Shown here: in pieces, positions 1 through 51,457 of the stretch
Position numbering within the stretch: position 1 is the stretch's first letter
Layout of the letters: every line of letters starts with the position of its first letter
Assembly: GCA_017462485.1 (NCBI GenBank)
Contig: JAFTRA010000034.1
Location: 1 to 51,457 of the forward strand
Reading direction: 5' to 3'
DNA from: Clostridia bacterium
GTDB lineage: Bacteria > Bacillota > Clostridia > Oscillospirales > CAG-272
DNA length: 51,457 nt
The notes under the pieces: model-generated
What the model saw: only the letters and a program-made list of their open reading frames with translations
What the model was told of the DNA's origin: nothing
The model's database searches: none
Made by a program: the position numbers and the translations under genes

Positions 1-57
1 GGTGACTCACTGTAAGTGAGTATGGTGTGACGCACCAAAAGATGAAATCTTTTCACC
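1..57. repeat. Cluster of short palindromes at the left edge
   Basis: Three hairpins follow each other with almost no spacing: CTCAC/GTGAG at 6-20, TGGTG/CACCA at 23-37 and AAAAGAT/ATCTTTT at 37-53. An outer GGTGA (1-5) pairs with TCACC (53-57), so the segment could fold as a closed multi-branched structure. The window cuts the element, so its left limit is unknown. It resembles the palindrome clusters at the right end of the window (50.7-51.4 kb). The rest of the stretch up to the aminotransferase gene shows one further small hairpin (CCGTAC/GTACGG near 79-93) and the terminator at 189-225, and no gene. Confidence 0.6.
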
Positions 58-188
58 AAATAGAGTACGAGCAACAGCCGTACAAAAGTACGGCGAGCGA
101 GGAAACGGCGATAGAATAAAAACACCATAAAAATAAAGAAAACCGGTGGTTTTCAACCTTAATTTTCTTGAAAATTGTAAAAAATATA

Positions 189-225
189 ACCGAGGTGCTG
201 CGTAATACAACACCTCGGTGTTTTT
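189..225. terminator. Bidirectional intrinsic terminator
   Basis: A 9-bp perfect stem, ACCGAGGTG (189-197) with CACCTCGGT (211-219), is followed by a T run on the plus strand and by an A-rich stretch that gives a U-rich tail on the minus strand. It lies just past the stop codon of the minus-strand aminotransferase gene (279) and would end that transcript. Confidence 0.8.
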
Positions 226-278
226 ATTCGGTTATGCCTAAATGAAGCAGCACCAAGCATTTAGTTTAGTATTGGATT

Positions 279-1556
279 TTAAGCTCCGATGATTTTTTCA
301 AGAGCTGACATTTTAACGGTAAGAACGAGGATTTCGCAAGCCTCGTTAAGCTCCTTGTCGGTAGGATAGGTAGGTGCTATTCGGAGGTTTTTATCCTCGG
401 GGTCCTTGCCGTAAGGATAGGTTGCGCCAACCGCAGTCAAGGTAACGCCCGCATCCTTCATAAGCTCGTAAACTCGCTTTGCCGAGCCGAGCGTTATATC
501 TAAAGATATAAAGTATCCGCCGTAGGGCTTTGTCCACTCGGCTATGCCGAGCCCCTCAAGAGCCGAAAACGCACCCAGCGTTATATCGAATTTCTCCTTG
601 ATTGCGCCGCCGAGTCTCTTCATATGCTTCATAACGTTATCCGCATTCTTGAAATACAGAACGTGGCGGAGCTGGTTGATTTTATCGTAGCCTATCGTTT
701 GCGTTCCCATACGGCGCTTCATTTCCGCTATATTTTCATCGCTTGCGGCAACTATCGCAACACCGCTTCCGGGAAGAGTTATCTTTGATGTAGAGGCAAA
801 ATAAAGCACACGGTTTTCGTTTCCCGCAATAGAAGCCGCCTCGAATACGTCGAGAAGCTTATCGTCCTTTTCCGCAAAGGCGTGAACCGCATACGCGTTA
901 TCCCAAATAATTCTGAAATCCTTCGCTCCCGTTTTCATTGAAACAAGGCGTCTTACGGTTTCGTCAGAATACGTGTTACCCGTAGGATTCGAATACTTAG
1001 GAACGCACCAGATACCCTTTACCTTCGGGTCGAGCGCAAGTCTCTCCACCTCGTCCATATCGGGTCCGTCGGCTGTCATTTTAACTGTGAGAAGCTCAAA
1101 TCCGAGGTCCTCGGTTATTTTGAAATGACGGTCGTAGCCCGGCGCTACGCATATCCATTTAAGCCCGTCCTCTTTTGCCCATGGCTTGTCGGAATCGCAG
1201 GTGCCGAATATCATAGCCCTCGAAAGAGTATCGTACATAAGTTGGAGCGAGGAGTTACCGCCTACTATTATATTATTTTCATTCAGACCGAGAAGGTCGG
1301 CGAAAAGACGCTTTGCCTCGGGAATACCGTCAAGCAAGCCGTAATTTCTGTAATCAAATCCGCTCTCTGAAATAAGCGTGTCCTTGGTCATAGCGACAGA
1401 AAGCAAGCCGTCGGCAAGGTCAAGCTGGTCGGCATTCGGCTTTCCTCTAGAAATATCGAGCTTAAGGCCGCACGCCTTATACTCATTATACGAAGCTTTA
1501 AGCTCGGCATAGAGCGTTTTTGCCTCGTCAATATTCAACTCACGGTAGTTTTTCAT
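279..1556 (-). CDS. PLP-dependent aminotransferase, MocR-type aspartate aminotransferase-like
   Basis: A 425-residue fold-type I aminotransferase of the cytosolic class I/II superfamily. The N-terminus (YNEYKACGLKLDISRGKP) and the whole-length pattern match the Aminotran_MocR / subgroup Ic aspartate aminotransferases, which transfer amino groups between aspartate-like amino acids and 2-oxoacids. The lysine that binds pyridoxal phosphate is visible in STSKITLPGSG (near residue 258), and an Asn-x-x-Gly-Asn segment (SNPTGNTYS) and a C-terminal arginine (NLRIAPTYP) that would bind the substrate carboxylate are present. The ATG start is preceded by AAGGAAACGACT. The gene is monocistronic and ends in a bidirectional terminator. 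The exact substrate is not decided by sequence; aspartate/2-oxoglutarate is the family assumption. Confidence 0.88.
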   Translation of the reverse strand: MKNYRELNIDEAKTLYAELKASYNEYKACGLKLDISRGKPNADQLDLADGLLSVAMTKDTLISESGFDYRNYGLLDGIPEAKRLFADLLGLNENNIIVGGNSSLQLMYDTLSRAMIFGTCDSDKPWAKEDGLKWICVAPGYDRHFKITEDLGFELLTVKMTADGPDMDEVERLALDPKVKGIWCVPKYSNPTGNTYSDETVRRLVSMKTGAKDFRIIWDNAYAVHAFAEKDDKLLDVFEAASIAGNENRVLYFASTSKITLPGSGVAIVAASDENIAEMKRRMGTQTIGYDKINQLRHVLYFKNADNVMKHMKRLGGAIKEKFDITLGAFSALEGLGIAEWTKPYGGYFISLDITLGSAKRVYELMKDAGVTLTAVGATYPYGKDPEDKNLRIAPTYPTDKELNEACEILVLTVKMSALEKIIGA

Positions 1557-1894
1557 AGTCGTTTCCTTACGGTTTTGAATTTTTGACTGTTGGAAAATTC
1601 ATTTTCTTCACAAAATACTCCTATATCATAACACATTTTGCATTATTTTGCAAGTCGTTTTGTCGAATTTATTCAAAATTATGCAAATGGCTTAACTTTT
1701 TTGCGTTTCTTTCAAAAAAAGTAGCACTTTTATCTATTTTTATCTACGCTATTGACAAAAAACGAATATTATTGTATACTTTATCCGTATATTTACCTTT
1801 AATTAAAAAGGATATTACTCATTATATGACAGAAAGCAACAACAAGTTCGCCTGACGGATAAGCCAACCCCGAGGGCCGAGGAAGGAGAAGACT
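1557..1894. other. Divergent intergenic region
   Basis: AT-rich spacer between the minus-strand aminotransferase and the plus-strand biotin-ligase-like gene. It holds the strong promoter at 1752-1780. Between promoter and gene there is a possible nine-codon reading frame at 1826-1855 (ATG ACA GAA ... GCC TGA) preceded by AAAAAGGAT, followed by a GC-rich stretch (1856-1885) with no fold I recognise. Nothing else stands out. Confidence 0.5.
1752..1780 (+). promoter_or_regulatory. Sigma-A promoter of the biotin-ligase-like gene
   Basis: TTGACA at 1752-1757 and TATACT at 1775-1780 (with a TG just upstream) are separated by 17 nt. Transcription would start near 1787, giving a leader of about 108 nt before the gene at 1895. 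Confidence 0.8.
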
Positions 1895-2686
1895 ATGGTA
1901 ACAAACGTCATTATGCGTACCGCAGACGGAAAAATACTGCACCTTGAATGCCACGAATCGCTGCCGTCAACGAGCGAGCTTGCTCGCGCTTACGCAAGAG
2001 CGGGATATTCTGACGGATACGTCGTCTTTTCCGAAGCTCAGACGAAATTCGATTTTAAAGGAAATCCTCTTCCGGAGGGCGAGGTCGAGCGAGGCGTTTT
2101 CCTCTCATGCATACTCCGTCCGTCATTTTTCCCCTCTCAAGCGGGATTTCTAGGCGCTATGTCAGCCGTAGCTTTGATTACTGCACTTGAAGAGCATACC
2201 TCGAAAAAGCTCGGTATCGGCTGGGTAAGCGATATTTTCTGCGAGGGTAAGAAAATCGGCTCTACCGCAACGGAGGGAAAGCTTGACAGCTTCATGGCTT
2301 ACGAATACGTTATAATAAGCTTCTTCGTTAAGGTTAGCGAGGAAGATTTCCCACCGAGACTTTCAGACCTTATCAAAAAGGTTTTCGAGAGTGAAAACAC
2401 CTCTATTTCTCTTATTATCGCAAAGAAAATCCTCGAAAAATTCTTCTATCTTTACCCGAGAAGAGTTAAATCTCCCGAGAAATTTATGGAAATTTACAAA
2501 CAAAAGTTTACACTTTGCGGCATTGAAACAAGATACACCGAGGACAGCAAGAGAAGAAAATGCAAAATTCTCGGCATTGATGGCGCTGACGGCAGGCTAA
2601 TAATTGAAACGAAGCACGGAGAAATGAAGCATATCTCAAGCAGCAAAAATATTATCATTCCCGACAAAATAAAAATTAAAAGCTAA
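1895..2686 (+). CDS. Divergent biotin-protein ligase-like protein (BirA/LplA fold)
   Basis: A 263-residue cytoplasmic protein without a DNA-binding N-terminal domain. It has the outline of biotin-protein ligase, which attaches biotin to carboxylase carrier lysines: LPSTSELARAYA resembles the start of the catalytic domain, WVSDIFCEGKKIGS matches the region written KWPNDI...KxxGIL in BirA, and the end (GIDGADGRLIIETKHGEMKHIS) matches the small beta-barrel C domain. The biotin-binding GRGRRGR loop is absent; that region reads FDFKGNPLPEGEVERGVF, and the Lys of KWPND is Gly. It may therefore be a weak, altered-specificity or non-catalytic relative. Start: ATG at 1895 after AAGGAGAAGACT. Monocistronic between its own promoter and terminator. 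Confidence 0.65.
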   Translation: MVTNVIMRTADGKILHLECHESLPSTSELARAYARAGYSDGYVVFSEAQTKFDFKGNPLPEGEVERGVFLSCILRPSFFPSQAGFLGAMSAVALITALEEHTSKKLGIGWVSDIFCEGKKIGSTATEGKLDSFMAYEYVIISFFVKVSEEDFPPRLSDLIKKVFESENTSISLIIAKKILEKFFYLYPRRVKSPEKFMEIYKQKFTLCGIETRYTEDSKRRKCKILGIDGADGRLIIETKHGEMKHISSSKNIIIPDKIKIKS

Positions 2687-2723
2687 ATAAAAAACGTCGT
2701 ATTTCGATATAATTTAACGATAA

Positions 2724-2766
2724 GGGCCGGGGCACGAAAAATACGTGTCCCTGTCCTCTTTTTTTG
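2724..2766 (+). terminator. Intrinsic terminator of the biotin-ligase-like gene
   Basis: GC-rich stem 2724-2736 with 2744-2756 (13 positions, one mismatch and two G-T pairs), loop of seven, followed by TCTTTTTTT. Confidence 0.8.
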
Positions 2767-2840
2767 CTTATTTTGCACACAAGTCTTATAAAGGAATTAT
2801 GAAACATATAATTTTCTAATCTCTTTTTTTGCGAGGCGTT

Positions 2841-3533
2841 ATGAAAACAAAAAAATTTAGTTACATAAGAAAAGTATTCTCCATTAAGAAAGTATTCTCA
2901 TTTTTAATAGGGATACTTCCGTCTGCTTTCTGGATTTTGCTGATTTTCGGATTCGATTTACCTTATATTGCGTTTCTGACCGTAATATGCGCCGTAATAC
3001 ACGAGATTGGGCATATAGTCGCAATATATAGAATAACCGGGCGGTACAAAATAAAGTCACGTATTAACGGCTTTCGCCTAAGCGCAGAGAGGCATCTTTC
3101 CTATTCCGAGGAGATAATAATTGCTCTTTTCGGTCCTCTTGCAAATCTTTTGGTATTTGCCGCGCTTATTCCCTTTTATAAGACGGGCGGTGAATATATT
3201 ACGACGTTCGGCGTGCTTAACCTTTTTACTGCGCTCTCAAATCTTATTCCCATAGAGAACTACGACGGGTACAGAATAGCGGAATGCCTGCTTCTCTCCG
3301 CCTCAGACTCCCCTCTTCCGCCGCGTATTCTCAAGGCAGTCTCCTTCACTCTTATTGTTATACTTACCTTTCTTTCGCTATACTTCATAAAAAGCTTTGA
3401 CGGAGGGTATTGGATATTCTTTATTTTTATCGCGGTTCTGACAAAAAGCATTAAAAACGACAAAAATATATTTTCAGGAGAAAAAATGAGAAAAAACGAG
3501 TTTTCAAGAGATTTTAAGAGTTTTTCTTGTTAG
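2841..3533 (+). CDS. M50 family (site-2 protease-like) membrane metalloprotease
   Basis: A 230-residue integral membrane protein of the M50 zinc protease family, enzymes that cut substrates within the membrane. The zinc-binding HEIGH is at residues 54-58 inside a membrane segment, and the second family motif is at 134-143 (NLIPIENYDG, with the third metal-ligand Asp). Four to five hydrophobic segments are visible. The start was placed at ATG 2841, with GAGG four bases upstream; an in-frame TTG lies at 2829. In spore formers the short M50 member SpoIVFB activates sigma-K, and that role is possible here, but the sequence alone does not separate SpoIVFB from other small M50 proteases. No SpoIVFA-like neighbour is present. 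Confidence 0.75.
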   Translation: MKTKKFSYIRKVFSIKKVFSFLIGILPSAFWILLIFGFDLPYIAFLTVICAVIHEIGHIVAIYRITGRYKIKSRINGFRLSAERHLSYSEEIIIALFGPLANLLVFAALIPFYKTGGEYITTFGVLNLFTALSNLIPIENYDGYRIAECLLLSASDSPLPPRILKAVSFTLIVILTFLSLYFIKSFDGGYWIFFIFIAVLTKSIKNDKNIFSGEKMRKNEFSRDFKSFSC

Positions 3534-3612
3534 AATCAAGGTTTTTTTCGGGAAAACAAGTCCTAAATCCATTTAATTTGGTTTTTTTTCAAAAAAACTT
3601 TTTAAAAAACTA

Positions 3613-3641
3613 TTGCAAAACTCATATCTTTTTGTTATAAT
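3613..3641 (+). promoter_or_regulatory. Sigma-A promoter of the potABCD operon
   Basis: TTGCAA at 3613-3618 and TATAAT at 3636-3641, 17 nt apart. The transcript leader before potA would be about 118 nt. Confidence 0.75.
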
Positions 3642-3766
3642 ACCCTCATCTTCATATTACATATTTCGACTAAATTATCGTATTGGCGCTCGCGCGTTAT
3701 CTTGCGTGCGGAAATTATAAAAGAGCTGCCTGCTGATTTTTTAAATGAAAGGATTTCGATAAAAAG

Positions 3767-4885
3767 ATGTCTAAACTCATTGAGTTGAAAGGAATCACCA
3801 AGTCTTTTGACGGTGAATGCGTTTTAAATTCCATAAATCTCTATATACGCGACGGAGAATTTATCACTCTTCTCGGCCCATCGGGTTGCGGAAAAACGAC
3901 CACTCTCCGTATCATTGGCGGCTTTGAAACTGCCGACGAGGGCGAGCTTTATTTCGACGGACACGAGATAAGTGACGTTCCGCCTCATAAAAGGCAGGTA
4001 AACACCGTATTCCAGAAATACGCTCTCTTCCCTCACCTTAACGTTTACGAGAATATAGCCTTTCCTCTTCGAATGAAGAAGTTCTCCGAGGAGGATATAA
4101 AGACGAGAGTTACCGATATGCTTAAGATGGTTGCGCTCGTCGGCTTTGAAAACAAGAGCGTCAGCACTCTTTCGGGCGGTCAGCAGCAAAGAGTTGCTAT
4201 TGCGAGAGCTCTCGTTTCTCACCCCAAGGTGCTTCTTCTCGACGAGCCTCTCGGCGCACTTGACCTCAAGCTCCGTAAGGATATGCAGAACGAGCTTAAA
4301 ACTATTCAAAAGGCTATTGGAATCACCTTTATATACGTAACGCACGACCAGGAGGAAGCTCTTTCAATGTCGGACACCGTCGTGGTTATGGCTGACGGTG
4401 AGATTCAGCAGATAGGAACTCCTACCGATATATATAACGAGCCCAAAAACGCTTTCGTTGCCGACTTCATCGGCGAGAGTAACATAGTTGACGGAATTAT
4501 GCTTGAGGACAAGCGTGTGCGTATGTCAGGTCATACGTTTACCTGCGTTGACGGCGGTTACGCAAAGAACGAGCCCGTTGACGTCGTAGTAAGGCCGGAG
4601 GACGTAGACGTCGTTAAGCCCGAGGACGGTATGCTCACGGGTATAGTTACGAACGTTACCTTTAAGGGCGTTCATTACGAGATTATCGTTGATATAGGCG
4701 GCTTCAAGTGGATGATTCAGTCTACCGACTACGTTGCCCCCGACGAGAAGATAGGCTTATTTATCGAGCCCGACGCTATTCATATAATGAAAAAGTCCAA
4801 GTATTCGGGTATGTTTGGCGACTATTCAAGCTTCTCAGATGAAATCGACCAGCTCTCCGATGCCGATACGGCAGAAGAGTTCTGA
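3767..4885 (+). CDS. potA: Spermidine/putrescine ABC transporter, ATP-binding subunit
   Basis: The 372-residue ATPase drives polyamine import through PotB and PotC at the inner face of the membrane. Visible motifs: Walker [10 protein letters not shown] (37-45), Q-loop FQKYALFP, signature LSGGQQQR (135-142), Walker [12 protein letters not shown] and the switch histidine in VTHDQEEA. The C-terminal third (about 280-350) is a TOBE-type regulatory domain. Length matches PotA. It is the first gene of a four-gene operon; AAAGGA lies 13 nt before the ATG, a little far. There is a 102-nt gap to potB with a strong AAGGAGGA site, so potB may be translated independently. Confidence 0.95.
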
Positions 4886-4987
4886 TTCTGCCCGCAAAAT
4901 TTGAACTAGCCTGCGCTTTTTACTTCTTTTGCGGCTGAAACAACCGTTAAATAACTTTTTAAAGAACAAGGAGGACGCATAAAAGAC

Positions 4988-5797
4988 ATGAAAAAGAAGT
5001 CTATTATGCATTCTATTGCGGCGGCACCGCACATCTTCTGGGCTGCGCTCTTTATTATCCTGCCGCTTATAATAGTTATTTTTTACGCATTTACCGATGC
5101 TGAGGGTAACTTCTCCTTTGAAAATATTCTCGGACTCTCGGAATACGGAAATATATTTCTTCTTTCCATAGAGCTTTCGGTTATTGCTACCTTTATATGC
5201 CTTCTCGTAGGATATCCCTTAGCGTATATCATAGCCAAGGCTGATGCAAAGAAGCAGAAATTCTTCATTATGCTTCTTATGCTCCCTATGTGGACAAACC
5301 TTCTTATAAGAACGTACTCCATTATGGCTATACTTGACGACGGAGGATTCTTAAATAATCTTCTTAATACCGAGCTTCACATAATAGGCACGAAGGGCGC
5401 TGTTATTTTCGGTATGGTTTACGACTTCCTGCCCTATATGGTGCTTCCGATATACACCTGTATATCCAAAATACCGAAAAATATGTGGGAGGCGGCCAGC
5501 GACCTCGGCTGCAGCCCCATAAGAGTTCTCACGAAGGTTATTTTCCCGCTTTCAATGTCAGGCGTGATTTCGGGCGTTACGATGGTTTTCGTACCCTCTA
5601 TCAGCACCTTCTATATCTCGCAAAAGCTGGGCGGCGGTACGTTTGAGCTTATCGGAGATACAATTGAGCGTCAATTCGTATCAAGCGCGCTTAACACAGG
5701 TGCCGCTATATCCTTCGTTATGATGATACTTATTCTTATCTCGATTTCGGTTATGAATAAGTTCTCCGACCCTGATGACGGAGGTATCATAATATGA
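4988..5797 (+). CDS. potB: Spermidine/putrescine ABC transporter permease PotB
   Basis: A 269-residue polytopic membrane protein with about six membrane segments. The cytoplasmic EAA loop that docks on PotA reads EAASDLGCSPIRVLTKVIFPLS (about residues 167-188). With PotC it forms the transmembrane channel. The ATG is preceded by AAGGAGGA. The stop codon overlaps the potC start (ATGA), which implies translational coupling and equal amounts of both permeases. Confidence 0.94.
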   Translation: MKKKSIMHSIAAAPHIFWAALFIILPLIIVIFYAFTDAEGNFSFENILGLSEYGNIFLLSIELSVIATFICLLVGYPLAYIIAKADAKKQKFFIMLLMLPMWTNLLIRTYSIMAILDDGGFLNNLLNTELHIIGTKGAVIFGMVYDFLPYMVLPIYTCISKIPKNMWEAASDLGCSPIRVLTKVIFPLSMSGVISGVTMVFVPSISTFYISQKLGGGTFELIGDTIERQFVSSALNTGAAISFVMMILILISISVMNKFSDPDDGGIII

Positions 5798-6600
5798 AGC
5801 ATTTTAACAGAGTTTATCTCATACTCATATTCGGAATACTATACATTCCGATTATCACGCTTATTTTCTTCTCCTTCAACTCGGCAAACAGTACAGCCGT
5901 GTTTGAGGGCTTCAGCCTAAGGTGGTACCGTGAGCTCTTCTCATCACCAGATACCTTTGAGGCTCTGCGAAACACCTTGATTCTCGCTATTAGCGCGGCA
6001 ACGCTTTCTACCGTTATCGGTACTGCCGCGGCTGCGGGAATCTACCGTATGAAATCGAAGCTTGCGAAAAACGCAATAAATTCGGTTACCAATATCCCTA
6101 TGATGAACCCCGATATCGTAACGGGTATGTCTATGATGCTCTTCTTCGTAGCTCTTGTCGGAATACTAAGCATTGACTACGAGAGCATTGGCTTTACGGC
6201 TATGCTTATAGCGCATACGACCTTCTGCCTGCCTTACGTTATACTTTCGGTTCTTCCGAGAGTTGAGGACCTTGGAAAGTCTCTTACCGAGGCGGCTCTC
6301 GACCTTGGCTGCACTCCTATTCAGTCCTTCTTCAAGGTTGAGCTTCCCAACATTCTCCCTGGCGTAATTTCGGGCTTCACTATGGCGTTCACGCTCTCTC
6401 TTGATGACTTCGTTATCTCCTATTTCGTCGGCTCGTCTAACTTCCAGACCTTACCTCTTCTTATATACTCGATGACGAAGAAAAAGGTAACTCCCGATAT
6501 GTACGCGCTCTCGACTCTTATCATTATAACCGTCTTCATCTTCCTCGTTGTTTCCAACGTAAAAAGCGGTAAGGCGCGCAGAAAGGAGTCGCATAAATGA
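5794..6600 (+). CDS. potC: Spermidine/putrescine ABC transporter permease PotC
   Basis: A 268-residue membrane protein with six predicted segments. The EAA loop is EAALDLGCTPIQSFFKVELP (about 168-187), followed by the LDDFVISYF segment typical of PotC-type permeases. It overlaps the genes on both sides by four bases (ATGA at each junction). Confidence 0.94.
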   Translation: MKHFNRVYLILIFGILYIPIITLIFFSFNSANSTAVFEGFSLRWYRELFSSPDTFEALRNTLILAISAATLSTVIGTAAAAGIYRMKSKLAKNAINSVTNIPMMNPDIVTGMSMMLFFVALVGILSIDYESIGFTAMLIAHTTFCLPYVILSVLPRVEDLGKSLTEAALDLGCTPIQSFFKVELPNILPGVISGFTMAFTLSLDDFVISYFVGSSNFQTLPLLIYSMTKKKVTPDMYALSTLIIITVFIFLVVSNVKSGKARRKESHK

Positions 6601-7916
6601 AAACAATAGTTTGCAAATTGCTGATTTTAACCTTTGTTTTGGCATTATGCTTCACTCTCTTTTCCTGCGGTAAGGATAATGATGAAGAAGGAGACGTATC
6701 TTCAAAAGACAAGATAACTCTCAACGTTTACAACTGGGGTGAATATATTTCCGACGGCTCACTTGGAAGCTATGACACGATAGCGGCATTTGAGGAATAT
6801 TGCAAAAATGAGCTTAATATGAACGTTGAGGTAAATTACTCGACATACGCAACTAATGAGGATATGTACTCAAAGCTTTCAGGCGGCGCCGGAACATACG
6901 ATATCATAATTCCCTCCGACTATATGATAGAGAGAATGAAGAACGAGGGTATGCTCTACTCGTTCGACGTTACCGAGCTTGAAAATTACAAGTATATTTC
7001 CGAAGAGTTCCGCGGTATGTACTACGACCCCGACGAATGCTACTCTGTTCCCTACACCTACGGTAAGGTTGGAATTATATACAATTCCACGATGGTTGAC
7101 CCCGTTGACGTCGAGAATAAAAGCTGGGATATAATGTGGAACGAGAAGTACAAGGGCAAAATACTTCAGTTTAACAATCCCCGTGACGGTATGGCTTCGG
7201 CTATGTTTCTTCTCGGGCTTGACATTAACTCTACGAATAAATCCGATTGGGACAAATCTCTTGAAAAGCTCGTCGAGCAAAAGCCTCTCGTTCAGGCTTA
7301 CGTAAGCGACGAGATATACAACAAGATGATAAGCAATTCGGCTTCTATTGCCGCTTACTATGCGGGCGACTATCTTACGATGCTGGATTCAAACCCCGAC
7401 CTCGCGTTTTATTATCCCACGGAGGGTACTAACGTTTTCGTTGACGCTATGTGCATTCCGAAGAACGCAAAGCACCCCGAGCTTGCTAAAGAGTTTATTA
7501 ACTTTATGCTCTCCCCCGAGCCTGCGACGGCAAATGCGCTTTATATAGGCTATGCTTCTCCGAATTCCCTCGTTTACGAAAATCCGAGCTATATCGAAGA
7601 GATGGGCGAGGACGCTATGGAGGTTCTTTATTCCGAGGACGAAAGCAGATACCCCTTCGACCCGTTCTATCACAGCTTCTCTCCCGAGCTTCTCGCTTAT
7701 ACAAACGGACTCTGGGAAAATCTCAAAACCGAAAACTCCACGGAGCTTTGGGTTCATATAACGAGTGTCGTTATCGTGGGCTCGCTTCTCGGATACGCGA
7801 TTTACAACATATGCGTCAAGAAAAAGCGCTCCAAAGATTATAGGCTAAGGGACAAGGCAAAGCTTCTCGAAAAGCGAAACGCTGAAAAAAGCAAAGCTTC
7901 AGCGCAAAACAAATAA
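6597..7916 (+). CDS. potD: Spermidine/putrescine-binding lipoprotein PotD with an extra C-terminal membrane anchor
   Basis: The extracellular binding protein that delivers polyamines to PotBC. A lipoprotein signal peptide ends at Cys24 (TLFSC). The type I binding fold runs from about residue 43 (LNVYNWGEYIS) to 380, with the usual PotD landmarks NWGEYI, SDYMIERM and SVPYTYGKVGI. Unusually the protein does not stop there. A hydrophobic segment at about 385-405 (WVHITSVVIVGSLLGYAIY) is followed by a strongly basic tail of about 30 residues. This makes it 439 residues instead of the usual roughly 350 and would anchor it at both ends. Translation is coupled to potC through ATGA; a perfect terminator follows. 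Confidence 0.9.
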   Translation: MKTIVCKLLILTFVLALCFTLFSCGKDNDEEGDVSSKDKITLNVYNWGEYISDGSLGSYDTIAAFEEYCKNELNMNVEVNYSTYATNEDMYSKLSGGAGTYDIIIPSDYMIERMKNEGMLYSFDVTELENYKYISEEFRGMYYDPDECYSVPYTYGKVGIIYNSTMVDPVDVENKSWDIMWNEKYKGKILQFNNPRDGMASAMFLLGLDINSTNKSDWDKSLEKLVEQKPLVQAYVSDEIYNKMISNSASIAAYYAGDYLTMLDSNPDLAFYYPTEGTNVFVDAMCIPKNAKHPELAKEFINFMLSPEPATANALYIGYASPNSLVYENPSYIEEMGEDAMEVLYSEDESRYPFDPFYHSFSPELLAYTNGLWENLKTENSTELWVHITSVVIVGSLLGYAIYNICVKKKRSKDYRLRDKAKLLEKRNAEKSKASAQNK

Positions 7917-7922
7917 ACGGAC

Positions 7923-7972
7923 AAAAAAATCCCAAGAACTCAACCTTTGCGGCAGGGCTCTTGGGATTTTTT
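7923..7972 (+). terminator. Intrinsic terminator of the pot operon
   Basis: A 14-bp perfect stem (AAAAAATCCCAAGA near 7924-7937 with TCTTGGGATTTTTT 7959-7972), with the T run inside the 3' arm. Confidence 0.88.
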
Positions 7973-8036
7973 AATTACTATTCACGCAGGATTTATTTTC
8001 GGGAAATAAGCGCTCACTACGAATTTAAAGTGACGG

Positions 8037-8267
8037 TCACTTTACAACAAATTCCTTGATTTGCGCAAAGAATTCATCAGTATTGTCACTGTGAGCAACA
8101 AGAGTTATCGGAGAGAGCGTATCGAGAGCGAAAATACCCATAATAGACTTTGCGTCAACTATGTATCTTCCCTGCTCAAGATCTACCTCATAGTCAAGAA
8201 GGGTTACTTCATTAACAAACTTTCTGATATCCTGAATGCTCGAGAGAGTTATCTGAATCTTCTGCAT
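8037..8267 (-). CDS. HPr-like (Crh-type) protein lacking the active histidine
   Basis: A 76-residue cytoplasmic protein with the HPr fold of the sugar phosphotransferase system. The regulatory-serine region is well kept (YIVDAKSIMGIFALD, Ser at about 40, equivalent to HPr Ser46), but the N-terminal segment that carries the phosphorylatable His15 in HPr reads SIQDIRKFVNEV and has no histidine. It cannot pass phosphate to sugar permeases and, like Crh, would act only as a regulatory protein phosphorylated on serine; that role is inferred. The start at 8267 is chosen because AAGGAGGAAAAAATCC precedes it; a longer frame to 8342 lacks a ribosome site and runs into the leader. Confidence 0.82.
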   Translation of the reverse strand: MQKIQITLSSIQDIRKFVNEVTLLDYEVDLEQGRYIVDAKSIMGIFALDTLSPITLVAHSDNTDEFFAQIKEFVVK

Positions 8268-8393
8268 GGATTTTTTCCTCCTTGTTTTTAGGCAAGACGA
8301 TAAATGCCTAAAGCTCTTAAAATCAGTCTTCAGCAACACCAACCTAAACTTGATACGTTTTAAGAGACGTACTTTTCTTGCCTATGTGACTTA

Positions 8394-8422
8394 ATTTTAA
8401 CACACATACCTCATTTTGTCAA
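8394..8422 (-). promoter_or_regulatory. Sigma-A promoter of the HPr-like gene
   Basis: Read on the minus strand: TTGACA (8422-8417), 17 nt, TAAAAT (8399-8394). The leader to the start codon is about 120 nt. Confidence 0.8.
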
Positions 8423-8552
8423 TAAAATTATGTCGATTTTTAAAAATCGTCAAGTTTTACAGTTCATCTTAAAATTTGCTCCGATTTATCAACTCAATAC
8501 ATAATTTTTCCTAAAGTCCGGCTATTTGGGCGGTATAAGTGCTTATTTTTCG

Positions 8553-8581
8553 TTGACTTTACAAATTAAGTATGCTATACT
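8553..8581 (+). promoter_or_regulatory. Sigma-A promoter of the ABC exporter operon
   Basis: TTGACT at 8553-8558, 17 nt, TATACT at 8576-8581. Because the reading frame extends upstream through this promoter, it also argues for the later TTG start at 8698. Confidence 0.75.
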
Positions 8582-8697
8582 TAATTGTTGATTTAAATAG
8601 GCGCGTTTTTGGAACGGTAAATTTTCACACTTGTCAAAAACGTATTCAACTCGGACGGATTACCAAATATAAATTCATTTTAGAATCGGAGAAAATT

Positions 8698-10434
8698 TTG
8701 AAAAAGCTTTTGATTTACCTTAAGGGCTATATCAAGGAAACTATTCTCGGTCCGCTCTTCAAGCTTCTTGAAGCAAGCCTTGAGCTTATAGTACCCCTGG
8801 TTATAGCAGGAATTATTGATAACGGAATTCTGGCAAACGGTGGCGAGGGTGACAAGGGATACATTATAAAGATGTGTCTATTCCTTACTCTTCTTGGCGC
8901 GGTAGGTCTTATATTCTCGGTTACGGCGCAATACTTTGCTGCAAAGGCGTCCTGCGGCTTCTCATCAAAGATGAGATACGCGCTTTTCGCTCACATTGAG
9001 ACGCTTTCCTATACAGAAATTGATACCCTCGGCACTTCCACTCTTATAACGAGAATGACGAGCGACTCGAACCAGGTGCAGAACGGACTTAACCTTACGC
9101 TTCGCCTGCTCTTACGCTCACCGTTCGTTGTTTTCGGAGCTATGATAATGGCGTTCACGATAGACGTCAAATCGGCATTTACCTTTGCAGTGGTTATTCC
9201 TCTGCTTTCAATCGTAGTATTCGGAATAATGCTTATTTCGATTCCGCTTTACAAAAAGGTGCAAGCACGTCTTGACGGAATTCTCGTAAAGACACGTGAA
9301 AATCTTCACGGCGCAAGAGTTATCCGCGCTTTTTCAAAGGAAGACGAGGAAATCGAGGAATTCGAAAAAAGAAACGACGCTCTTACCTCTATGCAGAAGT
9401 TCGTCGGCAAAATTTCGGCTCTTATGAATCCAACGACCTATATTTTAATCAACTTTGCGGTAATTTTCTTAATTTACACGGGAGCCGTTCAAGTAAAGCT
9501 CGGAAATCTTTCGCAAGGTCAGGTCGTTGCGCTTTATAATTATATGGCGCAAATTCTCGTTGAGCTTGTTAAAATGGCTAACCTCATTATCAGCATAACC
9601 AAGGCTCTCGCTTCCGCTTCGAGAATACAGAGCGTTTTGGAAACCGAAAGCAGTATGTCTTACGGAAACGAAGAGTTCGTCGGCGTTGGCACGGGGATAG
9701 TGTTCGACGGTGTATCTTTAAGATATGCAGGCGCGGGCGAAGAGTCGGTAAGCGGCATTTCGTTCACGGCACGCAAGGGTGAAACGATAGGAATTATAGG
9801 GGGAACGGGCTCGGGTAAAACCTCTCTTATAAACCTTATTCCAAGATTTTACGACGCAACCGCCGGAAGCATCACTATTGACGGTAAGGACGTTTCAGCC
9901 TACACGAAGGAGTCTCTTCGTGAGCGTATAGGCATAGTTCCTCAAAATGCCGTTCTCTTCTCTGGAACTATAAGAGAAAATATGGCTTGGGGTAACAAAA
10001 ACGCTACCGACGAGGAAATTTTACGCGCGATAGAGACCTCGCAGGGTGCGAATATCGTTTCAGACAAGGGTGGCCTTGACGCGTACGTTGAGCAGGGCGG
10101 AAAAAATCTTTCGGGCGGACAAAGACAGAGGCTCACTATTGCCAGAGCGCTCGTTAAGAATCCCGATATACTCATTCTCGATGACTCTGCCTCAGCTCTC
10201 GACTACGCTACCGACGCTGCCTTGCGCCGCGCTATAAAGGAAAGCACTAAGGACAGCACGGTGTTTATCGTTTCTCAAAGGGCATCGTCGATTATGCACG
10301 CGGACAAAATTATACTTCTTGACGACGGTGAGTGCGTAGGCGTCGGAACTCACGAGGAGCTGCTTGCAACCTCCGAGCTTTACAAAGAGATATACGAAAC
10401 GCAATTCGGAACGGGGGGCTGCGACAATGAATAA
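8698..10434 (+). CDS. Heterodimeric ABC exporter, subunit with the degenerate catalytic site
   Basis: Type IV (multidrug/lipid exporter) half-transporter: about six membrane segments (residues 15-310), then an ATPase domain with Walker A GGTGSGKTS, signature LSGGQRQR and Walker B ILILDDSASALD. The catalytic glutamate after Walker B is Asp, as in TM287 and BmrC, so this subunit supplies the non-hydrolysing site of a heterodimer. The TTG start at 8698 has GGAGA five bases upstream and gives 578 residues, the usual size; the frame is open back to 8572 but that lies inside the promoter. The stop overlaps the next gene by eight bases. Substrate unknown; drugs, peptides or lipids are possible. Confidence 0.88.
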   Translation: MKKLLIYLKGYIKETILGPLFKLLEASLELIVPLVIAGIIDNGILANGGEGDKGYIIKMCLFLTLLGAVGLIFSVTAQYFAAKASCGFSSKMRYALFAHIETLSYTEIDTLGTSTLITRMTSDSNQVQNGLNLTLRLLLRSPFVVFGAMIMAFTIDVKSAFTFAVVIPLLSIVVFGIMLISIPLYKKVQARLDGILVKTRENLHGARVIRAFSKEDEEIEEFEKRNDALTSMQKFVGKISALMNPTTYILINFAVIFLIYTGAVQVKLGNLSQGQVVALYNYMAQILVELVKMANLIISITKALASASRIQSVLETESSMSYGNEEFVGVGTGIVFDGVSLRYAGAGEESVSGISFTARKGETIGIIGGTGSGKTSLINLIPRFYDATAGSITIDGKDVSAYTKESLRERIGIVPQNAVLFSGTIRENMAWGNKNATDEEILRAIETSQGANIVSDKGGLDAYVEQGGKNLSGGQRQRLTIARALVKNPDILILDDSASALDYATDAALRRAIKESTKDSTVFIVSQRASSIMHADKIILLDDGECVGVGTHEELLATSELYKEIYETQFGTGGCDNE

Positions 10435-12184
10435 AAAAAGCTCCACCTTAAGCAGAGTGCTCGGTTATATCGGAAGATACAAAATTCTTATGCTCATATC
10501 GGCAATTCTTGCCACCTGCATAGTTGCCTTGACGCTGTACGTTCCTATTCTTATAGGAAATTCTATCGACCTTATTATAGGAAAAGACAACGTTGACCTC
10601 AAAAAAATTGCGGAATATCTCACTGTCGCCGGCGTAATGATAGTAATCACGGCGCTTATGCAGTGGGTTATGAGCAGCATCAATAACAAAATCACCTACC
10701 ACGTCGTGCGCGATATGAGAAACGAGGCGTTCGAGAAGCTCGAAAGACTCCCTATTTCCTATATTGACTCGAATAGCAAGGGTGATATCGTCAGCAGAAT
10801 TATCTCCGACGTTGACCAATTCGCAGACGGTCTGCTGCTTGGATTTACTCAGCTTTTCACGGGAATTCTCACTATTCTCGGAACGCTTGCGTTTATGCTG
10901 TTCATAAACTGGAAAATTGCGCTCGTCGTCGTGCTTCTTACGCCGCTGTCGCTCGTTGTAGCAAGGTTTATAGGAACACGTACTCACAGTATGTTTATGC
11001 TCCGCTCCAAGACTAACGGCGAGCAGACCGCCAATATCGACGAGATGCTTGGAAATCAGAAGCTTGTTATTGCCTTTTCTCACGAGGACGAGGCAACAGA
11101 AAAGTTCGGTGAGATAAACAAAAGACTCGAAAAGGCATCTCTTAAAGCTATTTTCTTCTCCTCTCTTGTGAATCCTACGACAAGATTCGTAAATAATGTC
11201 GTTTATGCGGCAGTGGCTCTTTCGGGTGCGTTTGCCGCAGTTGCTACCGCAGGCGCATCAGTTCCCTTTACCGTTGGCGAGCTTTCCTGCCTGCTATCCT
11301 ATACCAATCAGTACACGAAGCCGTTCAACGAAATATCGGGTATTATCACCGAATTCCAGAACGCTCTCGCCTCGGCTGAAAGAGTTCTGACTCTTATCGA
11401 GGAAGAGCCCGAGGCAGCGGATAAGGAAAACGCTTTAGTCCTTAAGGATGCGCGCGGAAATATTGAGCTTTCCGACGTTTACTTCTCCTACACGGCTGAC
11501 AGAAGGCTTATAGAAAATCTCAATCTTTCCGTTCCCGCAGGAAAAAAGGTGGCTATCGTCGGACCTACCGGCTGCGGAAAAACCACGCTTATAAACCTGC
11601 TTATGCGTTTTTATGACGTAAACTCGGGTAAAATCTCGGTTGACGGCACTGATATCCGTGATATAACGAGGGCGTCGCTCCGTGAAAATTACGGTATGGT
11701 GCTTCAGGAAACCTGGCTTGCCTCCGGTACGGTCAAGGAAAACATCGCTATGGGACGCCCCGACGCTACCGACGAGGAAATTATCGCGGCGGCAAAGGCG
11801 GCTCACGCTCACAGCTTTATAAAAAGGCTGAAATCGGGCTATGACACCGTAATTGGCGAGGGCGGAGGCTCTCTTTCGCAGGGTCAGCGCCAGCTTATCT
11901 GTATTGCGAGAATTATGCTGACTCTGCCGCCTATGCTCATTCTTGACGAGGCTACCTCGTCGATTGATACGAGAACCGAAATCAAGATTCAAGAGGCATT
12001 TGCGAAAATGATGACGGGAAGAACGAGCTTTATCGTTGCTCACAGACTCTCGACTATCAAGAACGCTGATATTATTCTCGTTATGAAGGACGGAAATATT
12101 ATCGAGCAAGGCAGCCATACAGAGCTTCTGAAGCTCGGCGGCTTCTACCGCGAGCTTTATGACAGCCAGTTTGCGAAAAGCTAA
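10427..12184 (+). CDS. Heterodimeric ABC exporter, subunit with the canonical catalytic site
   Basis: A 585-residue partner of the preceding subunit: six membrane segments, then an ATPase domain with Walker A GPTGCGKTT, Walker B MLILDEATSSIDT with the catalytic glutamate, and the switch histidine in IVAHRLSTIKNAD. Its signature is LSQGQRQL, altered from LSGGQ, which is exactly the change expected in the partner of a subunit with a degenerate Walker B (compare TM287/288, BmrCD). The start at 10427 is preceded by a G-rich Shine-Dalgarno and overlaps the upstream stop, implying coupled translation. Confidence 0.88.
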   Translation: MNKKSSTLSRVLGYIGRYKILMLISAILATCIVALTLYVPILIGNSIDLIIGKDNVDLKKIAEYLTVAGVMIVITALMQWVMSSINNKITYHVVRDMRNEAFEKLERLPISYIDSNSKGDIVSRIISDVDQFADGLLLGFTQLFTGILTILGTLAFMLFINWKIALVVVLLTPLSLVVARFIGTRTHSMFMLRSKTNGEQTANIDEMLGNQKLVIAFSHEDEATEKFGEINKRLEKASLKAIFFSSLVNPTTRFVNNVVYAAVALSGAFAAVATAGASVPFTVGELSCLLSYTNQYTKPFNEISGIITEFQNALASAERVLTLIEEEPEAADKENALVLKDARGNIELSDVYFSYTADRRLIENLNLSVPAGKKVAIVGPTGCGKTTLINLLMRFYDVNSGKISVDGTDIRDITRASLRENYGMVLQETWLASGTVKENIAMGRPDATDEEIIAAAKAAHAHSFIKRLKSGYDTVIGEGGGSLSQGQRQLICIARIMLTLPPMLILDEATSSIDTRTEIKIQEAFAKMMTGRTSFIVAHRLSTIKNADIILVMKDGNIIEQGSHTELLKLGGFYRELYDSQFAKS

Positions 12185-12236
12185 AACAAAACTATAATAT
12201 TTCAAGTCTTGATTTTAGGCTAATTTATTTAAGATA

Positions 12237-12287
12237 AAACATAACGCGCACTCCCTTTTTATAAGGATTGCGCGTTATGTTTTTTTG
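12237..12287. terminator. Bidirectional terminator between the exporter and the XRE gene
   Basis: A near-perfect stem of about 14 bp: AACATAACGCGCA (12238-12250) with TGCGCGTTATGTT (12269-12281), flanked by A and T runs. The stop codon of the minus-strand XRE gene (12275) lies inside the 3' arm. Confidence 0.85.
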
Positions 12288-12553
12288 CTATGCTTCTCAA
12301 TAAATTCTTTTGCATCGGATAAAAGCCTTATATCATCTGCAGAAATAAATTCGAACTCCTCTAAATTCAAAAGATATTTTGGATCTAATTTTAATATCTG
12401 GCAAATCCGTCTGAGCTGTTCCATGCTCGGCTCTTGCACATCACGTTCTATCTTCGAATAGTTAGACTGATTCATCGGTATCTGGTTTGCTACATCGCTC
12501 TGCAACAAGTCCATATCCTCTCGTGCGTTTCTGATTTTTTCTCCTATTTTCAT
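12275..12553 (-). CDS. XRE-family helix-turn-helix regulator
   Basis: A 92-residue DNA-binding protein with an HTH_3 domain over residues 4-60: KIRNAREDMDLLQSDVANQI forms helices 1-2 and MNQSNYSKIERDVQEPS the recognition helix and turn, followed by LRRICQILKLDPKYLL. It has no other domain. The ATG at 12553 has AAGAGGT upstream. It is divergent from the leucine-rich-repeat lipoprotein gene, and the shared region carries inverted repeats of TTAACT half-sites, so autoregulation and control of the lipoprotein are likely but inferred. Confidence 0.85.
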   Translation of the reverse strand: MKIGEKIRNAREDMDLLQSDVANQIPMNQSNYSKIERDVQEPSMEQLRRICQILKLDPKYLLNLEEFEFISADDIRLLSDAKEFIEKHSKKT

Positions 12554-12590
12554 AAAAATACCTCTTGTTTTTCTGGATTTAATTATATCA

Positions 12591-12660
12591 TTTTTAACTA
12601 TAAGTATTGACATGTAGTTAAAAAAAGATTATAATAAACACGGCAGTTATTTTTTAACTG
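12591..12660. promoter_or_regulatory. Promoter with probable XRE operators
   Basis: The plus-strand promoter of the lipoprotein gene is TTGACA (12607-12612), 17 nt, TATAAT (12630-12635). A perfect 10-bp inverted repeat, TTTTTAACTA (12591-12600) with TAGTTAAAAA (12615-12624), brackets the -35 box. A second one, CAGTTA/TAACTG (12644-12660), lies just after the start of transcription. All four half-sites share TTAACT or its complement. A minus-strand -10 for the regulator (TATAAT, 12587-12582) is adjacent, so a bound repressor could silence both genes. Confidence 0.65.
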
Positions 12661-12683
12661 TACTAAACTCAAAGAGGTAAAAA

Positions 12684-14219
12684 ATGAAAAAACTTTTAAT
12701 CTTATTTTTATGCGTAATTTTATCATTATCATCAATTTTGATGTTATCTGCCTGCAAAGACAAGAAAGACGATAACGAAAAAGACAGTATCGCTAACAAC
12801 GAAAATGAAAGTGATAATAATAACGACGACCATTCATCTGATGATTCAACCAATAATAACACATCAGATGATAATCAAAAAGATGAGGTTAATAATAACA
12901 ATGAACAAATCGGCAGTGAAGGACTGGAATATACTTTAAGTTCTGATGGCACTTATTATATACTTTCCGGAATCGGTGCTTGTTCCGATGAACATATTGT
13001 AATTCCCTCTACATACCAAAAATTGCCTGTAAAAATAATCGACGAAGATGCTTTTTACGAGTCCCATATCAAAAGTGTAGTAATACCTGAAAGCATCGTG
13101 GTTATCAAAAAATACGCTTTTTATAACTGCGCTATGCTCGAAAAAATATACTTTAATGCAACTTGTATGAATGATTTAAGTGAAAATACATATATTTTTC
13201 TTTCGGATGCACCAATAGAAGTTATTATAGGTAAAAATGTTACTAAAATCCCCTCGTATTTATTTAATTTCAAACCATATTCTATTACTGGTGAATTAAA
13301 AATAAAAAGTATAGAGTTTGAAGATCAAGGTTCTTGTCAAATAATTGGTAATTATGCTTTTGCAAATGCAAGAATAAGCAAAATTACTCTTCCTGACAGC
13401 GTAACTCGTATTGGCTGCGGAGCTTTTCGTTCATGCTCGTTACTCGAAGAAATTAAAATGCCGGAAAATCTTCAAACTATAGATAACGAAGCATTTTATG
13501 AATGTCGTAGATTAAAAGAGGTTATATTTCCTGATACGCTTAGCTCTATCGGAAAAAATGCATTTTATCATTGCAGATCTTTTACTACAATAACAATTCC
13601 AAAAAGCGTTACAGATATCGGTATCAATGCGTTTGAAAATTGTTCCAAGCTTGTAGAAATAGAAAACCTTTCAGAATTACCCATATCTTTAGGGGATACA
13701 AACAACGGAAAAATCACGTCTAATGCCCTTAACGTATATACGGATAAAGACGGATCAAAGAAAACTTTTGAAACTTCAGATGGATTTATATTTTATGAAG
13801 ATGGAGATATTTGTTATCTTTTAGGATACAAAGGAGATAACAAATTTGTAAAACTACCAGAAAACTGCCATGGTAAAAATTATGAAATATACATCGAAGC
13901 ATTCGTAAACTCCGATATGCATACGATCTTTATTCCATCTTCTGTTACCGCAATAAAAGCACGAGCTTTTATACTATGTATTCATTTTGTTAATATCGTT
14001 ATAGAAGACTGCACAATTAACGTTGACGGGCTTTCCGAGCTTCCTAGCGGAAGCAATGTAAACGTTTATTTCTTGGGAACAGAATCAGAATGGTCAAACA
14101 ATTCATTTCTAAAAAACAAGTTTAATTATTCAATAAAATATTATTATAGCGAAAGCGAGCCTACCACAGATGGAAACTTCTGGCACTACGATGAAAACGG
14201 TGAGATTGCTGTTTGGTAA
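12684..14219 (+). CDS. Leucine-rich-repeat (LRR_5/BspA-type) surface lipoprotein
   Basis: A 511-residue exported lipoprotein. The signal peptide ends at LSAC (Cys24). A low-complexity Asn/Asp/Ser/Lys linker covers about 26-76. Then one module begins GLEYTLSSDGTYYILSGIGACS and contains about seven BspA-type repeats (consensus I..YAF..C..L..I.LP.SVT.IG) up to about 290, a less regular stretch, further repeats, and the ending SESEPTTDGNFWHYDENG. The same module occurs four times in the large protein at 25250-29848. Proteins of this kind mediate adhesion or binding at the cell surface, by family knowledge. The gene is AT-richer than its neighbours. Confidence 0.85.
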   Translation: MKKLLILFLCVILSLSSILMLSACKDKKDDNEKDSIANNENESDNNNDDHSSDDSTNNNTSDDNQKDEVNNNNEQIGSEGLEYTLSSDGTYYILSGIGACSDEHIVIPSTYQKLPVKIIDEDAFYESHIKSVVIPESIVVIKKYAFYNCAMLEKIYFNATCMNDLSENTYIFLSDAPIEVIIGKNVTKIPSYLFNFKPYSITGELKIKSIEFEDQGSCQIIGNYAFANARISKITLPDSVTRIGCGAFRSCSLLEEIKMPENLQTIDNEAFYECRRLKEVIFPDTLSSIGKNAFYHCRSFTTITIPKSVTDIGINAFENCSKLVEIENLSELPISLGDTNNGKITSNALNVYTDKDGSKKTFETSDGFIFYEDGDICYLLGYKGDNKFVKLPENCHGKNYEIYIEAFVNSDMHTIFIPSSVTAIKARAFILCIHFVNIVIEDCTINVDGLSELPSGSNVNVYFLGTESEWSNNSFLKNKFNYSIKYYYSESEPTTDGNFWHYDENGEIAVW

Positions 14220-14264
14220 TCCAAAAAAACAACGTAAATATTAGTTAATAATTCAACAACTAGC

Positions 14265-14306
14265 AAAAACGCTTACGGCAGAATCAACCTGTCATAAGCG
14301 TTTTTT
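14265..14306. terminator. Bidirectional terminator
   Basis: Perfect 11-bp stem AAAAACGCTTA (14265-14275) with TAAGCGTTTTT (14295-14305), between two convergent genes. Confidence 0.85.
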
Positions 14307-14308
14307 AT

Positions 14309-15127
14309 TTATTTTGTATTTTGATTAAGGCGGGTTTTCGCAAGATTTATTCTTCTTTCCTCCATTGTAACTACCGCAAGCTTTATCGACTTGACGATTA
14401 CGTAAATCAAGGTAAGAAGCAGAGTGAACGATGCATAGCCCGCAATATCAATCCAGACGTCTGTTATACTGTACGTCCTCTCCGAGAAAATCTGCATAGT
14501 TTCATCAAAGAAGCCGACGAGAATACCTATATTGAGGCTCAATGCGAGCGTTTTTATACCAACGGGCATAATCTTTCTCTTTTTTCCACCCTCTTTTTCA
14601 AGAATAAGGAAGAGGAAGAATATTTCAAGTCCCAAAATTCCGTGCTCCAAGAAGTGAGCAATTTTTCTTATGTACTCCTTTAAAAATTGACGGAACGGGC
14701 TCAACGGCTCGGGCTCTGGTTCTGGTTCTGGTTCTGGTTCAGGCTCGGGTTCGGGATCGGGTTCGGGCTCAGGCTCAGGCTCGGGCTCGGGATCGGGTTC
14801 GGGATCGGGTTCGGGATCGGGTTCGGGATCGGGATCGGGTTCGGGATCGGGTTCGGGTTCGGGATCGGGTTCGGGTTCGGGATCGGGTTCGGGCTCGGGC
14901 TCAGGTGCTGGCTCGGGCTCGGGAAACCAGCTCTTAACAGTGCTTGATACCGACTTAAACCAATCGGATACCGCGTCGCAAAATCTTTCGAACTTGACCA
15001 AAAAATTATCGCTCTGCTCCATTGATTCCGAAGATGGAAGCAAGGACTGCCCGAATATGAATGAGAGAGTCAAAAAGATAATAATCAAAAGTGCTATTTG
15101 CTTTTTGCTTTTGAGATTTAATCGCAT
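14309..15127 (-). CDS. VanZ-family membrane protein with a long Pro-Glu/Asp repeat
   Basis: A 272-residue protein. A first membrane segment lies at 11-30 ([18 protein letters not shown]). A stretch of about 75 residues built of [11 protein letters not shown]-type dipeptides runs from about 69 to 142. The VanZ domain follows, with three more membrane segments and the family signature [12 protein letters not shown] ... [24 protein letters not shown]. The repeat would form a stiff, negatively charged spacer on the outer side. VanZ proteins are linked to low-level teicoplanin resistance in one case; the general function is unknown. The start at 15127 fits the domain; a longer frame to 15250 would overlap the upstream gene. 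Probably cotranscribed with the Sel1 gene, 28 bases upstream. Confidence 0.82.
14708..14922. repeat. Hexanucleotide tandem repeat inside the VanZ-like gene
   Basis: About 36 imperfect copies of a six-base unit (GGTTCG, GGATCG, GGCTCG, GGTTCT on the plus strand). Units are two codons long, so gain or loss keeps the frame and only changes the length of the Pro-Glu/Asp spacer. Confidence 0.9.
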
Positions 15128-15155
15128 ATATTTTCTCTTTTCGGTTTTGAGGAAT

Positions 15156-15920
15156 TTAATTGCGAGTTTTTTTGTCCTTTTTCCATTCCAGGAGTAATTT
15201 TTCGGTAATACCGTTTTCAGCAAGAAAGGCAACCGCATCGTCAGAGCCACTCTTGCCTGCGGCGAGCATCAGGCGCAGTCCCGTTTCTCGTTTCGGGTCT
15301 GTTCCCATACCGTCAATGTAGCATTTTGCATACAAATATTTACCTTTTGCCACCAAATTCTCAACATAGGTGGGGTCGGAGTGCGCCGCTTCGCTAAAAT
15401 ATTCGAAGGCTCGTCTTGCATCGGCTCTCACCGTTGTAAACCTTGCTTCCTCATCAATATCGGCTAAAACACTGTCCCCTGTGATAAGATGTATATTCTC
15501 CGTTCTTATCTCGCTTTTATGGAAAGGAATCATAGATATCGAGGTGATTTCGGGCGAAAGAATATATCCCGTCGTATAGACCATACCCAGATAAAGCATA
15601 GCCTCGACACAGCCCATATCCGCCGCATCCGTCATATAGCGAATGGCAGTTCTGTAATTTTTCTCGACTCCGTTACCCTCGAGGTAAAGAATGGCGAGGT
15701 TATAACAGCTCTCGCCGCCCTCCATATCTCTAGCGAACGAAAAGAAGCTTTTTGCGGCATCGGCATCAGCCTCTACTCCGTATCCGTGAAGCAGGCAGTA
15801 CCCGTAATTGAATGCAGCAATCTCCTCGCCTTCTCTTGCTCCCTCAAGATACATTTGTGCCGCGCTCTCATACTTGCCCTTAAGAAAGAGGACGTCGGCG
15901 GCGCTTTTATCAAAAGGCAT
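15156..15920 (-). CDS. Sel1-repeat (TPR-like) protein
   Basis: A 254-residue soluble protein of Sel1-type helical repeats, short TPR relatives used for protein contacts. At least four repeats are visible, for example [56 protein letters not shown] and [21 protein letters not shown]. No signal peptide. The ATG is preceded by AAGGAAGTATTAT. It lies 46 bases after cysS and 28 before the VanZ gene on the same strand, so the three may form one operon. The partner protein cannot be read from the sequence. Confidence 0.82.
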
Positions 15921-15966
15921 ATAATACTTCCTTTTTATGTGGTTACTGTTTATTCGAAAAATCCGA

Positions 15967-17403
15967 TTACTTATTGATTATAAACTCGGTTCCCTCTCTC
16001 TTATCGACGAGAGTGATTCCCTTTTCGAGAAGCTCCGCTCTGATAGCGTCAGCCTCGGCAAAGTTCTTCGCACGCTTCGCTGACGCACGCGCTTCAATTC
16101 TTTCCTTGATATAAGCCACAAGCTCTGAATCCTCCGCACTCTCCGCGCCGTTATCCTCTGCCGCGGAAAGCTCATTTGCGTGCGATATGAGGTCAAGTCC
16201 GAGAACGGTATCAAATTCAGCTATGAGCTGAAGCTTGGTTTTATCGTTAGTCTTAAGCTTAAGAACGTCGTAAAGGGCAGTTACCGCAAGCGAGGTATTT
16301 AGGTCGTTATCAAGAGCGTTTTTGAAGATTTCTCTTCCCGCTGAGAGAGCCTGCTCAGAGATTTCGTCGTTATCATTAGCTTTAAGCGACGCAATCTTCG
16401 CTACGAGCTTATTGTAGGCTATCTTCGCATTCTCAAGGTTTTCCCAAGAGAATACGAGATTCTTTCTGTAATGCGAGCCAAGGCAGAACATACGGTAAAC
16501 GAGGGGGTCGTATCCGCGCTCCTCAAGAAGAGATACGGTAAGGAACTCGCCCTTTGATTTACTCATTTTGCCGCCCGCGGTATTAAGGTGGTGAACGTGG
16601 AACCAATAATTGCACCACTCGTGGCCGAACGCAGCTTCACTCTGCGCTATCTCGTTCGTATGATGCGGGAATGCGTTATCTATTCCTCCGCAGTGAATAT
16701 CAAGATATTCGCCAAGATGCTTTCTCGCTATGCATGAGCATTCAATATGCCAGCCGGGATAACCTACTCCGAAGGGAGAATCCCATTTGAGCTCCTGGTC
16801 GTCAAATTTAGACTTCGTAAACCAAAGCACAAAATCGGCTTTGTTTCTCTTATTGGTGTCCGCCTCGACGGTATCTCTTACTCCTACGTCAAGGTCCTCC
16901 TCGGTGAAGTCGTTAAATACATAGTATTTTTCGAGCTTTGAGGTATCAAAATATATATTTCCGCCAGCTTCGTATGCATAGCCCTTTTCAAGAAGAGCTT
17001 CTATCATCTCTATGAACTCGGGAATGCAAGCGGTCGCAGGCTCTACTACGTCAGGTGTTTTAATATTGAGCTTTTTGCAGTCAGAGAAGAAAGCGTCGGT
17101 ATAAAACTTCGCTATCTCCATAACCGTTTTATGCTCACGCTTTGCGCCCTTGAGCATCTTATCCTCGCCCGTATCGGCATCGCTCGTAAGGTGACCTACG
17201 TCGGTTATGTTCATTACTCTCGTAACGTCGTAGCCAACGTATCTCAAATACTTCTCAAGGATATCCTCCATAATATACGAACGAAGGTTTCCTATATGAG
17301 CAAAGTGATATACCGTGGGGCCGCAGGTGTACATAGACACCTTTCCCTCTTCTCTCGGAACAAATAAATCTTTTTCTCTTGTAAGCGAATTGTAAAGCCG
17401 CAT
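15967..17403 (-). CDS. cysS: Cysteinyl-tRNA synthetase
   Basis: A 478-residue class I aminoacyl-tRNA synthetase that charges tRNA-Cys. The catalytic fold carries HIGN (36-39) and KMSKS (279-283), and the zinc site is built from Cys27 in MYTCGPTVY, CSCIARKH and HHTNEIAQSE. The anticodon-binding helical region follows, and the C-terminus AKNFAEADAIRAELLEKGI is typical. Start ATG after AAAGGC. Full length. Confidence 0.96.
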   Translation of the reverse strand: MRLYNSLTREKDLFVPREEGKVSMYTCGPTVYHFAHIGNLRSYIMEDILEKYLRYVGYDVTRVMNITDVGHLTSDADTGEDKMLKGAKREHKTVMEIAKFYTDAFFSDCKKLNIKTPDVVEPATACIPEFIEMIEALLEKGYAYEAGGNIYFDTSKLEKYYVFNDFTEEDLDVGVRDTVEADTNKRNKADFVLWFTKSKFDDQELKWDSPFGVGYPGWHIECSCIARKHLGEYLDIHCGGIDNAFPHHTNEIAQSEAAFGHEWCNYWFHVHHLNTAGGKMSKSKGEFLTVSLLEERGYDPLVYRMFCLGSHYRKNLVFSWENLENAKIAYNKLVAKIASLKANDNDEISEQALSAGREIFKNALDNDLNTSLAVTALYDVLKLKTNDKTKLQLIAEFDTVLGLDLISHANELSAAEDNGAESAEDSELVAYIKERIEARASAKRAKNFAEADAIRAELLEKGITLVDKREGTEFIINK

Positions 17404-17453
17404 TTTTTTGCCTTTCTGCGCCGAAGCCGCGCATCTTTCATTTAATACCCTTT

Positions 17454-17482
17454 ATTTTACCAAAATATATCGAGTTTGTCAA
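17454..17482 (-). promoter_or_regulatory. Sigma-A promoter of cysS
   Basis: On the minus strand TTGACA (17482-17477), 17 nt, TAAAAT (17459-17454). Confidence 0.78.
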
Positions 17483-17603
17483 GTCGGTTTTAGTCCTTTT
17501 CCGCTCTTAATCCGTTTACCAAAGGATTTTCCGGTATTTTGGCGCATTTTGCGTTCTTTACACGGGCGGGGCTGTTTTTATTTAAAATTTTTGCCCGAAA
17601 GTA

Positions 17604-17632
17604 TTGTATTTTAAACTAAAATTTGGTATCAT
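17604..17632 (+). promoter_or_regulatory. Probable promoter of the ftsK gene
   Basis: TTGTAT (17604-17609), 17 nt, TATCAT (17627-17632). Weaker match than the other promoters in the window. Confidence 0.5.
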
Positions 17633-17752
17633 ATAAATATATACAGTCGGCGCAGACCTGAATCGCTCTGACAGCTCTTACGGCTTTTTATTCTTAAATG
17701 CCGTTATTTTTTCGGAATTGCCGATATCAGTCTATCAACGGAGGACGTAAAA

Positions 17753-20700
17753 TTGACCAAAAACAAAAAGAACAATGACACTAAAGTTAAAAATATAAAA
17801 GAGACGCGAAAGGTCACGGAGGCGAAAGAAAAAAAAGAGCCTAAAGAGGTCACGGGGCTTATGCGAGCAGTCCCCGCAATTCTTATTGCAATAGCGCTCT
17901 TTCTTACCCTTTGCTTCATAACGGCAGATACGGGAGCCTTCGGTAAATTCATATCGGGCGTCCTTATGGGACTTTTCTCGTATATGGCCTACACTATACC
18001 GATATTCGTGGCTTTGCACGCAGTTTTCTACTTTGCCGACGTCAAGGAGGGTAAGCTTGTGAGAAGAATAATCTTCTCTCTGGTTGCTCTTATTACCCTT
18101 TCTATGATTGCATTTCTTATACCCGCTATCAAGAGCACTCCCGAGTTCGACGTTGCCGCTTTCTATAAAAACGGCACCGAATCCAAGGGCGGCGGCTTTG
18201 TCGGTAGCGTTATTGCCTATGCTCTTATGAAGATATTCGGCAAGGTCGGTCTTATTATAATAATTCTTCTTCTCATTACGGTGTACGTAATATACCTCGC
18301 TTCAGGCGGCGGCTCGGAATTATCCAAATTCTTCCTGAAAAAACTCGGAAAGCTTGCGAATTTCGGAGCGAGTCTTGAAGAAAAATCCCAAAGCAAAAAG
18401 AAAAAGCGCGAGGAAGAAAGACTTGCGAAGCAGCGCGCTTTTGACGATAAAAGAAACGCTGATTTCTATAATGACGAGTATTTTGGCGCGGATAACGGCG
18501 TAAGCACGCTCGAAATCCCCGAGCTTGGAATTCTTGAGACGAAAAACTCGGTTGGCAGCGCTCATATTCTCCGTGAAACCGTTATAAAGAACACAGACAG
18601 TGAGGTAAGCTCGGGCGTATTTGAGTTTGGCGAGGAGAACGAGCCCCAGAAGAGAAAGAATCACTTTGCCGACGTAGATATTAACAGCGAGCCGAGATTC
18701 GTTCGCACCGAGGCTGTTGAGGAAAAGTTCGGCAGCGACGATATCGTATATGAGGCGCTTGACATTGACGAGCCCACGCTCGAGGCTGAAGACGAGGCGA
18801 AAGAGACATTTGCGCCGATAGATGATAAAACAGCTGCTGATTACGGTATTGATGACAGCGCTGATGCTATCTTCACCGCAGATTTCGACCCGTTTGATAT
18901 AGCCCTCAATGAAAAGAGAGCTGAAAAGGCATCAAGCCGCATAGCCGAGCTCAAGAGAGAAAATAACAGCTTCTCCGAATATATCGCGGATATGACTCCC
19001 GAGCAGATAGAGCAAAAGAGACGTATCGAGGAATTTGAGGAAAACAGAAGACGAGCTCTTGAAAGACAAGCCGCAAAAAAGGCAGAAGAGGCTGCGGTCA
19101 AGGAAGCCATAGAAAAGGAAAACTTAAGAGTTGCCGAGGAAAGAGCCGAAGAGGCTCGAATTGAGAAGGCAAGAGCTGCCGCGGAAGCGGCAAGACGCGA
19201 GGAGCAAGCCAGACTCGCAAGCTTTGCCGCAGGATACAGCGAACCGAAGCCCGCAGAGACTTCAAATGGCGCTGACAGCGGCGCTCACCGTGAGAAGAGC
19301 TATTACGATTCCTTTGCTTCTCAAAACAGCAAGGCTACGGTTCTCTCAATAACAAACGATTATGAAAATCAATACGGCTCGGCTATAAAAAATCAAAATG
19401 CCGCGGACAAATACAGATTCGTCGGCGGAACGGTTACTACCCCTGCGGAAGAGCCGAGAAGAGCTTATAACTCCGACGTTCTGGTAACGGAGAAAAAAGA
19501 AGAGCCTAAGCCCGAGGTCTCTTATGCTACGCAGGGCTCGTCCTTCGGCTCTGCCGCTTATTCGAGCTTTGAGCCTGTAAGGAATGAGGTTACGGTTAAT
19601 ATTCAGAGCGAGACTGAGCCCCGAGAGAGCAACGCTTGGGTAAAGGTTGAGAATCCTAGCGAAATAAAGCCTTCCGAAAGCGCGCTTTCCTTCGAGAATG
19701 ACGATGATTACACCGAACAGAGTCTTCCCTCCTCTGCCGATGCAAAGGAATTCACATTCACCGACACTGAGAGCGTGGATATAGGTGAAAATGCCGAAGA
19801 CGAGGATATGCAAGATACCGTTACGGAGCATACCGTAATCGAAGAGGTACAGACTCTTGAGGTTTCCCGCTCTATGATATCCCCTACTCTCGAAATTGAA
19901 GAAGAGGAAGAGGTAAGAGGCGGTCTTGACTTCTCGCTCGACGATGACGACGAAGACGAGGACTTCACCGACTCCGATGCCGAGGAGACGGTTGAAAGAA
20001 TTGAAATTCCGCCGGAGGAAAGAAATCCCGACGTTGAAAAATACCGCAGTATGTTCACGGTATTCGACGATGAGAGCGATGATACTCCCGAGCCCTCTAT
20101 GACTGATAACTATACCGAAGCTCCCTCGCCGACGGATAATTACGACAGTGGTGATGCGCCGCTTGACAATACCTTTGAAAATACGGCTGACGAGAAATTT
20201 GAAGATGACGAGGATAACGAGGCAAGCGCGGTGGACGAGTACCTCGATGATGAGGACGACGTTCCCTTCGAAGCTCCCGTAAGGGTTGCCCCTCCCAAGA
20301 AGGAGGAAAAGCCAAAGGCCGTGAAGCCCGATTATTCGAACTATAAATTCCCTCCTATCGACCTTTTGAAGAAGAGTCCCGAGGAGGACTGGGATAAAAT
20401 CAACGAGGAGATACAGTACTGCGGAGAGCAGCTTCTGAACACTCTCGATTCCTTTAACATCAAAGCCACTATGAGAGGAATGGAGCACGGCCCGAGAATC
20501 ACAAGATACTCGATAGTCCCCGCAAAGGGCGTCAGAACGAAGCAGATTGAAAATCTTGCCGACGATATTGCTCTCGCTCTCGCTGCTGAATCTATTCGTA
20601 TAGAGGCTCCGATTCCCGGAAAAAGCGCTGTCGGTGTTGAGGTACCCAACAAGGTTCCCTCCCTCGTTACGCTCCGCGATTTGCTTGAAGCACCGGAGTT

Positions 20701-21838
20701 TATGGAGCAGACCTCGAAAACCTGCGTATGCATAGGTAAGAGCGTTGAGGGCTCTCTAGTTTACGGAGATATAGGCTCAATGCCCCACGTGCTTATTGCG
20801 GGCGCTACGGGTATGGGTAAGTCGGTTTGCATTAACTCGCTCATAACGAGTATGCTTTATAAGGCTCGTCCCGACGAGATTAAGTTCATAATGATTGACC
20901 CGAAGAAAGTCGAGTTCGCTCCCTATAAGGGTATTCCTCACCTTCTCGTGCCCGTGGTTACCGAGCCGAAGCAGGCGGCAGGCGCACTTATGTGGGCGGT
21001 TGACGAGATGAACAAGAGATACGATATTATAGAACAGCTCTGCGTTAAGAGTATAGATTCCTATAATAAGAAGGTTGCAGACAATCCCGAGCTTGGCGCT
21101 CCAATGCCCAAGATAGTTATATTTATTGACGAGCTTAACGACCTTATGGTACAGGTGCGCGACCCCGTAGAAGACCTTATTATGCTTATCGCCCAAAAGG
21201 CAAGAGCTGCGGGAATACACCTCGTTATAGGTACCCAGCGCCCCTCGGTTGACGTTATTACGGGCGTTATTAAAGCAAATATTCCCACACGTATTGCCTG
21301 CAAGGTTGCTTCAGGTATAGACTCACGCACGATACTTGAAAAGACGGGTGCGGAAAAGCTTATAGGCAAGGGCGATATGCTCTTTGCTATCCCCGGTAAA
21401 GAGCCTAAAAGAGTTCAGGGCGCATTCGTTTCCGAGAGTGAAACAGAAAGCATCGTTGAATTTATAAAGGCGCAGGTTAAGGGCGAGCTTTACGACGAGT
21501 CGGCTATGGAGGAAATGAAGCGCGCGGCACAGAAATGCGATAAGAACAAGAATGACGACAGTATGGACGACGATGACGACGGAGGCTTTGGCGGCGGTTA
21601 TCTGCACGACAGAAAATTCTTGAATGCCGTTGAGCTTGCTATAAGAAACGGAAGCGTTGCTACCTCATTCTTGCAGAGAAAGCTGCATATAGGCTACGGA
21701 AAGGCCGCTCAATATATCGACATTATGGAGGACCTCGGCGTAGTCGGTGAGAAAAACGGCTCGAAGGCACGTGACGTTCTCATTAGAATGGACGAGTGGA
21801 ATGAGAAGCTTGCAAGACTCACCGATGACAGCTACTAA
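17753..21838 (+). CDS. FtsK/SpoIIIE family DNA translocase with an extra-long linker
   Basis: Membrane-anchored motor that pumps chromosomal DNA through the division septum. It has four membrane segments at about 40-185; a long acidic, low-complexity linker from about 200 to 855, with a Glu/Arg/Ala-rich probable coiled coil at about 420-490; the RecA-like motor (Walker A GATGMGKS at about 1017-1024, Walker B KIVIFIDELND); and the C-terminal winged-helix gamma domain (FLNAVELAIRNGSVATSFLQ onward) that reads polar DNA signals. At 1361 residues it is far longer than the usual 750-950, because of the linker. The TTG start is supported by GGAGG nine bases upstream. Whether it serves vegetative division or sporulation cannot be told. 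Confidence 0.93.
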   Translation: MTKNKKNNDTKVKNIKETRKVTEAKEKKEPKEVTGLMRAVPAILIAIALFLTLCFITADTGAFGKFISGVLMGLFSYMAYTIPIFVALHAVFYFADVKEGKLVRRIIFSLVALITLSMIAFLIPAIKSTPEFDVAAFYKNGTESKGGGFVGSVIAYALMKIFGKVGLIIIILLLITVYVIYLASGGGSELSKFFLKKLGKLANFGASLEEKSQSKKKKREEERLAKQRAFDDKRNADFYNDEYFGADNGVSTLEIPELGILETKNSVGSAHILRETVIKNTDSEVSSGVFEFGEENEPQKRKNHFADVDINSEPRFVRTEAVEEKFGSDDIVYEALDIDEPTLEAEDEAKETFAPIDDKTAADYGIDDSADAIFTADFDPFDIALNEKRAEKASSRIAELKRENNSFSEYIADMTPEQIEQKRRIEEFEENRRRALERQAAKKAEEAAVKEAIEKENLRVAEERAEEARIEKARAAAEAARREEQARLASFAAGYSEPKPAETSNGADSGAHREKSYYDSFASQNSKATVLSITNDYENQYGSAIKNQNAADKYRFVGGTVTTPAEEPRRAYNSDVLVTEKKEEPKPEVSYATQGSSFGSAAYSSFEPVRNEVTVNIQSETEPRESNAWVKVENPSEIKPSESALSFENDDDYTEQSLPSSADAKEFTFTDTESVDIGENAEDEDMQDTVTEHTVIEEVQTLEVSRSMISPTLEIEEEEEVRGGLDFSLDDDDEDEDFTDSDAEETVERIEIPPEERNPDVEKYRSMFTVFDDESDDTPEPSMTDNYTEAPSPTDNYDSGDAPLDNTFENTADEKFEDDEDNEASAVDEYLDDEDDVPFEAPVRVAPPKKEEKPKAVKPDYSNYKFPPIDLLKKSPEEDWDKINEEIQYCGEQLLNTLDSFNIKATMRGMEHGPRITRYSIVPAKGVRTKQIENLADDIALALAAESIRIEAPIPGKSAVGVEVPNKVPSLVTLRDLLEAPEFMEQTSKTCVCIGKSVEGSLVYGDIGSMPHVLIAGATGMGKSVCINSLITSMLYKARPDEIKFIMIDPKKVEFAPYKGIPHLLVPVVTEPKQAAGALMWAVDEMNKRYDIIEQLCVKSIDSYNKKVADNPELGAPMPKIVIFIDELNDLMVQVRDPVEDLIMLIAQKARAAGIHLVIGTQRPSVDVITGVIKANIPTRIACKVASGIDSRTILEKTGAEKLIGKGDMLFAIPGKEPKRVQGAFVSESETESIVEFIKAQVKGELYDESAMEEMKRAAQKCDKNKNDDSMDDDDDGGFGGGYLHDRKFLNAVELAIRNGSVATSFLQRKLHIGYGKAAQYIDIMEDLGVVGEKNGSKARDVLIRMDEWNEKLARLTDDSY

Positions 21839-21919
21839 TAAGCTACTCTCGGATTTGACGGGACCGAAAAAGTCCAAAAAGAAAACAAAATACTTTAAAG
21901 ATTGTACGAGGAATTTTTT

Positions 21920-22450
21920 ATGAAGGTTGCCTTGCTTTTAGCAAACGGATTTGAAGAGGTAGAGGCGCTTACGCCTCTTGATATACTCCGTCGCGCAGGA
22001 GTGCAGGTTGATACTATCGGCATTGGCTCGCTTGAAATCGTCGGCACGCACGATATCCGAGTAATTGCGGATATTAAGTCAAGTGATGCGCTTGTCTCCG
22101 ATTACGATGCTGTTATATTCCCCGGCGGAATGCCCGGAGCAAAGAATCTTGACGAGTCACCCTTTACAGACGAAATCATAGCCGAAGTCCTCAAAAAAGA
22201 CGGCAGACTTGCTGCAATTTGCGCCGCTCCTATGATTCTCGGGCACAGGAATCTGCTTAAAGGCAAGAACGCTACCTGCTTCCCCGGCTTTGAAGAAGAG
22301 CTTTACGGAGCAAATATTGTAAACAAGTCCGTAGTTACGGACGGAAATATAACCACAGCCTGCGGTATGCTCGCGGCGCTTGATTTTGCAAGGGAGCTTA
22401 CCGGACTTCTTGCGTCAGAGGCTGCGGTTACCAAAATTTTCGGAAAATAA
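21920..22450 (+). CDS. DJ-1/PfpI family protein
   Basis: A 176-residue cytoplasmic protein of the DJ-1/YajL branch, with the conserved Glu15 (GFEEVEALTP) and nucleophile-elbow Cys101 (AAICAAPMIL). Proteins of this group act as stress-related deglycase/chaperone-like proteins; the chemistry is debated. The start at 21920 follows a GAGGAA site; an upstream TTG at 21902 lies before it and is unlikely. It lies 81 bases after ftsK with no terminator seen between, so it may be cotranscribed. Confidence 0.87.
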   Translation: MKVALLLANGFEEVEALTPLDILRRAGVQVDTIGIGSLEIVGTHDIRVIADIKSSDALVSDYDAVIFPGGMPGAKNLDESPFTDEIIAEVLKKDGRLAAICAAPMILGHRNLLKGKNATCFPGFEEELYGANIVNKSVVTDGNITTACGMLAALDFARELTGLLASEAAVTKIFGK

Positions 22451-22761
22451 TCAATCCGCGTTTTAATCGGCCGTAAGAGAATCGAACTAACAAGTCTTAC
22501 GACGATAAATTTTAGCGTCTTTCGTCGTACTAACCCTTGTAAAGTGGTACTTTACTGCGGCTCATTACAACAAAATCCATCAAAAATTTATTCGCCGTAA
22601 GATGCGAAGCAGTTTTGAAAGAATAGATTTTTTCATAGACAAACCAATTTTTTTGAGAAATATACGAATTTCGCGGAAAAATCGGTGATGTATAGGGTAA
22701 AATCTATCTTTCAAAACCTTATTACTTCGGTTCTCTTACGGCTACGCTGAATGGAGATTTT
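22451..22761. other. Gene-free region rich in nested inverted repeats
   Basis: Outer 14-base arms at 22470-22483 (GCCGTAAGAGAATC) and 22729-22742 (complement, one mismatch). Inner arms at 22613-22630 (TTTTGAAAGAATAGATTT) and 22699-22716. Smaller hairpins lie inside the left part: TACGACG/CGTCGTA (about 22498-22529) and GTAAAG/CTTTAC (about 22539-22555). The shape is that of a small non-coding mobile-element remnant or a large RNA fold. A related stretch (AGAGAATCAAACTAACA) occurs at about 43415-43431. No transposase or target duplication was recognised. Confidence 0.5.
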
Positions 22762-23406
22762 ATGGCAATTCAAAAGAAACACACGCATATTGCTTACAGA
22801 TGCCCTGAATGTGGCACCGTGATTTACGGTCTGGTCGGTGAATTTGCGCTTGACGCAAGTATGATGCGGCTTAACTGCACCTGCGGAAAGTCCTCTCTTG
22901 ACATCACTCCCACAAATGATAAAAAGATAAAGCTATCCGTTCCATGCGTGCTTTGCAAGGAAAATCACAATTTTATCGTTTCTCCCACGCTATTCTTTGA
23001 CAGAGAGATATTTCTCGGCGGCTGCCCTTACGCTAATATAGACATACTGTTTATAGGCGGCAAGGATAAGGTTGACAGCGCGGTAGAGGAAAACGAAAAG
23101 GCTCTTAAAAAGCTTATCGGAGATATGGGCGTTGAGGCGCTTGAGGACCTGCAGCCTATTGATATGGACGAGGATGAAATTTTGCCTGACGCGGCGGTTT
23201 ACGACCTTATACGCTTCGTCGTTAAGGACCTTGAGGCAGAGGGGCGCGTTGACTGCCCCTGCCATAGCGGAAGATACGATTTGAGATATGCGCCCGGCGG
23301 TATTCAGGTATTTTGCGAGGACTGCGGAGCTACATATTTCTTCAGCTGCGCTTCTGCCGCGGCTGCCGAGGACTATCTTGATATAAATGAGATAAGCTTA
23401 AAATAG
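22762..23406 (+). CDS. Zinc-ribbon protein of unknown function
   Basis: 214 residues, cytoplasmic. Four Cys pairs suggest two or more zinc ribbons: CPECG (14-18) with CTCG (38-41), CVLC (about 57-60), and near the end CPCHSGR and CEDCG (about 176 and 196). Between them lies an acidic helical stretch (residues 95-160). The pattern recalls CpXC-type zinc-ribbon proteins, but I do not recognise the family with confidence. Start ATG with TGGAGA upstream. It converges on the amidase gene; the two reading frames overlap by nine bases at their ends. Confidence 0.7.
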   Translation: MAIQKKHTHIAYRCPECGTVIYGLVGEFALDASMMRLNCTCGKSSLDITPTNDKKIKLSVPCVLCKENHNFIVSPTLFFDREIFLGGCPYANIDILFIGGKDKVDSAVEENEKALKKLIGDMGVEALEDLQPIDMDEDEILPDAAVYDLIRFVVKDLEAEGRVDCPCHSGRYDLRYAPGGIQVFCEDCGATYFFSCASAAAAEDYLDINEISLK

Positions 23407-23967
23407 TCCGTAGTATCTTAACACTCCCCTATATATTCCAAGAGCAAAGAGATTCGGAGAATTAACCATAAGCTCGGCATCAGAGGCATTGGTTATGAAG
23501 CCCATTTCAACGACTACCGCCGGCATCTCGGTTCTTCGCAGAACGTATAGTCCCGGTCTTTCGACGATTCCTCTGTTACGCAGTCCTGTTATAAGAGTCA
23601 TCTGTTCAAGAATGTCATCTGCTACAGCGTAGGCTTCCGTCGAGGAATAGCTGTATATCAGACATTCGGAGCCGTTTGCGGTAGGATTTACAGATGCGTT
23701 TGTGTGCAGAGATATGAACAAATCAGCTCCCCACGTGTTCGCGTCTCTCACTCTTGCCGTAAGGCTCGTGGCGTTTGACGTTCCAAGCAGAGTATCGGGC
23801 GTAGGTCTTGAAAGTCTTGTTTCAAAGTTCGGGTTATTCTGAAAATATCCGTTAAGAAGGATACCTATACGGTAGGTTATGTCCTGCTCGAAATATCCCT
23901 GCCCTTCGGCTCCCGTATTAAAGGAGCGAGGGTTATGCCCTTGGTCAATGTATATTTTTATAGCCAT
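23398..23967 (-). CDS. N-acetylmuramoyl-L-alanine amidase (Amidase_3)
   Basis: A 189-residue catalytic domain that cuts the bond between muramic acid and the stem peptide of peptidoglycan. The zinc ligands are His11 (DQGHN), Glu27 (FEQD) and His88 (FISLHTNAS), and the catalytic Glu154 lies in VVVEMGFITN. No signal peptide, wall-binding or SH3 domain is present, so the bare enzyme would stay in the cytoplasm unless released by a holin, mother-cell lysis or a non-classical route; CwlC-type mother-cell amidases have this design. Start ATG after AAAGGGAAAT. Confidence 0.88.
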   Translation of the reverse strand: MAIKIYIDQGHNPRSFNTGAEGQGYFEQDITYRIGILLNGYFQNNPNFETRLSRPTPDTLLGTSNATSLTARVRDANTWGADLFISLHTNASVNPTANGSECLIYSYSSTEAYAVADDILEQMTLITGLRNRGIVERPGLYVLRRTEMPAVVVEMGFITNASDAELMVNSPNLFALGIYRGVLRYYGLF

Positions 23968-24122
23968 ATTTCCCTTTCAAAAACAAGAGATACGACAAGA
24001 AAGCCGAGTTTTTTATTCAATACGGCATTTCTCATTCTCTTGCCAAGGCGGTGCTGCCGCCTTTTCATCATTTTAATACTTATATACTCTCAGTTTATGT
24101 TTGACGGAGTTTTTTGTTACGT

Positions 24123-24878
24123 ATGAATGAACTTAAAAGACTGCTCAGCTTCGTAAGACGGGGCGTTGACGATTACGCTATGATAGAAGAGGGCGACGTT
24201 ATTGCCGTAGGTATTTCGGGCGGTAAGGACTCTCTTGCGCTCTTAAAGGCGCTTGCCGAAATGCGCCGCTTTTATCCAAAAAAATACGAAGTAAAGGCAA
24301 TTACAATAGATATGGGCTTTGAGGGCTCTGACTATTCGGGAATAAAGGAATATTGCGAGGCTCTTAACGTTGAATACAGAGTGGTTGACACGGAGATAGC
24401 CAAAATCATATTCGACGTCAGACAGGAGTCAAATCCCTGCTCTCTTTGCGCAAAGATGCGACGCGGCTCGCTTCACCTTGCGGCGCAGGAAATGGGCTGC
24501 AACAAGGTTGCGCTCGGGCATCATTTTGACGACGTAGTTGAAACCTTTATGATGAATCTTTTCTTCGAGGGCAGGCTTGGATGCTTCTCCCCCGTTACCT
24601 ACCTTTCAAACAGAAAAATCACGCTTATACGCCCTATGATATACGCTACCGAAAAGGACGTGGTATATTTCGCAAGGCGGCAGAATCTTCCTATTGTTAA
24701 AAGCCTTTGCCCCGAGGACCACAACACAGAGCGCGAGAATATGAAAAATCTCCTTTCCGAGATTGAAAAAAACAACAAGGGCCTCAAGCACAGAATTTTC
24801 AAGGCAATCTGCAAGGGCAACCTTGACGGCTTTGCCGAAAAGGGCAGATATCCCGACGCGGGAGCTTTACCTGAATAA
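24123..24878 (+). CDS. TtcA-like tRNA 2-thiolation enzyme (PP-loop ATPase)
   Basis: 251 residues. The PP-loop motif SGGKDS (32-37) activates a tRNA base with ATP. A CSLC pair (Cys106, Cys109) and a third cysteine near residue 200 (SLCPEDHNTERENM) match the sulfur-transfer or iron-sulfur site of TtcA-type enzymes that make 2-thiocytidine-32. Two starts are possible: ATG 24123, used here because homologous proteins begin near this point, and TTG 24114, four bases after GGAG. Divergent from the amidase. A GC-rich hairpin (AAGGCGG/CCGCCTT, about 24044-24063) precedes it. Confidence 0.82.
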   Translation: MNELKRLLSFVRRGVDDYAMIEEGDVIAVGISGGKDSLALLKALAEMRRFYPKKYEVKAITIDMGFEGSDYSGIKEYCEALNVEYRVVDTEIAKIIFDVRQESNPCSLCAKMRRGSLHLAAQEMGCNKVALGHHFDDVVETFMMNLFFEGRLGCFSPVTYLSNRKITLIRPMIYATEKDVVYFARRQNLPIVKSLCPEDHNTERENMKNLLSEIEKNNKGLKHRIFKAICKGNLDGFAEKGRYPDAGALPE

Positions 24879-24931
24879 ATTTATTTTTTCAAGGCAACAA
24901 AAGCGCTTTGTGTTTTTTAGCTTAATATAAG

Positions 24932-24972
24932 AAGGAATGAAAATTGCGATAGTGCGCTTTTCATTCCTTTTT
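24932..24972 (+). terminator. Intrinsic terminator of the TtcA-like gene
   Basis: A 12-bp stem AAGGAATGAAAA (24932-24943) with TTTTCATTCCTT (24958-24969), followed by T residues. Confidence 0.85.
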
Positions 24973-25023
24973 TGCGTATTTATTAATTTTTAAATAAATA
25001 ACAAATAATCATTTCGCTTTCTG

Positions 25024-25052
25024 TTGACAAAGATTTCGACATATGGTATAAT
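25024..25052 (+). promoter_or_regulatory. Strong sigma-A promoter of the structured small unit
   Basis: TTGACA (25024-25029), 17 nt, TATAAT (25047-25052), a consensus match. The start of transcription is expected near 25058-25060, exactly where the outer stem of the RNA structure begins (25057). Confidence 0.85.
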
Positions 25053-25056
25053 TTAC

Positions 25057-25162
25057 CTGCGACACAATCAAATATTCTTGAAAAGGGTGTACTATGCCAT
25101 TTTTAGTACTTCCGTTCTTTTTCTATACCTTTTTCAAGAAGTTAGATAAGATTGTGTCGCAG
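25057..25162 (+). other. Long hairpin that encloses a ribosome site
   Basis: Two stems nested in one hairpin. The outer stem is 13 bp and perfect: CTGCGACACAATC (25057-25069) with GATTGTGTCGCAG (25150-25162). The inner stem is 17 bp with two G-T pairs: TTCTTGAAAAGGGTGTA (25075-25091) with TATACCTTTTTCAAGAA (25124-25140). The inner stem contains the whole ribosome site AAAAGGG, and the start codon of the 28-codon frame lies in the 32-nt apical loop. The 5' end of the transcript therefore pairs with the coding part. Confidence 0.8.
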
Positions 25163-25180
25163 CAAAGTGAAGTGCTTTGA
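25094..25180 (+). CDS. Small hydrophobic peptide, 28 residues (possible type I toxin or leader peptide)
   Basis: ATG at 25094, six bases after AAAAGGG, ending in TGA at 25180. The product starts MPFLVLPFFFYTFFKKLDKI and ends with a polar tail. It has one very hydrophobic segment (residues 2-14, long enough for most of a membrane helix), two lysines at the membrane edge and a charged end. This composition is common in membrane-acting type I toxins and in some leader peptides. I recognise no family. The ribosome site is buried in the hairpin at 25057-25162. A terminator follows the stop codon by five bases. It might not be translated at all if the RNA itself is the product. Confidence 0.5.
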   Translation: MPFLVLPFFFYTFFKKLDKIVSQQSEVL

Positions 25181-25185
25181 TGGGG

Positions 25186-25217
25186 GCGCGTCGCTTTGCG
25201 ACGCGCTTTTTGCTTTT
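25186..25217 (+). terminator. Intrinsic terminator after the small peptide, before the BspA-like gene
   Basis: Perfect 9-bp GC-rich stem GCGCGTCGC (25186-25194) with GCGACGCGC (25198-25206), loop TTT, then TTTTTGCTTTT. It ends the short unit, or acts as an attenuator for the large gene that starts 33 bases later. A weak second promoter (TTGCGA 25196-25201, 17 nt, TATAAC 25219-25224) overlaps it and could serve the large gene. Confidence 0.85.
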
Positions 25218-25249
25218 ATATAACTAATAAGAAAAGGATGGAAACAGAG

Positions 25250-28200
25250 ATGAGAAAAAGACTTAAAAGCTTATTGCTTACGCTTCTTTTGGCGCTTGCC
25301 TGTTTATTTACGGCAACGTCGTGCGAAAACCTTGATATCGGAGCTTTGCTGGGCGGTGAAAGTGTCTCGCAAGGAATAACACTTGATAAAACCGAGCTTA
25401 CGTTGAAGGTCGGAGAGCTTTATCAGCTCAACGTCAGCGAGGTTTCTAGCGAAGAGGATTCTTCTAAAGATGCCGAGAAAGAATCTGGCAAAAAGCAGAA
25501 CGGTATGAAAAATCCCTTCAAGAAGGATGAAGCCGAGGACGTAGTCTATACCTGGGAGACGTCAAACGCTCTGGTTGCTACAGTTAAGGACGGTCTTGTT
25601 ACCGCAGTTGGCGAGGGCTTTGCCGTTGTAACCGTGCGCGCAGGCAAAGAAAGCTACGCTACCTGCACGGTAACCGTTATAGATGAGAGCAAGGTAAACG
25701 TTTCGGTTACCGAGGTCAAGCTCAACAAAACCGAGTTAACCCTCTGCATTGGTAAGAGTGAAACGCTTACGGTAGAAGTAGTTCCCGAAAACGCAACTAT
25801 AAAGGATATAACCTGGTATTCCTCGAATACCGACGTTGTTACCGTTGAAAACGGCGTTTTAACAGCGGTAGGCGGCGGAAAAGCCTCCGTTATGGCTTCA
25901 AGCGTAAACGGAAAATACGCAAAGTGCGAGGTTACGGTTAATTACAGTCACGTTCCGAACGAAGCCGTAAAGGAAAATGAAAAGGCTGCAAGCTGTACCG
26001 AGGACGGCTCTTACGACCTCGTATCATACTGTAAAACCTGCGGTGAGCTTGTAAATAAAGAAAGCGTTACGGTAACAGCTCCCGGTCATACTCCTCTCGA
26101 AGCGGTAAAAGAGAATGAAAAGGCTGCAAGCTGCACTGAGAAAGGCTCTTACGACCTCGTATCATATTGCGACGTATGCGGCGAGGAAATTTCAAGAGCT
26201 ACTGAAACCGTTCCAACGGTCGCCCACAATTACGTTGAAGGAAAGTGCGACTCTTGCGGTAAAGAGGAACTCAAAGCAAGCGAAGGTCTTTCATATACAT
26301 TAAGCAACTACAAAACGTATTATATCGTTTCGGGCATAGGAACCTGCACAGATACGGATATTGTTATTCCCGAAAAATATAATGGTTACCCTGTTACGAC
26401 GATTGGGGTGCAAGCGTTCTACGGGGCTAACATAACAAGCGTAACCATTCCCGATAGCGTTACTTCTATTGGTGATGATGCGTTCTCTTATTGCACAAGC
26501 CTTACAAGTATAACTATTCCAGATAGCGTAACTTCAATAGGTATTTGTGCATTCCGCGGCTGCACGGGACTTACTCAAGTAATAGTCGGAAGCAATGTTA
26601 CCGAAATTGACGATGTAGCTTTTCATAATTGCACTGCTCTCAGAAGCGTATATTATATGGGAAGTGCGGAGAATTGGAAAAACGTTTCAGCCGAAAGCGC
26701 AGGGGCTTATTTCACAAACTCCTTGCATTACTATTACAGCGAGAGCGAGCCTACCGTAAAGGGATATTTCTGGCGTTATGATGAAAACGGAAACGTTGCA
26801 GTTTGGGAAAACGCTCTCCCTGAGATTTCTGTAGGAAGCGAAGGTCTTGAATATACGCTGGATGAGTATGGCGCATATTATGTGCTTACAGGTATCGGCA
26901 CGTGTACCGATACGGATATCGTTATCGCTGACAGATACGACGGATTGCCCGTTAAAGAGATTCAATGGGGCGCGTTCATGGATTGCACCGATATTGTAAG
27001 CGTAAAAATCGGAAATAACGTTACCAGCATTGGCTCCTCTGCCTTCGAAAATTGCTCCAGCCTCAAAAGCGTTATTATTCCCGATAGCGTTACATACATT
27101 GAGCTCTACGCCTTTTCGGGATTAGACGTCGTATATTACCGAGGAACTCCGGCAGATTGGAATAATATACGCGACCTAGTTGACGTTCCCGATGGCCATA
27201 TCAGCGATTTGGATACTATAATATCTTGTTACTTCTATAGCGAAAATCAACCCGTTGAGATTGGTAACTTCTGGCATTATGATGAAAACGGCGAGATTGC
27301 TATATGGGATATAGCAGAAGCTTCCGATGTTGAGAATGGAAGCAAGGGACTTTCTTATGCGTTGAGTGAGGACGGCACGTACTACATAGTTTTCGGTATT
27401 GGAGTCTGCACAGATACAAACGTTGTAATTCCCAATATTTATAAGGGATTGCCCGTTAAACAAATCGGATACTATGCCTTTAATAAAGCAAGTGAAATCA
27501 AGAGCGTTACTCTTCCGGAAGGTATTACGATAATTGAAGGAGATGCATTCTTTGGTTGCACAGCTCTTACCAATATAAATATCCCTGCCAGCGTTACTTA
27601 TATCAGCAGTAGTGCGTTTAACGGTTGCAATTCTCTTACAAGTATAACCGTATCCGCAGACAATGAAAACTACAAGGATATAGACGGAAACCTCTATACG
27701 AAAGACGGCAAAACTCTTCTAAGGTATGCAACCGGTAAAGAGGATACCCATTTTGCTATTCCCGACGGTGTTACAACTATTTATCCCTATGCTTTCTACA
27801 ACCACTCGCTTACAAGCATAGTTATTCCTACCAGTCTTGTCAATATTTATATGGAGGGATTCTGCTATAGCTACGGAGATGATGGCATAGTATATTACTC
27901 CGGTACAGAAGAGAAATGGAATAATATCGAGATAGACTCTTATGAAAACTATTGGGTAGAAGAAGCAACGATATATTTCTACAGCGAAACCGAGCCTACC
28001 GAAGAGGATAACTTCTGGCACTACGACGAAAACGGTGAGGTTGCAATTTGGGGAGTTTTAGAGACTCCCGAGGATGAAAATGCAAGCAAAGGTCTTGAAT
28101 ATACCTTAAGCGATGACGGAACGTATTATATAGTTTCCGGAATCGGAACTTGCACTGATACGGATGTTGTTATTCCCGAAGAGTACGAGGGACTGCCTGT

Positions 28201-29848
28201 TAAAGAAATTGGTAACTATGCGTTCTACTATTGCACGAGCCTTACGAGTGTAACAATCCCCGATAGCGTTACTTCTATTGGTGACGGTGCGTTCGAGAGT
28301 TGCACAAGCCTTACAAGCGTAATAATTGGAAATAGCGTTACATCTATTGGTAACTATGCGTTCGCATATTGCAGAAGCCTTACGAGCGTAACAATCCCAG
28401 ATAGCGTTACTTCCATTGGTGATGATGCGTTCTACTATTGCACGAGCCTTACGAGTGTAACAATCCCCGATAGCGTTACTTCTATTGGTGACGGTGCGTT
28501 CGATAGTTGCACGAGCCTTACAAGCGTAATAATTGGAAATAGCGTTACTTATATTGGTTCTTCTGCGTTCTCCCGTTGCACGAGCCTTGCAAGCATAATA
28601 ATCCCAAATAGCGTTACTTATATTGGTTCTTCTGCGTTCTCCCGTTGCACGAGCCTTACAAGCATAATAATTTCCGATAGCGTTACTTCCATTGGTGATA
28701 ATGCGTTCTTCCATTGCTACAAACTTGTGGAAATATATAATCTTTCGAGTTTGACCATAACGGCAGGTTCTTCTGATTACGGATACGTAGGATACTATGC
28801 TCTTAACGTATATACGAATACCGAAGAACAAAAGAAAACATTTGAAACAGAGGACGGTTACATATTCTATGAAGATGGCGATGTTCGTTATCTTTTAGGA
28901 TATAAGGGCGATAAAGTCGAATTAACTTTTCCTAAAGACTGTAACGGTAAGAATTATGCGATTTATGAGTATGCTTTCTATGAAAACAATAAAATTACAA
29001 AGGTAATCATTCCAAATAGCGTTACTTCTATTGGTAACTATGCGTTCTACGATTGCTCGAGCCTTACAAGCATAACAATTGGAAACAGCGTTACAGATAT
29101 TGGTCATTCTGCGTTCTGTCGTTGCTACAAACTTGTGGAAATATATAATCTTTCGAGTTTGACCATAACGGCAGGTTCTTCTAATTACGGATACGTAGGA
29201 TGCTATGCTCTTAACGTATATACGAATACCGAAGGACAAAAGAAAACATTTGAAACAGAGGACGGTTACATATTCTATGAAGATGGCGATGTTCGTTATC
29301 TTTTAAGATATAAGGGCGATAAAGTCGAATTAACTCTTCCTAAAGACTGTAACGGTAAGAATTATGCGATTTATAAGTATGCTTTCTATGAAAACAACAA
29401 AATTATAAAGGTAATCATTCCGAATAGCGTTACTTCTATTGGTGGTTCTGCGTTCGAAGATTGCACGAGCCTTACAAGTGTAACGCTTGGTAATAGCGTT
29501 ACTTCTATTGGTGACGGTGCGTTCGCATATTGCACGAGCCTTACAAGCATAATAATCCCCGATAGCGTTACTTCTATTGGTAACTCTGCGTTCGAGAGTT
29601 GCACGAGCCTTACAAGCATAATAATCCCCGATAGCGTTACTTCTATTGGTAACTCTGCGTTCGAGAGTTGCACGAGCCTTACAAGCGTATATTACAACGG
29701 TACGGCAGAAGCGTGGAATAATATTGAAATAGGATATAACAATTATTATTTATCTTACGCTACTCGTTATTATTACAGCGAAAGTGAGCCCACTGAAGAG
29801 GGTAACTTCTGGCACTACGACGAAAACGGCGAGGTTGCCGTTTGGTAA
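25250..29848 (+). CDS. Large modular BspA-like leucine-rich-repeat surface lipoprotein
   Basis: 1532 residues, exported. The signal peptide ends at a lipobox Cys (TATSC, about 26). Two bacterial Ig-like (Big_2) domains follow (about 42-145 and 150-235), the first with a charged insertion of about 30 residues. Two Cys-containing repeats (AVKENEKAASCTE..GSYDLVSYC..CG) come next. Then four modules of the form GLxYTL...GIGTCTDTxIVIP..Y.GLPV...I, leucine-rich repeats, FWHYDENGE.A.W begin near 26280, 26830, 27335 and 28080. The start at 25250 follows AAGGATGG; an ATG at 25238 is part of that site. No sorting signal or C-terminal anchor. Likely an adhesin, by family. Internal duplications make it a recombination hotspot. 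Confidence 0.87.
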   Translation: MRKRLKSLLLTLLLALACLFTATSCENLDIGALLGGESVSQGITLDKTELTLKVGELYQLNVSEVSSEEDSSKDAEKESGKKQNGMKNPFKKDEAEDVVYTWETSNALVATVKDGLVTAVGEGFAVVTVRAGKESYATCTVTVIDESKVNVSVTEVKLNKTELTLCIGKSETLTVEVVPENATIKDITWYSSNTDVVTVENGVLTAVGGGKASVMASSVNGKYAKCEVTVNYSHVPNEAVKENEKAASCTEDGSYDLVSYCKTCGELVNKESVTVTAPGHTPLEAVKENEKAASCTEKGSYDLVSYCDVCGEEISRATETVPTVAHNYVEGKCDSCGKEELKASEGLSYTLSNYKTYYIVSGIGTCTDTDIVIPEKYNGYPVTTIGVQAFYGANITSVTIPDSVTSIGDDAFSYCTSLTSITIPDSVTSIGICAFRGCTGLTQVIVGSNVTEIDDVAFHNCTALRSVYYMGSAENWKNVSAESAGAYFTNSLHYYYSESEPTVKGYFWRYDENGNVAVWENALPEISVGSEGLEYTLDEYGAYYVLTGIGTCTDTDIVIADRYDGLPVKEIQWGAFMDCTDIVSVKIGNNVTSIGSSAFENCSSLKSVIIPDSVTYIELYAFSGLDVVYYRGTPADWNNIRDLVDVPDGHISDLDTIISCYFYSENQPVEIGNFWHYDENGEIAIWDIAEASDVENGSKGLSYALSEDGTYYIVFGIGVCTDTNVVIPNIYKGLPVKQIGYYAFNKASEIKSVTLPEGITIIEGDAFFGCTALTNINIPASVTYISSSAFNGCNSLTSITVSADNENYKDIDGNLYTKDGKTLLRYATGKEDTHFAIPDGVTTIYPYAFYNHSLTSIVIPTSLVNIYMEGFCYSYGDDGIVYYSGTEEKWNNIEIDSYENYWVEEATIYFYSETEPTEEDNFWHYDENGEVAIWGVLETPEDENASKGLEYTLSDDGTYYIVSGIGTCTDTDVVIPEEYEGLPVKEIGNYAFYYCTSLTSVTIPDSVTSIGDGAFESCTSLTSVIIGNSVTSIGNYAFAYCRSLTSVTIPDSVTSIGDDAFYYCTSLTSVTIPDSVTSIGDGAFDSCTSLTSVIIGNSVTYIGSSAFSRCTSLASIIIPNSVTYIGSSAFSRCTSLTSIIISDSVTSIGDNAFFHCYKLVEIYNLSSLTITAGSSDYGYVGYYALNVYTNTEEQKKTFETEDGYIFYEDGDVRYLLGYKGDKVELTFPKDCNGKNYAIYEYAFYENNKITKVIIPNSVTSIGNYAFYDCSSLTSITIGNSVTDIGHSAFCRCYKLVEIYNLSSLTITAGSSNYGYVGCYALNVYTNTEGQKKTFETEDGYIFYEDGDVRYLLRYKGDKVELTLPKDCNGKNYAIYKYAFYENNKIIKVIIPNSVTSIGGSAFEDCTSLTSVTLGNSVTSIGDGAFAYCTSLTSIIIPDSVTSIGNSAFESCTSLTSIIIPDSVTSIGNSAFESCTSLTSVYYNGTAEAWNNIEIGYNNYYLSYATRYYYSESEPTEEGNFWHYDENGEVAVW
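28714..29448 (+). repeat. Internal direct duplication in the BspA-like gene
   Basis: A segment of about 330 bases starting at 28714 (TTGCTACAAACTTGTGGA) is repeated almost unchanged at 29122, an offset of 408 bases or 136 codons. Both copies encode CYKLVEIYNLSSLTITAGSS and the YIFYEDGDVRYLL stretch. Shorter 69-base leucine-rich-repeat units are repeated many times on both sides, and the last two units (from about 29567) are almost identical. Confidence 0.85.
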
Positions 29849-29916
29849 GAAATACTTTGAATTAAAACAAATTTAACTAAATCAAGTTAGATTTTAAAAA
29901 ACTAAACAACTAAAAA

Positions 29917-29962
29917 GAAGCAGGATAGAAAAAAGATTTCGGTCTTAATTCTACCCTGCTTC
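29917..29962. terminator. Terminator hairpin, copy 1 (left of the AbiE cassette)
   Basis: A 14-position stem (one mismatch) GAAGCAGGATAGAA with TTCTACCCTGCTTC. It shares 42 of 44 bases, including 36 consecutive identical ones, with the hairpin at 31611-31656. Its T tail is poor on the plus strand, so it may also serve as an RNA end structure. Confidence 0.7.
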
Positions 29963-29981
29963 ATTATTTTCATAAAACCGG

Positions 29982-30010
29982 TTGACAAAATGCTATTTTA
30001 GGGGTATAAT
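29982..30010 (+). promoter_or_regulatory. Sigma-A promoter of the AbiE-type operon
   Basis: TTGACA (29982-29987), 17 nt, TATAAT (30005-30010). The leader to the antitoxin start is about 60 nt. Confidence 0.8.
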
Positions 30011-30075
30011 AATAGTGAATATTTAAGATTTGTTCTTCAAAACTATCTAATTTGCAAAAATGGAGGTGTATTCAA

Positions 30076-30708
30076 ATGTTAATAAGCAGGTTGGAAAAAC
30101 GTTTTGGATACAATAAACCGATATTTACAGAAGATATTTTTGACTGCATGAAGGACTATTCTCGTCAAAGAATATATCAGTTTATTGCCGAGGCTATCAA
30201 AAAGGAAACGCTTGTACGTTATGATACCGGCGTATATTATTTACCTACGGAAACAGAGTTTGGACGTTCTGTATTAACGGTTAATGAGGTCGTAAATAGA
30301 AAATATATCAGCGATAACGGAGAAATATTCGGTATTTACGGAAAATATGTCATTGAGTTAAACTTCTTGTTGAGTTATCAAGTTCCTAATACAATTGAGG
30401 TTATTACAAACAAAGAGTCGAGAGACGTACGGGAAATAGAGATCAGAGGACGCAAGGTTATTTTACGCAAATCACGTTTGCCGATTACAAAAGAAAACGA
30501 AAGCGCCTATACTCTTATGGAGTTGTTTAACGGTATTGATATCAGACAATACCGAGAGGATTCAATGGTAAGAGAAAGCATAAGCGATTATATAAAGGAA
30601 AAGAAAATCAACAGCGAAGCAATTTATAGTTTGGCAAGTTCTTTTCCTGCAAGAACAATGAAAAATTTAGCAACAAGTGGAGTATTATATGAAATTGCAC
30701 AACAATAA
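30076..30708 (+). CDS. AbiEi-type antitoxin / transcriptional regulator (DUF6088-like)
   Basis: 210 residues, cytoplasmic. The N-terminal winged-helix region (residues 1-60, PIFTEDIFDCMKDYSRQRIYQFI) is followed by a stretch resembling the AbiEi C-terminal domain (GIYGKYVIELNFLLSYQVPN, then VREIEIRGRKVILRKSR). In AbiE systems this partner binds inverted repeats in its own promoter and neutralises the toxin without a stable complex (type IV). ATG at 30076 after GGAGGTG with seven-base spacing. The stop lies 20 bases inside the toxin gene. Identification rests mainly on fold outline and on the toxin next to it. Confidence 0.8.
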   Translation: MLISRLEKRFGYNKPIFTEDIFDCMKDYSRQRIYQFIAEAIKKETLVRYDTGVYYLPTETEFGRSVLTVNEVVNRKYISDNGEIFGIYGKYVIELNFLLSYQVPNTIEVITNKESRDVREIEIRGRKVILRKSRLPITKENESAYTLMELFNGIDIRQYREDSMVRESISDYIKEKKINSEAIYSLASSFPARTMKNLATSGVLYEIAQQ

Positions 30709-31597
30709 AGACGCCTTTGAAAGATTGATTAGATTGGTGAGTGACTATTACAAAATCGATCCTGCTCTTGTAGAAAAGGATTATTTTGTAACCTTGCTTT
30801 TAAAGGAACTTGCCGCAAGAGTTCCTAGTCTTTTATTTAAAGGCGGTACGTCACTTTCAAAATGCCATAAAATAATAGATAGATTTTCAGAAGATATTGA
30901 CCTAACACTTGACGAAAATCATCAGACACAGGGACAGAAAAAGCAGATGAAAGCCGAGCTTGTGGAGGCTTGCGAAACGCTCGGTTTGCATTTGACTAAC
31001 TTTGAAGAAATAAGGAGCAGACGAGACTATAACTGCTATAAAATTGAATATCCGATTCAACACCTGTCAGTAAGTATAAAACCTTTGTTATTAGTTGAAA
31101 CAACATATATAACGAAAGCATATCCGAGCGAGTTACGACCGGCAACATCAATAATTTACGATTATTTGAAAGAAATGGGAAACGACACAGCTATTGAAAA
31201 ATACGAATTGCAGCCGTTTGAGATTCGGGTACAAACGCTTGACAGAACCTTGGTTGATAAGGTATTTGCCGTTTGCGATTATCTTGTTGGAGAACGAATT
31301 GAAAGAAATTCAAGACATATTTACGACCTTGCGCGTTTGCTTACAAGAGTAAATCTTGACGAAAAATTAAAGGAGTTAGTTAAAGACGTCCGCGCTGACA
31401 GAAAACCGCACGCGCTCTGCTACTCTGCGCAAGACGATGCAAACGTTCCTGGAATGCTTGCGGAAATTGTCAAATCCGGCATTTACAAAGAAGATTATGA
31501 GACGATAACAAGAATTATGATGTTCAAATATCTGCCTTACGAAGAAGCTATAAAAGCATTGGAAACAATTATCGCAAGCGGTGTATTTGAGAAATAA
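30689..31597 (+). CDS. AbiEii-type nucleotidyltransferase toxin
   Basis: 302 residues of the AbiEii/COG2253 family, nucleotidyltransferases that arrest growth (related MenT/AbiEii enzymes add nucleotides to tRNA 3' ends or use GTP). Motif I is KGGTSLSKCHKII (51-63), and the metal-binding aspartates are in SEDIDLTLDE (Asp69, Asp71). Later family features are VEKDYFVTLLLKEL near the start and RHIYDLARLL near residue 210. The start at 30689 has GTGGAG six bases upstream and lies inside the antitoxin gene, giving coupled translation. Such pairs act in phage abortive infection and plasmid maintenance. Confidence 0.88.
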   Translation: MKLHNNKDAFERLIRLVSDYYKIDPALVEKDYFVTLLLKELAARVPSLLFKGGTSLSKCHKIIDRFSEDIDLTLDENHQTQGQKKQMKAELVEACETLGLHLTNFEEIRSRRDYNCYKIEYPIQHLSVSIKPLLLVETTYITKAYPSELRPATSIIYDYLKEMGNDTAIEKYELQPFEIRVQTLDRTLVDKVFAVCDYLVGERIERNSRHIYDLARLLTRVNLDEKLKELVKDVRADRKPHALCYSAQDDANVPGMLAEIVKSGIYKEDYETITRIMMFKYLPYEEAIKALETIIASGVFEK

Positions 31598-31610
31598 AAG
31601 CTTAATAGAA

Positions 31611-31656
31611 AAAGCGGGGTAGAAAAAAGATTTCGGTCTTAATTCTACCCTGCTTT
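31611..31656 (+). terminator. Terminator hairpin, copy 2 (right of the AbiE cassette)
   Basis: Perfect stem, AAAGCGGGGTAGAA with TTCTACCCTGCTTT (one G-T pair), 14 bases after the toxin stop. It ends the AbiE transcript. Almost identical to copy 1 at 29917-29962. Confidence 0.75.
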
Positions 31657-31735
31657 AATGTTGATTTATTCTGTGCGTTTACGTTGCTTTGCACGTTTAA
31701 GATTCTTGACGAAATTAAAGTATTGACGTGAGTGA

Positions 31736-32665
31736 TTAAAGCTCTATTACCGTTTTTTTGGGGATAACGGTTTTCTTGCCGTTTATTTCTGCAAAGACGT
31801 CGGTATCGGTGGGATTTTCTACCGTATTTTCGGTAATTTTAAGCTCGTTTACGGCATCGCGGTATCCGAAGATATCCTCTACCGAGGCGTACCAGAATTC
31901 GCGCTCTCGGTTGCCGTATTTTTCGGCAAATTCTTCGAGAACGTTCCAGCAGTTTGCTCGCTCGTAGTCAATCGAGTGGAGTCCGAAGCAGAAGAATTTC
32001 AGTTCTCCGTCATCGGCAAAGTCCTCGTATTCCTTTGCCGCTTTTAAGAGGTCCTTGTGCGTAGCGTTATACGACCAATGCATCATATCGGTAGGTACAG
32101 CAAAGGCGGTGCTGCTTCCGAGCGCTCCCGTTTTTCTTACTGCGGTATAGCCGCATACGCTTTCGATATACTCAAGTATTCTTTCGTCTGCCTGCTCGCC
32201 GTAGGGCCATACAAAAGTGCTGACACTTCCCTCTCCGAACACCGCTTCAAGCTCGTTATGGCACTCGGAAATAAGACGGCAATAGGAATCGGTTTCGGCA
32301 ATATTTCGCCAGCCGGCAGGACTGTAATATCTATAAACGCCACTGACGTCGGTTCTGTAATTTTTCGTAACGTCTGCCACTTTAGAATCAAAAGGCTCGT
32401 TTGATACCTCGCGCGCCTTGTCGGGCGTCAAGGCAAACGGGTGAAGCTTACAGTGGTTTGAGATTCCAAAACCGTCGTAAAGCTCACGGTAAAACTCGGG
32501 AGTATATTCCTTAAGATTCGGAGCGCACAGGTTGAACGTTCCCTTTATCCCTTGGGGCTTTACTATATCTATGAACCTTTTATCCATAGGTATATTTCCG
32601 TCGTCTATGGTAAAGGTTATAGCCTTCGTTGTCCATGACGGATAAAAAATTTTGTTTATCTCCAT
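31736..32665 (-). CDS. Polysaccharide deacetylase (NodB homology) family protein
   Basis: 309 residues without a signal peptide. NodB-type motifs: catalytic TIDDG (Asp21, Asp22), GTFNL, the zinc-binding SNHCKLHP (His71, His75), then FVWPYGE. The family removes acetyl groups from N-acetylated sugars of wall or capsule polymers; a cytoplasmic member may act on a small substrate instead. Seven bases separate it from the upstream serine acetyltransferase gene, so both are in one operon. The C-terminal 60 residues (after GYRDAVNEL) look like a small beta domain. Confidence 0.82.
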   Translation of the reverse strand: MEINKIFYPSWTTKAITFTIDDGNIPMDKRFIDIVKPQGIKGTFNLCAPNLKEYTPEFYRELYDGFGISNHCKLHPFALTPDKAREVSNEPFDSKVADVTKNYRTDVSGVYRYYSPAGWRNIAETDSYCRLISECHNELEAVFGEGSVSTFVWPYGEQADERILEYIESVCGYTAVRKTGALGSSTAFAVPTDMMHWSYNATHKDLLKAAKEYEDFADDGELKFFCFGLHSIDYERANCWNVLEEFAEKYGNREREFWYASVEDIFGYRDAVNELKITENTVENPTDTDVFAEINGKKTVIPKKTVIEL

Positions 32666-32672
32666 TTTTATC

Positions 32673-33482
32673 TCACTTATTATAATATACTATTTCCCCG
32701 TCGGGAACCGAGCGAGTGAGCCAGACGTTACCGCCGATAACGCATCCGTCTCCTATCTTCGTGCTTCCGCCTAGAATCGTAGCGTTCGCGTAGATTATTA
32801 CGTTATTTCCAATATCAGGGTGACGCTTAATTCCCTTCACGGGATTGCCGTTTTCGTCAAGCTCGAAGCTCTTCGCTCCAAGCGTTACTCCCTGATAAAT
32901 TTTAACGTGATTGCCTATCGTAGTGGTTTCGCCTATTACTATACCCGTACCGTGATCTATGAAGAAATACTCGCCTATTTTGGCGCCTGCGTGAATGTCA
33001 ATACCCGTTTTCTCGTGGGCATATTCCGTCATAATTCGTGAAAGAATGGGTATTTTTCTTTCATAAAATTCGTGGGCAATTCTGTAAATAGCGATAGCGT
33101 AAAATCCCGGGTAAGTGAGCATTACCTCCTCTGGCGAGCTTGCCGCAGGGTCTCCCTCGTAAATCGCGAGGGCATCCTTCATAAGAGCTGCCTTTATATC
33201 GGGAATACTGTTTATAATAAGCTCCGCATTTTCGCCTGATGCTCCACGGTCGGCGCCTACGAAGCTATACGCTATTCTGATTTGATTTTCAAGCCTTAAA
33301 TAAAGCTCGGAGAGGCTTACACCTCCCTCTGCAGCTGATGGAAAATACATAGGAAAGCATACGTTCAGAATATCCGAAAGTATGGCTATCATTTCCGCCT
33401 TTGACGGTGGTATAACGTCACTTGCATTGCTTTCGGAAAGTCTTTTATAAACGCTTTCAAAATCGAGATTTCTATTGTTCAT
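32673..33482 (-). CDS. cysE: Serine O-acetyltransferase (CysE/EpsC type)
   Basis: 269 residues. An all-helical N-terminal half (1-150) precedes a left-handed beta-helix of hexapeptide repeats (about 155-255) with the CysE signatures [26 protein letters not shown] (catalytic His and Asp) and GVTLGAKSF, and a conserved [20 protein letters not shown]. It acetylates serine with acetyl-CoA in the first step of cysteine synthesis. The long N-terminal domain is of the EpsC/SatA kind. Whether cysteine or cell-wall metabolism is its main job is open, given the deacetylase downstream. Confidence 0.88.
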
Positions 33483-33511
33483 ATCCGGTCCTCGTTAATA
33501 GTTGTATAAAA

Positions 33512-33543
33512 TCTGCCTGCGCACTCACCGTTACGCAGGCAGA
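33512..33543 (-). terminator. Hairpin after the large secreted protein gene
   Basis: Perfect 10-bp stem TCTGCCTGCG (33512-33521) with CGCAGGCAGA (33534-33543). On the minus strand it is followed by TTTTAT, so it should end, at least in part, the transcript of the gene stopping at 33555. Confidence 0.7.
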
Positions 33544-33554
33544 CGTTTTATTTA

Positions 33555-35933
33555 TCAGTCTTCGTAAAACTTCTTGATTATCGCAACGACCTCTGCGATT
33601 CTCTTCGTAGGAGTCGTTTTGGAAAGAACGGAAAGAACCGTTTCGGTTTCCTTTTCAGCGGTTGCATTCGCCGATGCTACGCCGGCATTGTAAGACGAAA
33701 TATACACGTCAAGCTTCTGCGATGCCTTGATAACTGCATCCTCTTCGGGATTGAGCGTGGCTTTAAGAGCGAGTGCTTTCTTAATAGCGAGTCTCTTCTC
33801 GAGAAGGTCGGTTTTGGAAGCTATCGCTTCAACTGCCTCAGTATAATTCGTGATACGAATTTCATCAAGCGCAATCTTGGATTTTTCATCGGAAAGAGTT
33901 ACGTTGGCATCGGTTACGGTTATCTTTACGCCCGCAATCTCGATAGAAACGTCTACCGACACGTCATTTCCACCCGCTGCCGCAAATTCCTCGGCTATCT
34001 TAATAGCGCTCTGCTTTTCTCCAAGGGTGGTAGCGTACTGAATATTGTTAACAGCCTGAATGTATTTCTTTGCAATATCGAATTTAACAACTATTTCTTT
34101 TCCCCAAAAGTCGTATCTTTCGATTGCCGCCGCAACTCCGGGATAGCCCTTTTCAACTGACTCAATGTAAGCCGCAGCCTCTTCGAGCGCTACCTGCTTT
34201 GCGGTATAGCTGGGAATCTGCTCTACCTGACGCATCTTTCCAAGGAATGCCTCCGCATATGCGGATACAACGCGCATCTCGGCATCTACGGCATCGTACA
34301 TAGCGACAAGCTCTTCAACGGTGATATTGGTGAGATACTCGTTATAGGTGGTATCTCTGAACTCGTTTGCCTTCGCTATGGAATAAGCCGCATATCTCTC
34401 AGCAAACGAAATCGTAGTATTGGCAGCGACGATAACACTGTCAACAAACGCTTCCGCAGACTTCTTTATATCCCCGAAATTAGCATCAATGAACGACTTA
34501 ACGAAGAGAGCCTGCGCAATATTCTCAGCGCTGATTTCATCGTCAAAGAAGGTTTCATCAATTGGATGATTCTTGAATATTTCGTCAAGAGTCATATACT
34601 CCTTGAAGCTTGCGAGGTAAATGCTTTCAATAGCCAGAGCTGCCTTAACAGCGGCAGTGGTATTATCTCTTATCTCCTCAAGAGCTGCCTTCTCTTTAGA
34701 TATAACCTCGAGATAAGTCGGCAATTTGGGGTTGCTCGCGAGAGCTGCCTCGTAGCAGGACTTGAAGTTACCGTCTCTTACACCCTCTACGAACTCCGCA
34801 TAAGATGCGGCGGGCAAAAGAACCGCGAGTCTCTCATTATAGGTCTTCGTCAGGAGCTCAGCAGTGCTATCTTTGAGAGTGGGGTCTATTATTTCAGCGT
34901 ATTCCTTACATTTAGCCGCATAGCTTGAGAAAACAGCGTTTACAGAGTTCTGCGACGCCTCGCTTACCAATGCTGCCAAAGTCTCGTCTCCGCTATACGT
35001 GAAGTTATAATTTACAGCAAGCTTTGCGATAATCTCCGCAAGCTCAACCGCGCCACTTGCAACGCTTCCCTTATATTCATTATAATCATTATATGTGTCA
35101 GCGATAGCGTTAGCTACCTTCAAAACGTTCTCCTCGCTCTCGATAACACGGGGGAAGCTTCCCTCATACATCTCTATGTAATCAAAGGTAGCCTCGCTTT
35201 CAACAGCAACGCACGCACTGTCAAACTTGAACTTTCCGGTAAGCATATCGGTTGCGTTATTAACGTAGGAGTAAGAATACGTCTCGGCGCTCTTTCCGTC
35301 AGGGGTTACCGTAAACGTTACAACGTCCTCGCCTATTTTCTTGGACAAGAAGAAGGAGAGAGTAAAGTATTCGTCACGGGCAACGCCGCTGGCAGCCGCC
35401 ACGTAAGTTTTGGTTATCGCATCATAGCTCGACGTAACCTTTCCAACCGAGACGGAGCAAAGTCTGAGCGAGGTGCCCGTCGAGGTATTAGCGTATATAG
35501 CCAGAGTCTCACCGTCGGAGAGCTTAGCTCTAAGGTTTACACCGAAAGAGGTAGGAGACGTCTGATTGAGATTAAATTTTGTAGAGCTTGAAGACGAACA
35601 GGAAAGCGTAGCGCTTCCGTCATCGTTAATCAAAGCCGAAAAAGCAACGCCCTCGGTTATTGAAAACTCGTCCGTACCGGAAGCAAAAGCTTCCTCAAAG
35701 CTTACTCCGCTAGCAAATCTTGCGTTAAGATACACCTCGGATTCATAATACTCAAGAATCTCACTGTGCTCCTCAAGCAATTCTTCATATTCAGCCTCGT
35801 AATCCCTTACGGTGCCGGAGCCTTCAGTGTCCCCCGCACTCTGATTATCGTCAGCAAAAGCAAAAACAGAGAAACAGGCGAAAATCAACGCCAGGGAAAG
35901 AAGCACTACCAAGATTTTACTCGTTTTTTTCAT
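33555..35933 (-). CDS. Large secreted protein of unknown function
   Basis: 792 residues with a clear signal peptide (1-27, cut after AFA). Residues 60-270 are rich in beta-strand-forming stretches with Ser/Thr and could be a concanavalin-like sandwich (the strand FDYIEMYEGSFP at its end is typical of such domains). From about 275 to the C-terminus the protein is strongly helical, Ala/Glu/Lys-rich and without glycine, probably an extended helical stalk. No lipobox, sorting signal or membrane anchor is present, so it is either released or held by other contacts. Start ATG after AGGAGAAAGTT. I do not recognise the family. Own promoter and terminator. Confidence 0.75.
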   Translation of the reverse strand: MKKTSKILVVLLSLALIFACFSVFAFADDNQSAGDTEGSGTVRDYEAEYEELLEEHSEILEYYESEVYLNARFASGVSFEEAFASGTDEFSITEGVAFSALINDDGSATLSCSSSSSTKFNLNQTSPTSFGVNLRAKLSDGETLAIYANTSTGTSLRLCSVSVGKVTSSYDAITKTYVAAASGVARDEYFTLSFFLSKKIGEDVVTFTVTPDGKSAETYSYSYVNNATDMLTGKFKFDSACVAVESEATFDYIEMYEGSFPRVIESEENVLKVANAIADTYNDYNEYKGSVASGAVELAEIIAKLAVNYNFTYSGDETLAALVSEASQNSVNAVFSSYAAKCKEYAEIIDPTLKDSTAELLTKTYNERLAVLLPAASYAEFVEGVRDGNFKSCYEAALASNPKLPTYLEVISKEKAALEEIRDNTTAAVKAALAIESIYLASFKEYMTLDEIFKNHPIDETFFDDEISAENIAQALFVKSFIDANFGDIKKSAEAFVDSVIVAANTTISFAERYAAYSIAKANEFRDTTYNEYLTNITVEELVAMYDAVDAEMRVVSAYAEAFLGKMRQVEQIPSYTAKQVALEEAAAYIESVEKGYPGVAAAIERYDFWGKEIVVKFDIAKKYIQAVNNIQYATTLGEKQSAIKIAEEFAAAGGNDVSVDVSIEIAGVKITVTDANVTLSDEKSKIALDEIRITNYTEAVEAIASKTDLLEKRLAIKKALALKATLNPEEDAVIKASQKLDVYISSYNAGVASANATAEKETETVLSVLSKTTPTKRIAEVVAIIKKFYED

Positions 35934-35977
35934 AACTTTCTCCTAAAAGATATTTGCAAAAATTTTATACCGTATAT

Positions 35978-36006
35978 ATTATATCATTTAAAATAGCAAA
36001 AATCAA
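35978..36006 (-). promoter_or_regulatory. Promoter of the large secreted protein gene
   Basis: On the minus strand TTGATT (36006-36001), 17 nt, TATAAT (35983-35978). Confidence 0.7.
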
Positions 36007-36144
36007 CTCGTCAATATAGCAAAAAATACAAATTTATTTTGTATCTTTTGTACAAAGTTGCATTTTTCTCCGTTTTGGTTGTCAAAATAGTGCGTTTAGT
36101 GGGGTAGCGTGTAAAATTTTATTGGATTTTTTCGCTTTTTGCCG

Positions 36145-36174
36145 TTGACTTTTTCCCTTTTCTTATGTTATAAT
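36145..36174 (+). promoter_or_regulatory. Promoter of the helicase-nuclease gene
   Basis: TTGACT (36145-36150), 18 nt, TATAAT (36169-36174). Confidence 0.75.
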
Positions 36175-36222
36175 ATAGGTTGATGTAAAATATTATTTTG
36201 TAACACATTTTGGAGGAGAACG

Positions 36223-39200
36223 ATGAGAAAAGGTATATATACCTATTACAAAGAGCGTTTGATTGAAATCGGCGGTAACAACAAATGCTTATATTTGAAG
36301 AGCATCGGAAGAAAAGGCGCTTATGACATTGGTCGTATCCTCGAGGGTCGCGGTGATAAGGTTGCGGAATTCCTTGAATTCTTGTGGACAACGAGAAGAT
36401 TTCCCCTTACCATCATCGGAAACAAAGAGAAAAAGCAGATCATAGAGAACCTTGATATACAAAGCAAGCTTGACAAAAGAAGACTTGACACCACAAGTCT
36501 TACGGGTGAAGAGCTTCTTAAGGCGTCGCAGAAAAATGAAAGAATCAGACGCGAGGAAAGCAACAAGGCGGTTGAAGCCGAGATAACTAAAATCAAAGAA
36601 ATCAAGCGTGACGTTGAGGAAATCGAAAAGGAAACGGGACGCTACGAGCTTTACATAGGATATCCCTTCGTTTTCGGAACGATAAACCAGGGTCCCACAA
36701 AAACAACTATTAAGGCTCCCCTGCTTCTTTTCCCCGTTAAGATTGATATTCCCGACGAAAATACCGTTGAGATTTCCATAAACGAAAGAGAAAAAATTCA
36801 GCTTAACAGAGCTCTTATTTTCGCTTACGCTCAATCGAAAAAGCTTAACATTGACCTTATGGAAACCGAGTTTGACGACCTCTCGCAATTCCCCACCATA
36901 GGCGCGGTCGTTAAATATCTCGAATCCTTCCACATCAAGTTTGACGGCAGTGAATACGAATCGAAGAACATATACAATTACGCAAGATTCAAGGAGCCTG
37001 ACGGAAAGCCCTCCCTCTCGCTTCGCTATGCGGCAGTTCTTACGAGATATTCGCTCTCGAACTCAATTTTCAACGACTATACCGCTCTTGAAAAGAAGCA
37101 TCTTACGAACGACGCTATTTCCGAGCTTTTGCGTATGGGAAAGCCGAAGAAAAAGGCGCTTTTCAAGAAAAAGCAGGTTAAACGCACCCCGCAGAACAGC
37201 TATACCGTAAAAATGCTCGACTATGCGCAGTCTGAGGTTGTTCGCCGTGTCGACGAGTGCGGTAATATGGTTATTTACGGCCCTCCCGGCACAGGTAAAT
37301 CGCAAACAATAGTTAACATCATAAGCGACGCTATGAGCAAGAAGAAGAGAGTTCTCGTAATCTCGCAGAAAAAGGCGGCGCTCGACGTAGTATATAACCG
37401 TCTCGGTCCTCTTAACGAAAAGGCTATGTATATAACCGACGAGACGAAGGAAAAGAAGAGCTTCTATGACAAGTGTCTTGACGCTCACCAGAAGGATATG
37501 ATTGCCGCGCTTGTTGACGTAAATAAGCTCCAGGCGTCGTATAACGAGCTTCAGGAGAAAATAGACGCTGAAACTGCAAAGCTTGATAACATTTATCATG
37601 TGCTTAACGACAAGCGTCCGTTCGGGCTTTCGCTCTCCGAGATGTACTCCTCCTCGACTATGCTTCAGAAAAACTCCATAGACTACGGAATTTATACGAA
37701 GCTTATCGAACACCCCGAAATTATGGCGCTTACTTACAAGGAGCTAAGCGAGGCTCTCATGGATATCAAGGCGAAAAACCTTGAGGAGCTTTACTACAAT
37801 TATCTTCAGGAAAAGGAAAAAAATCCTATTATCGACTATCTTCTCCCTGACGTTGACACTAACACCTTATGCGAGGTAAGAGGCGCTCTCGTCGAGATTC
37901 AGAAGTCGAGAAAGGGACTTTTCAATACCGCAAAATATCCCTTCTACCGTCAGGTTCTTGCATATTATTACGAGCTTGAGAGCGAGGCGGGACTTGATGC
38001 GGTAGTAAAGCTCGCGCGCAAGTTCTCTTCGGAAAAATCCGATGCTATAAGAGAAAAGCTCATAGAGACGCGCAACGTAATCAACGCTGCGGCAAAGGAA
38101 TACGAATGCCTTCACAGAGTGCTTACTCCCGAGGGATACCTTGCCGTTATTGATAATATTCTGCGCGGCAACACCTCATACATAAGGCACGTATCCGACG
38201 CGCTTAATAATTACATTGATTTGCGCGACGTATCTAATCTTCTTGACAGTCTTGACAAGAACAAGACGCTTATTCTCAACTTTGCTTACACGATAAGCAG
38301 AAACAATCAGAATTACGCAGAGATTCTTTCAAAGCTTCTCGAGATACGCATTTATCACGAGGCGGCAAGATACGAGGACGAGTGCAAGGAAGAGCTTTCG
38401 AAGATAGTTGACTTCCAGAACATTACCTCAAGAATCTCACGCTATAAGCAGGCGCAGCTCGAGGCTTCGATAAAGCTTTGCGAGGGTAAAGCGAGCCGCG
38501 ACTACGAGACACTTTACGAAAGCGCTCCTAACAATAAGGACTATCTTTACCAGATATCCAAGAAGCAGAAGTTCTGGCCCATCAGAAAGACGATGGAGGT
38601 TTACGGAGAGTTCGTTCTCACTCTCTTCCCCTGCTGGCTTCTCTCCCCCGAAAACGTATCCAATCTTCTTCCCTTAACGAAGAATCTCTTTGACCTCGTA
38701 ATCTTCGACGAGGCATCGCAGGTCTTCATCGAAAGCACTATTCCCTCTATTTACAGAGGTAAGAATATCGTCGTTGCGGGAGATGCAAAGCAGCTCCGTC
38801 CCTCTACCACGTTTATGAAGCGTTACCTTGGCGGAGACCCCGAGAGCCAGGAGGACTACTCAGTTCAGGCTGCTCTTGAGGTAGAAAGCCTTCTTGACCT
38901 TGCTGTATCGAGATACACGAGCGCAAATCTTACCTATCACTACCGCAGTAAAAATCAGGAGCTTATAGACTTCTCCAACCACGCATTCTACGGTATGACG
39001 CTCCAGATTGCTCCCAATATTTCGAGAAACTCGAAGTCGAGACCTATAGAGCGTTATAAGGTTAACGGAAAGTGGATTGACAGAAAAAATACTGCCGAGG
39101 CGAAAAAAGTCGTTGAGGTTCTCAAGAACATCTTTAATACACGTAAAAACGACGAGAGCATCGGTATTATAACGTTTAACGCAGACCAGCAGTCCTGCAT

Positions 39201-39981
39201 TGCGGATATGATAGACAGAGAGTGCTCCAAGGACCACGACTTCCGCTCTCATATTCTCAAAGAAAAAATCCGTATGGATAACGGCGAGGATACGAGCATC
39301 TTCATCAAGAACCTTGAAAACGTTCAGGGTGATGAGAGAGATATTATCATATTCTCTATCGGATACGCTGAAAACGAGCTTGGAAGAATTTATACGAACT
39401 TCGGCTCGCTCTCCGCAGAGGGCGGTGAAAACCGTCTTAACGTTGCGATAACGAGAGCTAAGACCAAGATTATCGTCGTAACGAGTATCGAGCCCGAGGA
39501 CTTGAAGGTAGATACCGCAAAGCACGTAGGACCTAAGCTTCTCCGCAAATATCTTACTTACGTAAGAGCGGTCTCCAAGGGAGACGACGAGGAGGTCAAG
39601 GCAATTCTTGCCGATATAGAATCCTCCGAGCAGCAGGCTTCCTCTTACGCAAACCTCATTTCCGTAGAGCATCAGATTAAGGACAGACTTGAAAAGCTCG
39701 GTTACAAGGTTGACGTTAACCTCGGTAACAGCAACAGCCGTATTTCTCTTGCTGTATATGATTCCGATACCGACAGATATCTTGTCGGTGTTGAGCTTGA
39801 CAGAGATGCTTTCGCATCGTCGGAATCCTGCATTGAGAGAGACGTTTGCAAGCCTCTGTTCCTTGAATCGAGAGGCTGGAGTATTATCAGAATATGGAGC
39901 CGCGATTGGTGGGCTTCGCCTACCAAGGTTATCCGCACGATAACAAACGAGGCTGAAAAGAACAAAAAGAAAAAGGCATAA
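36223..39981 (+). CDS. Superfamily 1 helicase with C-terminal Vsr/MTES_1575-like nuclease domain (candidate defence protein)
   Basis: 1252 residues. An N-terminal region (1-340) resembles DUF4011-type helicase heads. The helicase has Walker A GPPGTGKS (about 353-360), a helical insertion of about 450 residues, then Walker B VIFDEAS (about 826-832), GDAKQLRPST, YHYRSKNQELIDFSNHAFY, VQGDERDIIIFSIGY and RLNVAITRAKTKIIVVTS, in the order of AAA_11/AAA_12 helicases. The last 100 residues resemble the restriction-endonuclease-like MTES_1575/DUF559 fold: GYKVDVNLG, RISLAVYD, RYLVGVELDRDAF and GWSIIRIWSRDWW. The usual catalytic Asp (IDLAV) is Ser1175 here; the Glu of VGVELD (1191) is kept. Related single-gene proteins protect against phages. 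Start ATG after GGAGGAGAACG. Single-gene unit. Confidence 0.85.
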   Translation: MRKGIYTYYKERLIEIGGNNKCLYLKSIGRKGAYDIGRILEGRGDKVAEFLEFLWTTRRFPLTIIGNKEKKQIIENLDIQSKLDKRRLDTTSLTGEELLKASQKNERIRREESNKAVEAEITKIKEIKRDVEEIEKETGRYELYIGYPFVFGTINQGPTKTTIKAPLLLFPVKIDIPDENTVEISINEREKIQLNRALIFAYAQSKKLNIDLMETEFDDLSQFPTIGAVVKYLESFHIKFDGSEYESKNIYNYARFKEPDGKPSLSLRYAAVLTRYSLSNSIFNDYTALEKKHLTNDAISELLRMGKPKKKALFKKKQVKRTPQNSYTVKMLDYAQSEVVRRVDECGNMVIYGPPGTGKSQTIVNIISDAMSKKKRVLVISQKKAALDVVYNRLGPLNEKAMYITDETKEKKSFYDKCLDAHQKDMIAALVDVNKLQASYNELQEKIDAETAKLDNIYHVLNDKRPFGLSLSEMYSSSTMLQKNSIDYGIYTKLIEHPEIMALTYKELSEALMDIKAKNLEELYYNYLQEKEKNPIIDYLLPDVDTNTLCEVRGALVEIQKSRKGLFNTAKYPFYRQVLAYYYELESEAGLDAVVKLARKFSSEKSDAIREKLIETRNVINAAAKEYECLHRVLTPEGYLAVIDNILRGNTSYIRHVSDALNNYIDLRDVSNLLDSLDKNKTLILNFAYTISRNNQNYAEILSKLLEIRIYHEAARYEDECKEELSKIVDFQNITSRISRYKQAQLEASIKLCEGKASRDYETLYESAPNNKDYLYQISKKQKFWPIRKTMEVYGEFVLTLFPCWLLSPENVSNLLPLTKNLFDLVIFDEASQVFIESTIPSIYRGKNIVVAGDAKQLRPSTTFMKRYLGGDPESQEDYSVQAALEVESLLDLAVSRYTSANLTYHYRSKNQELIDFSNHAFYGMTLQIAPNISRNSKSRPIERYKVNGKWIDRKNTAEAKKVVEVLKNIFNTRKNDESIGIITFNADQQSCIADMIDRECSKDHDFRSHILKEKIRMDNGEDTSIFIKNLENVQGDERDIIIFSIGYAENELGRIYTNFGSLSAEGGENRLNVAITRAKTKIIVVTSIEPEDLKVDTAKHVGPKLLRKYLTYVRAVSKGDDEEVKAILADIESSEQQASSYANLISVEHQIKDRLEKLGYKVDVNLGNSNSRISLAVYDSDTDRYLVGVELDRDAFASSESCIERDVCKPLFLESRGWSIIRIWSRDWWASPTKVIRTITNEAEKNKKKKA

Positions 39982-39988
39982 ATTTTTG

Positions 39989-40036
39989 ATGCGCGCCCTG
40001 TGAGTAAAAGCTCTGCGAGGCGCGTATCTTTTTTTG
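39989..40036 (+). terminator. Intrinsic terminator of the helicase gene
   Basis: Stem ATGCGCGCC (39989-39997) with GGCGCGTAT (40019-40027), one G-T pair, then TCTTTTTTT. Confidence 0.82.
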
Positions 40037-40165
40037 GCGGAACGTCATTATCCGTTTACTGATAAGTTTTTCTGCCAAGGCTGTGAAGCTTCTTCGTTTT
40101 CCGATATAAAAAATACGTATTTTTCTCCATTTTTTGAAGCTTTACTAAAAATATTGCGTTTGTTC

Positions 40166-40194
40166 TTGAATTTTTCAAAATTATGGTGTATAAT
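40166..40194 (+). promoter_or_regulatory. Promoter of yajC
   Basis: TTGAAT (40166-40171), 17 nt, TATAAT (40189-40194); the leader is only about 32 nt. Confidence 0.72.
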
Positions 40195-40232
40195 ATTTTA
40201 GTATTAAAATGTAAGAAAGGTAATTTTTGCAA

Positions 40233-40652
40233 ATGTTGAACTTTTTACTTGATACTGCCCAGGCGGGCGGTAATCTTACCGGCACTATCATTATGATAGT
40301 TGTTCTTTTCCTCGTTTTCTGGCTCTTTATGATTCGTCCCCAGAAAAAGCAGGAGCAGAAGGATAACGAGATGCGTAACGCCCTCGCTGTTGGCGACGAG
40401 GTTACGACTATTGGCGGTATTATCGGTAAGGTTGTTTCCATCAAGGGTGAGACCTTCGTTCTTGAGACGACCAGAGATAAGACCAAGATTCGTTTCCTCA
40501 AGGGCGCTATAAGAAGCGTTGACGTTAAGGCTGCCGATATCGCTGCTGCCGTTATCGCAGAGGAGCAGGCTAAGGCCGAAGAAGCAAATGCAGATGCTCC
40601 CGCAGATGTAGCAGAGGCTGCAGAAACTCCCGAGAACGCAGAGAACAATTAA
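40233..40652 (+). CDS. yajC: Sec translocase accessory protein YajC
   Basis: 139 residues. A single membrane helix (about 17-35, GTIIMIVVLFLVFWLFMIRPQ) ends in the family signature FMIRPQKKQ, followed by the small cytoplasmic domain (VGDEVTTIGGIIGKVVSI...ETTRDKTKIRFLKGAI). The last 40 residues are an Ala/Glu-rich disordered tail that is longer than usual. It associates with SecDF and the preprotein translocase. Start ATG 40233; a TTG at 40227 is nearer the AAAGG site and would add two residues. Confidence 0.92.
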   Translation: MLNFLLDTAQAGGNLTGTIIMIVVLFLVFWLFMIRPQKKQEQKDNEMRNALAVGDEVTTIGGIIGKVVSIKGETFVLETTRDKTKIRFLKGAIRSVDVKAADIAAAVIAEEQAKAEEANADAPADVAEAAETPENAENN

Positions 40653-40673
40653 ATATTCCACGGAATAAAAGCA

Positions 40674-40717
40674 AAAGCTTCCGAATATGTTTTAAAAAAG
40701 ACATATCGGAGGCTTTT
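40674..40717 (+). terminator. Terminator/RBS hairpin between yajC and the next gene
   Basis: Stem of about 15 bp with one bulge, AAGCTTCCGAATATGT with ACATATCGGAGGCTT, followed by TTTTTG. The 3' arm contains GGAGG (40706-40710), the ribosome site of the gene at 40722. The same hairpin can stop transcription or, in read-through RNA, hide that ribosome site. Confidence 0.72.
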
Positions 40718-40721
40718 TGTT

Positions 40722-41132
40722 ATGAAAAAGAACAGATTTCGTACGGGCGGAAATCCAAAATTAAAAAATCTCGTTTTCTCAACGCTTCTTATCTTCGCTT
40801 TGTTTACGCTTCTTTCGCTATTGATTACCGTGGTTTGCTACAGCGGTGAAAATCCGACTGCAAATATAACGCTCTTATCTATGGCGGCGCTTATCGCCTC
40901 GGGAGGAATCGGAAGCTTTGTGAATATGAAGCTATTCTATGACGGAGAATTTCACTCGCCGCTTATTGCCGCATTGATATCGGCGGCGGTATATCTCGTG
41001 ATTTCTCTTATAGCATCAGGAAGGCTTGCTATCCCCTCTCTTATTAACGTAGCTTGCTTTATCCTCATTTCCCTGCTCTTTATCTTCCTTGGAAAAAAAC
41101 GCGGCTACAAGCCGCACGGCAAACGAAGATAA
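40722..41132 (+). CDS. TIGR04086-like membrane protein
   Basis: 136 residues with four hydrophobic segments (about 18-40, 46-66, 78-98, 104-124) and a basic C-terminus (KKRGYKPHGKRR). Its size, four-helix outline and position right after yajC are those of the TIGR04086 family of Firmicutes, whose function is unknown. Start ATG, with its Shine-Dalgarno inside the preceding hairpin. Confidence 0.75.
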   Translation: MKKNRFRTGGNPKLKNLVFSTLLIFALFTLLSLLITVVCYSGENPTANITLLSMAALIASGGIGSFVNMKLFYDGEFHSPLIAALISAAVYLVISLIASGRLAIPSLINVACFILISLLFIFLGKKRGYKPHGKRR

Positions 41133-41154
41133 GGGGTTACTGGTTAAAATAGAA

Positions 41155-41194
41155 AAGAGCGGAGACTTCACTTCTAAAGTGGCAGCTTCGCTCT
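41155..41194. terminator. Possible convergent terminator
   Basis: Hairpin AGAGCG/CGCTCT with an inner CACTT/AAGTG stem between convergent genes. It lacks a good T tract, so it is a weak call. Confidence 0.45.
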
Positions 41195-41216
41195 AATAGA
41201 ATTATTCGTTTATATA

Positions 41217-42059
41217 TTATTTCGCAGGCATAGGTATGCGGGATATGTAAAACGGAAGAGCCTCTTCGAAATTAACTCCGTAGAAGCGACGGTTTTCGTC
41301 AGCCAGCGTATATTTCATACATTCAAGCGTGAAATCGGTCGCAAGAGAGAGCGAGTCCTCGTATGACATTCCGCGCATAAGCGCTCCAAGCGTTGCCGAC
41401 GCATAGATATCTCCCGTTCCGTGATAGCTTACCGGAAGATACTCGTTGAAATACGAGTAATAACTGTCCGTCGTGCTATCGTAGTAATAAACGCCTATCT
41501 CTCCGTTCTTAAGGCTGATTCCCGTGAGAGCCGCTCTTTTTGCTCCAAGCTCGGTGAGCTTTTTGAGAACGTATCTTACGTAGTCCTCGTTGTAATCGGG
41601 GTTATACTCTATTCCGAGCATAAACGACGCTTCGGTAAGGTTGGGTATAATAAGGTCCGCCTTCGAGCAAAGCTTTGCCATAGATGCCGCAAATTTCTCG
41701 GTGAAGCCTTTATAAAGCACGCCGTTATCCGCCATCACAGGATCAATAACTATAAGGGTATTCTCACCCTTAAAGTCCTCGAAGAATTTATCAACAAGGG
41801 CGAGCTGACGCTCCGAGCCGAGATAACCCGTATAAATCGCATCAAAGCCGATATCAAGCTCCTTAAGAGTGTTGGAAATAGGCTCGATTTCATCCGTTAA
41901 GTCACGGAACGTAAACTTAGGAAAAGCAGTATGAGTCGAAAGCACTGCCGTAGGCAGCACTCCGCATTCAACACCCGCAGCGCTTATTATGGGAAGCGCC
42001 ACGGTAAGCGAGCATTTTCCAACACAGGATATGTCCTGCACAGTCATTATTCTTTTCAT
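41217..42059 (-). CDS. pdxY: Pyridoxal/pyridoxamine kinase (PdxY type)
   Basis: 280 residues of the ribokinase-like fold. It phosphorylates vitamin B6 vitamers to pyridoxal 5'-phosphate. Diagnostic segments: VQDISCVGKCSLTVALPI (substrate lid, with the Cys-Ser of PdxY enzymes), TGYLGSERQ, VIDPVMADNG, and the anion-hole motif HGTGDIYAS with the catalytic Asp. Three bases separate its start from the murA stop, so it belongs to the murA operon. Confidence 0.88.
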   Translation of the reverse strand: MKRIMTVQDISCVGKCSLTVALPIISAAGVECGVLPTAVLSTHTAFPKFTFRDLTDEIEPISNTLKELDIGFDAIYTGYLGSERQLALVDKFFEDFKGENTLIVIDPVMADNGVLYKGFTEKFAASMAKLCSKADLIIPNLTEASFMLGIEYNPDYNEDYVRYVLKKLTELGAKRAALTGISLKNGEIGVYYYDSTTDSYYSYFNEYLPVSYHGTGDIYASATLGALMRGMSYEDSLSLATDFTLECMKYTLADENRRFYGVNFEEALPFYISRIPMPAK

Positions 42060-42062
42060 TTT

Positions 42063-43346
42063 TTACACCTCTTTCGTTTTGTTTGGGTTATTCAGGCAAG
42101 CGGTGCTTTCTTCGTTTGCCGAGTTATCGTATAATTTTATATTTGCGCCGAGTGATTTGAGCTTACTCTCAAAATCAGAGTATCCTCGTAAAATCATATC
42201 AGCGTTTTTTATTTTGCTTTCTCCTCGCGCTGCCAAAGCGCATATAGCAAGAGCCGCTCCGCCTCTTAAATCCGGGGCTGCCGCTGTCGATGAGTGAATA
42301 ATCGACGGGCGTATCAAGGCTCTTTCGGTATTCCTTTCGCTCATAACTCCAAAGCACATAAGCGAGTCGAGATACGAAAATCTGTTCTGCCAGACGCACT
42401 CCTCTATTCTGCCGCCGAAATATTTTGCCATAAGAGGCGCTATTTGGGGCTGGAGGTCGGTAGGGTAACCCGGGTGGGGCGCTGTTTTTATTGATATCGG
42501 TCTTTTGGGAGTTCCCGAGAGCGTTATATCCTCTCCGTCGTAAGAAACGCTTACCCCCGATAAAGACAAGGGCTCGAGAAAGCTTTCAAGCTCAAGCGCA
42601 GCGGCTCCTGTGACAGTGACGCTCCCCTCGGTCATAGGTCCAAGCAAAAGATAGGTCCCTGCCTCTATCATATCGGGAATCACCTTGACACTTCCGCCGT
42701 GAAGATTCGATTTTTTTACTATGAAGCTATCCTCGTTTTCGGTGATATCCGCACCTGCCGAAACGAGAAATTCGACGAATGCTCTTACGTGAGGCTCCTT
42801 TGCCACTCCAAAAAGTACGGTTTCCCCCTCGGCTGCCGTTGCCATTATCAAGGAATTTATAGTAGCTCCTACCGATTGCTTTTCAAAATCTATTTTTGCT
42901 CCTACAAGCTTTTTTGCCGAAATTTCACCACGGTTATACTCCGCGCCAAGCTTTTCGGCGGCATAGAGGTGCATATCTATCGGACGATTGCAAAAGCTAC
43001 AGCCGCCAAACTCCGAAAGATGAAATTTTCCAAACCTCGCAAGGCACGCGCCGATAAGATATGATGAAGCTCTTATCTTACGCGTAAGCTCGCGCGAAGG
43101 CAGGACGTATTCAAGATTTTCGGTGTTTATTTCGGTAATGTTGCCTACCCTTTTGACTTTAGCTCCGAAGCACTCGAGTATTTTTACGGCTACCGCAGTA
43201 TCGCCTATATCGGAAACGTTTGATATATAGGAAATTCCCGGGGCGGCAATAGTTGCGAAAATTATGGGCAAGGCGGCATTTTTCGAGCCCGACGGCTCAA
43301 TTCTGCCCGACAGGCTTTTACCGCCCGAAATTATAATTTCTTTCAT
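42063..43346 (-). CDS. murA: UDP-N-acetylglucosamine 1-carboxyvinyltransferase
   Basis: 427 residues. It transfers enolpyruvate to UDP-GlcNAc, the first committed step of peptidoglycan synthesis. Lys22-Asn23 (SGSKNAALP) and the fosfomycin-reactive loop cysteine Cys116 (FGGCSFCNRPIDMH) are present, as are MIEAGTYLL and PTDLQPQ near the substrate site. The Cys indicates expected fosfomycin sensitivity. The active-site loop reads GGCSFCNRP instead of the common GGCxIGxRP. Many clostridia have two murA copies, so this may be the MurA2/MurZ type. Confidence 0.93.
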   Translation of the reverse strand: MKEIIISGGKSLSGRIEPSGSKNAALPIIFATIAAPGISYISNVSDIGDTAVAVKILECFGAKVKRVGNITEINTENLEYVLPSRELTRKIRASSYLIGACLARFGKFHLSEFGGCSFCNRPIDMHLYAAEKLGAEYNRGEISAKKLVGAKIDFEKQSVGATINSLIMATAAEGETVLFGVAKEPHVRAFVEFLVSAGADITENEDSFIVKKSNLHGGSVKVIPDMIEAGTYLLLGPMTEGSVTVTGAAALELESFLEPLSLSGVSVSYDGEDITLSGTPKRPISIKTAPHPGYPTDLQPQIAPLMAKYFGGRIEECVWQNRFSYLDSLMCFGVMSERNTERALIRPSIIHSSTAAAPDLRGGAALAICALAARGESKIKNADMILRGYSDFESKLKSLGANIKLYDNSANEESTACLNNPNKTKEV

Positions 43347-43443
43347 AAAATGCAGCTCTCCAAAATCAAGATACTACATTTTATTCGAGAGAAAAATTCA
43401 GGTTACAAGGCGTTTCGGTAAGTCAAGAGAATCAAACTAACAG
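43347..43443. other. Spacer with a sequence related to the 22.5 kb element
   Basis: The 97-base gap between murA and the DUF3810 gene contains GTAAGTCAAGAGAATCAAACTAACA (split here as GTAAGTCA + AGAGAATCAAACTAACA, 43408-43432). It closely matches GTAAGAGAATCGAACTAACA at 22473-22492, the left end of the nested inverted-repeat region. The rest of that element is not seen here. Confidence 0.4.
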
Positions 43444-44547
43444 CTACCCTCTATTTGAATAGTAGGCTACGCAAAGCTCGACTACTAAGCCGTAGCTGAC
43501 GACACCCTCCGTTCCCTGCGCCTTTAAATAGTTATCGTTAACGAACTCCGAAAGCTTTCCGAGAATCTCGTTTTTATTTTCTTGGTAAAACTCAGAATAC
43601 GCGCGCATTTCTCCATACATTTTCTCATCAAGAGAGCGAAAAACTTCGTTTCGCAGCTCTCTGTTCGTTCTTGCAAGAGCCGCGGCAACGTATTCAAACA
43701 TATTCATATATCCGCTGTACCTTACGTAAGCGTTCTCTGAACGTATGCAGACCAGAAAGGCGACGAAATTCGCTTCGTTTTCACGGGAAATTCCCCTTTG
43801 GTGAGCAAGCTCATGCGCAACCGTGAACGGAATATTATAGTCGGGGCAGTGAACGTTCACGTTAGACTCGCCGGTAAAGTAGGTATATACGCCAAGCAAG
43901 TCAAGCTTCGTCATAACCTTACTGAATTTGACTGCCTTTGCGCGAGAATCAAACGTTTTTATATCTAGGCTCGGAAAATCCTTATCAAGTCTCTCGTATC
44001 CTACCAGAACCTCGTCACATATTTCATCAAAGCTTATATCGGATACCGACGAGCCGCTTGCCTTGTATTCTATTTCGGGTATAAGACTTTCACATTCGTT
44101 CTTCAGAATCAGCAGCGTTTGGTAGAGATTATCCTCATTTACCGTTACGTCACCAAGCTGAATTCTCGAGGAAAGCGACGTTCTGTGATACCCTATACCA
44201 AGCGTATATACGTATCCCGAATAAAAAATTGAAATAACTGCTAAAAGACAGGCGAGAAATGACATCTTTGAGCAAAAGCCCTTTCGGCGCGAAGCCATAA
44301 CGAGAACAATAACGAGTATAAGCGGTGAGAGTATTATTAAAATTTCTGCAAGCGAGACGGATATACCCGAGGTAAGATATGCAAGAGCTCGTCTTATAAG
44401 GAATCCGACGTTCTGCGTTAACCATTCGGCAAAGGCTGAATTTTTAGTTCCGATAAAATGAACAATTCCCGATATAATTGCTATCAAAAACAGAAATTTC
44501 GCCCATTTTGGTAAACGTTTATTTGCATTTTTGTTTGTTTTTCTCAT
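43444..44547 (-). CDS. DUF3810-type membrane metalloprotease-like protein
   Basis: 367 residues. Three membrane segments (about 17-35, 60-82, 92-115) are followed by an outer domain with a zinc-protease motif: HELAHQRGISRENEANF (about 244-260), i.e. HExxH followed by a third-ligand Glu. This arrangement is that of DUF3810 proteins, common in Clostridia and Bacteroidetes, substrate unknown. It lies 31 bases after the ABC permease gene on the same strand and probably belongs to that operon, so a role in exporting or maturing a peptide is possible but inferred. Confidence 0.8.
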   Translation of the reverse strand: MRKTNKNANKRLPKWAKFLFLIAIISGIVHFIGTKNSAFAEWLTQNVGFLIRRALAYLTSGISVSLAEILIILSPLILVIVLVMASRRKGFCSKMSFLACLLAVISIFYSGYVYTLGIGYHRTSLSSRIQLGDVTVNEDNLYQTLLILKNECESLIPEIEYKASGSSVSDISFDEICDEVLVGYERLDKDFPSLDIKTFDSRAKAVKFSKVMTKLDLLGVYTYFTGESNVNVHCPDYNIPFTVAHELAHQRGISRENEANFVAFLVCIRSENAYVRYSGYMNMFEYVAAALARTNRELRNEVFRSLDEKMYGEMRAYSEFYQENKNEILGKLSEFVNDNYLKAQGTEGVVSYGLVVELCVAYYSNRG

Positions 44548-44578
44548 AACAACGACCTTTAAAGGAATTTTTTAAAAA

Positions 44579-46204
44579 TCAAAAAGTCGAGTATTTTTTA
44601 GAGATAGGACCTTTAATTATAAGGTACATTAAGCCGTCGGCAAGCACGAGTGTGAGAAGCACGGCAAGCATAATGACGGATGCGTATCCTATAACCATTG
44701 AAACGATGGCGGCAATGAAAACCATAATGCCAACCAGCATATTGAAAAGCATAGAGAGAAACGTAGCCAAGGATTGCTTAACGACCTGCGCTTCGTTTAC
44801 GAATTCAAATTTCGGGAAAAGAACGTTTATTATAATTCCGCTAAACGCAAACAGCACGCTTGCTGCGAGAGGAATCGTAATGCAAAGCATTGCTTCGGCG
44901 GGCGTTACCCCTGCGCCTATGGCTACCACAATTCCCGAAAGGAGCGAGGAAGCACAGCCGAGGATAAGGTGAGGCATACACTTCGAAAGAAGCACGGTTT
45001 CCGCCTTCAGCGGCATACTCTTAAGTATCCAAAGGCTTTTGCCCTCAAGAGAGAGAGCGGATGACGACATCATTACCATCGACTGACAAAATACGAGAAG
45101 CGCTATAAAAATCGGAGCGAGCATCATGGTCAGGCTCTCCATAAGAAGCGGGTCCTCTGCCATTCCCTCTGCCTCAATTTGTATAATATCCGAGCCTCCG
45201 AAGGCAATCATAAACGCTGCCGCTATCTGAAATACGAGTCCCAGACCTCCGTTAAGTATATACGTAGGCGAGGAGAAGAAGCGACCCAGCTCCTTTTTAG
45301 AGAGAGCGACGAGCGGACTCTTTTTGGCAAGAGCCTTCTCCTTGTAGACCGCTCTTTTCGATTTTGTCGTGCGGGTTATGATGCGTATGTAATTCTTCGC
45401 TACCGTGCGCAAGGTAATATAAGCTATACAGCCTCCGAGAAGCGTATAAATGATAAGAGGTAATACTTTGAAGAGCGCTACCGAGCCTATGACTCCCACG
45501 AAAGAAAAGGCTTCTGCGATTTCTTCGAAATTCGCGTCTATATTCTCGATTATTCCCTCAAGATTCTCCATAAGGGCGGTATATCCCACGAAATACACGA
45601 GCATAAAGCCCATAGAAAGAAAAATTACGAGTAAATTTTTGAATCGCGCAAATTTCTCGGAGATTATATGGACAAGATAGCCTACGCCTACCGAAAGCGA
45701 GGTTGCGATAACGGGAAGCGTTAAGGTTACGTAAATTCCGCCGAAAATACCTATAACAGAACCCGAAAACATAGCGTAGCTTATCATTACGGGAATCATA
45801 ATTATAAGCTCGGTCAGGTAGTTGTAAAACAGGACCGTGAATATTCGGCTTACCACTATATCTCGCGGCTTTATGGGCATTGATAGAAGAAGGTCATTGT
45901 CCTTACACTCAAACAGCTCGGACTTCGTTTCAAAAATGCTGAGCACGAATATAGCCGTGAACGAAAGCAGCATAAATATGCCGAAATACAGCGTCTCGCC
46001 GCCGTTGGAAATCAAAACCGCAGCAAGCGGAGTCGCCATAATAAATACAAAGGCAAAGAAGACTACGGCAATAAATGCGTAAAGGAGCGTATAAAGACAA
46101 ATCTTTGCTGCCGATACTTCCTTTGCGTTACCGTTTTTATCCTTTCCTCCCACAGCGCTGAGAAAGGCTCCTCTGAGCCGTATCGTCAGGAGTCTTTTAA
46201 TCAT
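44579..46204 (-). CDS. ABC-2 type exporter permease
   Basis: 541 residues with about 12 hydrophobic segments. The order of segments, and the central cytoplasmic stretch (RAVYKEKALAKKSPLVALSKKELGRFFSSP) before the second half, are those of large ABC-2-like permeases that pair with a single ATPase. The start (ATG at 46204) overlaps the ATPase gene by eight bases. The substrate is unknown; antimicrobial peptides or lipids are typical for such pairs. Confidence 0.82.
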   Translation of the reverse strand: MIKRLLTIRLRGAFLSAVGGKDKNGNAKEVSAAKICLYTLLYAFIAVVFFAFVFIMATPLAAVLISNGGETLYFGIFMLLSFTAIFVLSIFETKSELFECKDNDLLLSMPIKPRDIVVSRIFTVLFYNYLTELIIMIPVMISYAMFSGSVIGIFGGIYVTLTLPVIATSLSVGVGYLVHIISEKFARFKNLLVIFLSMGFMLVYFVGYTALMENLEGIIENIDANFEEIAEAFSFVGVIGSVALFKVLPLIIYTLLGGCIAYITLRTVAKNYIRIITRTTKSKRAVYKEKALAKKSPLVALSKKELGRFFSSPTYILNGGLGLVFQIAAAFMIAFGGSDIIQIEAEGMAEDPLLMESLTMMLAPIFIALLVFCQSMVMMSSSALSLEGKSLWILKSMPLKAETVLLSKCMPHLILGCASSLLSGIVVAIGAGVTPAEAMLCITIPLAASVLFAFSGIIINVLFPKFEFVNEAQVVKQSLATFLSMLFNMLVGIMVFIAAIVSMVIGYASVIMLAVLLTLVLADGLMYLIIKGPISKKYSTF

Positions 46205-46907
46205 TTTCAGCCTCCAGCTCTAAGAATACCTCTTCAAGCGAATCGTCGCCTTTGACCTCTTCCATAGTTCCCTTCACGACGAGCTTGCCTTCCTTTATTA
46301 TGGCAATCTTATCGCAAAGCTTTTCGGCAACGTCGAGCACGTGAGTTGAGAAGAATATAGCTCCGCCTGCATCACAGTGACGGCGCATCATTTCCTTTAA
46401 CAAGTGAGAAGCCTTAGGGTCAAGTCCGACGAAGGGCTCATCCATTATTATGAGCCTTGGTGAATGAATGTATGCGGAAATGAGCGCAAGCTTCTGCTTC
46501 ATTCCGTGCGAGTAGGAGCTTATCGGCTGAGCGAGGTCTGCCGTGAGCCCAAAGGCATCGGCAAGCTCTGTTATCTTAGCGTTTCGCTCCTCTCCGACTC
46601 CATAGACGTCGGCAACGAAATCGAGGTATTTTATTCCCGAAAGAAAGTCGTATAAATCAGGGTTATCCGGTATGTATGCAATTCTTTGTTTACATTCAAG
46701 CGGCTTTGCGGTTATTGACTCACCGTCGATTAGGATTTCTCCAGCATCGAAATTTATAAGTCCCGTAACAGCCTTGAGAGTCGTCGTTTTTCCGGCTCCG
46801 TTATGGCCTATGAAGCCGTATATTTCACCCGGAGCAATATGCAAGGTAAGATTATCAACCGCGCATTTTTCTCCGTATTTTTTAGTTAAGCCGTTGATTT
46901 TAAGCAT
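46197..46907 (-). CDS. ABC exporter ATP-binding protein
   Basis: 236 residues: Walker A GHNGAGKTT (about 37-45), Q-loop YIPDNPDLY, a variant signature SYSHGMKQKL, Walker B LIIMDEPFVGLD and the switch His of STHVLD. It powers the overlapping permease. The start at 46907 follows AAGGAGGGCAAAGCTT; a longer frame to 46967 has no ribosome site. Confidence 0.88.
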   Translation of the reverse strand: MLKINGLTKKYGEKCAVDNLTLHIAPGEIYGFIGHNGAGKTTTLKAVTGLINFDAGEILIDGESITAKPLECKQRIAYIPDNPDLYDFLSGIKYLDFVADVYGVGEERNAKITELADAFGLTADLAQPISSYSHGMKQKLALISAYIHSPRLIIMDEPFVGLDPKASHLLKEMMRRHCDAGGAIFFSTHVLDVAEKLCDKIAIIKEGKLVVKGTMEEVKGDDSLEEVFLELEAEND

Positions 46908-46937
46908 AAGCTTTGCCCTCCTTTTTATAACAGAATA

Positions 46938-46967
46938 ATTATAGCACAATGCACATTTTATTGTCAA
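46938..46967 (-). promoter_or_regulatory. Promoter of the ABC exporter operon
   Basis: On the minus strand TTGACA (46967-46962), 18 nt, TATAAT (46943-46938). It likely drives the ATPase, permease and DUF3810 genes and possibly murA-pdxY further on. Confidence 0.75.
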
Positions 46968-46998
46968 TATTTTTGTTCAACTTTTTAGCCCGTTTGGG

Positions 46999-47027
46999 TT
47001 GACTTTTTAGGCACGCTTCTCTATAAT
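46999..47027 (+). promoter_or_regulatory. Promoter of the beta-helix / toroid gene pair
   Basis: TTGACT (46999-47004), 17 nt, TATAAT (47022-47027), giving a leader of about 70 nt. Confidence 0.75.
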
Positions 47028-47102
47028 GAAGTTAGCCGTAGGCGAGGCTTACGCTTTATTGCTTGCGGAAATTTTTTAAAAAATGGCTTTGTCAGAGGTA
47101 CT

Positions 47103-48563
47103 ATGGATAAGTTACATCTTTCTTATGAAGACTTCGGCGCTGTCGGAGATGGAAAGCACGACGATTTCGATGCTATAATCGCCTGCCACGAAGAAGCTAA
47201 CCGCACGGGTAAGCCCGTTAAGACGAATGATAACGCAACCTATTACATAGGCGGTAAGGATGCTACTGCGGTTATCAAAACAGACGTTGATTTTGGAAAA
47301 TCAAAATTCATCATTGACGACCGAAATCTCGAAAGAATCACGAGCTATGTTTTCACGGTAGATTCCGACTTTGAGACCTACAAAATAGAGCTTAGCCCTA
47401 TCTCAAAGGGTCAAAAGAAGATAGATATTCCCCACGAGGGAAACCTTTTTGTAAAGATATACGACGATACCACGAAGATATTTATCAGAAAAGGTCTTAA
47501 TATGAACAACGGTACTTCGAAGGTCGATATATTCGTGCTTGACGAAGACGGAAACGTTTATCCCTCTATCGACTGGGACTACCCCGTAATTACGAGAGCT
47601 GAGGCAAGAAGAATTGACGACGAGCCTATTACAATCAAGGGCGGTATATTCACCACGATAGCGAATCAGGCCGAATCCTTCTACAATTACCATCAGAGAG
47701 GCTTTAACATCAAGAGAGCGCACGTAACGATGTGCGACTTTGAGCATTACGTAGAGGGTGAGCTGGACCACGGCGCCCCCTATCACGGCTTTATTAGGAC
47801 TCATCTTGCGGTTGACGTCACTATAAGAGACGCCATTATTACCCCCAGATTTATCTACCAGACAGCGAGTAAAATTCCCGGAAGGTCCGTAGCTATGGGC
47901 TCTTACGATTTGAGCTTCTGGAGCTCCATTGACGTAAGATGCATCAACGTCAAGCAGACCGTTGATATTACTGACACGAGATATTGGGGCATTTATACCT
48001 CTAACTTCTGCAAAAATCTTTTGCTCGAAAACTGCGTATTCTCACGCTTTGACGCTCATCAAGGCGTTACAAACGCAACGATAAGAAACTGCACGCTCGG
48101 TCATCAGCATATTCAGCTTATCGGTCACGGCGAATTCCTTATCGAAAATTCCACCATAATCAGCAACGGAAGCAACTTTATATATCTTCGCTGCGATTAC
48201 GGCTCTATTTGGGACGGAAATATCACTATAAGGAACTGTAAGTATAAAACGAACTCAAAGACCGTAAGAATTATCGGTGAAAATAACGTGGGCGACCACG
48301 ATTACGGTTACAGATGCGTTATGGGTAACAATATAACGGTTGACGGCTTCGAGCTTTTATGCGGCGCTGACAGACCGAAGGACGATTTGACATTCTCCAT
48401 TCTTTCGAATGCGAACGGCGCAAATCCCGAAATGCCCTACGCTTACAATACCCCCACGACGCTTACGCTTTCAAACGTCACGGCAGAGAACGGCAAGGAG
48501 TACGCAATAAGCCAGGCTCCGCAAAACTTTAAGAATTTAACTGTTAACGGAGTAAAAATGTGA
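47103..48563 (+). CDS. Right-handed beta-helix protein (pectate lyase 3-like)
   Basis: 486 residues. The first 40 residues (SYEDFGAVGDGKHDDFDAIIAC) are the typical start of Pectate_lyase_3/GH28-type beta-helix enzymes, and the C-terminal half has regular parallel-strand rungs (NLLLENCVFSRFDAHQGVTNATIRNCTLG and similar). A carbohydrate lyase or hydrolase activity is likely, but no catalytic set could be assigned with confidence. No signal peptide, so it works in the cytoplasm, perhaps on imported oligosaccharides. Start ATG after AGAGGT. Its stop overlaps the next start by four bases. Confidence 0.72.
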   Translation: MDKLHLSYEDFGAVGDGKHDDFDAIIACHEEANRTGKPVKTNDNATYYIGGKDATAVIKTDVDFGKSKFIIDDRNLERITSYVFTVDSDFETYKIELSPISKGQKKIDIPHEGNLFVKIYDDTTKIFIRKGLNMNNGTSKVDIFVLDEDGNVYPSIDWDYPVITRAEARRIDDEPITIKGGIFTTIANQAESFYNYHQRGFNIKRAHVTMCDFEHYVEGELDHGAPYHGFIRTHLAVDVTIRDAIITPRFIYQTASKIPGRSVAMGSYDLSFWSSIDVRCINVKQTVDITDTRYWGIYTSNFCKNLLLENCVFSRFDAHQGVTNATIRNCTLGHQHIQLIGHGEFLIENSTIISNGSNFIYLRCDYGSIWDGNITIRNCKYKTNSKTVRIIGENNVGDHDYGYRCVMGNNITVDGFELLCGADRPKDDLTFSILSNANGANPEMPYAYNTPTTLTLSNVTAENGKEYAISQAPQNFKNLTVNGVKM

Positions 48564-49606
48564 AAAAACTCGATATAAGACCTATAATCAAGGCGATGAA
48601 GGAGACCGTTCAGAGCCACGAGCTTGAACAAAAGGGCGCCTACTGCCGCTGGTTATGGCAGGACGAAAGAAAAACGAGAAAGCTCGGAATTAACGAGTAC
48701 GGCTGCGCCGACGCCGTTAATATTCTCTACACTATAAACGATTTTTACTGCGACGAGGAAACGAGACGCGCAAGAATTACCGCTCTTCAATCTATGCAGA
48801 ACAAGGAAACGGGTATGTTCGTCGAGGCGACGCACCATACCATACATACCACGGCGCACTGCACCGCGGCGCTCGAGCTTTTCGACGTTAAGCCGCTCTA
48901 CCCCGTTACCGACTTGCATAGGTTTATGACGAAGGAGGCGCTGTATGACTTCCTTGAAAACAACGTAAATTGGAATGATCCTTGGCCGCAGTCACACAAG
49001 GGCGCAGGAATTTACGCCGCACTTGTAAACGCTGACGAGGTTACCGAGGAGTTCCAGAAGAACTATTTTGACTGGATGTGGGAAAATGCGGACCCAAAGA
49101 CAGGCTTTTGGAAAAAGGGCTTTGCGGAAAATGCTCCCGTAACAAGCGCCAGATATCCTAACGGAAAGGAATCTGCTGACGCAACGTATGCGTATATGGC
49201 GGGCGGCTTCCACTATATGTTTAACCACGAATACGCAAAGATGCCGCTTCGTTATCCCGAAAAGGTTATTGATTCCTGCATTGAAATGTATAAAGAGGGC
49301 GGTCTTCCCACGAACTTTGGAAAGGATATCAATTTCATTGAGGTTGACTGGGTTTACTGCATAAACCGCGCGGCAAGGCAGACAGCTCACAGACGCGACG
49401 AGGTAGTTGCGCTCCTTGAGGACTTTGCTGAAAAGTTCGTTGATTTTCTGTTGTGTATTGATTATAAGACGCACGACCGCTTTAACGATTTGCATATGCT
49501 CTTCGGAACAGCTTGCGCTCTTGCCGAACTCCAGCAGGCTCTTCCCGGAAAGATAATTACAGAAAAGCCGCTCAAGCTCGTTCTTGACAGAAGACCGTTC
49601 ATATAA
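48560..49606 (+). CDS. Unknown protein, probable (alpha/alpha) toroid
   Basis: 348 residues, GTG start overlapping the previous stop (GTGA), so translation is coupled. The sequence is helical and rich in Trp, His and aromatic residues (GAYCRWLWQDERKTRK, TIHTTAHCTAALELF, NWNDPWPQSHKGAGIYAALV), with a spacing of helices like that of (alpha/alpha)6 toroids found in glycoside hydrolases, polysaccharide lyases and terpene cyclases. I cannot name the family. Pairing with a beta-helix protein suggests carbohydrate breakdown. No signal peptide. Confidence 0.65.
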   Translation: MKKLDIRPIIKAMKETVQSHELEQKGAYCRWLWQDERKTRKLGINEYGCADAVNILYTINDFYCDEETRRARITALQSMQNKETGMFVEATHHTIHTTAHCTAALELFDVKPLYPVTDLHRFMTKEALYDFLENNVNWNDPWPQSHKGAGIYAALVNADEVTEEFQKNYFDWMWENADPKTGFWKKGFAENAPVTSARYPNGKESADATYAYMAGGFHYMFNHEYAKMPLRYPEKVIDSCIEMYKEGGLPTNFGKDINFIEVDWVYCINRAARQTAHRRDEVVALLEDFAEKFVDFLLCIDYKTHDRFNDLHMLFGTACALAELQQALPGKIITEKPLKLVLDRRPFI

Positions 49607-49697
49607 AGTGGCGTTTCTTGGTACAAAACAAAGAAATACAAGGCTTTTTGCAATAAAAAAGAGATATTTATACTGCGAAAGAAAGGGGGAATAACAG

Positions 49698-50459
49698 TTG
49701 GAGCTGTGGACTTATAAGCATTTTATTACTTATATTCCAAGTCTTGCGTTTATGGTTACACTCGCAGTGATACTCCGAAAGCTGCTTTCAAACAAAACCG
49801 AAAAAATAAGACTTATTCCTCTTCAAATCTCGGCGGTTATACTGATTGGGCTTGAAGCAGGCAAGCAAATCATATCATTAAAAAATGGCTACGATTTATA
49901 TCATCTTCCCTTGCATTTTTGCTCAATGTTTATCTTTATGATTCCACTCGCAGCCTTTTACAAGGGCAAGTACAGACAGCACATTCTTTCGTTTACGAGC
50001 TTTATCTGCGCTACCCTTTTCGTATTTATGCTCGTATATCCAAACTCGGTATATTCCGAGGAAAGCATCGACCTTATGTTCATCGACTTTTTGTGTTTCC
50101 ACAAGGTTGCGTTCCACAACGTTGCAATTTTCGCATTTCTTTTGATTCTTGCACTCGGTCTTTATGAGCCTCGGGCGAAATTCGATTACAAAAATGCCGC
50201 GATTGCCCTTCCCTGCTACTATATTATCGGCGGTGTTATGGCGCAAATACTGAAAACCAATTTCAACAATTTTTATTACTGCACGGCAGACGTCGTCGAT
50301 AACGTGAGGCTTCTAATAATTGAAAGCATCGGATATCCCCTCGGGCAGACGGTGTACGTAATCGGAGCATCGGCTGTAAACCTCGCTTTTGCATTTTTAT
50401 CTTACCCGGTTTGTAGATTTCTCCATTACCTCATCAACGAAAGAAAATCAACTAGATGA
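49698..50459 (+). CDS. TIGR02206/YwaF-like membrane protein
   Basis: 253 residues with six or seven membrane segments. Conserved-looking features are LPLHFCSMFIF (about 71-81) and FHKVAFHNVAIF (about 134-145), histidines in membrane segments as in YwaF-type proteins; function unknown. The TTG start at 49698 is supported by AAAGGGGGA eight bases upstream; no ATG occurs until well inside the first membrane segment. Confidence 0.75.
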   Translation: MELWTYKHFITYIPSLAFMVTLAVILRKLLSNKTEKIRLIPLQISAVILIGLEAGKQIISLKNGYDLYHLPLHFCSMFIFMIPLAAFYKGKYRQHILSFTSFICATLFVFMLVYPNSVYSEESIDLMFIDFLCFHKVAFHNVAIFAFLLILALGLYEPRAKFDYKNAAIALPCYYIIGGVMAQILKTNFNNFYYCTADVVDNVRLLIIESIGYPLGQTVYVIGASAVNLAFAFLSYPVCRFLHYLINERKSTR

Positions 50460-50543
50460 GTTTCTTGAAGAAACGTAACTCCCGGCGCGAAGTGCTTTTA
50501 TATATCCGCATACAGCATTTTTATTTATAATCGCAAAAAAAGG

Positions 50544-50572
50544 TTGACTTTTGATTTTTGTTTTGGTATAAT
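50544..50572 (+). promoter_or_regulatory. Promoter of the tRNA-Pro gene
   Basis: TTGACT (50544-50549), 17 nt, TATAAT (50567-50572). Confidence 0.8.
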
Positions 50573-50574
50573 AT

Positions 50575-50623
50575 TTGTCGTTGGTGAATACTCCGGTTTT
50601 AAAGACAGCTTTCCCAACGACAA
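50575..50623 (+). other. Hairpin in the 5' leader of the tRNA transcript
   Basis: TTGTCGTTGG (50575-50584) pairs perfectly with CCAACGACAA (50614-50623), closing a 29-nt loop between the promoter and the tRNA. The leader would be removed by RNase P. Confidence 0.65.
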
Positions 50624-50631
50624 TTATATTT

Positions 50632-50707
50632 CGGGATGTAACGCAGTTGGTAGCGCGCTTGCTTTGGGAGCAAGATGTCGCAGGTTCAAATCCTGTCATT
50701 CCGACCA
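50632..50707 (+). tRNA. tRNA-Pro (anticodon TGG), CCA encoded
   Basis: 76 nt. The acceptor stem is CGGGATG with CATTCCG (one G-T), followed by A and an encoded CCA. The anticodon stem is CTTGC/GCAAG with loop TTTGGGA, so the anticodon is TGG (proline). The T arm GCAGG/CCTGT carries the loop TTCAAAT. The D arm contains AGTTGGTAGC. All parts of the cloverleaf are present. Confidence 0.95.
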
Positions 50708-50710
50708 AAA

Positions 50711-50744
50711 AACGACAAATTTCGACAGAAATTTGTCGTTTTTT
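50711..50744 (+). terminator. Intrinsic terminator of tRNA-Pro
   Basis: Perfect 13-bp stem AACGACAAATTTC (50711-50723) with GAAATTTGTCGTT (50728-50740), loop GACA, then TTTT. Confidence 0.92.
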
Positions 50745-50747
50745 ATT

Positions 50748-50920
50748 CAAGCCACAGGCTTGGTATGGAATCACGCGTTAGCGTGTATGGTATCACCGTA
50801 GGCGTATGGCATCACCAAAGGTGCATTTTTCTGCTGCTTGATTCCATACGATTGCTTTGCAATCAATTCCATGCCGCAACAAGTTGCGGATTCCATGCAC
50901 GGCTCCGCCGTGATTGAGTA
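50748..50920. repeat. Palindrome array A (decamer TATGGAATCA, inverted at the centre)
   Basis: Hairpins at 50748-50762, 50772-50785, 50813-50823, 50850-50864, 50874-50889 and 50898-50912, each with a different stem sequence. Between them lies a conserved spacer. In the left half it reads TATGGAATCA (50764), TATGGTATCA (50786) and TATGGCATCA (50805); in the right half it is the complement, TGATTCCATA (50839), AATTCCAT (about 50865) and GATTCCAT (about 50889), with a degenerate last copy near 50911. The array is one imperfect palindrome with side hairpins, centred near 50830. Confidence 0.85.
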
Positions 50921-50968
50921 CGCGCGGGTTCAAATCCATCGATAAAAAGGTAAAATATCTTTTTTATC
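50921..50968. other. T-arm-like fragment and hairpin
   Basis: CGCGCGGGTTCAAATCC (50921-50937) resembles the T arm and loop of a tRNA (compare 50685-50696), but no anticodon arm or acceptor stem is present. It is followed by a hairpin CGATAAAAAG/CTTTTTTATCG (about 50939-50969). Confidence 0.4.
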
Positions 50969-51028
50969 GCCCTTTCACAATCAAAGAGGATATACCCTTG
51001 CGGTATGTCCTTTTTGATTTATAAGGGC
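50969..51028. repeat. Two-level hairpin
   Basis: GCCCTT (50969-50974) pairs with AAGGGC (51023-51028) and encloses a long imperfect hairpin (AATCAAAGAGGATATACC with GGTATGTCCTTTTTGATT, about 50979-51019). The inner part followed by T residues could act as a terminator. Confidence 0.6.
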
Positions 51029-51030
51029 GG

Positions 51031-51160
51031 AGGGACTTGAAATAGGGAGAAAATTGCGCAGCAATTTGTCCGTAGGACCGAACAGTTGATAACTGTTCGT
51101 CGGCTAAGGCCGCCACGGGCGGAAGTCCAGTCGAAGTTAATTGCGACAGCAATTTACTTG
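51031..51160. repeat. Palindrome cluster C (back-to-back hairpins)
   Basis: Hairpins without spacers: AAATTGC/GCAATTT (51051-51067), GTCC/GGAC (51068-51078), CGAACAGTT/AACTGTTCG (51079-51099), CGGC/GCCG (51101-51112), CCGCC/GGCGG (51110-51122), AAGTTAATTGC/GCAATTTACTT (51134-51159). An outer GGACTT (about 51033) may pair with AAGTCC (51123-51128). The AATTGC stem occurs twice with different loops. Confidence 0.75.
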
Positions 51161-51170
51161 GCCGCACCAG

Positions 51171-51208
51171 AAAAAGACTCAGGATTGGATACAATTCTGA
51201 GTCTTTTT
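51171..51208. terminator. Bidirectional-type terminator hairpin
   Basis: Perfect 12-bp stem AAAAAGACTCAG (51171-51182) with CTGAGTCTTTTT (51197-51208). It implies that the palindrome cluster before it is transcribed from at least one side. Confidence 0.75.
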
Positions 51209-51213
51209 CAGTT

Positions 51214-51379
51214 AAATCCGCCTGCGTCGGAATAAATCCACTTCGCGGATGAAATCACTTTGTGATGAAATCCCACTAACGCGGGGTTAATTAAGGCGGA
51301 TTTGATTTCATCTGAGGTGGCACACCGAAGATTTCATCCGAGTTCACTCGGATTTCATCCTGCAAAGCAGGATTGCATT
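51214..51379. repeat. Palindrome array B (GATGAAATC, inverted at the centre)
   Basis: Same design as array A with another spacer. Left half GATGAAATC at 51248 and 51264; right half GATTTCATC at 51304, 51330 and 51351, with a degenerate GATTGCATT at 51371. Hairpins between them: TCAC/GTGA (51255-51265), GGTG/CACC (51316-51326), CCGAG/CTCGG (51338-51351), CCTGC/GCAGG (51359-51371). An outer AAATCCGCC (51214-51222) pairs with GGCGGATTT (51296-51304). Confidence 0.85.
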
Positions 51380-51388
51380 AAATTTATA

Positions 51389-51428
51389 AGGCTTGCCGGG
51401 ATAATTTTCTTCCTTGCAAGTCTTTTTT
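51389..51428 (+). terminator. Probable terminator at the right edge
   Basis: AGGCTTGC (51389-51396) with GCAAGTCT (51416-51423), one G-T pair, followed by TTTTTT. Confidence 0.6.
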
Positions 51429-51457
51429 GTTTTTAGCTGTAAAATACAAATCGTTCA

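Follow-up and report, generated by a model that had tools for sequence, protein, structure and literature searches.

The preQ1-I riboswitch is a compact, pseudoknotted 5'-leader RNA, and the 3' strand of its pseudoknot is common to the decision between terminator and antiterminator. Type I toxin mRNAs such as hok and aapA are characterised by long pairing of the 5' end with the coding region and by a short hydrophobic frame. Functionally diverse downstream genes are unusual for a metabolite riboswitch. Leader terminators, in some cases within similar elements located before unrelated genes, are described by Naville and Gautheret (2010; PMC2965389). PMC12373285 presents RCd22, an AbiF-associated RNA, as the antitoxin of an Abi_2/AbiF protein in one Clostridia species.

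The element analysed here lies at 25024-25217 of a 51,457-nucleotide stretch of DNA from a Clostridia bacterium (the window). Like preQ1-I, it is a compact 5'-leader RNA with a pseudoknot whose 3' strand also takes part in the choice between terminator and antiterminator, but it differs in its larger core of two helices (P1-P2), its many unrelated targets, a promoter repeated along with the RNA, and the lack of an Rfam match or a known ligand. The long 5'-to-coding pairing and short hydrophobic frame of hok and aapA recur in the window element, although here the frame is not conserved, the linker pairs with the terminator and a long gene follows. With the attenuators of Naville and Gautheret (2010) it shares a leader terminator and the occurrence of similar elements before unrelated genes, whereas a covarying pseudoknot core coupled to an antiterminator and the divergence of copies within a genome set it apart from them. 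RCd22 is likewise a structured RNA, found in one Clostridia species and linked to an adjacent gene; an RNA antitoxin of the AbiF type was nevertheless rejected here, Abi_2 being absent among the 25 commonest Pfam families listed, of 51, for 101 downstream proteins. As judged from sequence and modelled folds, it is likely that the unit consists of the promoter and 5' leader of a leucine-rich-repeat (LRR) lipoprotein gene and acts as a riboswitch-type transcription attenuator.

Organisation and fold of the element

An earlier note, made from the sequence alone, had described this unit as a consensus promoter, a buried ribosome site, a 28-residue hydrophobic peptide and a terminator. The promoter is as described, with TTGACA, a 17-nt spacer, TATAAT and an upstream TG (12/12 matches), and the unit is strongly folded, 25024-25217 reaching -68.5 kcal/mol against -42.4 +/- 3.7 for its shuffles (z -7.0; equally good shuffles, 0/200). 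The 5' stem does begin at the presumed +1 but comprises 12 pairs (25058-25069 with 25150-25161) instead of the proposed 13, while the nested stem, given as 17 bp, has 14 pairs and is topped by an apical stem of 6 bp; in the fold, the ATG (25094-25096) sits at the loop edge, and the terminator also holds. Two features had gone unmentioned, namely that the linker pairs with the terminator 5' arm and that, 38 nt past the modelled element end, a gene begins that encodes an LRR protein of 1532 aa with a lipoprotein-like character. Counted from the presumed +1 (25058) to the terminator U tract, the element occupies 25058-25211. Its features, with the evidence for each, are as follows.

25024-25052, + strand: sigma-70 type promoter (-35 TTGACA at 25024-25029, -10 TATAAT at 25047-25052, TG before the -10)
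25058-25069, + strand: P1 5' strand, at the presumed +1 (fold and type-B covariation)
25070-25074, + strand: J1/2, with a conserved unpaired AAUA motif (motif count across the family)
25075-25088, + strand: P2 5' strand (fold; sequence and length differ among copies)
25089-25094, + strand: P3 5' strand, GUACUA (fold)
25094-25180, + strand: 28-codon frame, judged not to be a gene (broken in relatives)
25104-25109, + strand: P3 3' strand, UAGUAC (fold; overlaps the pseudoknot strand)
25106-25112, + strand: PKa, pseudoknot 5' strand, GUACUUC (can pair with 25169-25175; type-B covariation)
25127-25140, + strand: P2 3' strand (fold)
25150-25161, + strand: P1 3' strand (fold and type-B covariation)
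25162-25178, + strand: linker, antiterminator 5' strand (16 pairs with 25183-25199, minimum-energy fold)
25169-25175, + strand: PKb, pseudoknot 3' strand, GAAGUGC, inside the antiterminator strand (own versus swapped linkers)
25182-25210, + strand: intrinsic terminator hairpin, then a U-rich tail (13 pairs; minimum-energy once the 3' arm is out)
25183-25199, + strand: antiterminator 3' strand, equal to the terminator 5' arm and loop (fold; type-B covariation)
25235-25241, + strand: ribosome site, AGGAUGG, of the downstream gene (sequence)
25250-29848, + strand: downstream gene and presumed target (1532 aa, lipoprotein-like, Big_2 and many BspA-type LRR_5 repeats)

The usual order across the family is a near-consensus promoter, P1 at the presumed +1, a variable P2, an apical P3, the linker and the terminator; some 20 nt further on come a ribosome site and the start codon. 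Among 128 family members, a -10 like hexamer (at least 4/6) occurs in 127 and a -35 like one in 117. A long stem stands at the place of P2 in most of nine singly folded elements, L033 being an exception, and P3 retains all six pairs in 25 of 30 type-A relatives and five of six in the remaining 5. Types B and C carry other apical sequences and keep P1, the pseudoknot, the linker and the terminator.

Upstream of the element, the window encodes a PP-loop ATPase (24114-24878, + strand; TtcA-like by eye), followed by an inverted repeat and T run at about 24931-24972, also seen by eye, which may end the ATPase transcript before the element promoter.

The 28-codon frame

The 28-residue peptide had been proposed as a small membrane-active toxin, with a structured regulatory RNA as the fallback, and conserved stems with a broken frame in relatives had been named as the sign of an RNA gene. 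A 28-codon frame does exist; in the type-A relatives the stems are conserved and the frame is broken and, by the earlier note's own yardstick, the element is therefore an RNA, in keeping with the fallback. Five of the 30 type-A copies lack an ATG at the frame start; of the 25 that carry it, 11 stop after MPF (codon 4), and the other 14 run for 11 to 38 codons with differing lengths and later residues. Some of these frames share beginnings (MPF..., MQICTS...) because the RNA is conserved there.

A type I toxin mRNA of the hok/aapA kind, encoding a membrane peptide of 28 residues, is thus scarcely credible: the long 5'-to-coding pairing and the hydrophobic frame of the window copy speak for it, but the close copies without an ATG or with a stop at codon 4 speak against it. 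A consensus scan of the opposite strand found no sigma-70-like site in 24500-25800, the region in which an antisense antitoxin would be expected. The pairing that had been taken for a toxin hallmark is accounted for by two helices of the RNA fold, P1 and P2. With regard to attenuation by a leader peptide (uORF), no conserved short ORF was found in type A, and the type-B frames are broken by spacing changes (alignment A4, by eye).

Covariation and mutually exclusive pairings

The linker after P1 can form two exclusive pairings, either with the strand adjacent to P3 (the pseudoknot) or with the terminator 5' arm and loop (the antiterminator). The resulting series of three exclusive helices, P3:PKa, PKa:PKb and PKb:terminator arm, has the layout of a transcription attenuator.

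Covariation was assessed in type-B alignment A4, which holds 35 of 37 class-B sequences (L056 and L058, being type A-like, were omitted). P1 occurs as GCGACAC/GUGUCGC, GCCACAC/GUGUGGC, GUCACAC/GUGUGAC, GCUACAC/GUGUAGC and other variants; it is 99.7% paired, with both sides changed at 5/10 pairs, and the corresponding values for the pseudoknot are 93.6% and 7/13. Taken together, the two helices are paired in 96.3% of 804 cells and doubly changed at 12/23 pairs, levels reached by 0/500 shuffles on four of five measures and by 1/500 on the fifth, and sliding the partner strand by 1-3 columns lowers the pairing from 96% to 33-61%. The antiterminator is 87.6% paired with 8/11 pairs changed on both sides, shuffles being as high in 0, 0, 5, 0 and 0 of 500 on the five measures; a slide of +2 gave 19 doubly changed cells against 15 in place, at 55.7% paired.

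Linkers were also exchanged among elements. Antiterminators formed with their own linkers average -13.7 kcal/mol, against -10.2 with swapped and -6.7 with shuffled linkers (128 elements; 0/5000 permutations), and for the pseudoknot 0/5000 permutations reach the mean of the own linkers (88 elements). Only 8/88 elements have their own linker as the best or tied pseudoknot partner, because relatives share sequence. The swap signal is weaker when type A is taken by itself, at 6/5000 for each helix and 29/5000 for the pseudoknot in a separate test.

In a stepwise fold of the window copy, the antiterminator is the minimum for 3' ends at 25200-25206 (-60.0 kcal/mol; 16 pairs in the fold of 25058-25206) and the terminator wins at 25209, the next step tested (-62.2 kcal/mol). 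Truncated folds of 127/128 elements contain an antiterminator of at least 6 pairs, while the terminator appears in just 83/128 of the full-length folds, in which a pseudoknot cannot be represented. The J1/2 motif [AC]AUA is present near its place in 111/128 elements, against 30/128 after one shuffle each, and the conservation of this unpaired motif suggests something that is recognised. The case for an attenuator was judged on four features, namely a conserved, covarying core, conserved unpaired nucleotides within it, a mutually exclusive terminator and antiterminator, and a leader position before a coding gene; sequence, modelled folds and predicted gene positions provide all four.

The near equality of the two window states in energy (-60.0 versus -62.2), together with the surface-type LRR proteins downstream, would also suit an intrinsically bistable leader that works without a ligand, in which kinetic competition between antiterminator and terminator would leave surface proteins expressed in part or to a degree that differs from cell to cell. 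We regard this as unlikely, since the conserved P1, J1/2 motif and pseudoknot exceed what simple competition needs.

Distribution and copy number

A blastn search of 59 genomes, the window's own and its relatives, gave clear relatives within the genus. A covariance model from seven sequences (R1) has matches at E <= 0.1 in 46/69 same-genus and 76/295 same-order genomes, the best listed E-values passing 1e-4 in 43 of the 46 and 64 of the 76, respectively. A second model (R2), built from the 35 type-B elements, has matches at E <= 0.001 in 99/391 same-class genomes and in 1/299 genomes of a phylum sample, this one being the window's own. The window copy scores 76.6 bits with R2, and types A and B therefore form one family. 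These wide searches scored 7 to 45 candidates per genome, so that copies can be undercounted. Before counting, two reverse-strand echoes (of 90 matches), seven repeats of places already in the set (of 48) and L058, the P1 of which was not parsable (1 of 129), were dropped; L137, L138 and L139 fit the model with imperfect 5' ends.

Copies were counted at E <= 1e-4 with up to 150 candidates scored, in ten genomes selected for having matches: 9 in G000, 5 in G068, 7 in G111, 23 in G410, 30 in G625, 10 in G537, 11 in G708, 14 in G605, 28 in G591 and 15 in G420. The covariance model finds 9 copies in the window genome (the reverse echo of the window, 1 of 10, being omitted).

Five to 30 copies per chosen genome, located before unrelated genes, could also reflect a mobile attenuator or MITE-like repeat spread by transposition with incidental regulation; "mobile attenuators" are described in PMC2965389. 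Such an origin appears very improbable, for the helices covary, the distances to the start codons span a narrow range, and the own-genome copies are too diverged for blastn, which with the window copy as the sole query found neither a second full copy nor near-identical dispersed copies in that genome.

The exact type-A pattern was found in 15 stretches of named genomes, all metagenome-assembled and all labelled "Clostridia bacterium" or "Oscillospiraceae bacterium"; among the animals, their titles mention yak, roe deer, water deer and goat. Carriage as phage or plasmid cargo was considered and rejected: in IMG/VR the exact type-B pattern was not found, and that of type C occurs in 1 stretch. 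One type-B copy matches two unannotated faecal phage records, and no plasmid match was found for it.

At L098, L096, L132, L134, L135 and L136 the element is longer, about 205 nt; its ends are unchanged, and an additional hairpin lies inside it (around ACTATACCCTTTTTT). L098 carries three such variants in a row, the promoters and terminators of which are almost identical. Two or three elements, each having a promoter and a terminator, form tandem arrays at L097 (6952-7510), L098, L099, L100, L101, L114, L142, L155, L183, L186, L188 and L190.

Genes downstream of the elements

A same-strand gene with a ribosome site follows within 90 nt in 101/128 elements, against 14/128 on the divergent side. 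The gap from element to gene has a median of 23 nt (middle half 20-34) and is below 40 nt in 85/101; a second promoter would therefore hardly fit comfortably in most copies. The other 27/128 elements have no downstream gene by the rule used, some of them being inner copies of tandem arrays.

The elements without a downstream gene weigh against an attenuator, as do the functional diversity of the downstream genes and the tandem copies with their own promoters, which suit stand-alone small RNAs as well. A trans-acting RNA of about 150 nt, encoded before other genes by coincidence or through mild effects in cis, would be compatible with those arrays, with the promoter that almost every element carries and the terminator of the parsed ones, and with a pyrimidine-rich strand that resembles, by eye, an anti-ribosome-site seed. 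This explanation is nonetheless improbable, as it leaves the excess of close same-strand genes over the divergent side unexplained and would make a covarying antiterminator needless. A cis-acting attenuator remains the preferred reading.

Pfam searches of the 101 downstream proteins gave 32 with BspA-type LRR_5, 4 with Cu_amine_oxidN1, 3 with DUF6591 and 2 with MazE_antitoxin (AbrB-like) matches. A lipobox was found by pattern in 34/101, the NCBIfam LRR adhesin model is matched by 28/101, and 31/101 match two PHROGs of unknown function, as does the window LRR protein. A set of defence genes was rejected as the common target: among the PADLOC matches listed, many of them to HTH or RmrA models and one a strong PD-Lambda-1 protein match, no family occurs in more than 2/101 proteins.

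In the window genome, three copies precede lipoprotein-like proteins, the window LRR protein among them, and one precedes a protein with a membrane span and a coiled-coil look (all by eye). Five further copies of this genome (C27, C17, C26, C5 and C6; L096, L132, L135, L138 and L139) precede small Cys-rich paralogues with the family signature IDITGVELTPG...CLGNG...CCCDECDY, and no Pfam match was found in two members of this family (L096 and L159, one of them own-genome). Downstream of the LRR gene, the window carries a pair of genes (30052-31597, + strand) in which an ORF without a Pfam match is followed by an AbiEii nucleotidyltransferase toxin match (30677-31594); from sequence, the pair is likely a type IV toxin-antitoxin system.

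In the 30-copy genome (G625), 23 elements were read, one match of 24 being cut by the locus end, and 15 of them have a downstream frame by the rule. By eye, ten of these frames look secreted, several being LRR-like, and four are AbrB-like with a zinc ribbon; one frame of 50 codons, which extends into the following element, is probably not a real gene. Leaders before small AbrB-like zinc-ribbon proteins (by eye) are located at L189, L194, L196 and L198 of this genome, and these proteins could be regulators within the same regulon.

Comparison with described RNA families

At gathering score, Rfam 15 (4227 families) reports in the window only tRNA, away from the element (the tRNA gene lies at 50632-50704, + strand), and with the limit relaxed to E 10 the overlaps with the element are all weak and below threshold. 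No overlap with the element was found at E up to 1 in eight close relatives. Among three long-variant loci, one element is overlapped by a mir-558 match that scores 30.5 bits against a cut-off of 90, and among the 20 best type-B loci one is touched by SNORA68, with 27.8 bits against a cut-off of 43. No Rfam 15 family thus matches the scanned elements at its cut-off. Gut-1 RNA (RF01706), given as "human gut only" in PMC2864571, lies within about 1 kb of an element in L013, L033 and L146, the L033 match being below cut-off.

A description of the family was not found in the accessible portions of PMC11109978, PMC8040213, PMC2864571, PMC2965389 and PMC8632094; the 3161 candidates of PMC8040213 and the 224 motifs of the 2017 paper lie outside this comparison. 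The family is apparently an undescribed member of the cis-acting attenuators, probably of the riboswitches, with an unusual copy number.

Proposed switch and its significance

In the predicted fold, P1 closes the leader at its 5' end; in the attenuator model, a ligand or factor would stabilise the core formed by P1, P2 and the pseudoknot and thereby take the linker away. With the linker engaged in the pseudoknot, the terminator would form and transcription would stop (off). Without the ligand or factor, P3 would hold the partner strand, the antiterminator would form and transcription would read through into the gene (on). The order of the off and on states is deduced from the topology of the pseudoknot and antiterminator; that the signal turns the gene off is a guess, as is its nature, for which a small molecule would be the first choice and a protein the second.

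More tentatively, with somewhat less than even confidence, the family may be a new and abundant riboswitch class, a portable promoter-plus-switch cassette answering one global signal, which would coordinate surface LRR proteins, AbrB-type regulators and other accessory genes at up to about 30 copies per genome in Clostridia with uncultured named members. If the attenuator reading is right, a substantial group of genes for surface and accessory proteins would be under the control of one undescribed RNA class in many Clostridia, among them gut bacteria for which metagenomes are the sole source. The family would then represent an orphan attenuator with unusually many copies and a clear switch architecture, and its signal could therefore be sought directly, with no need to culture the host.
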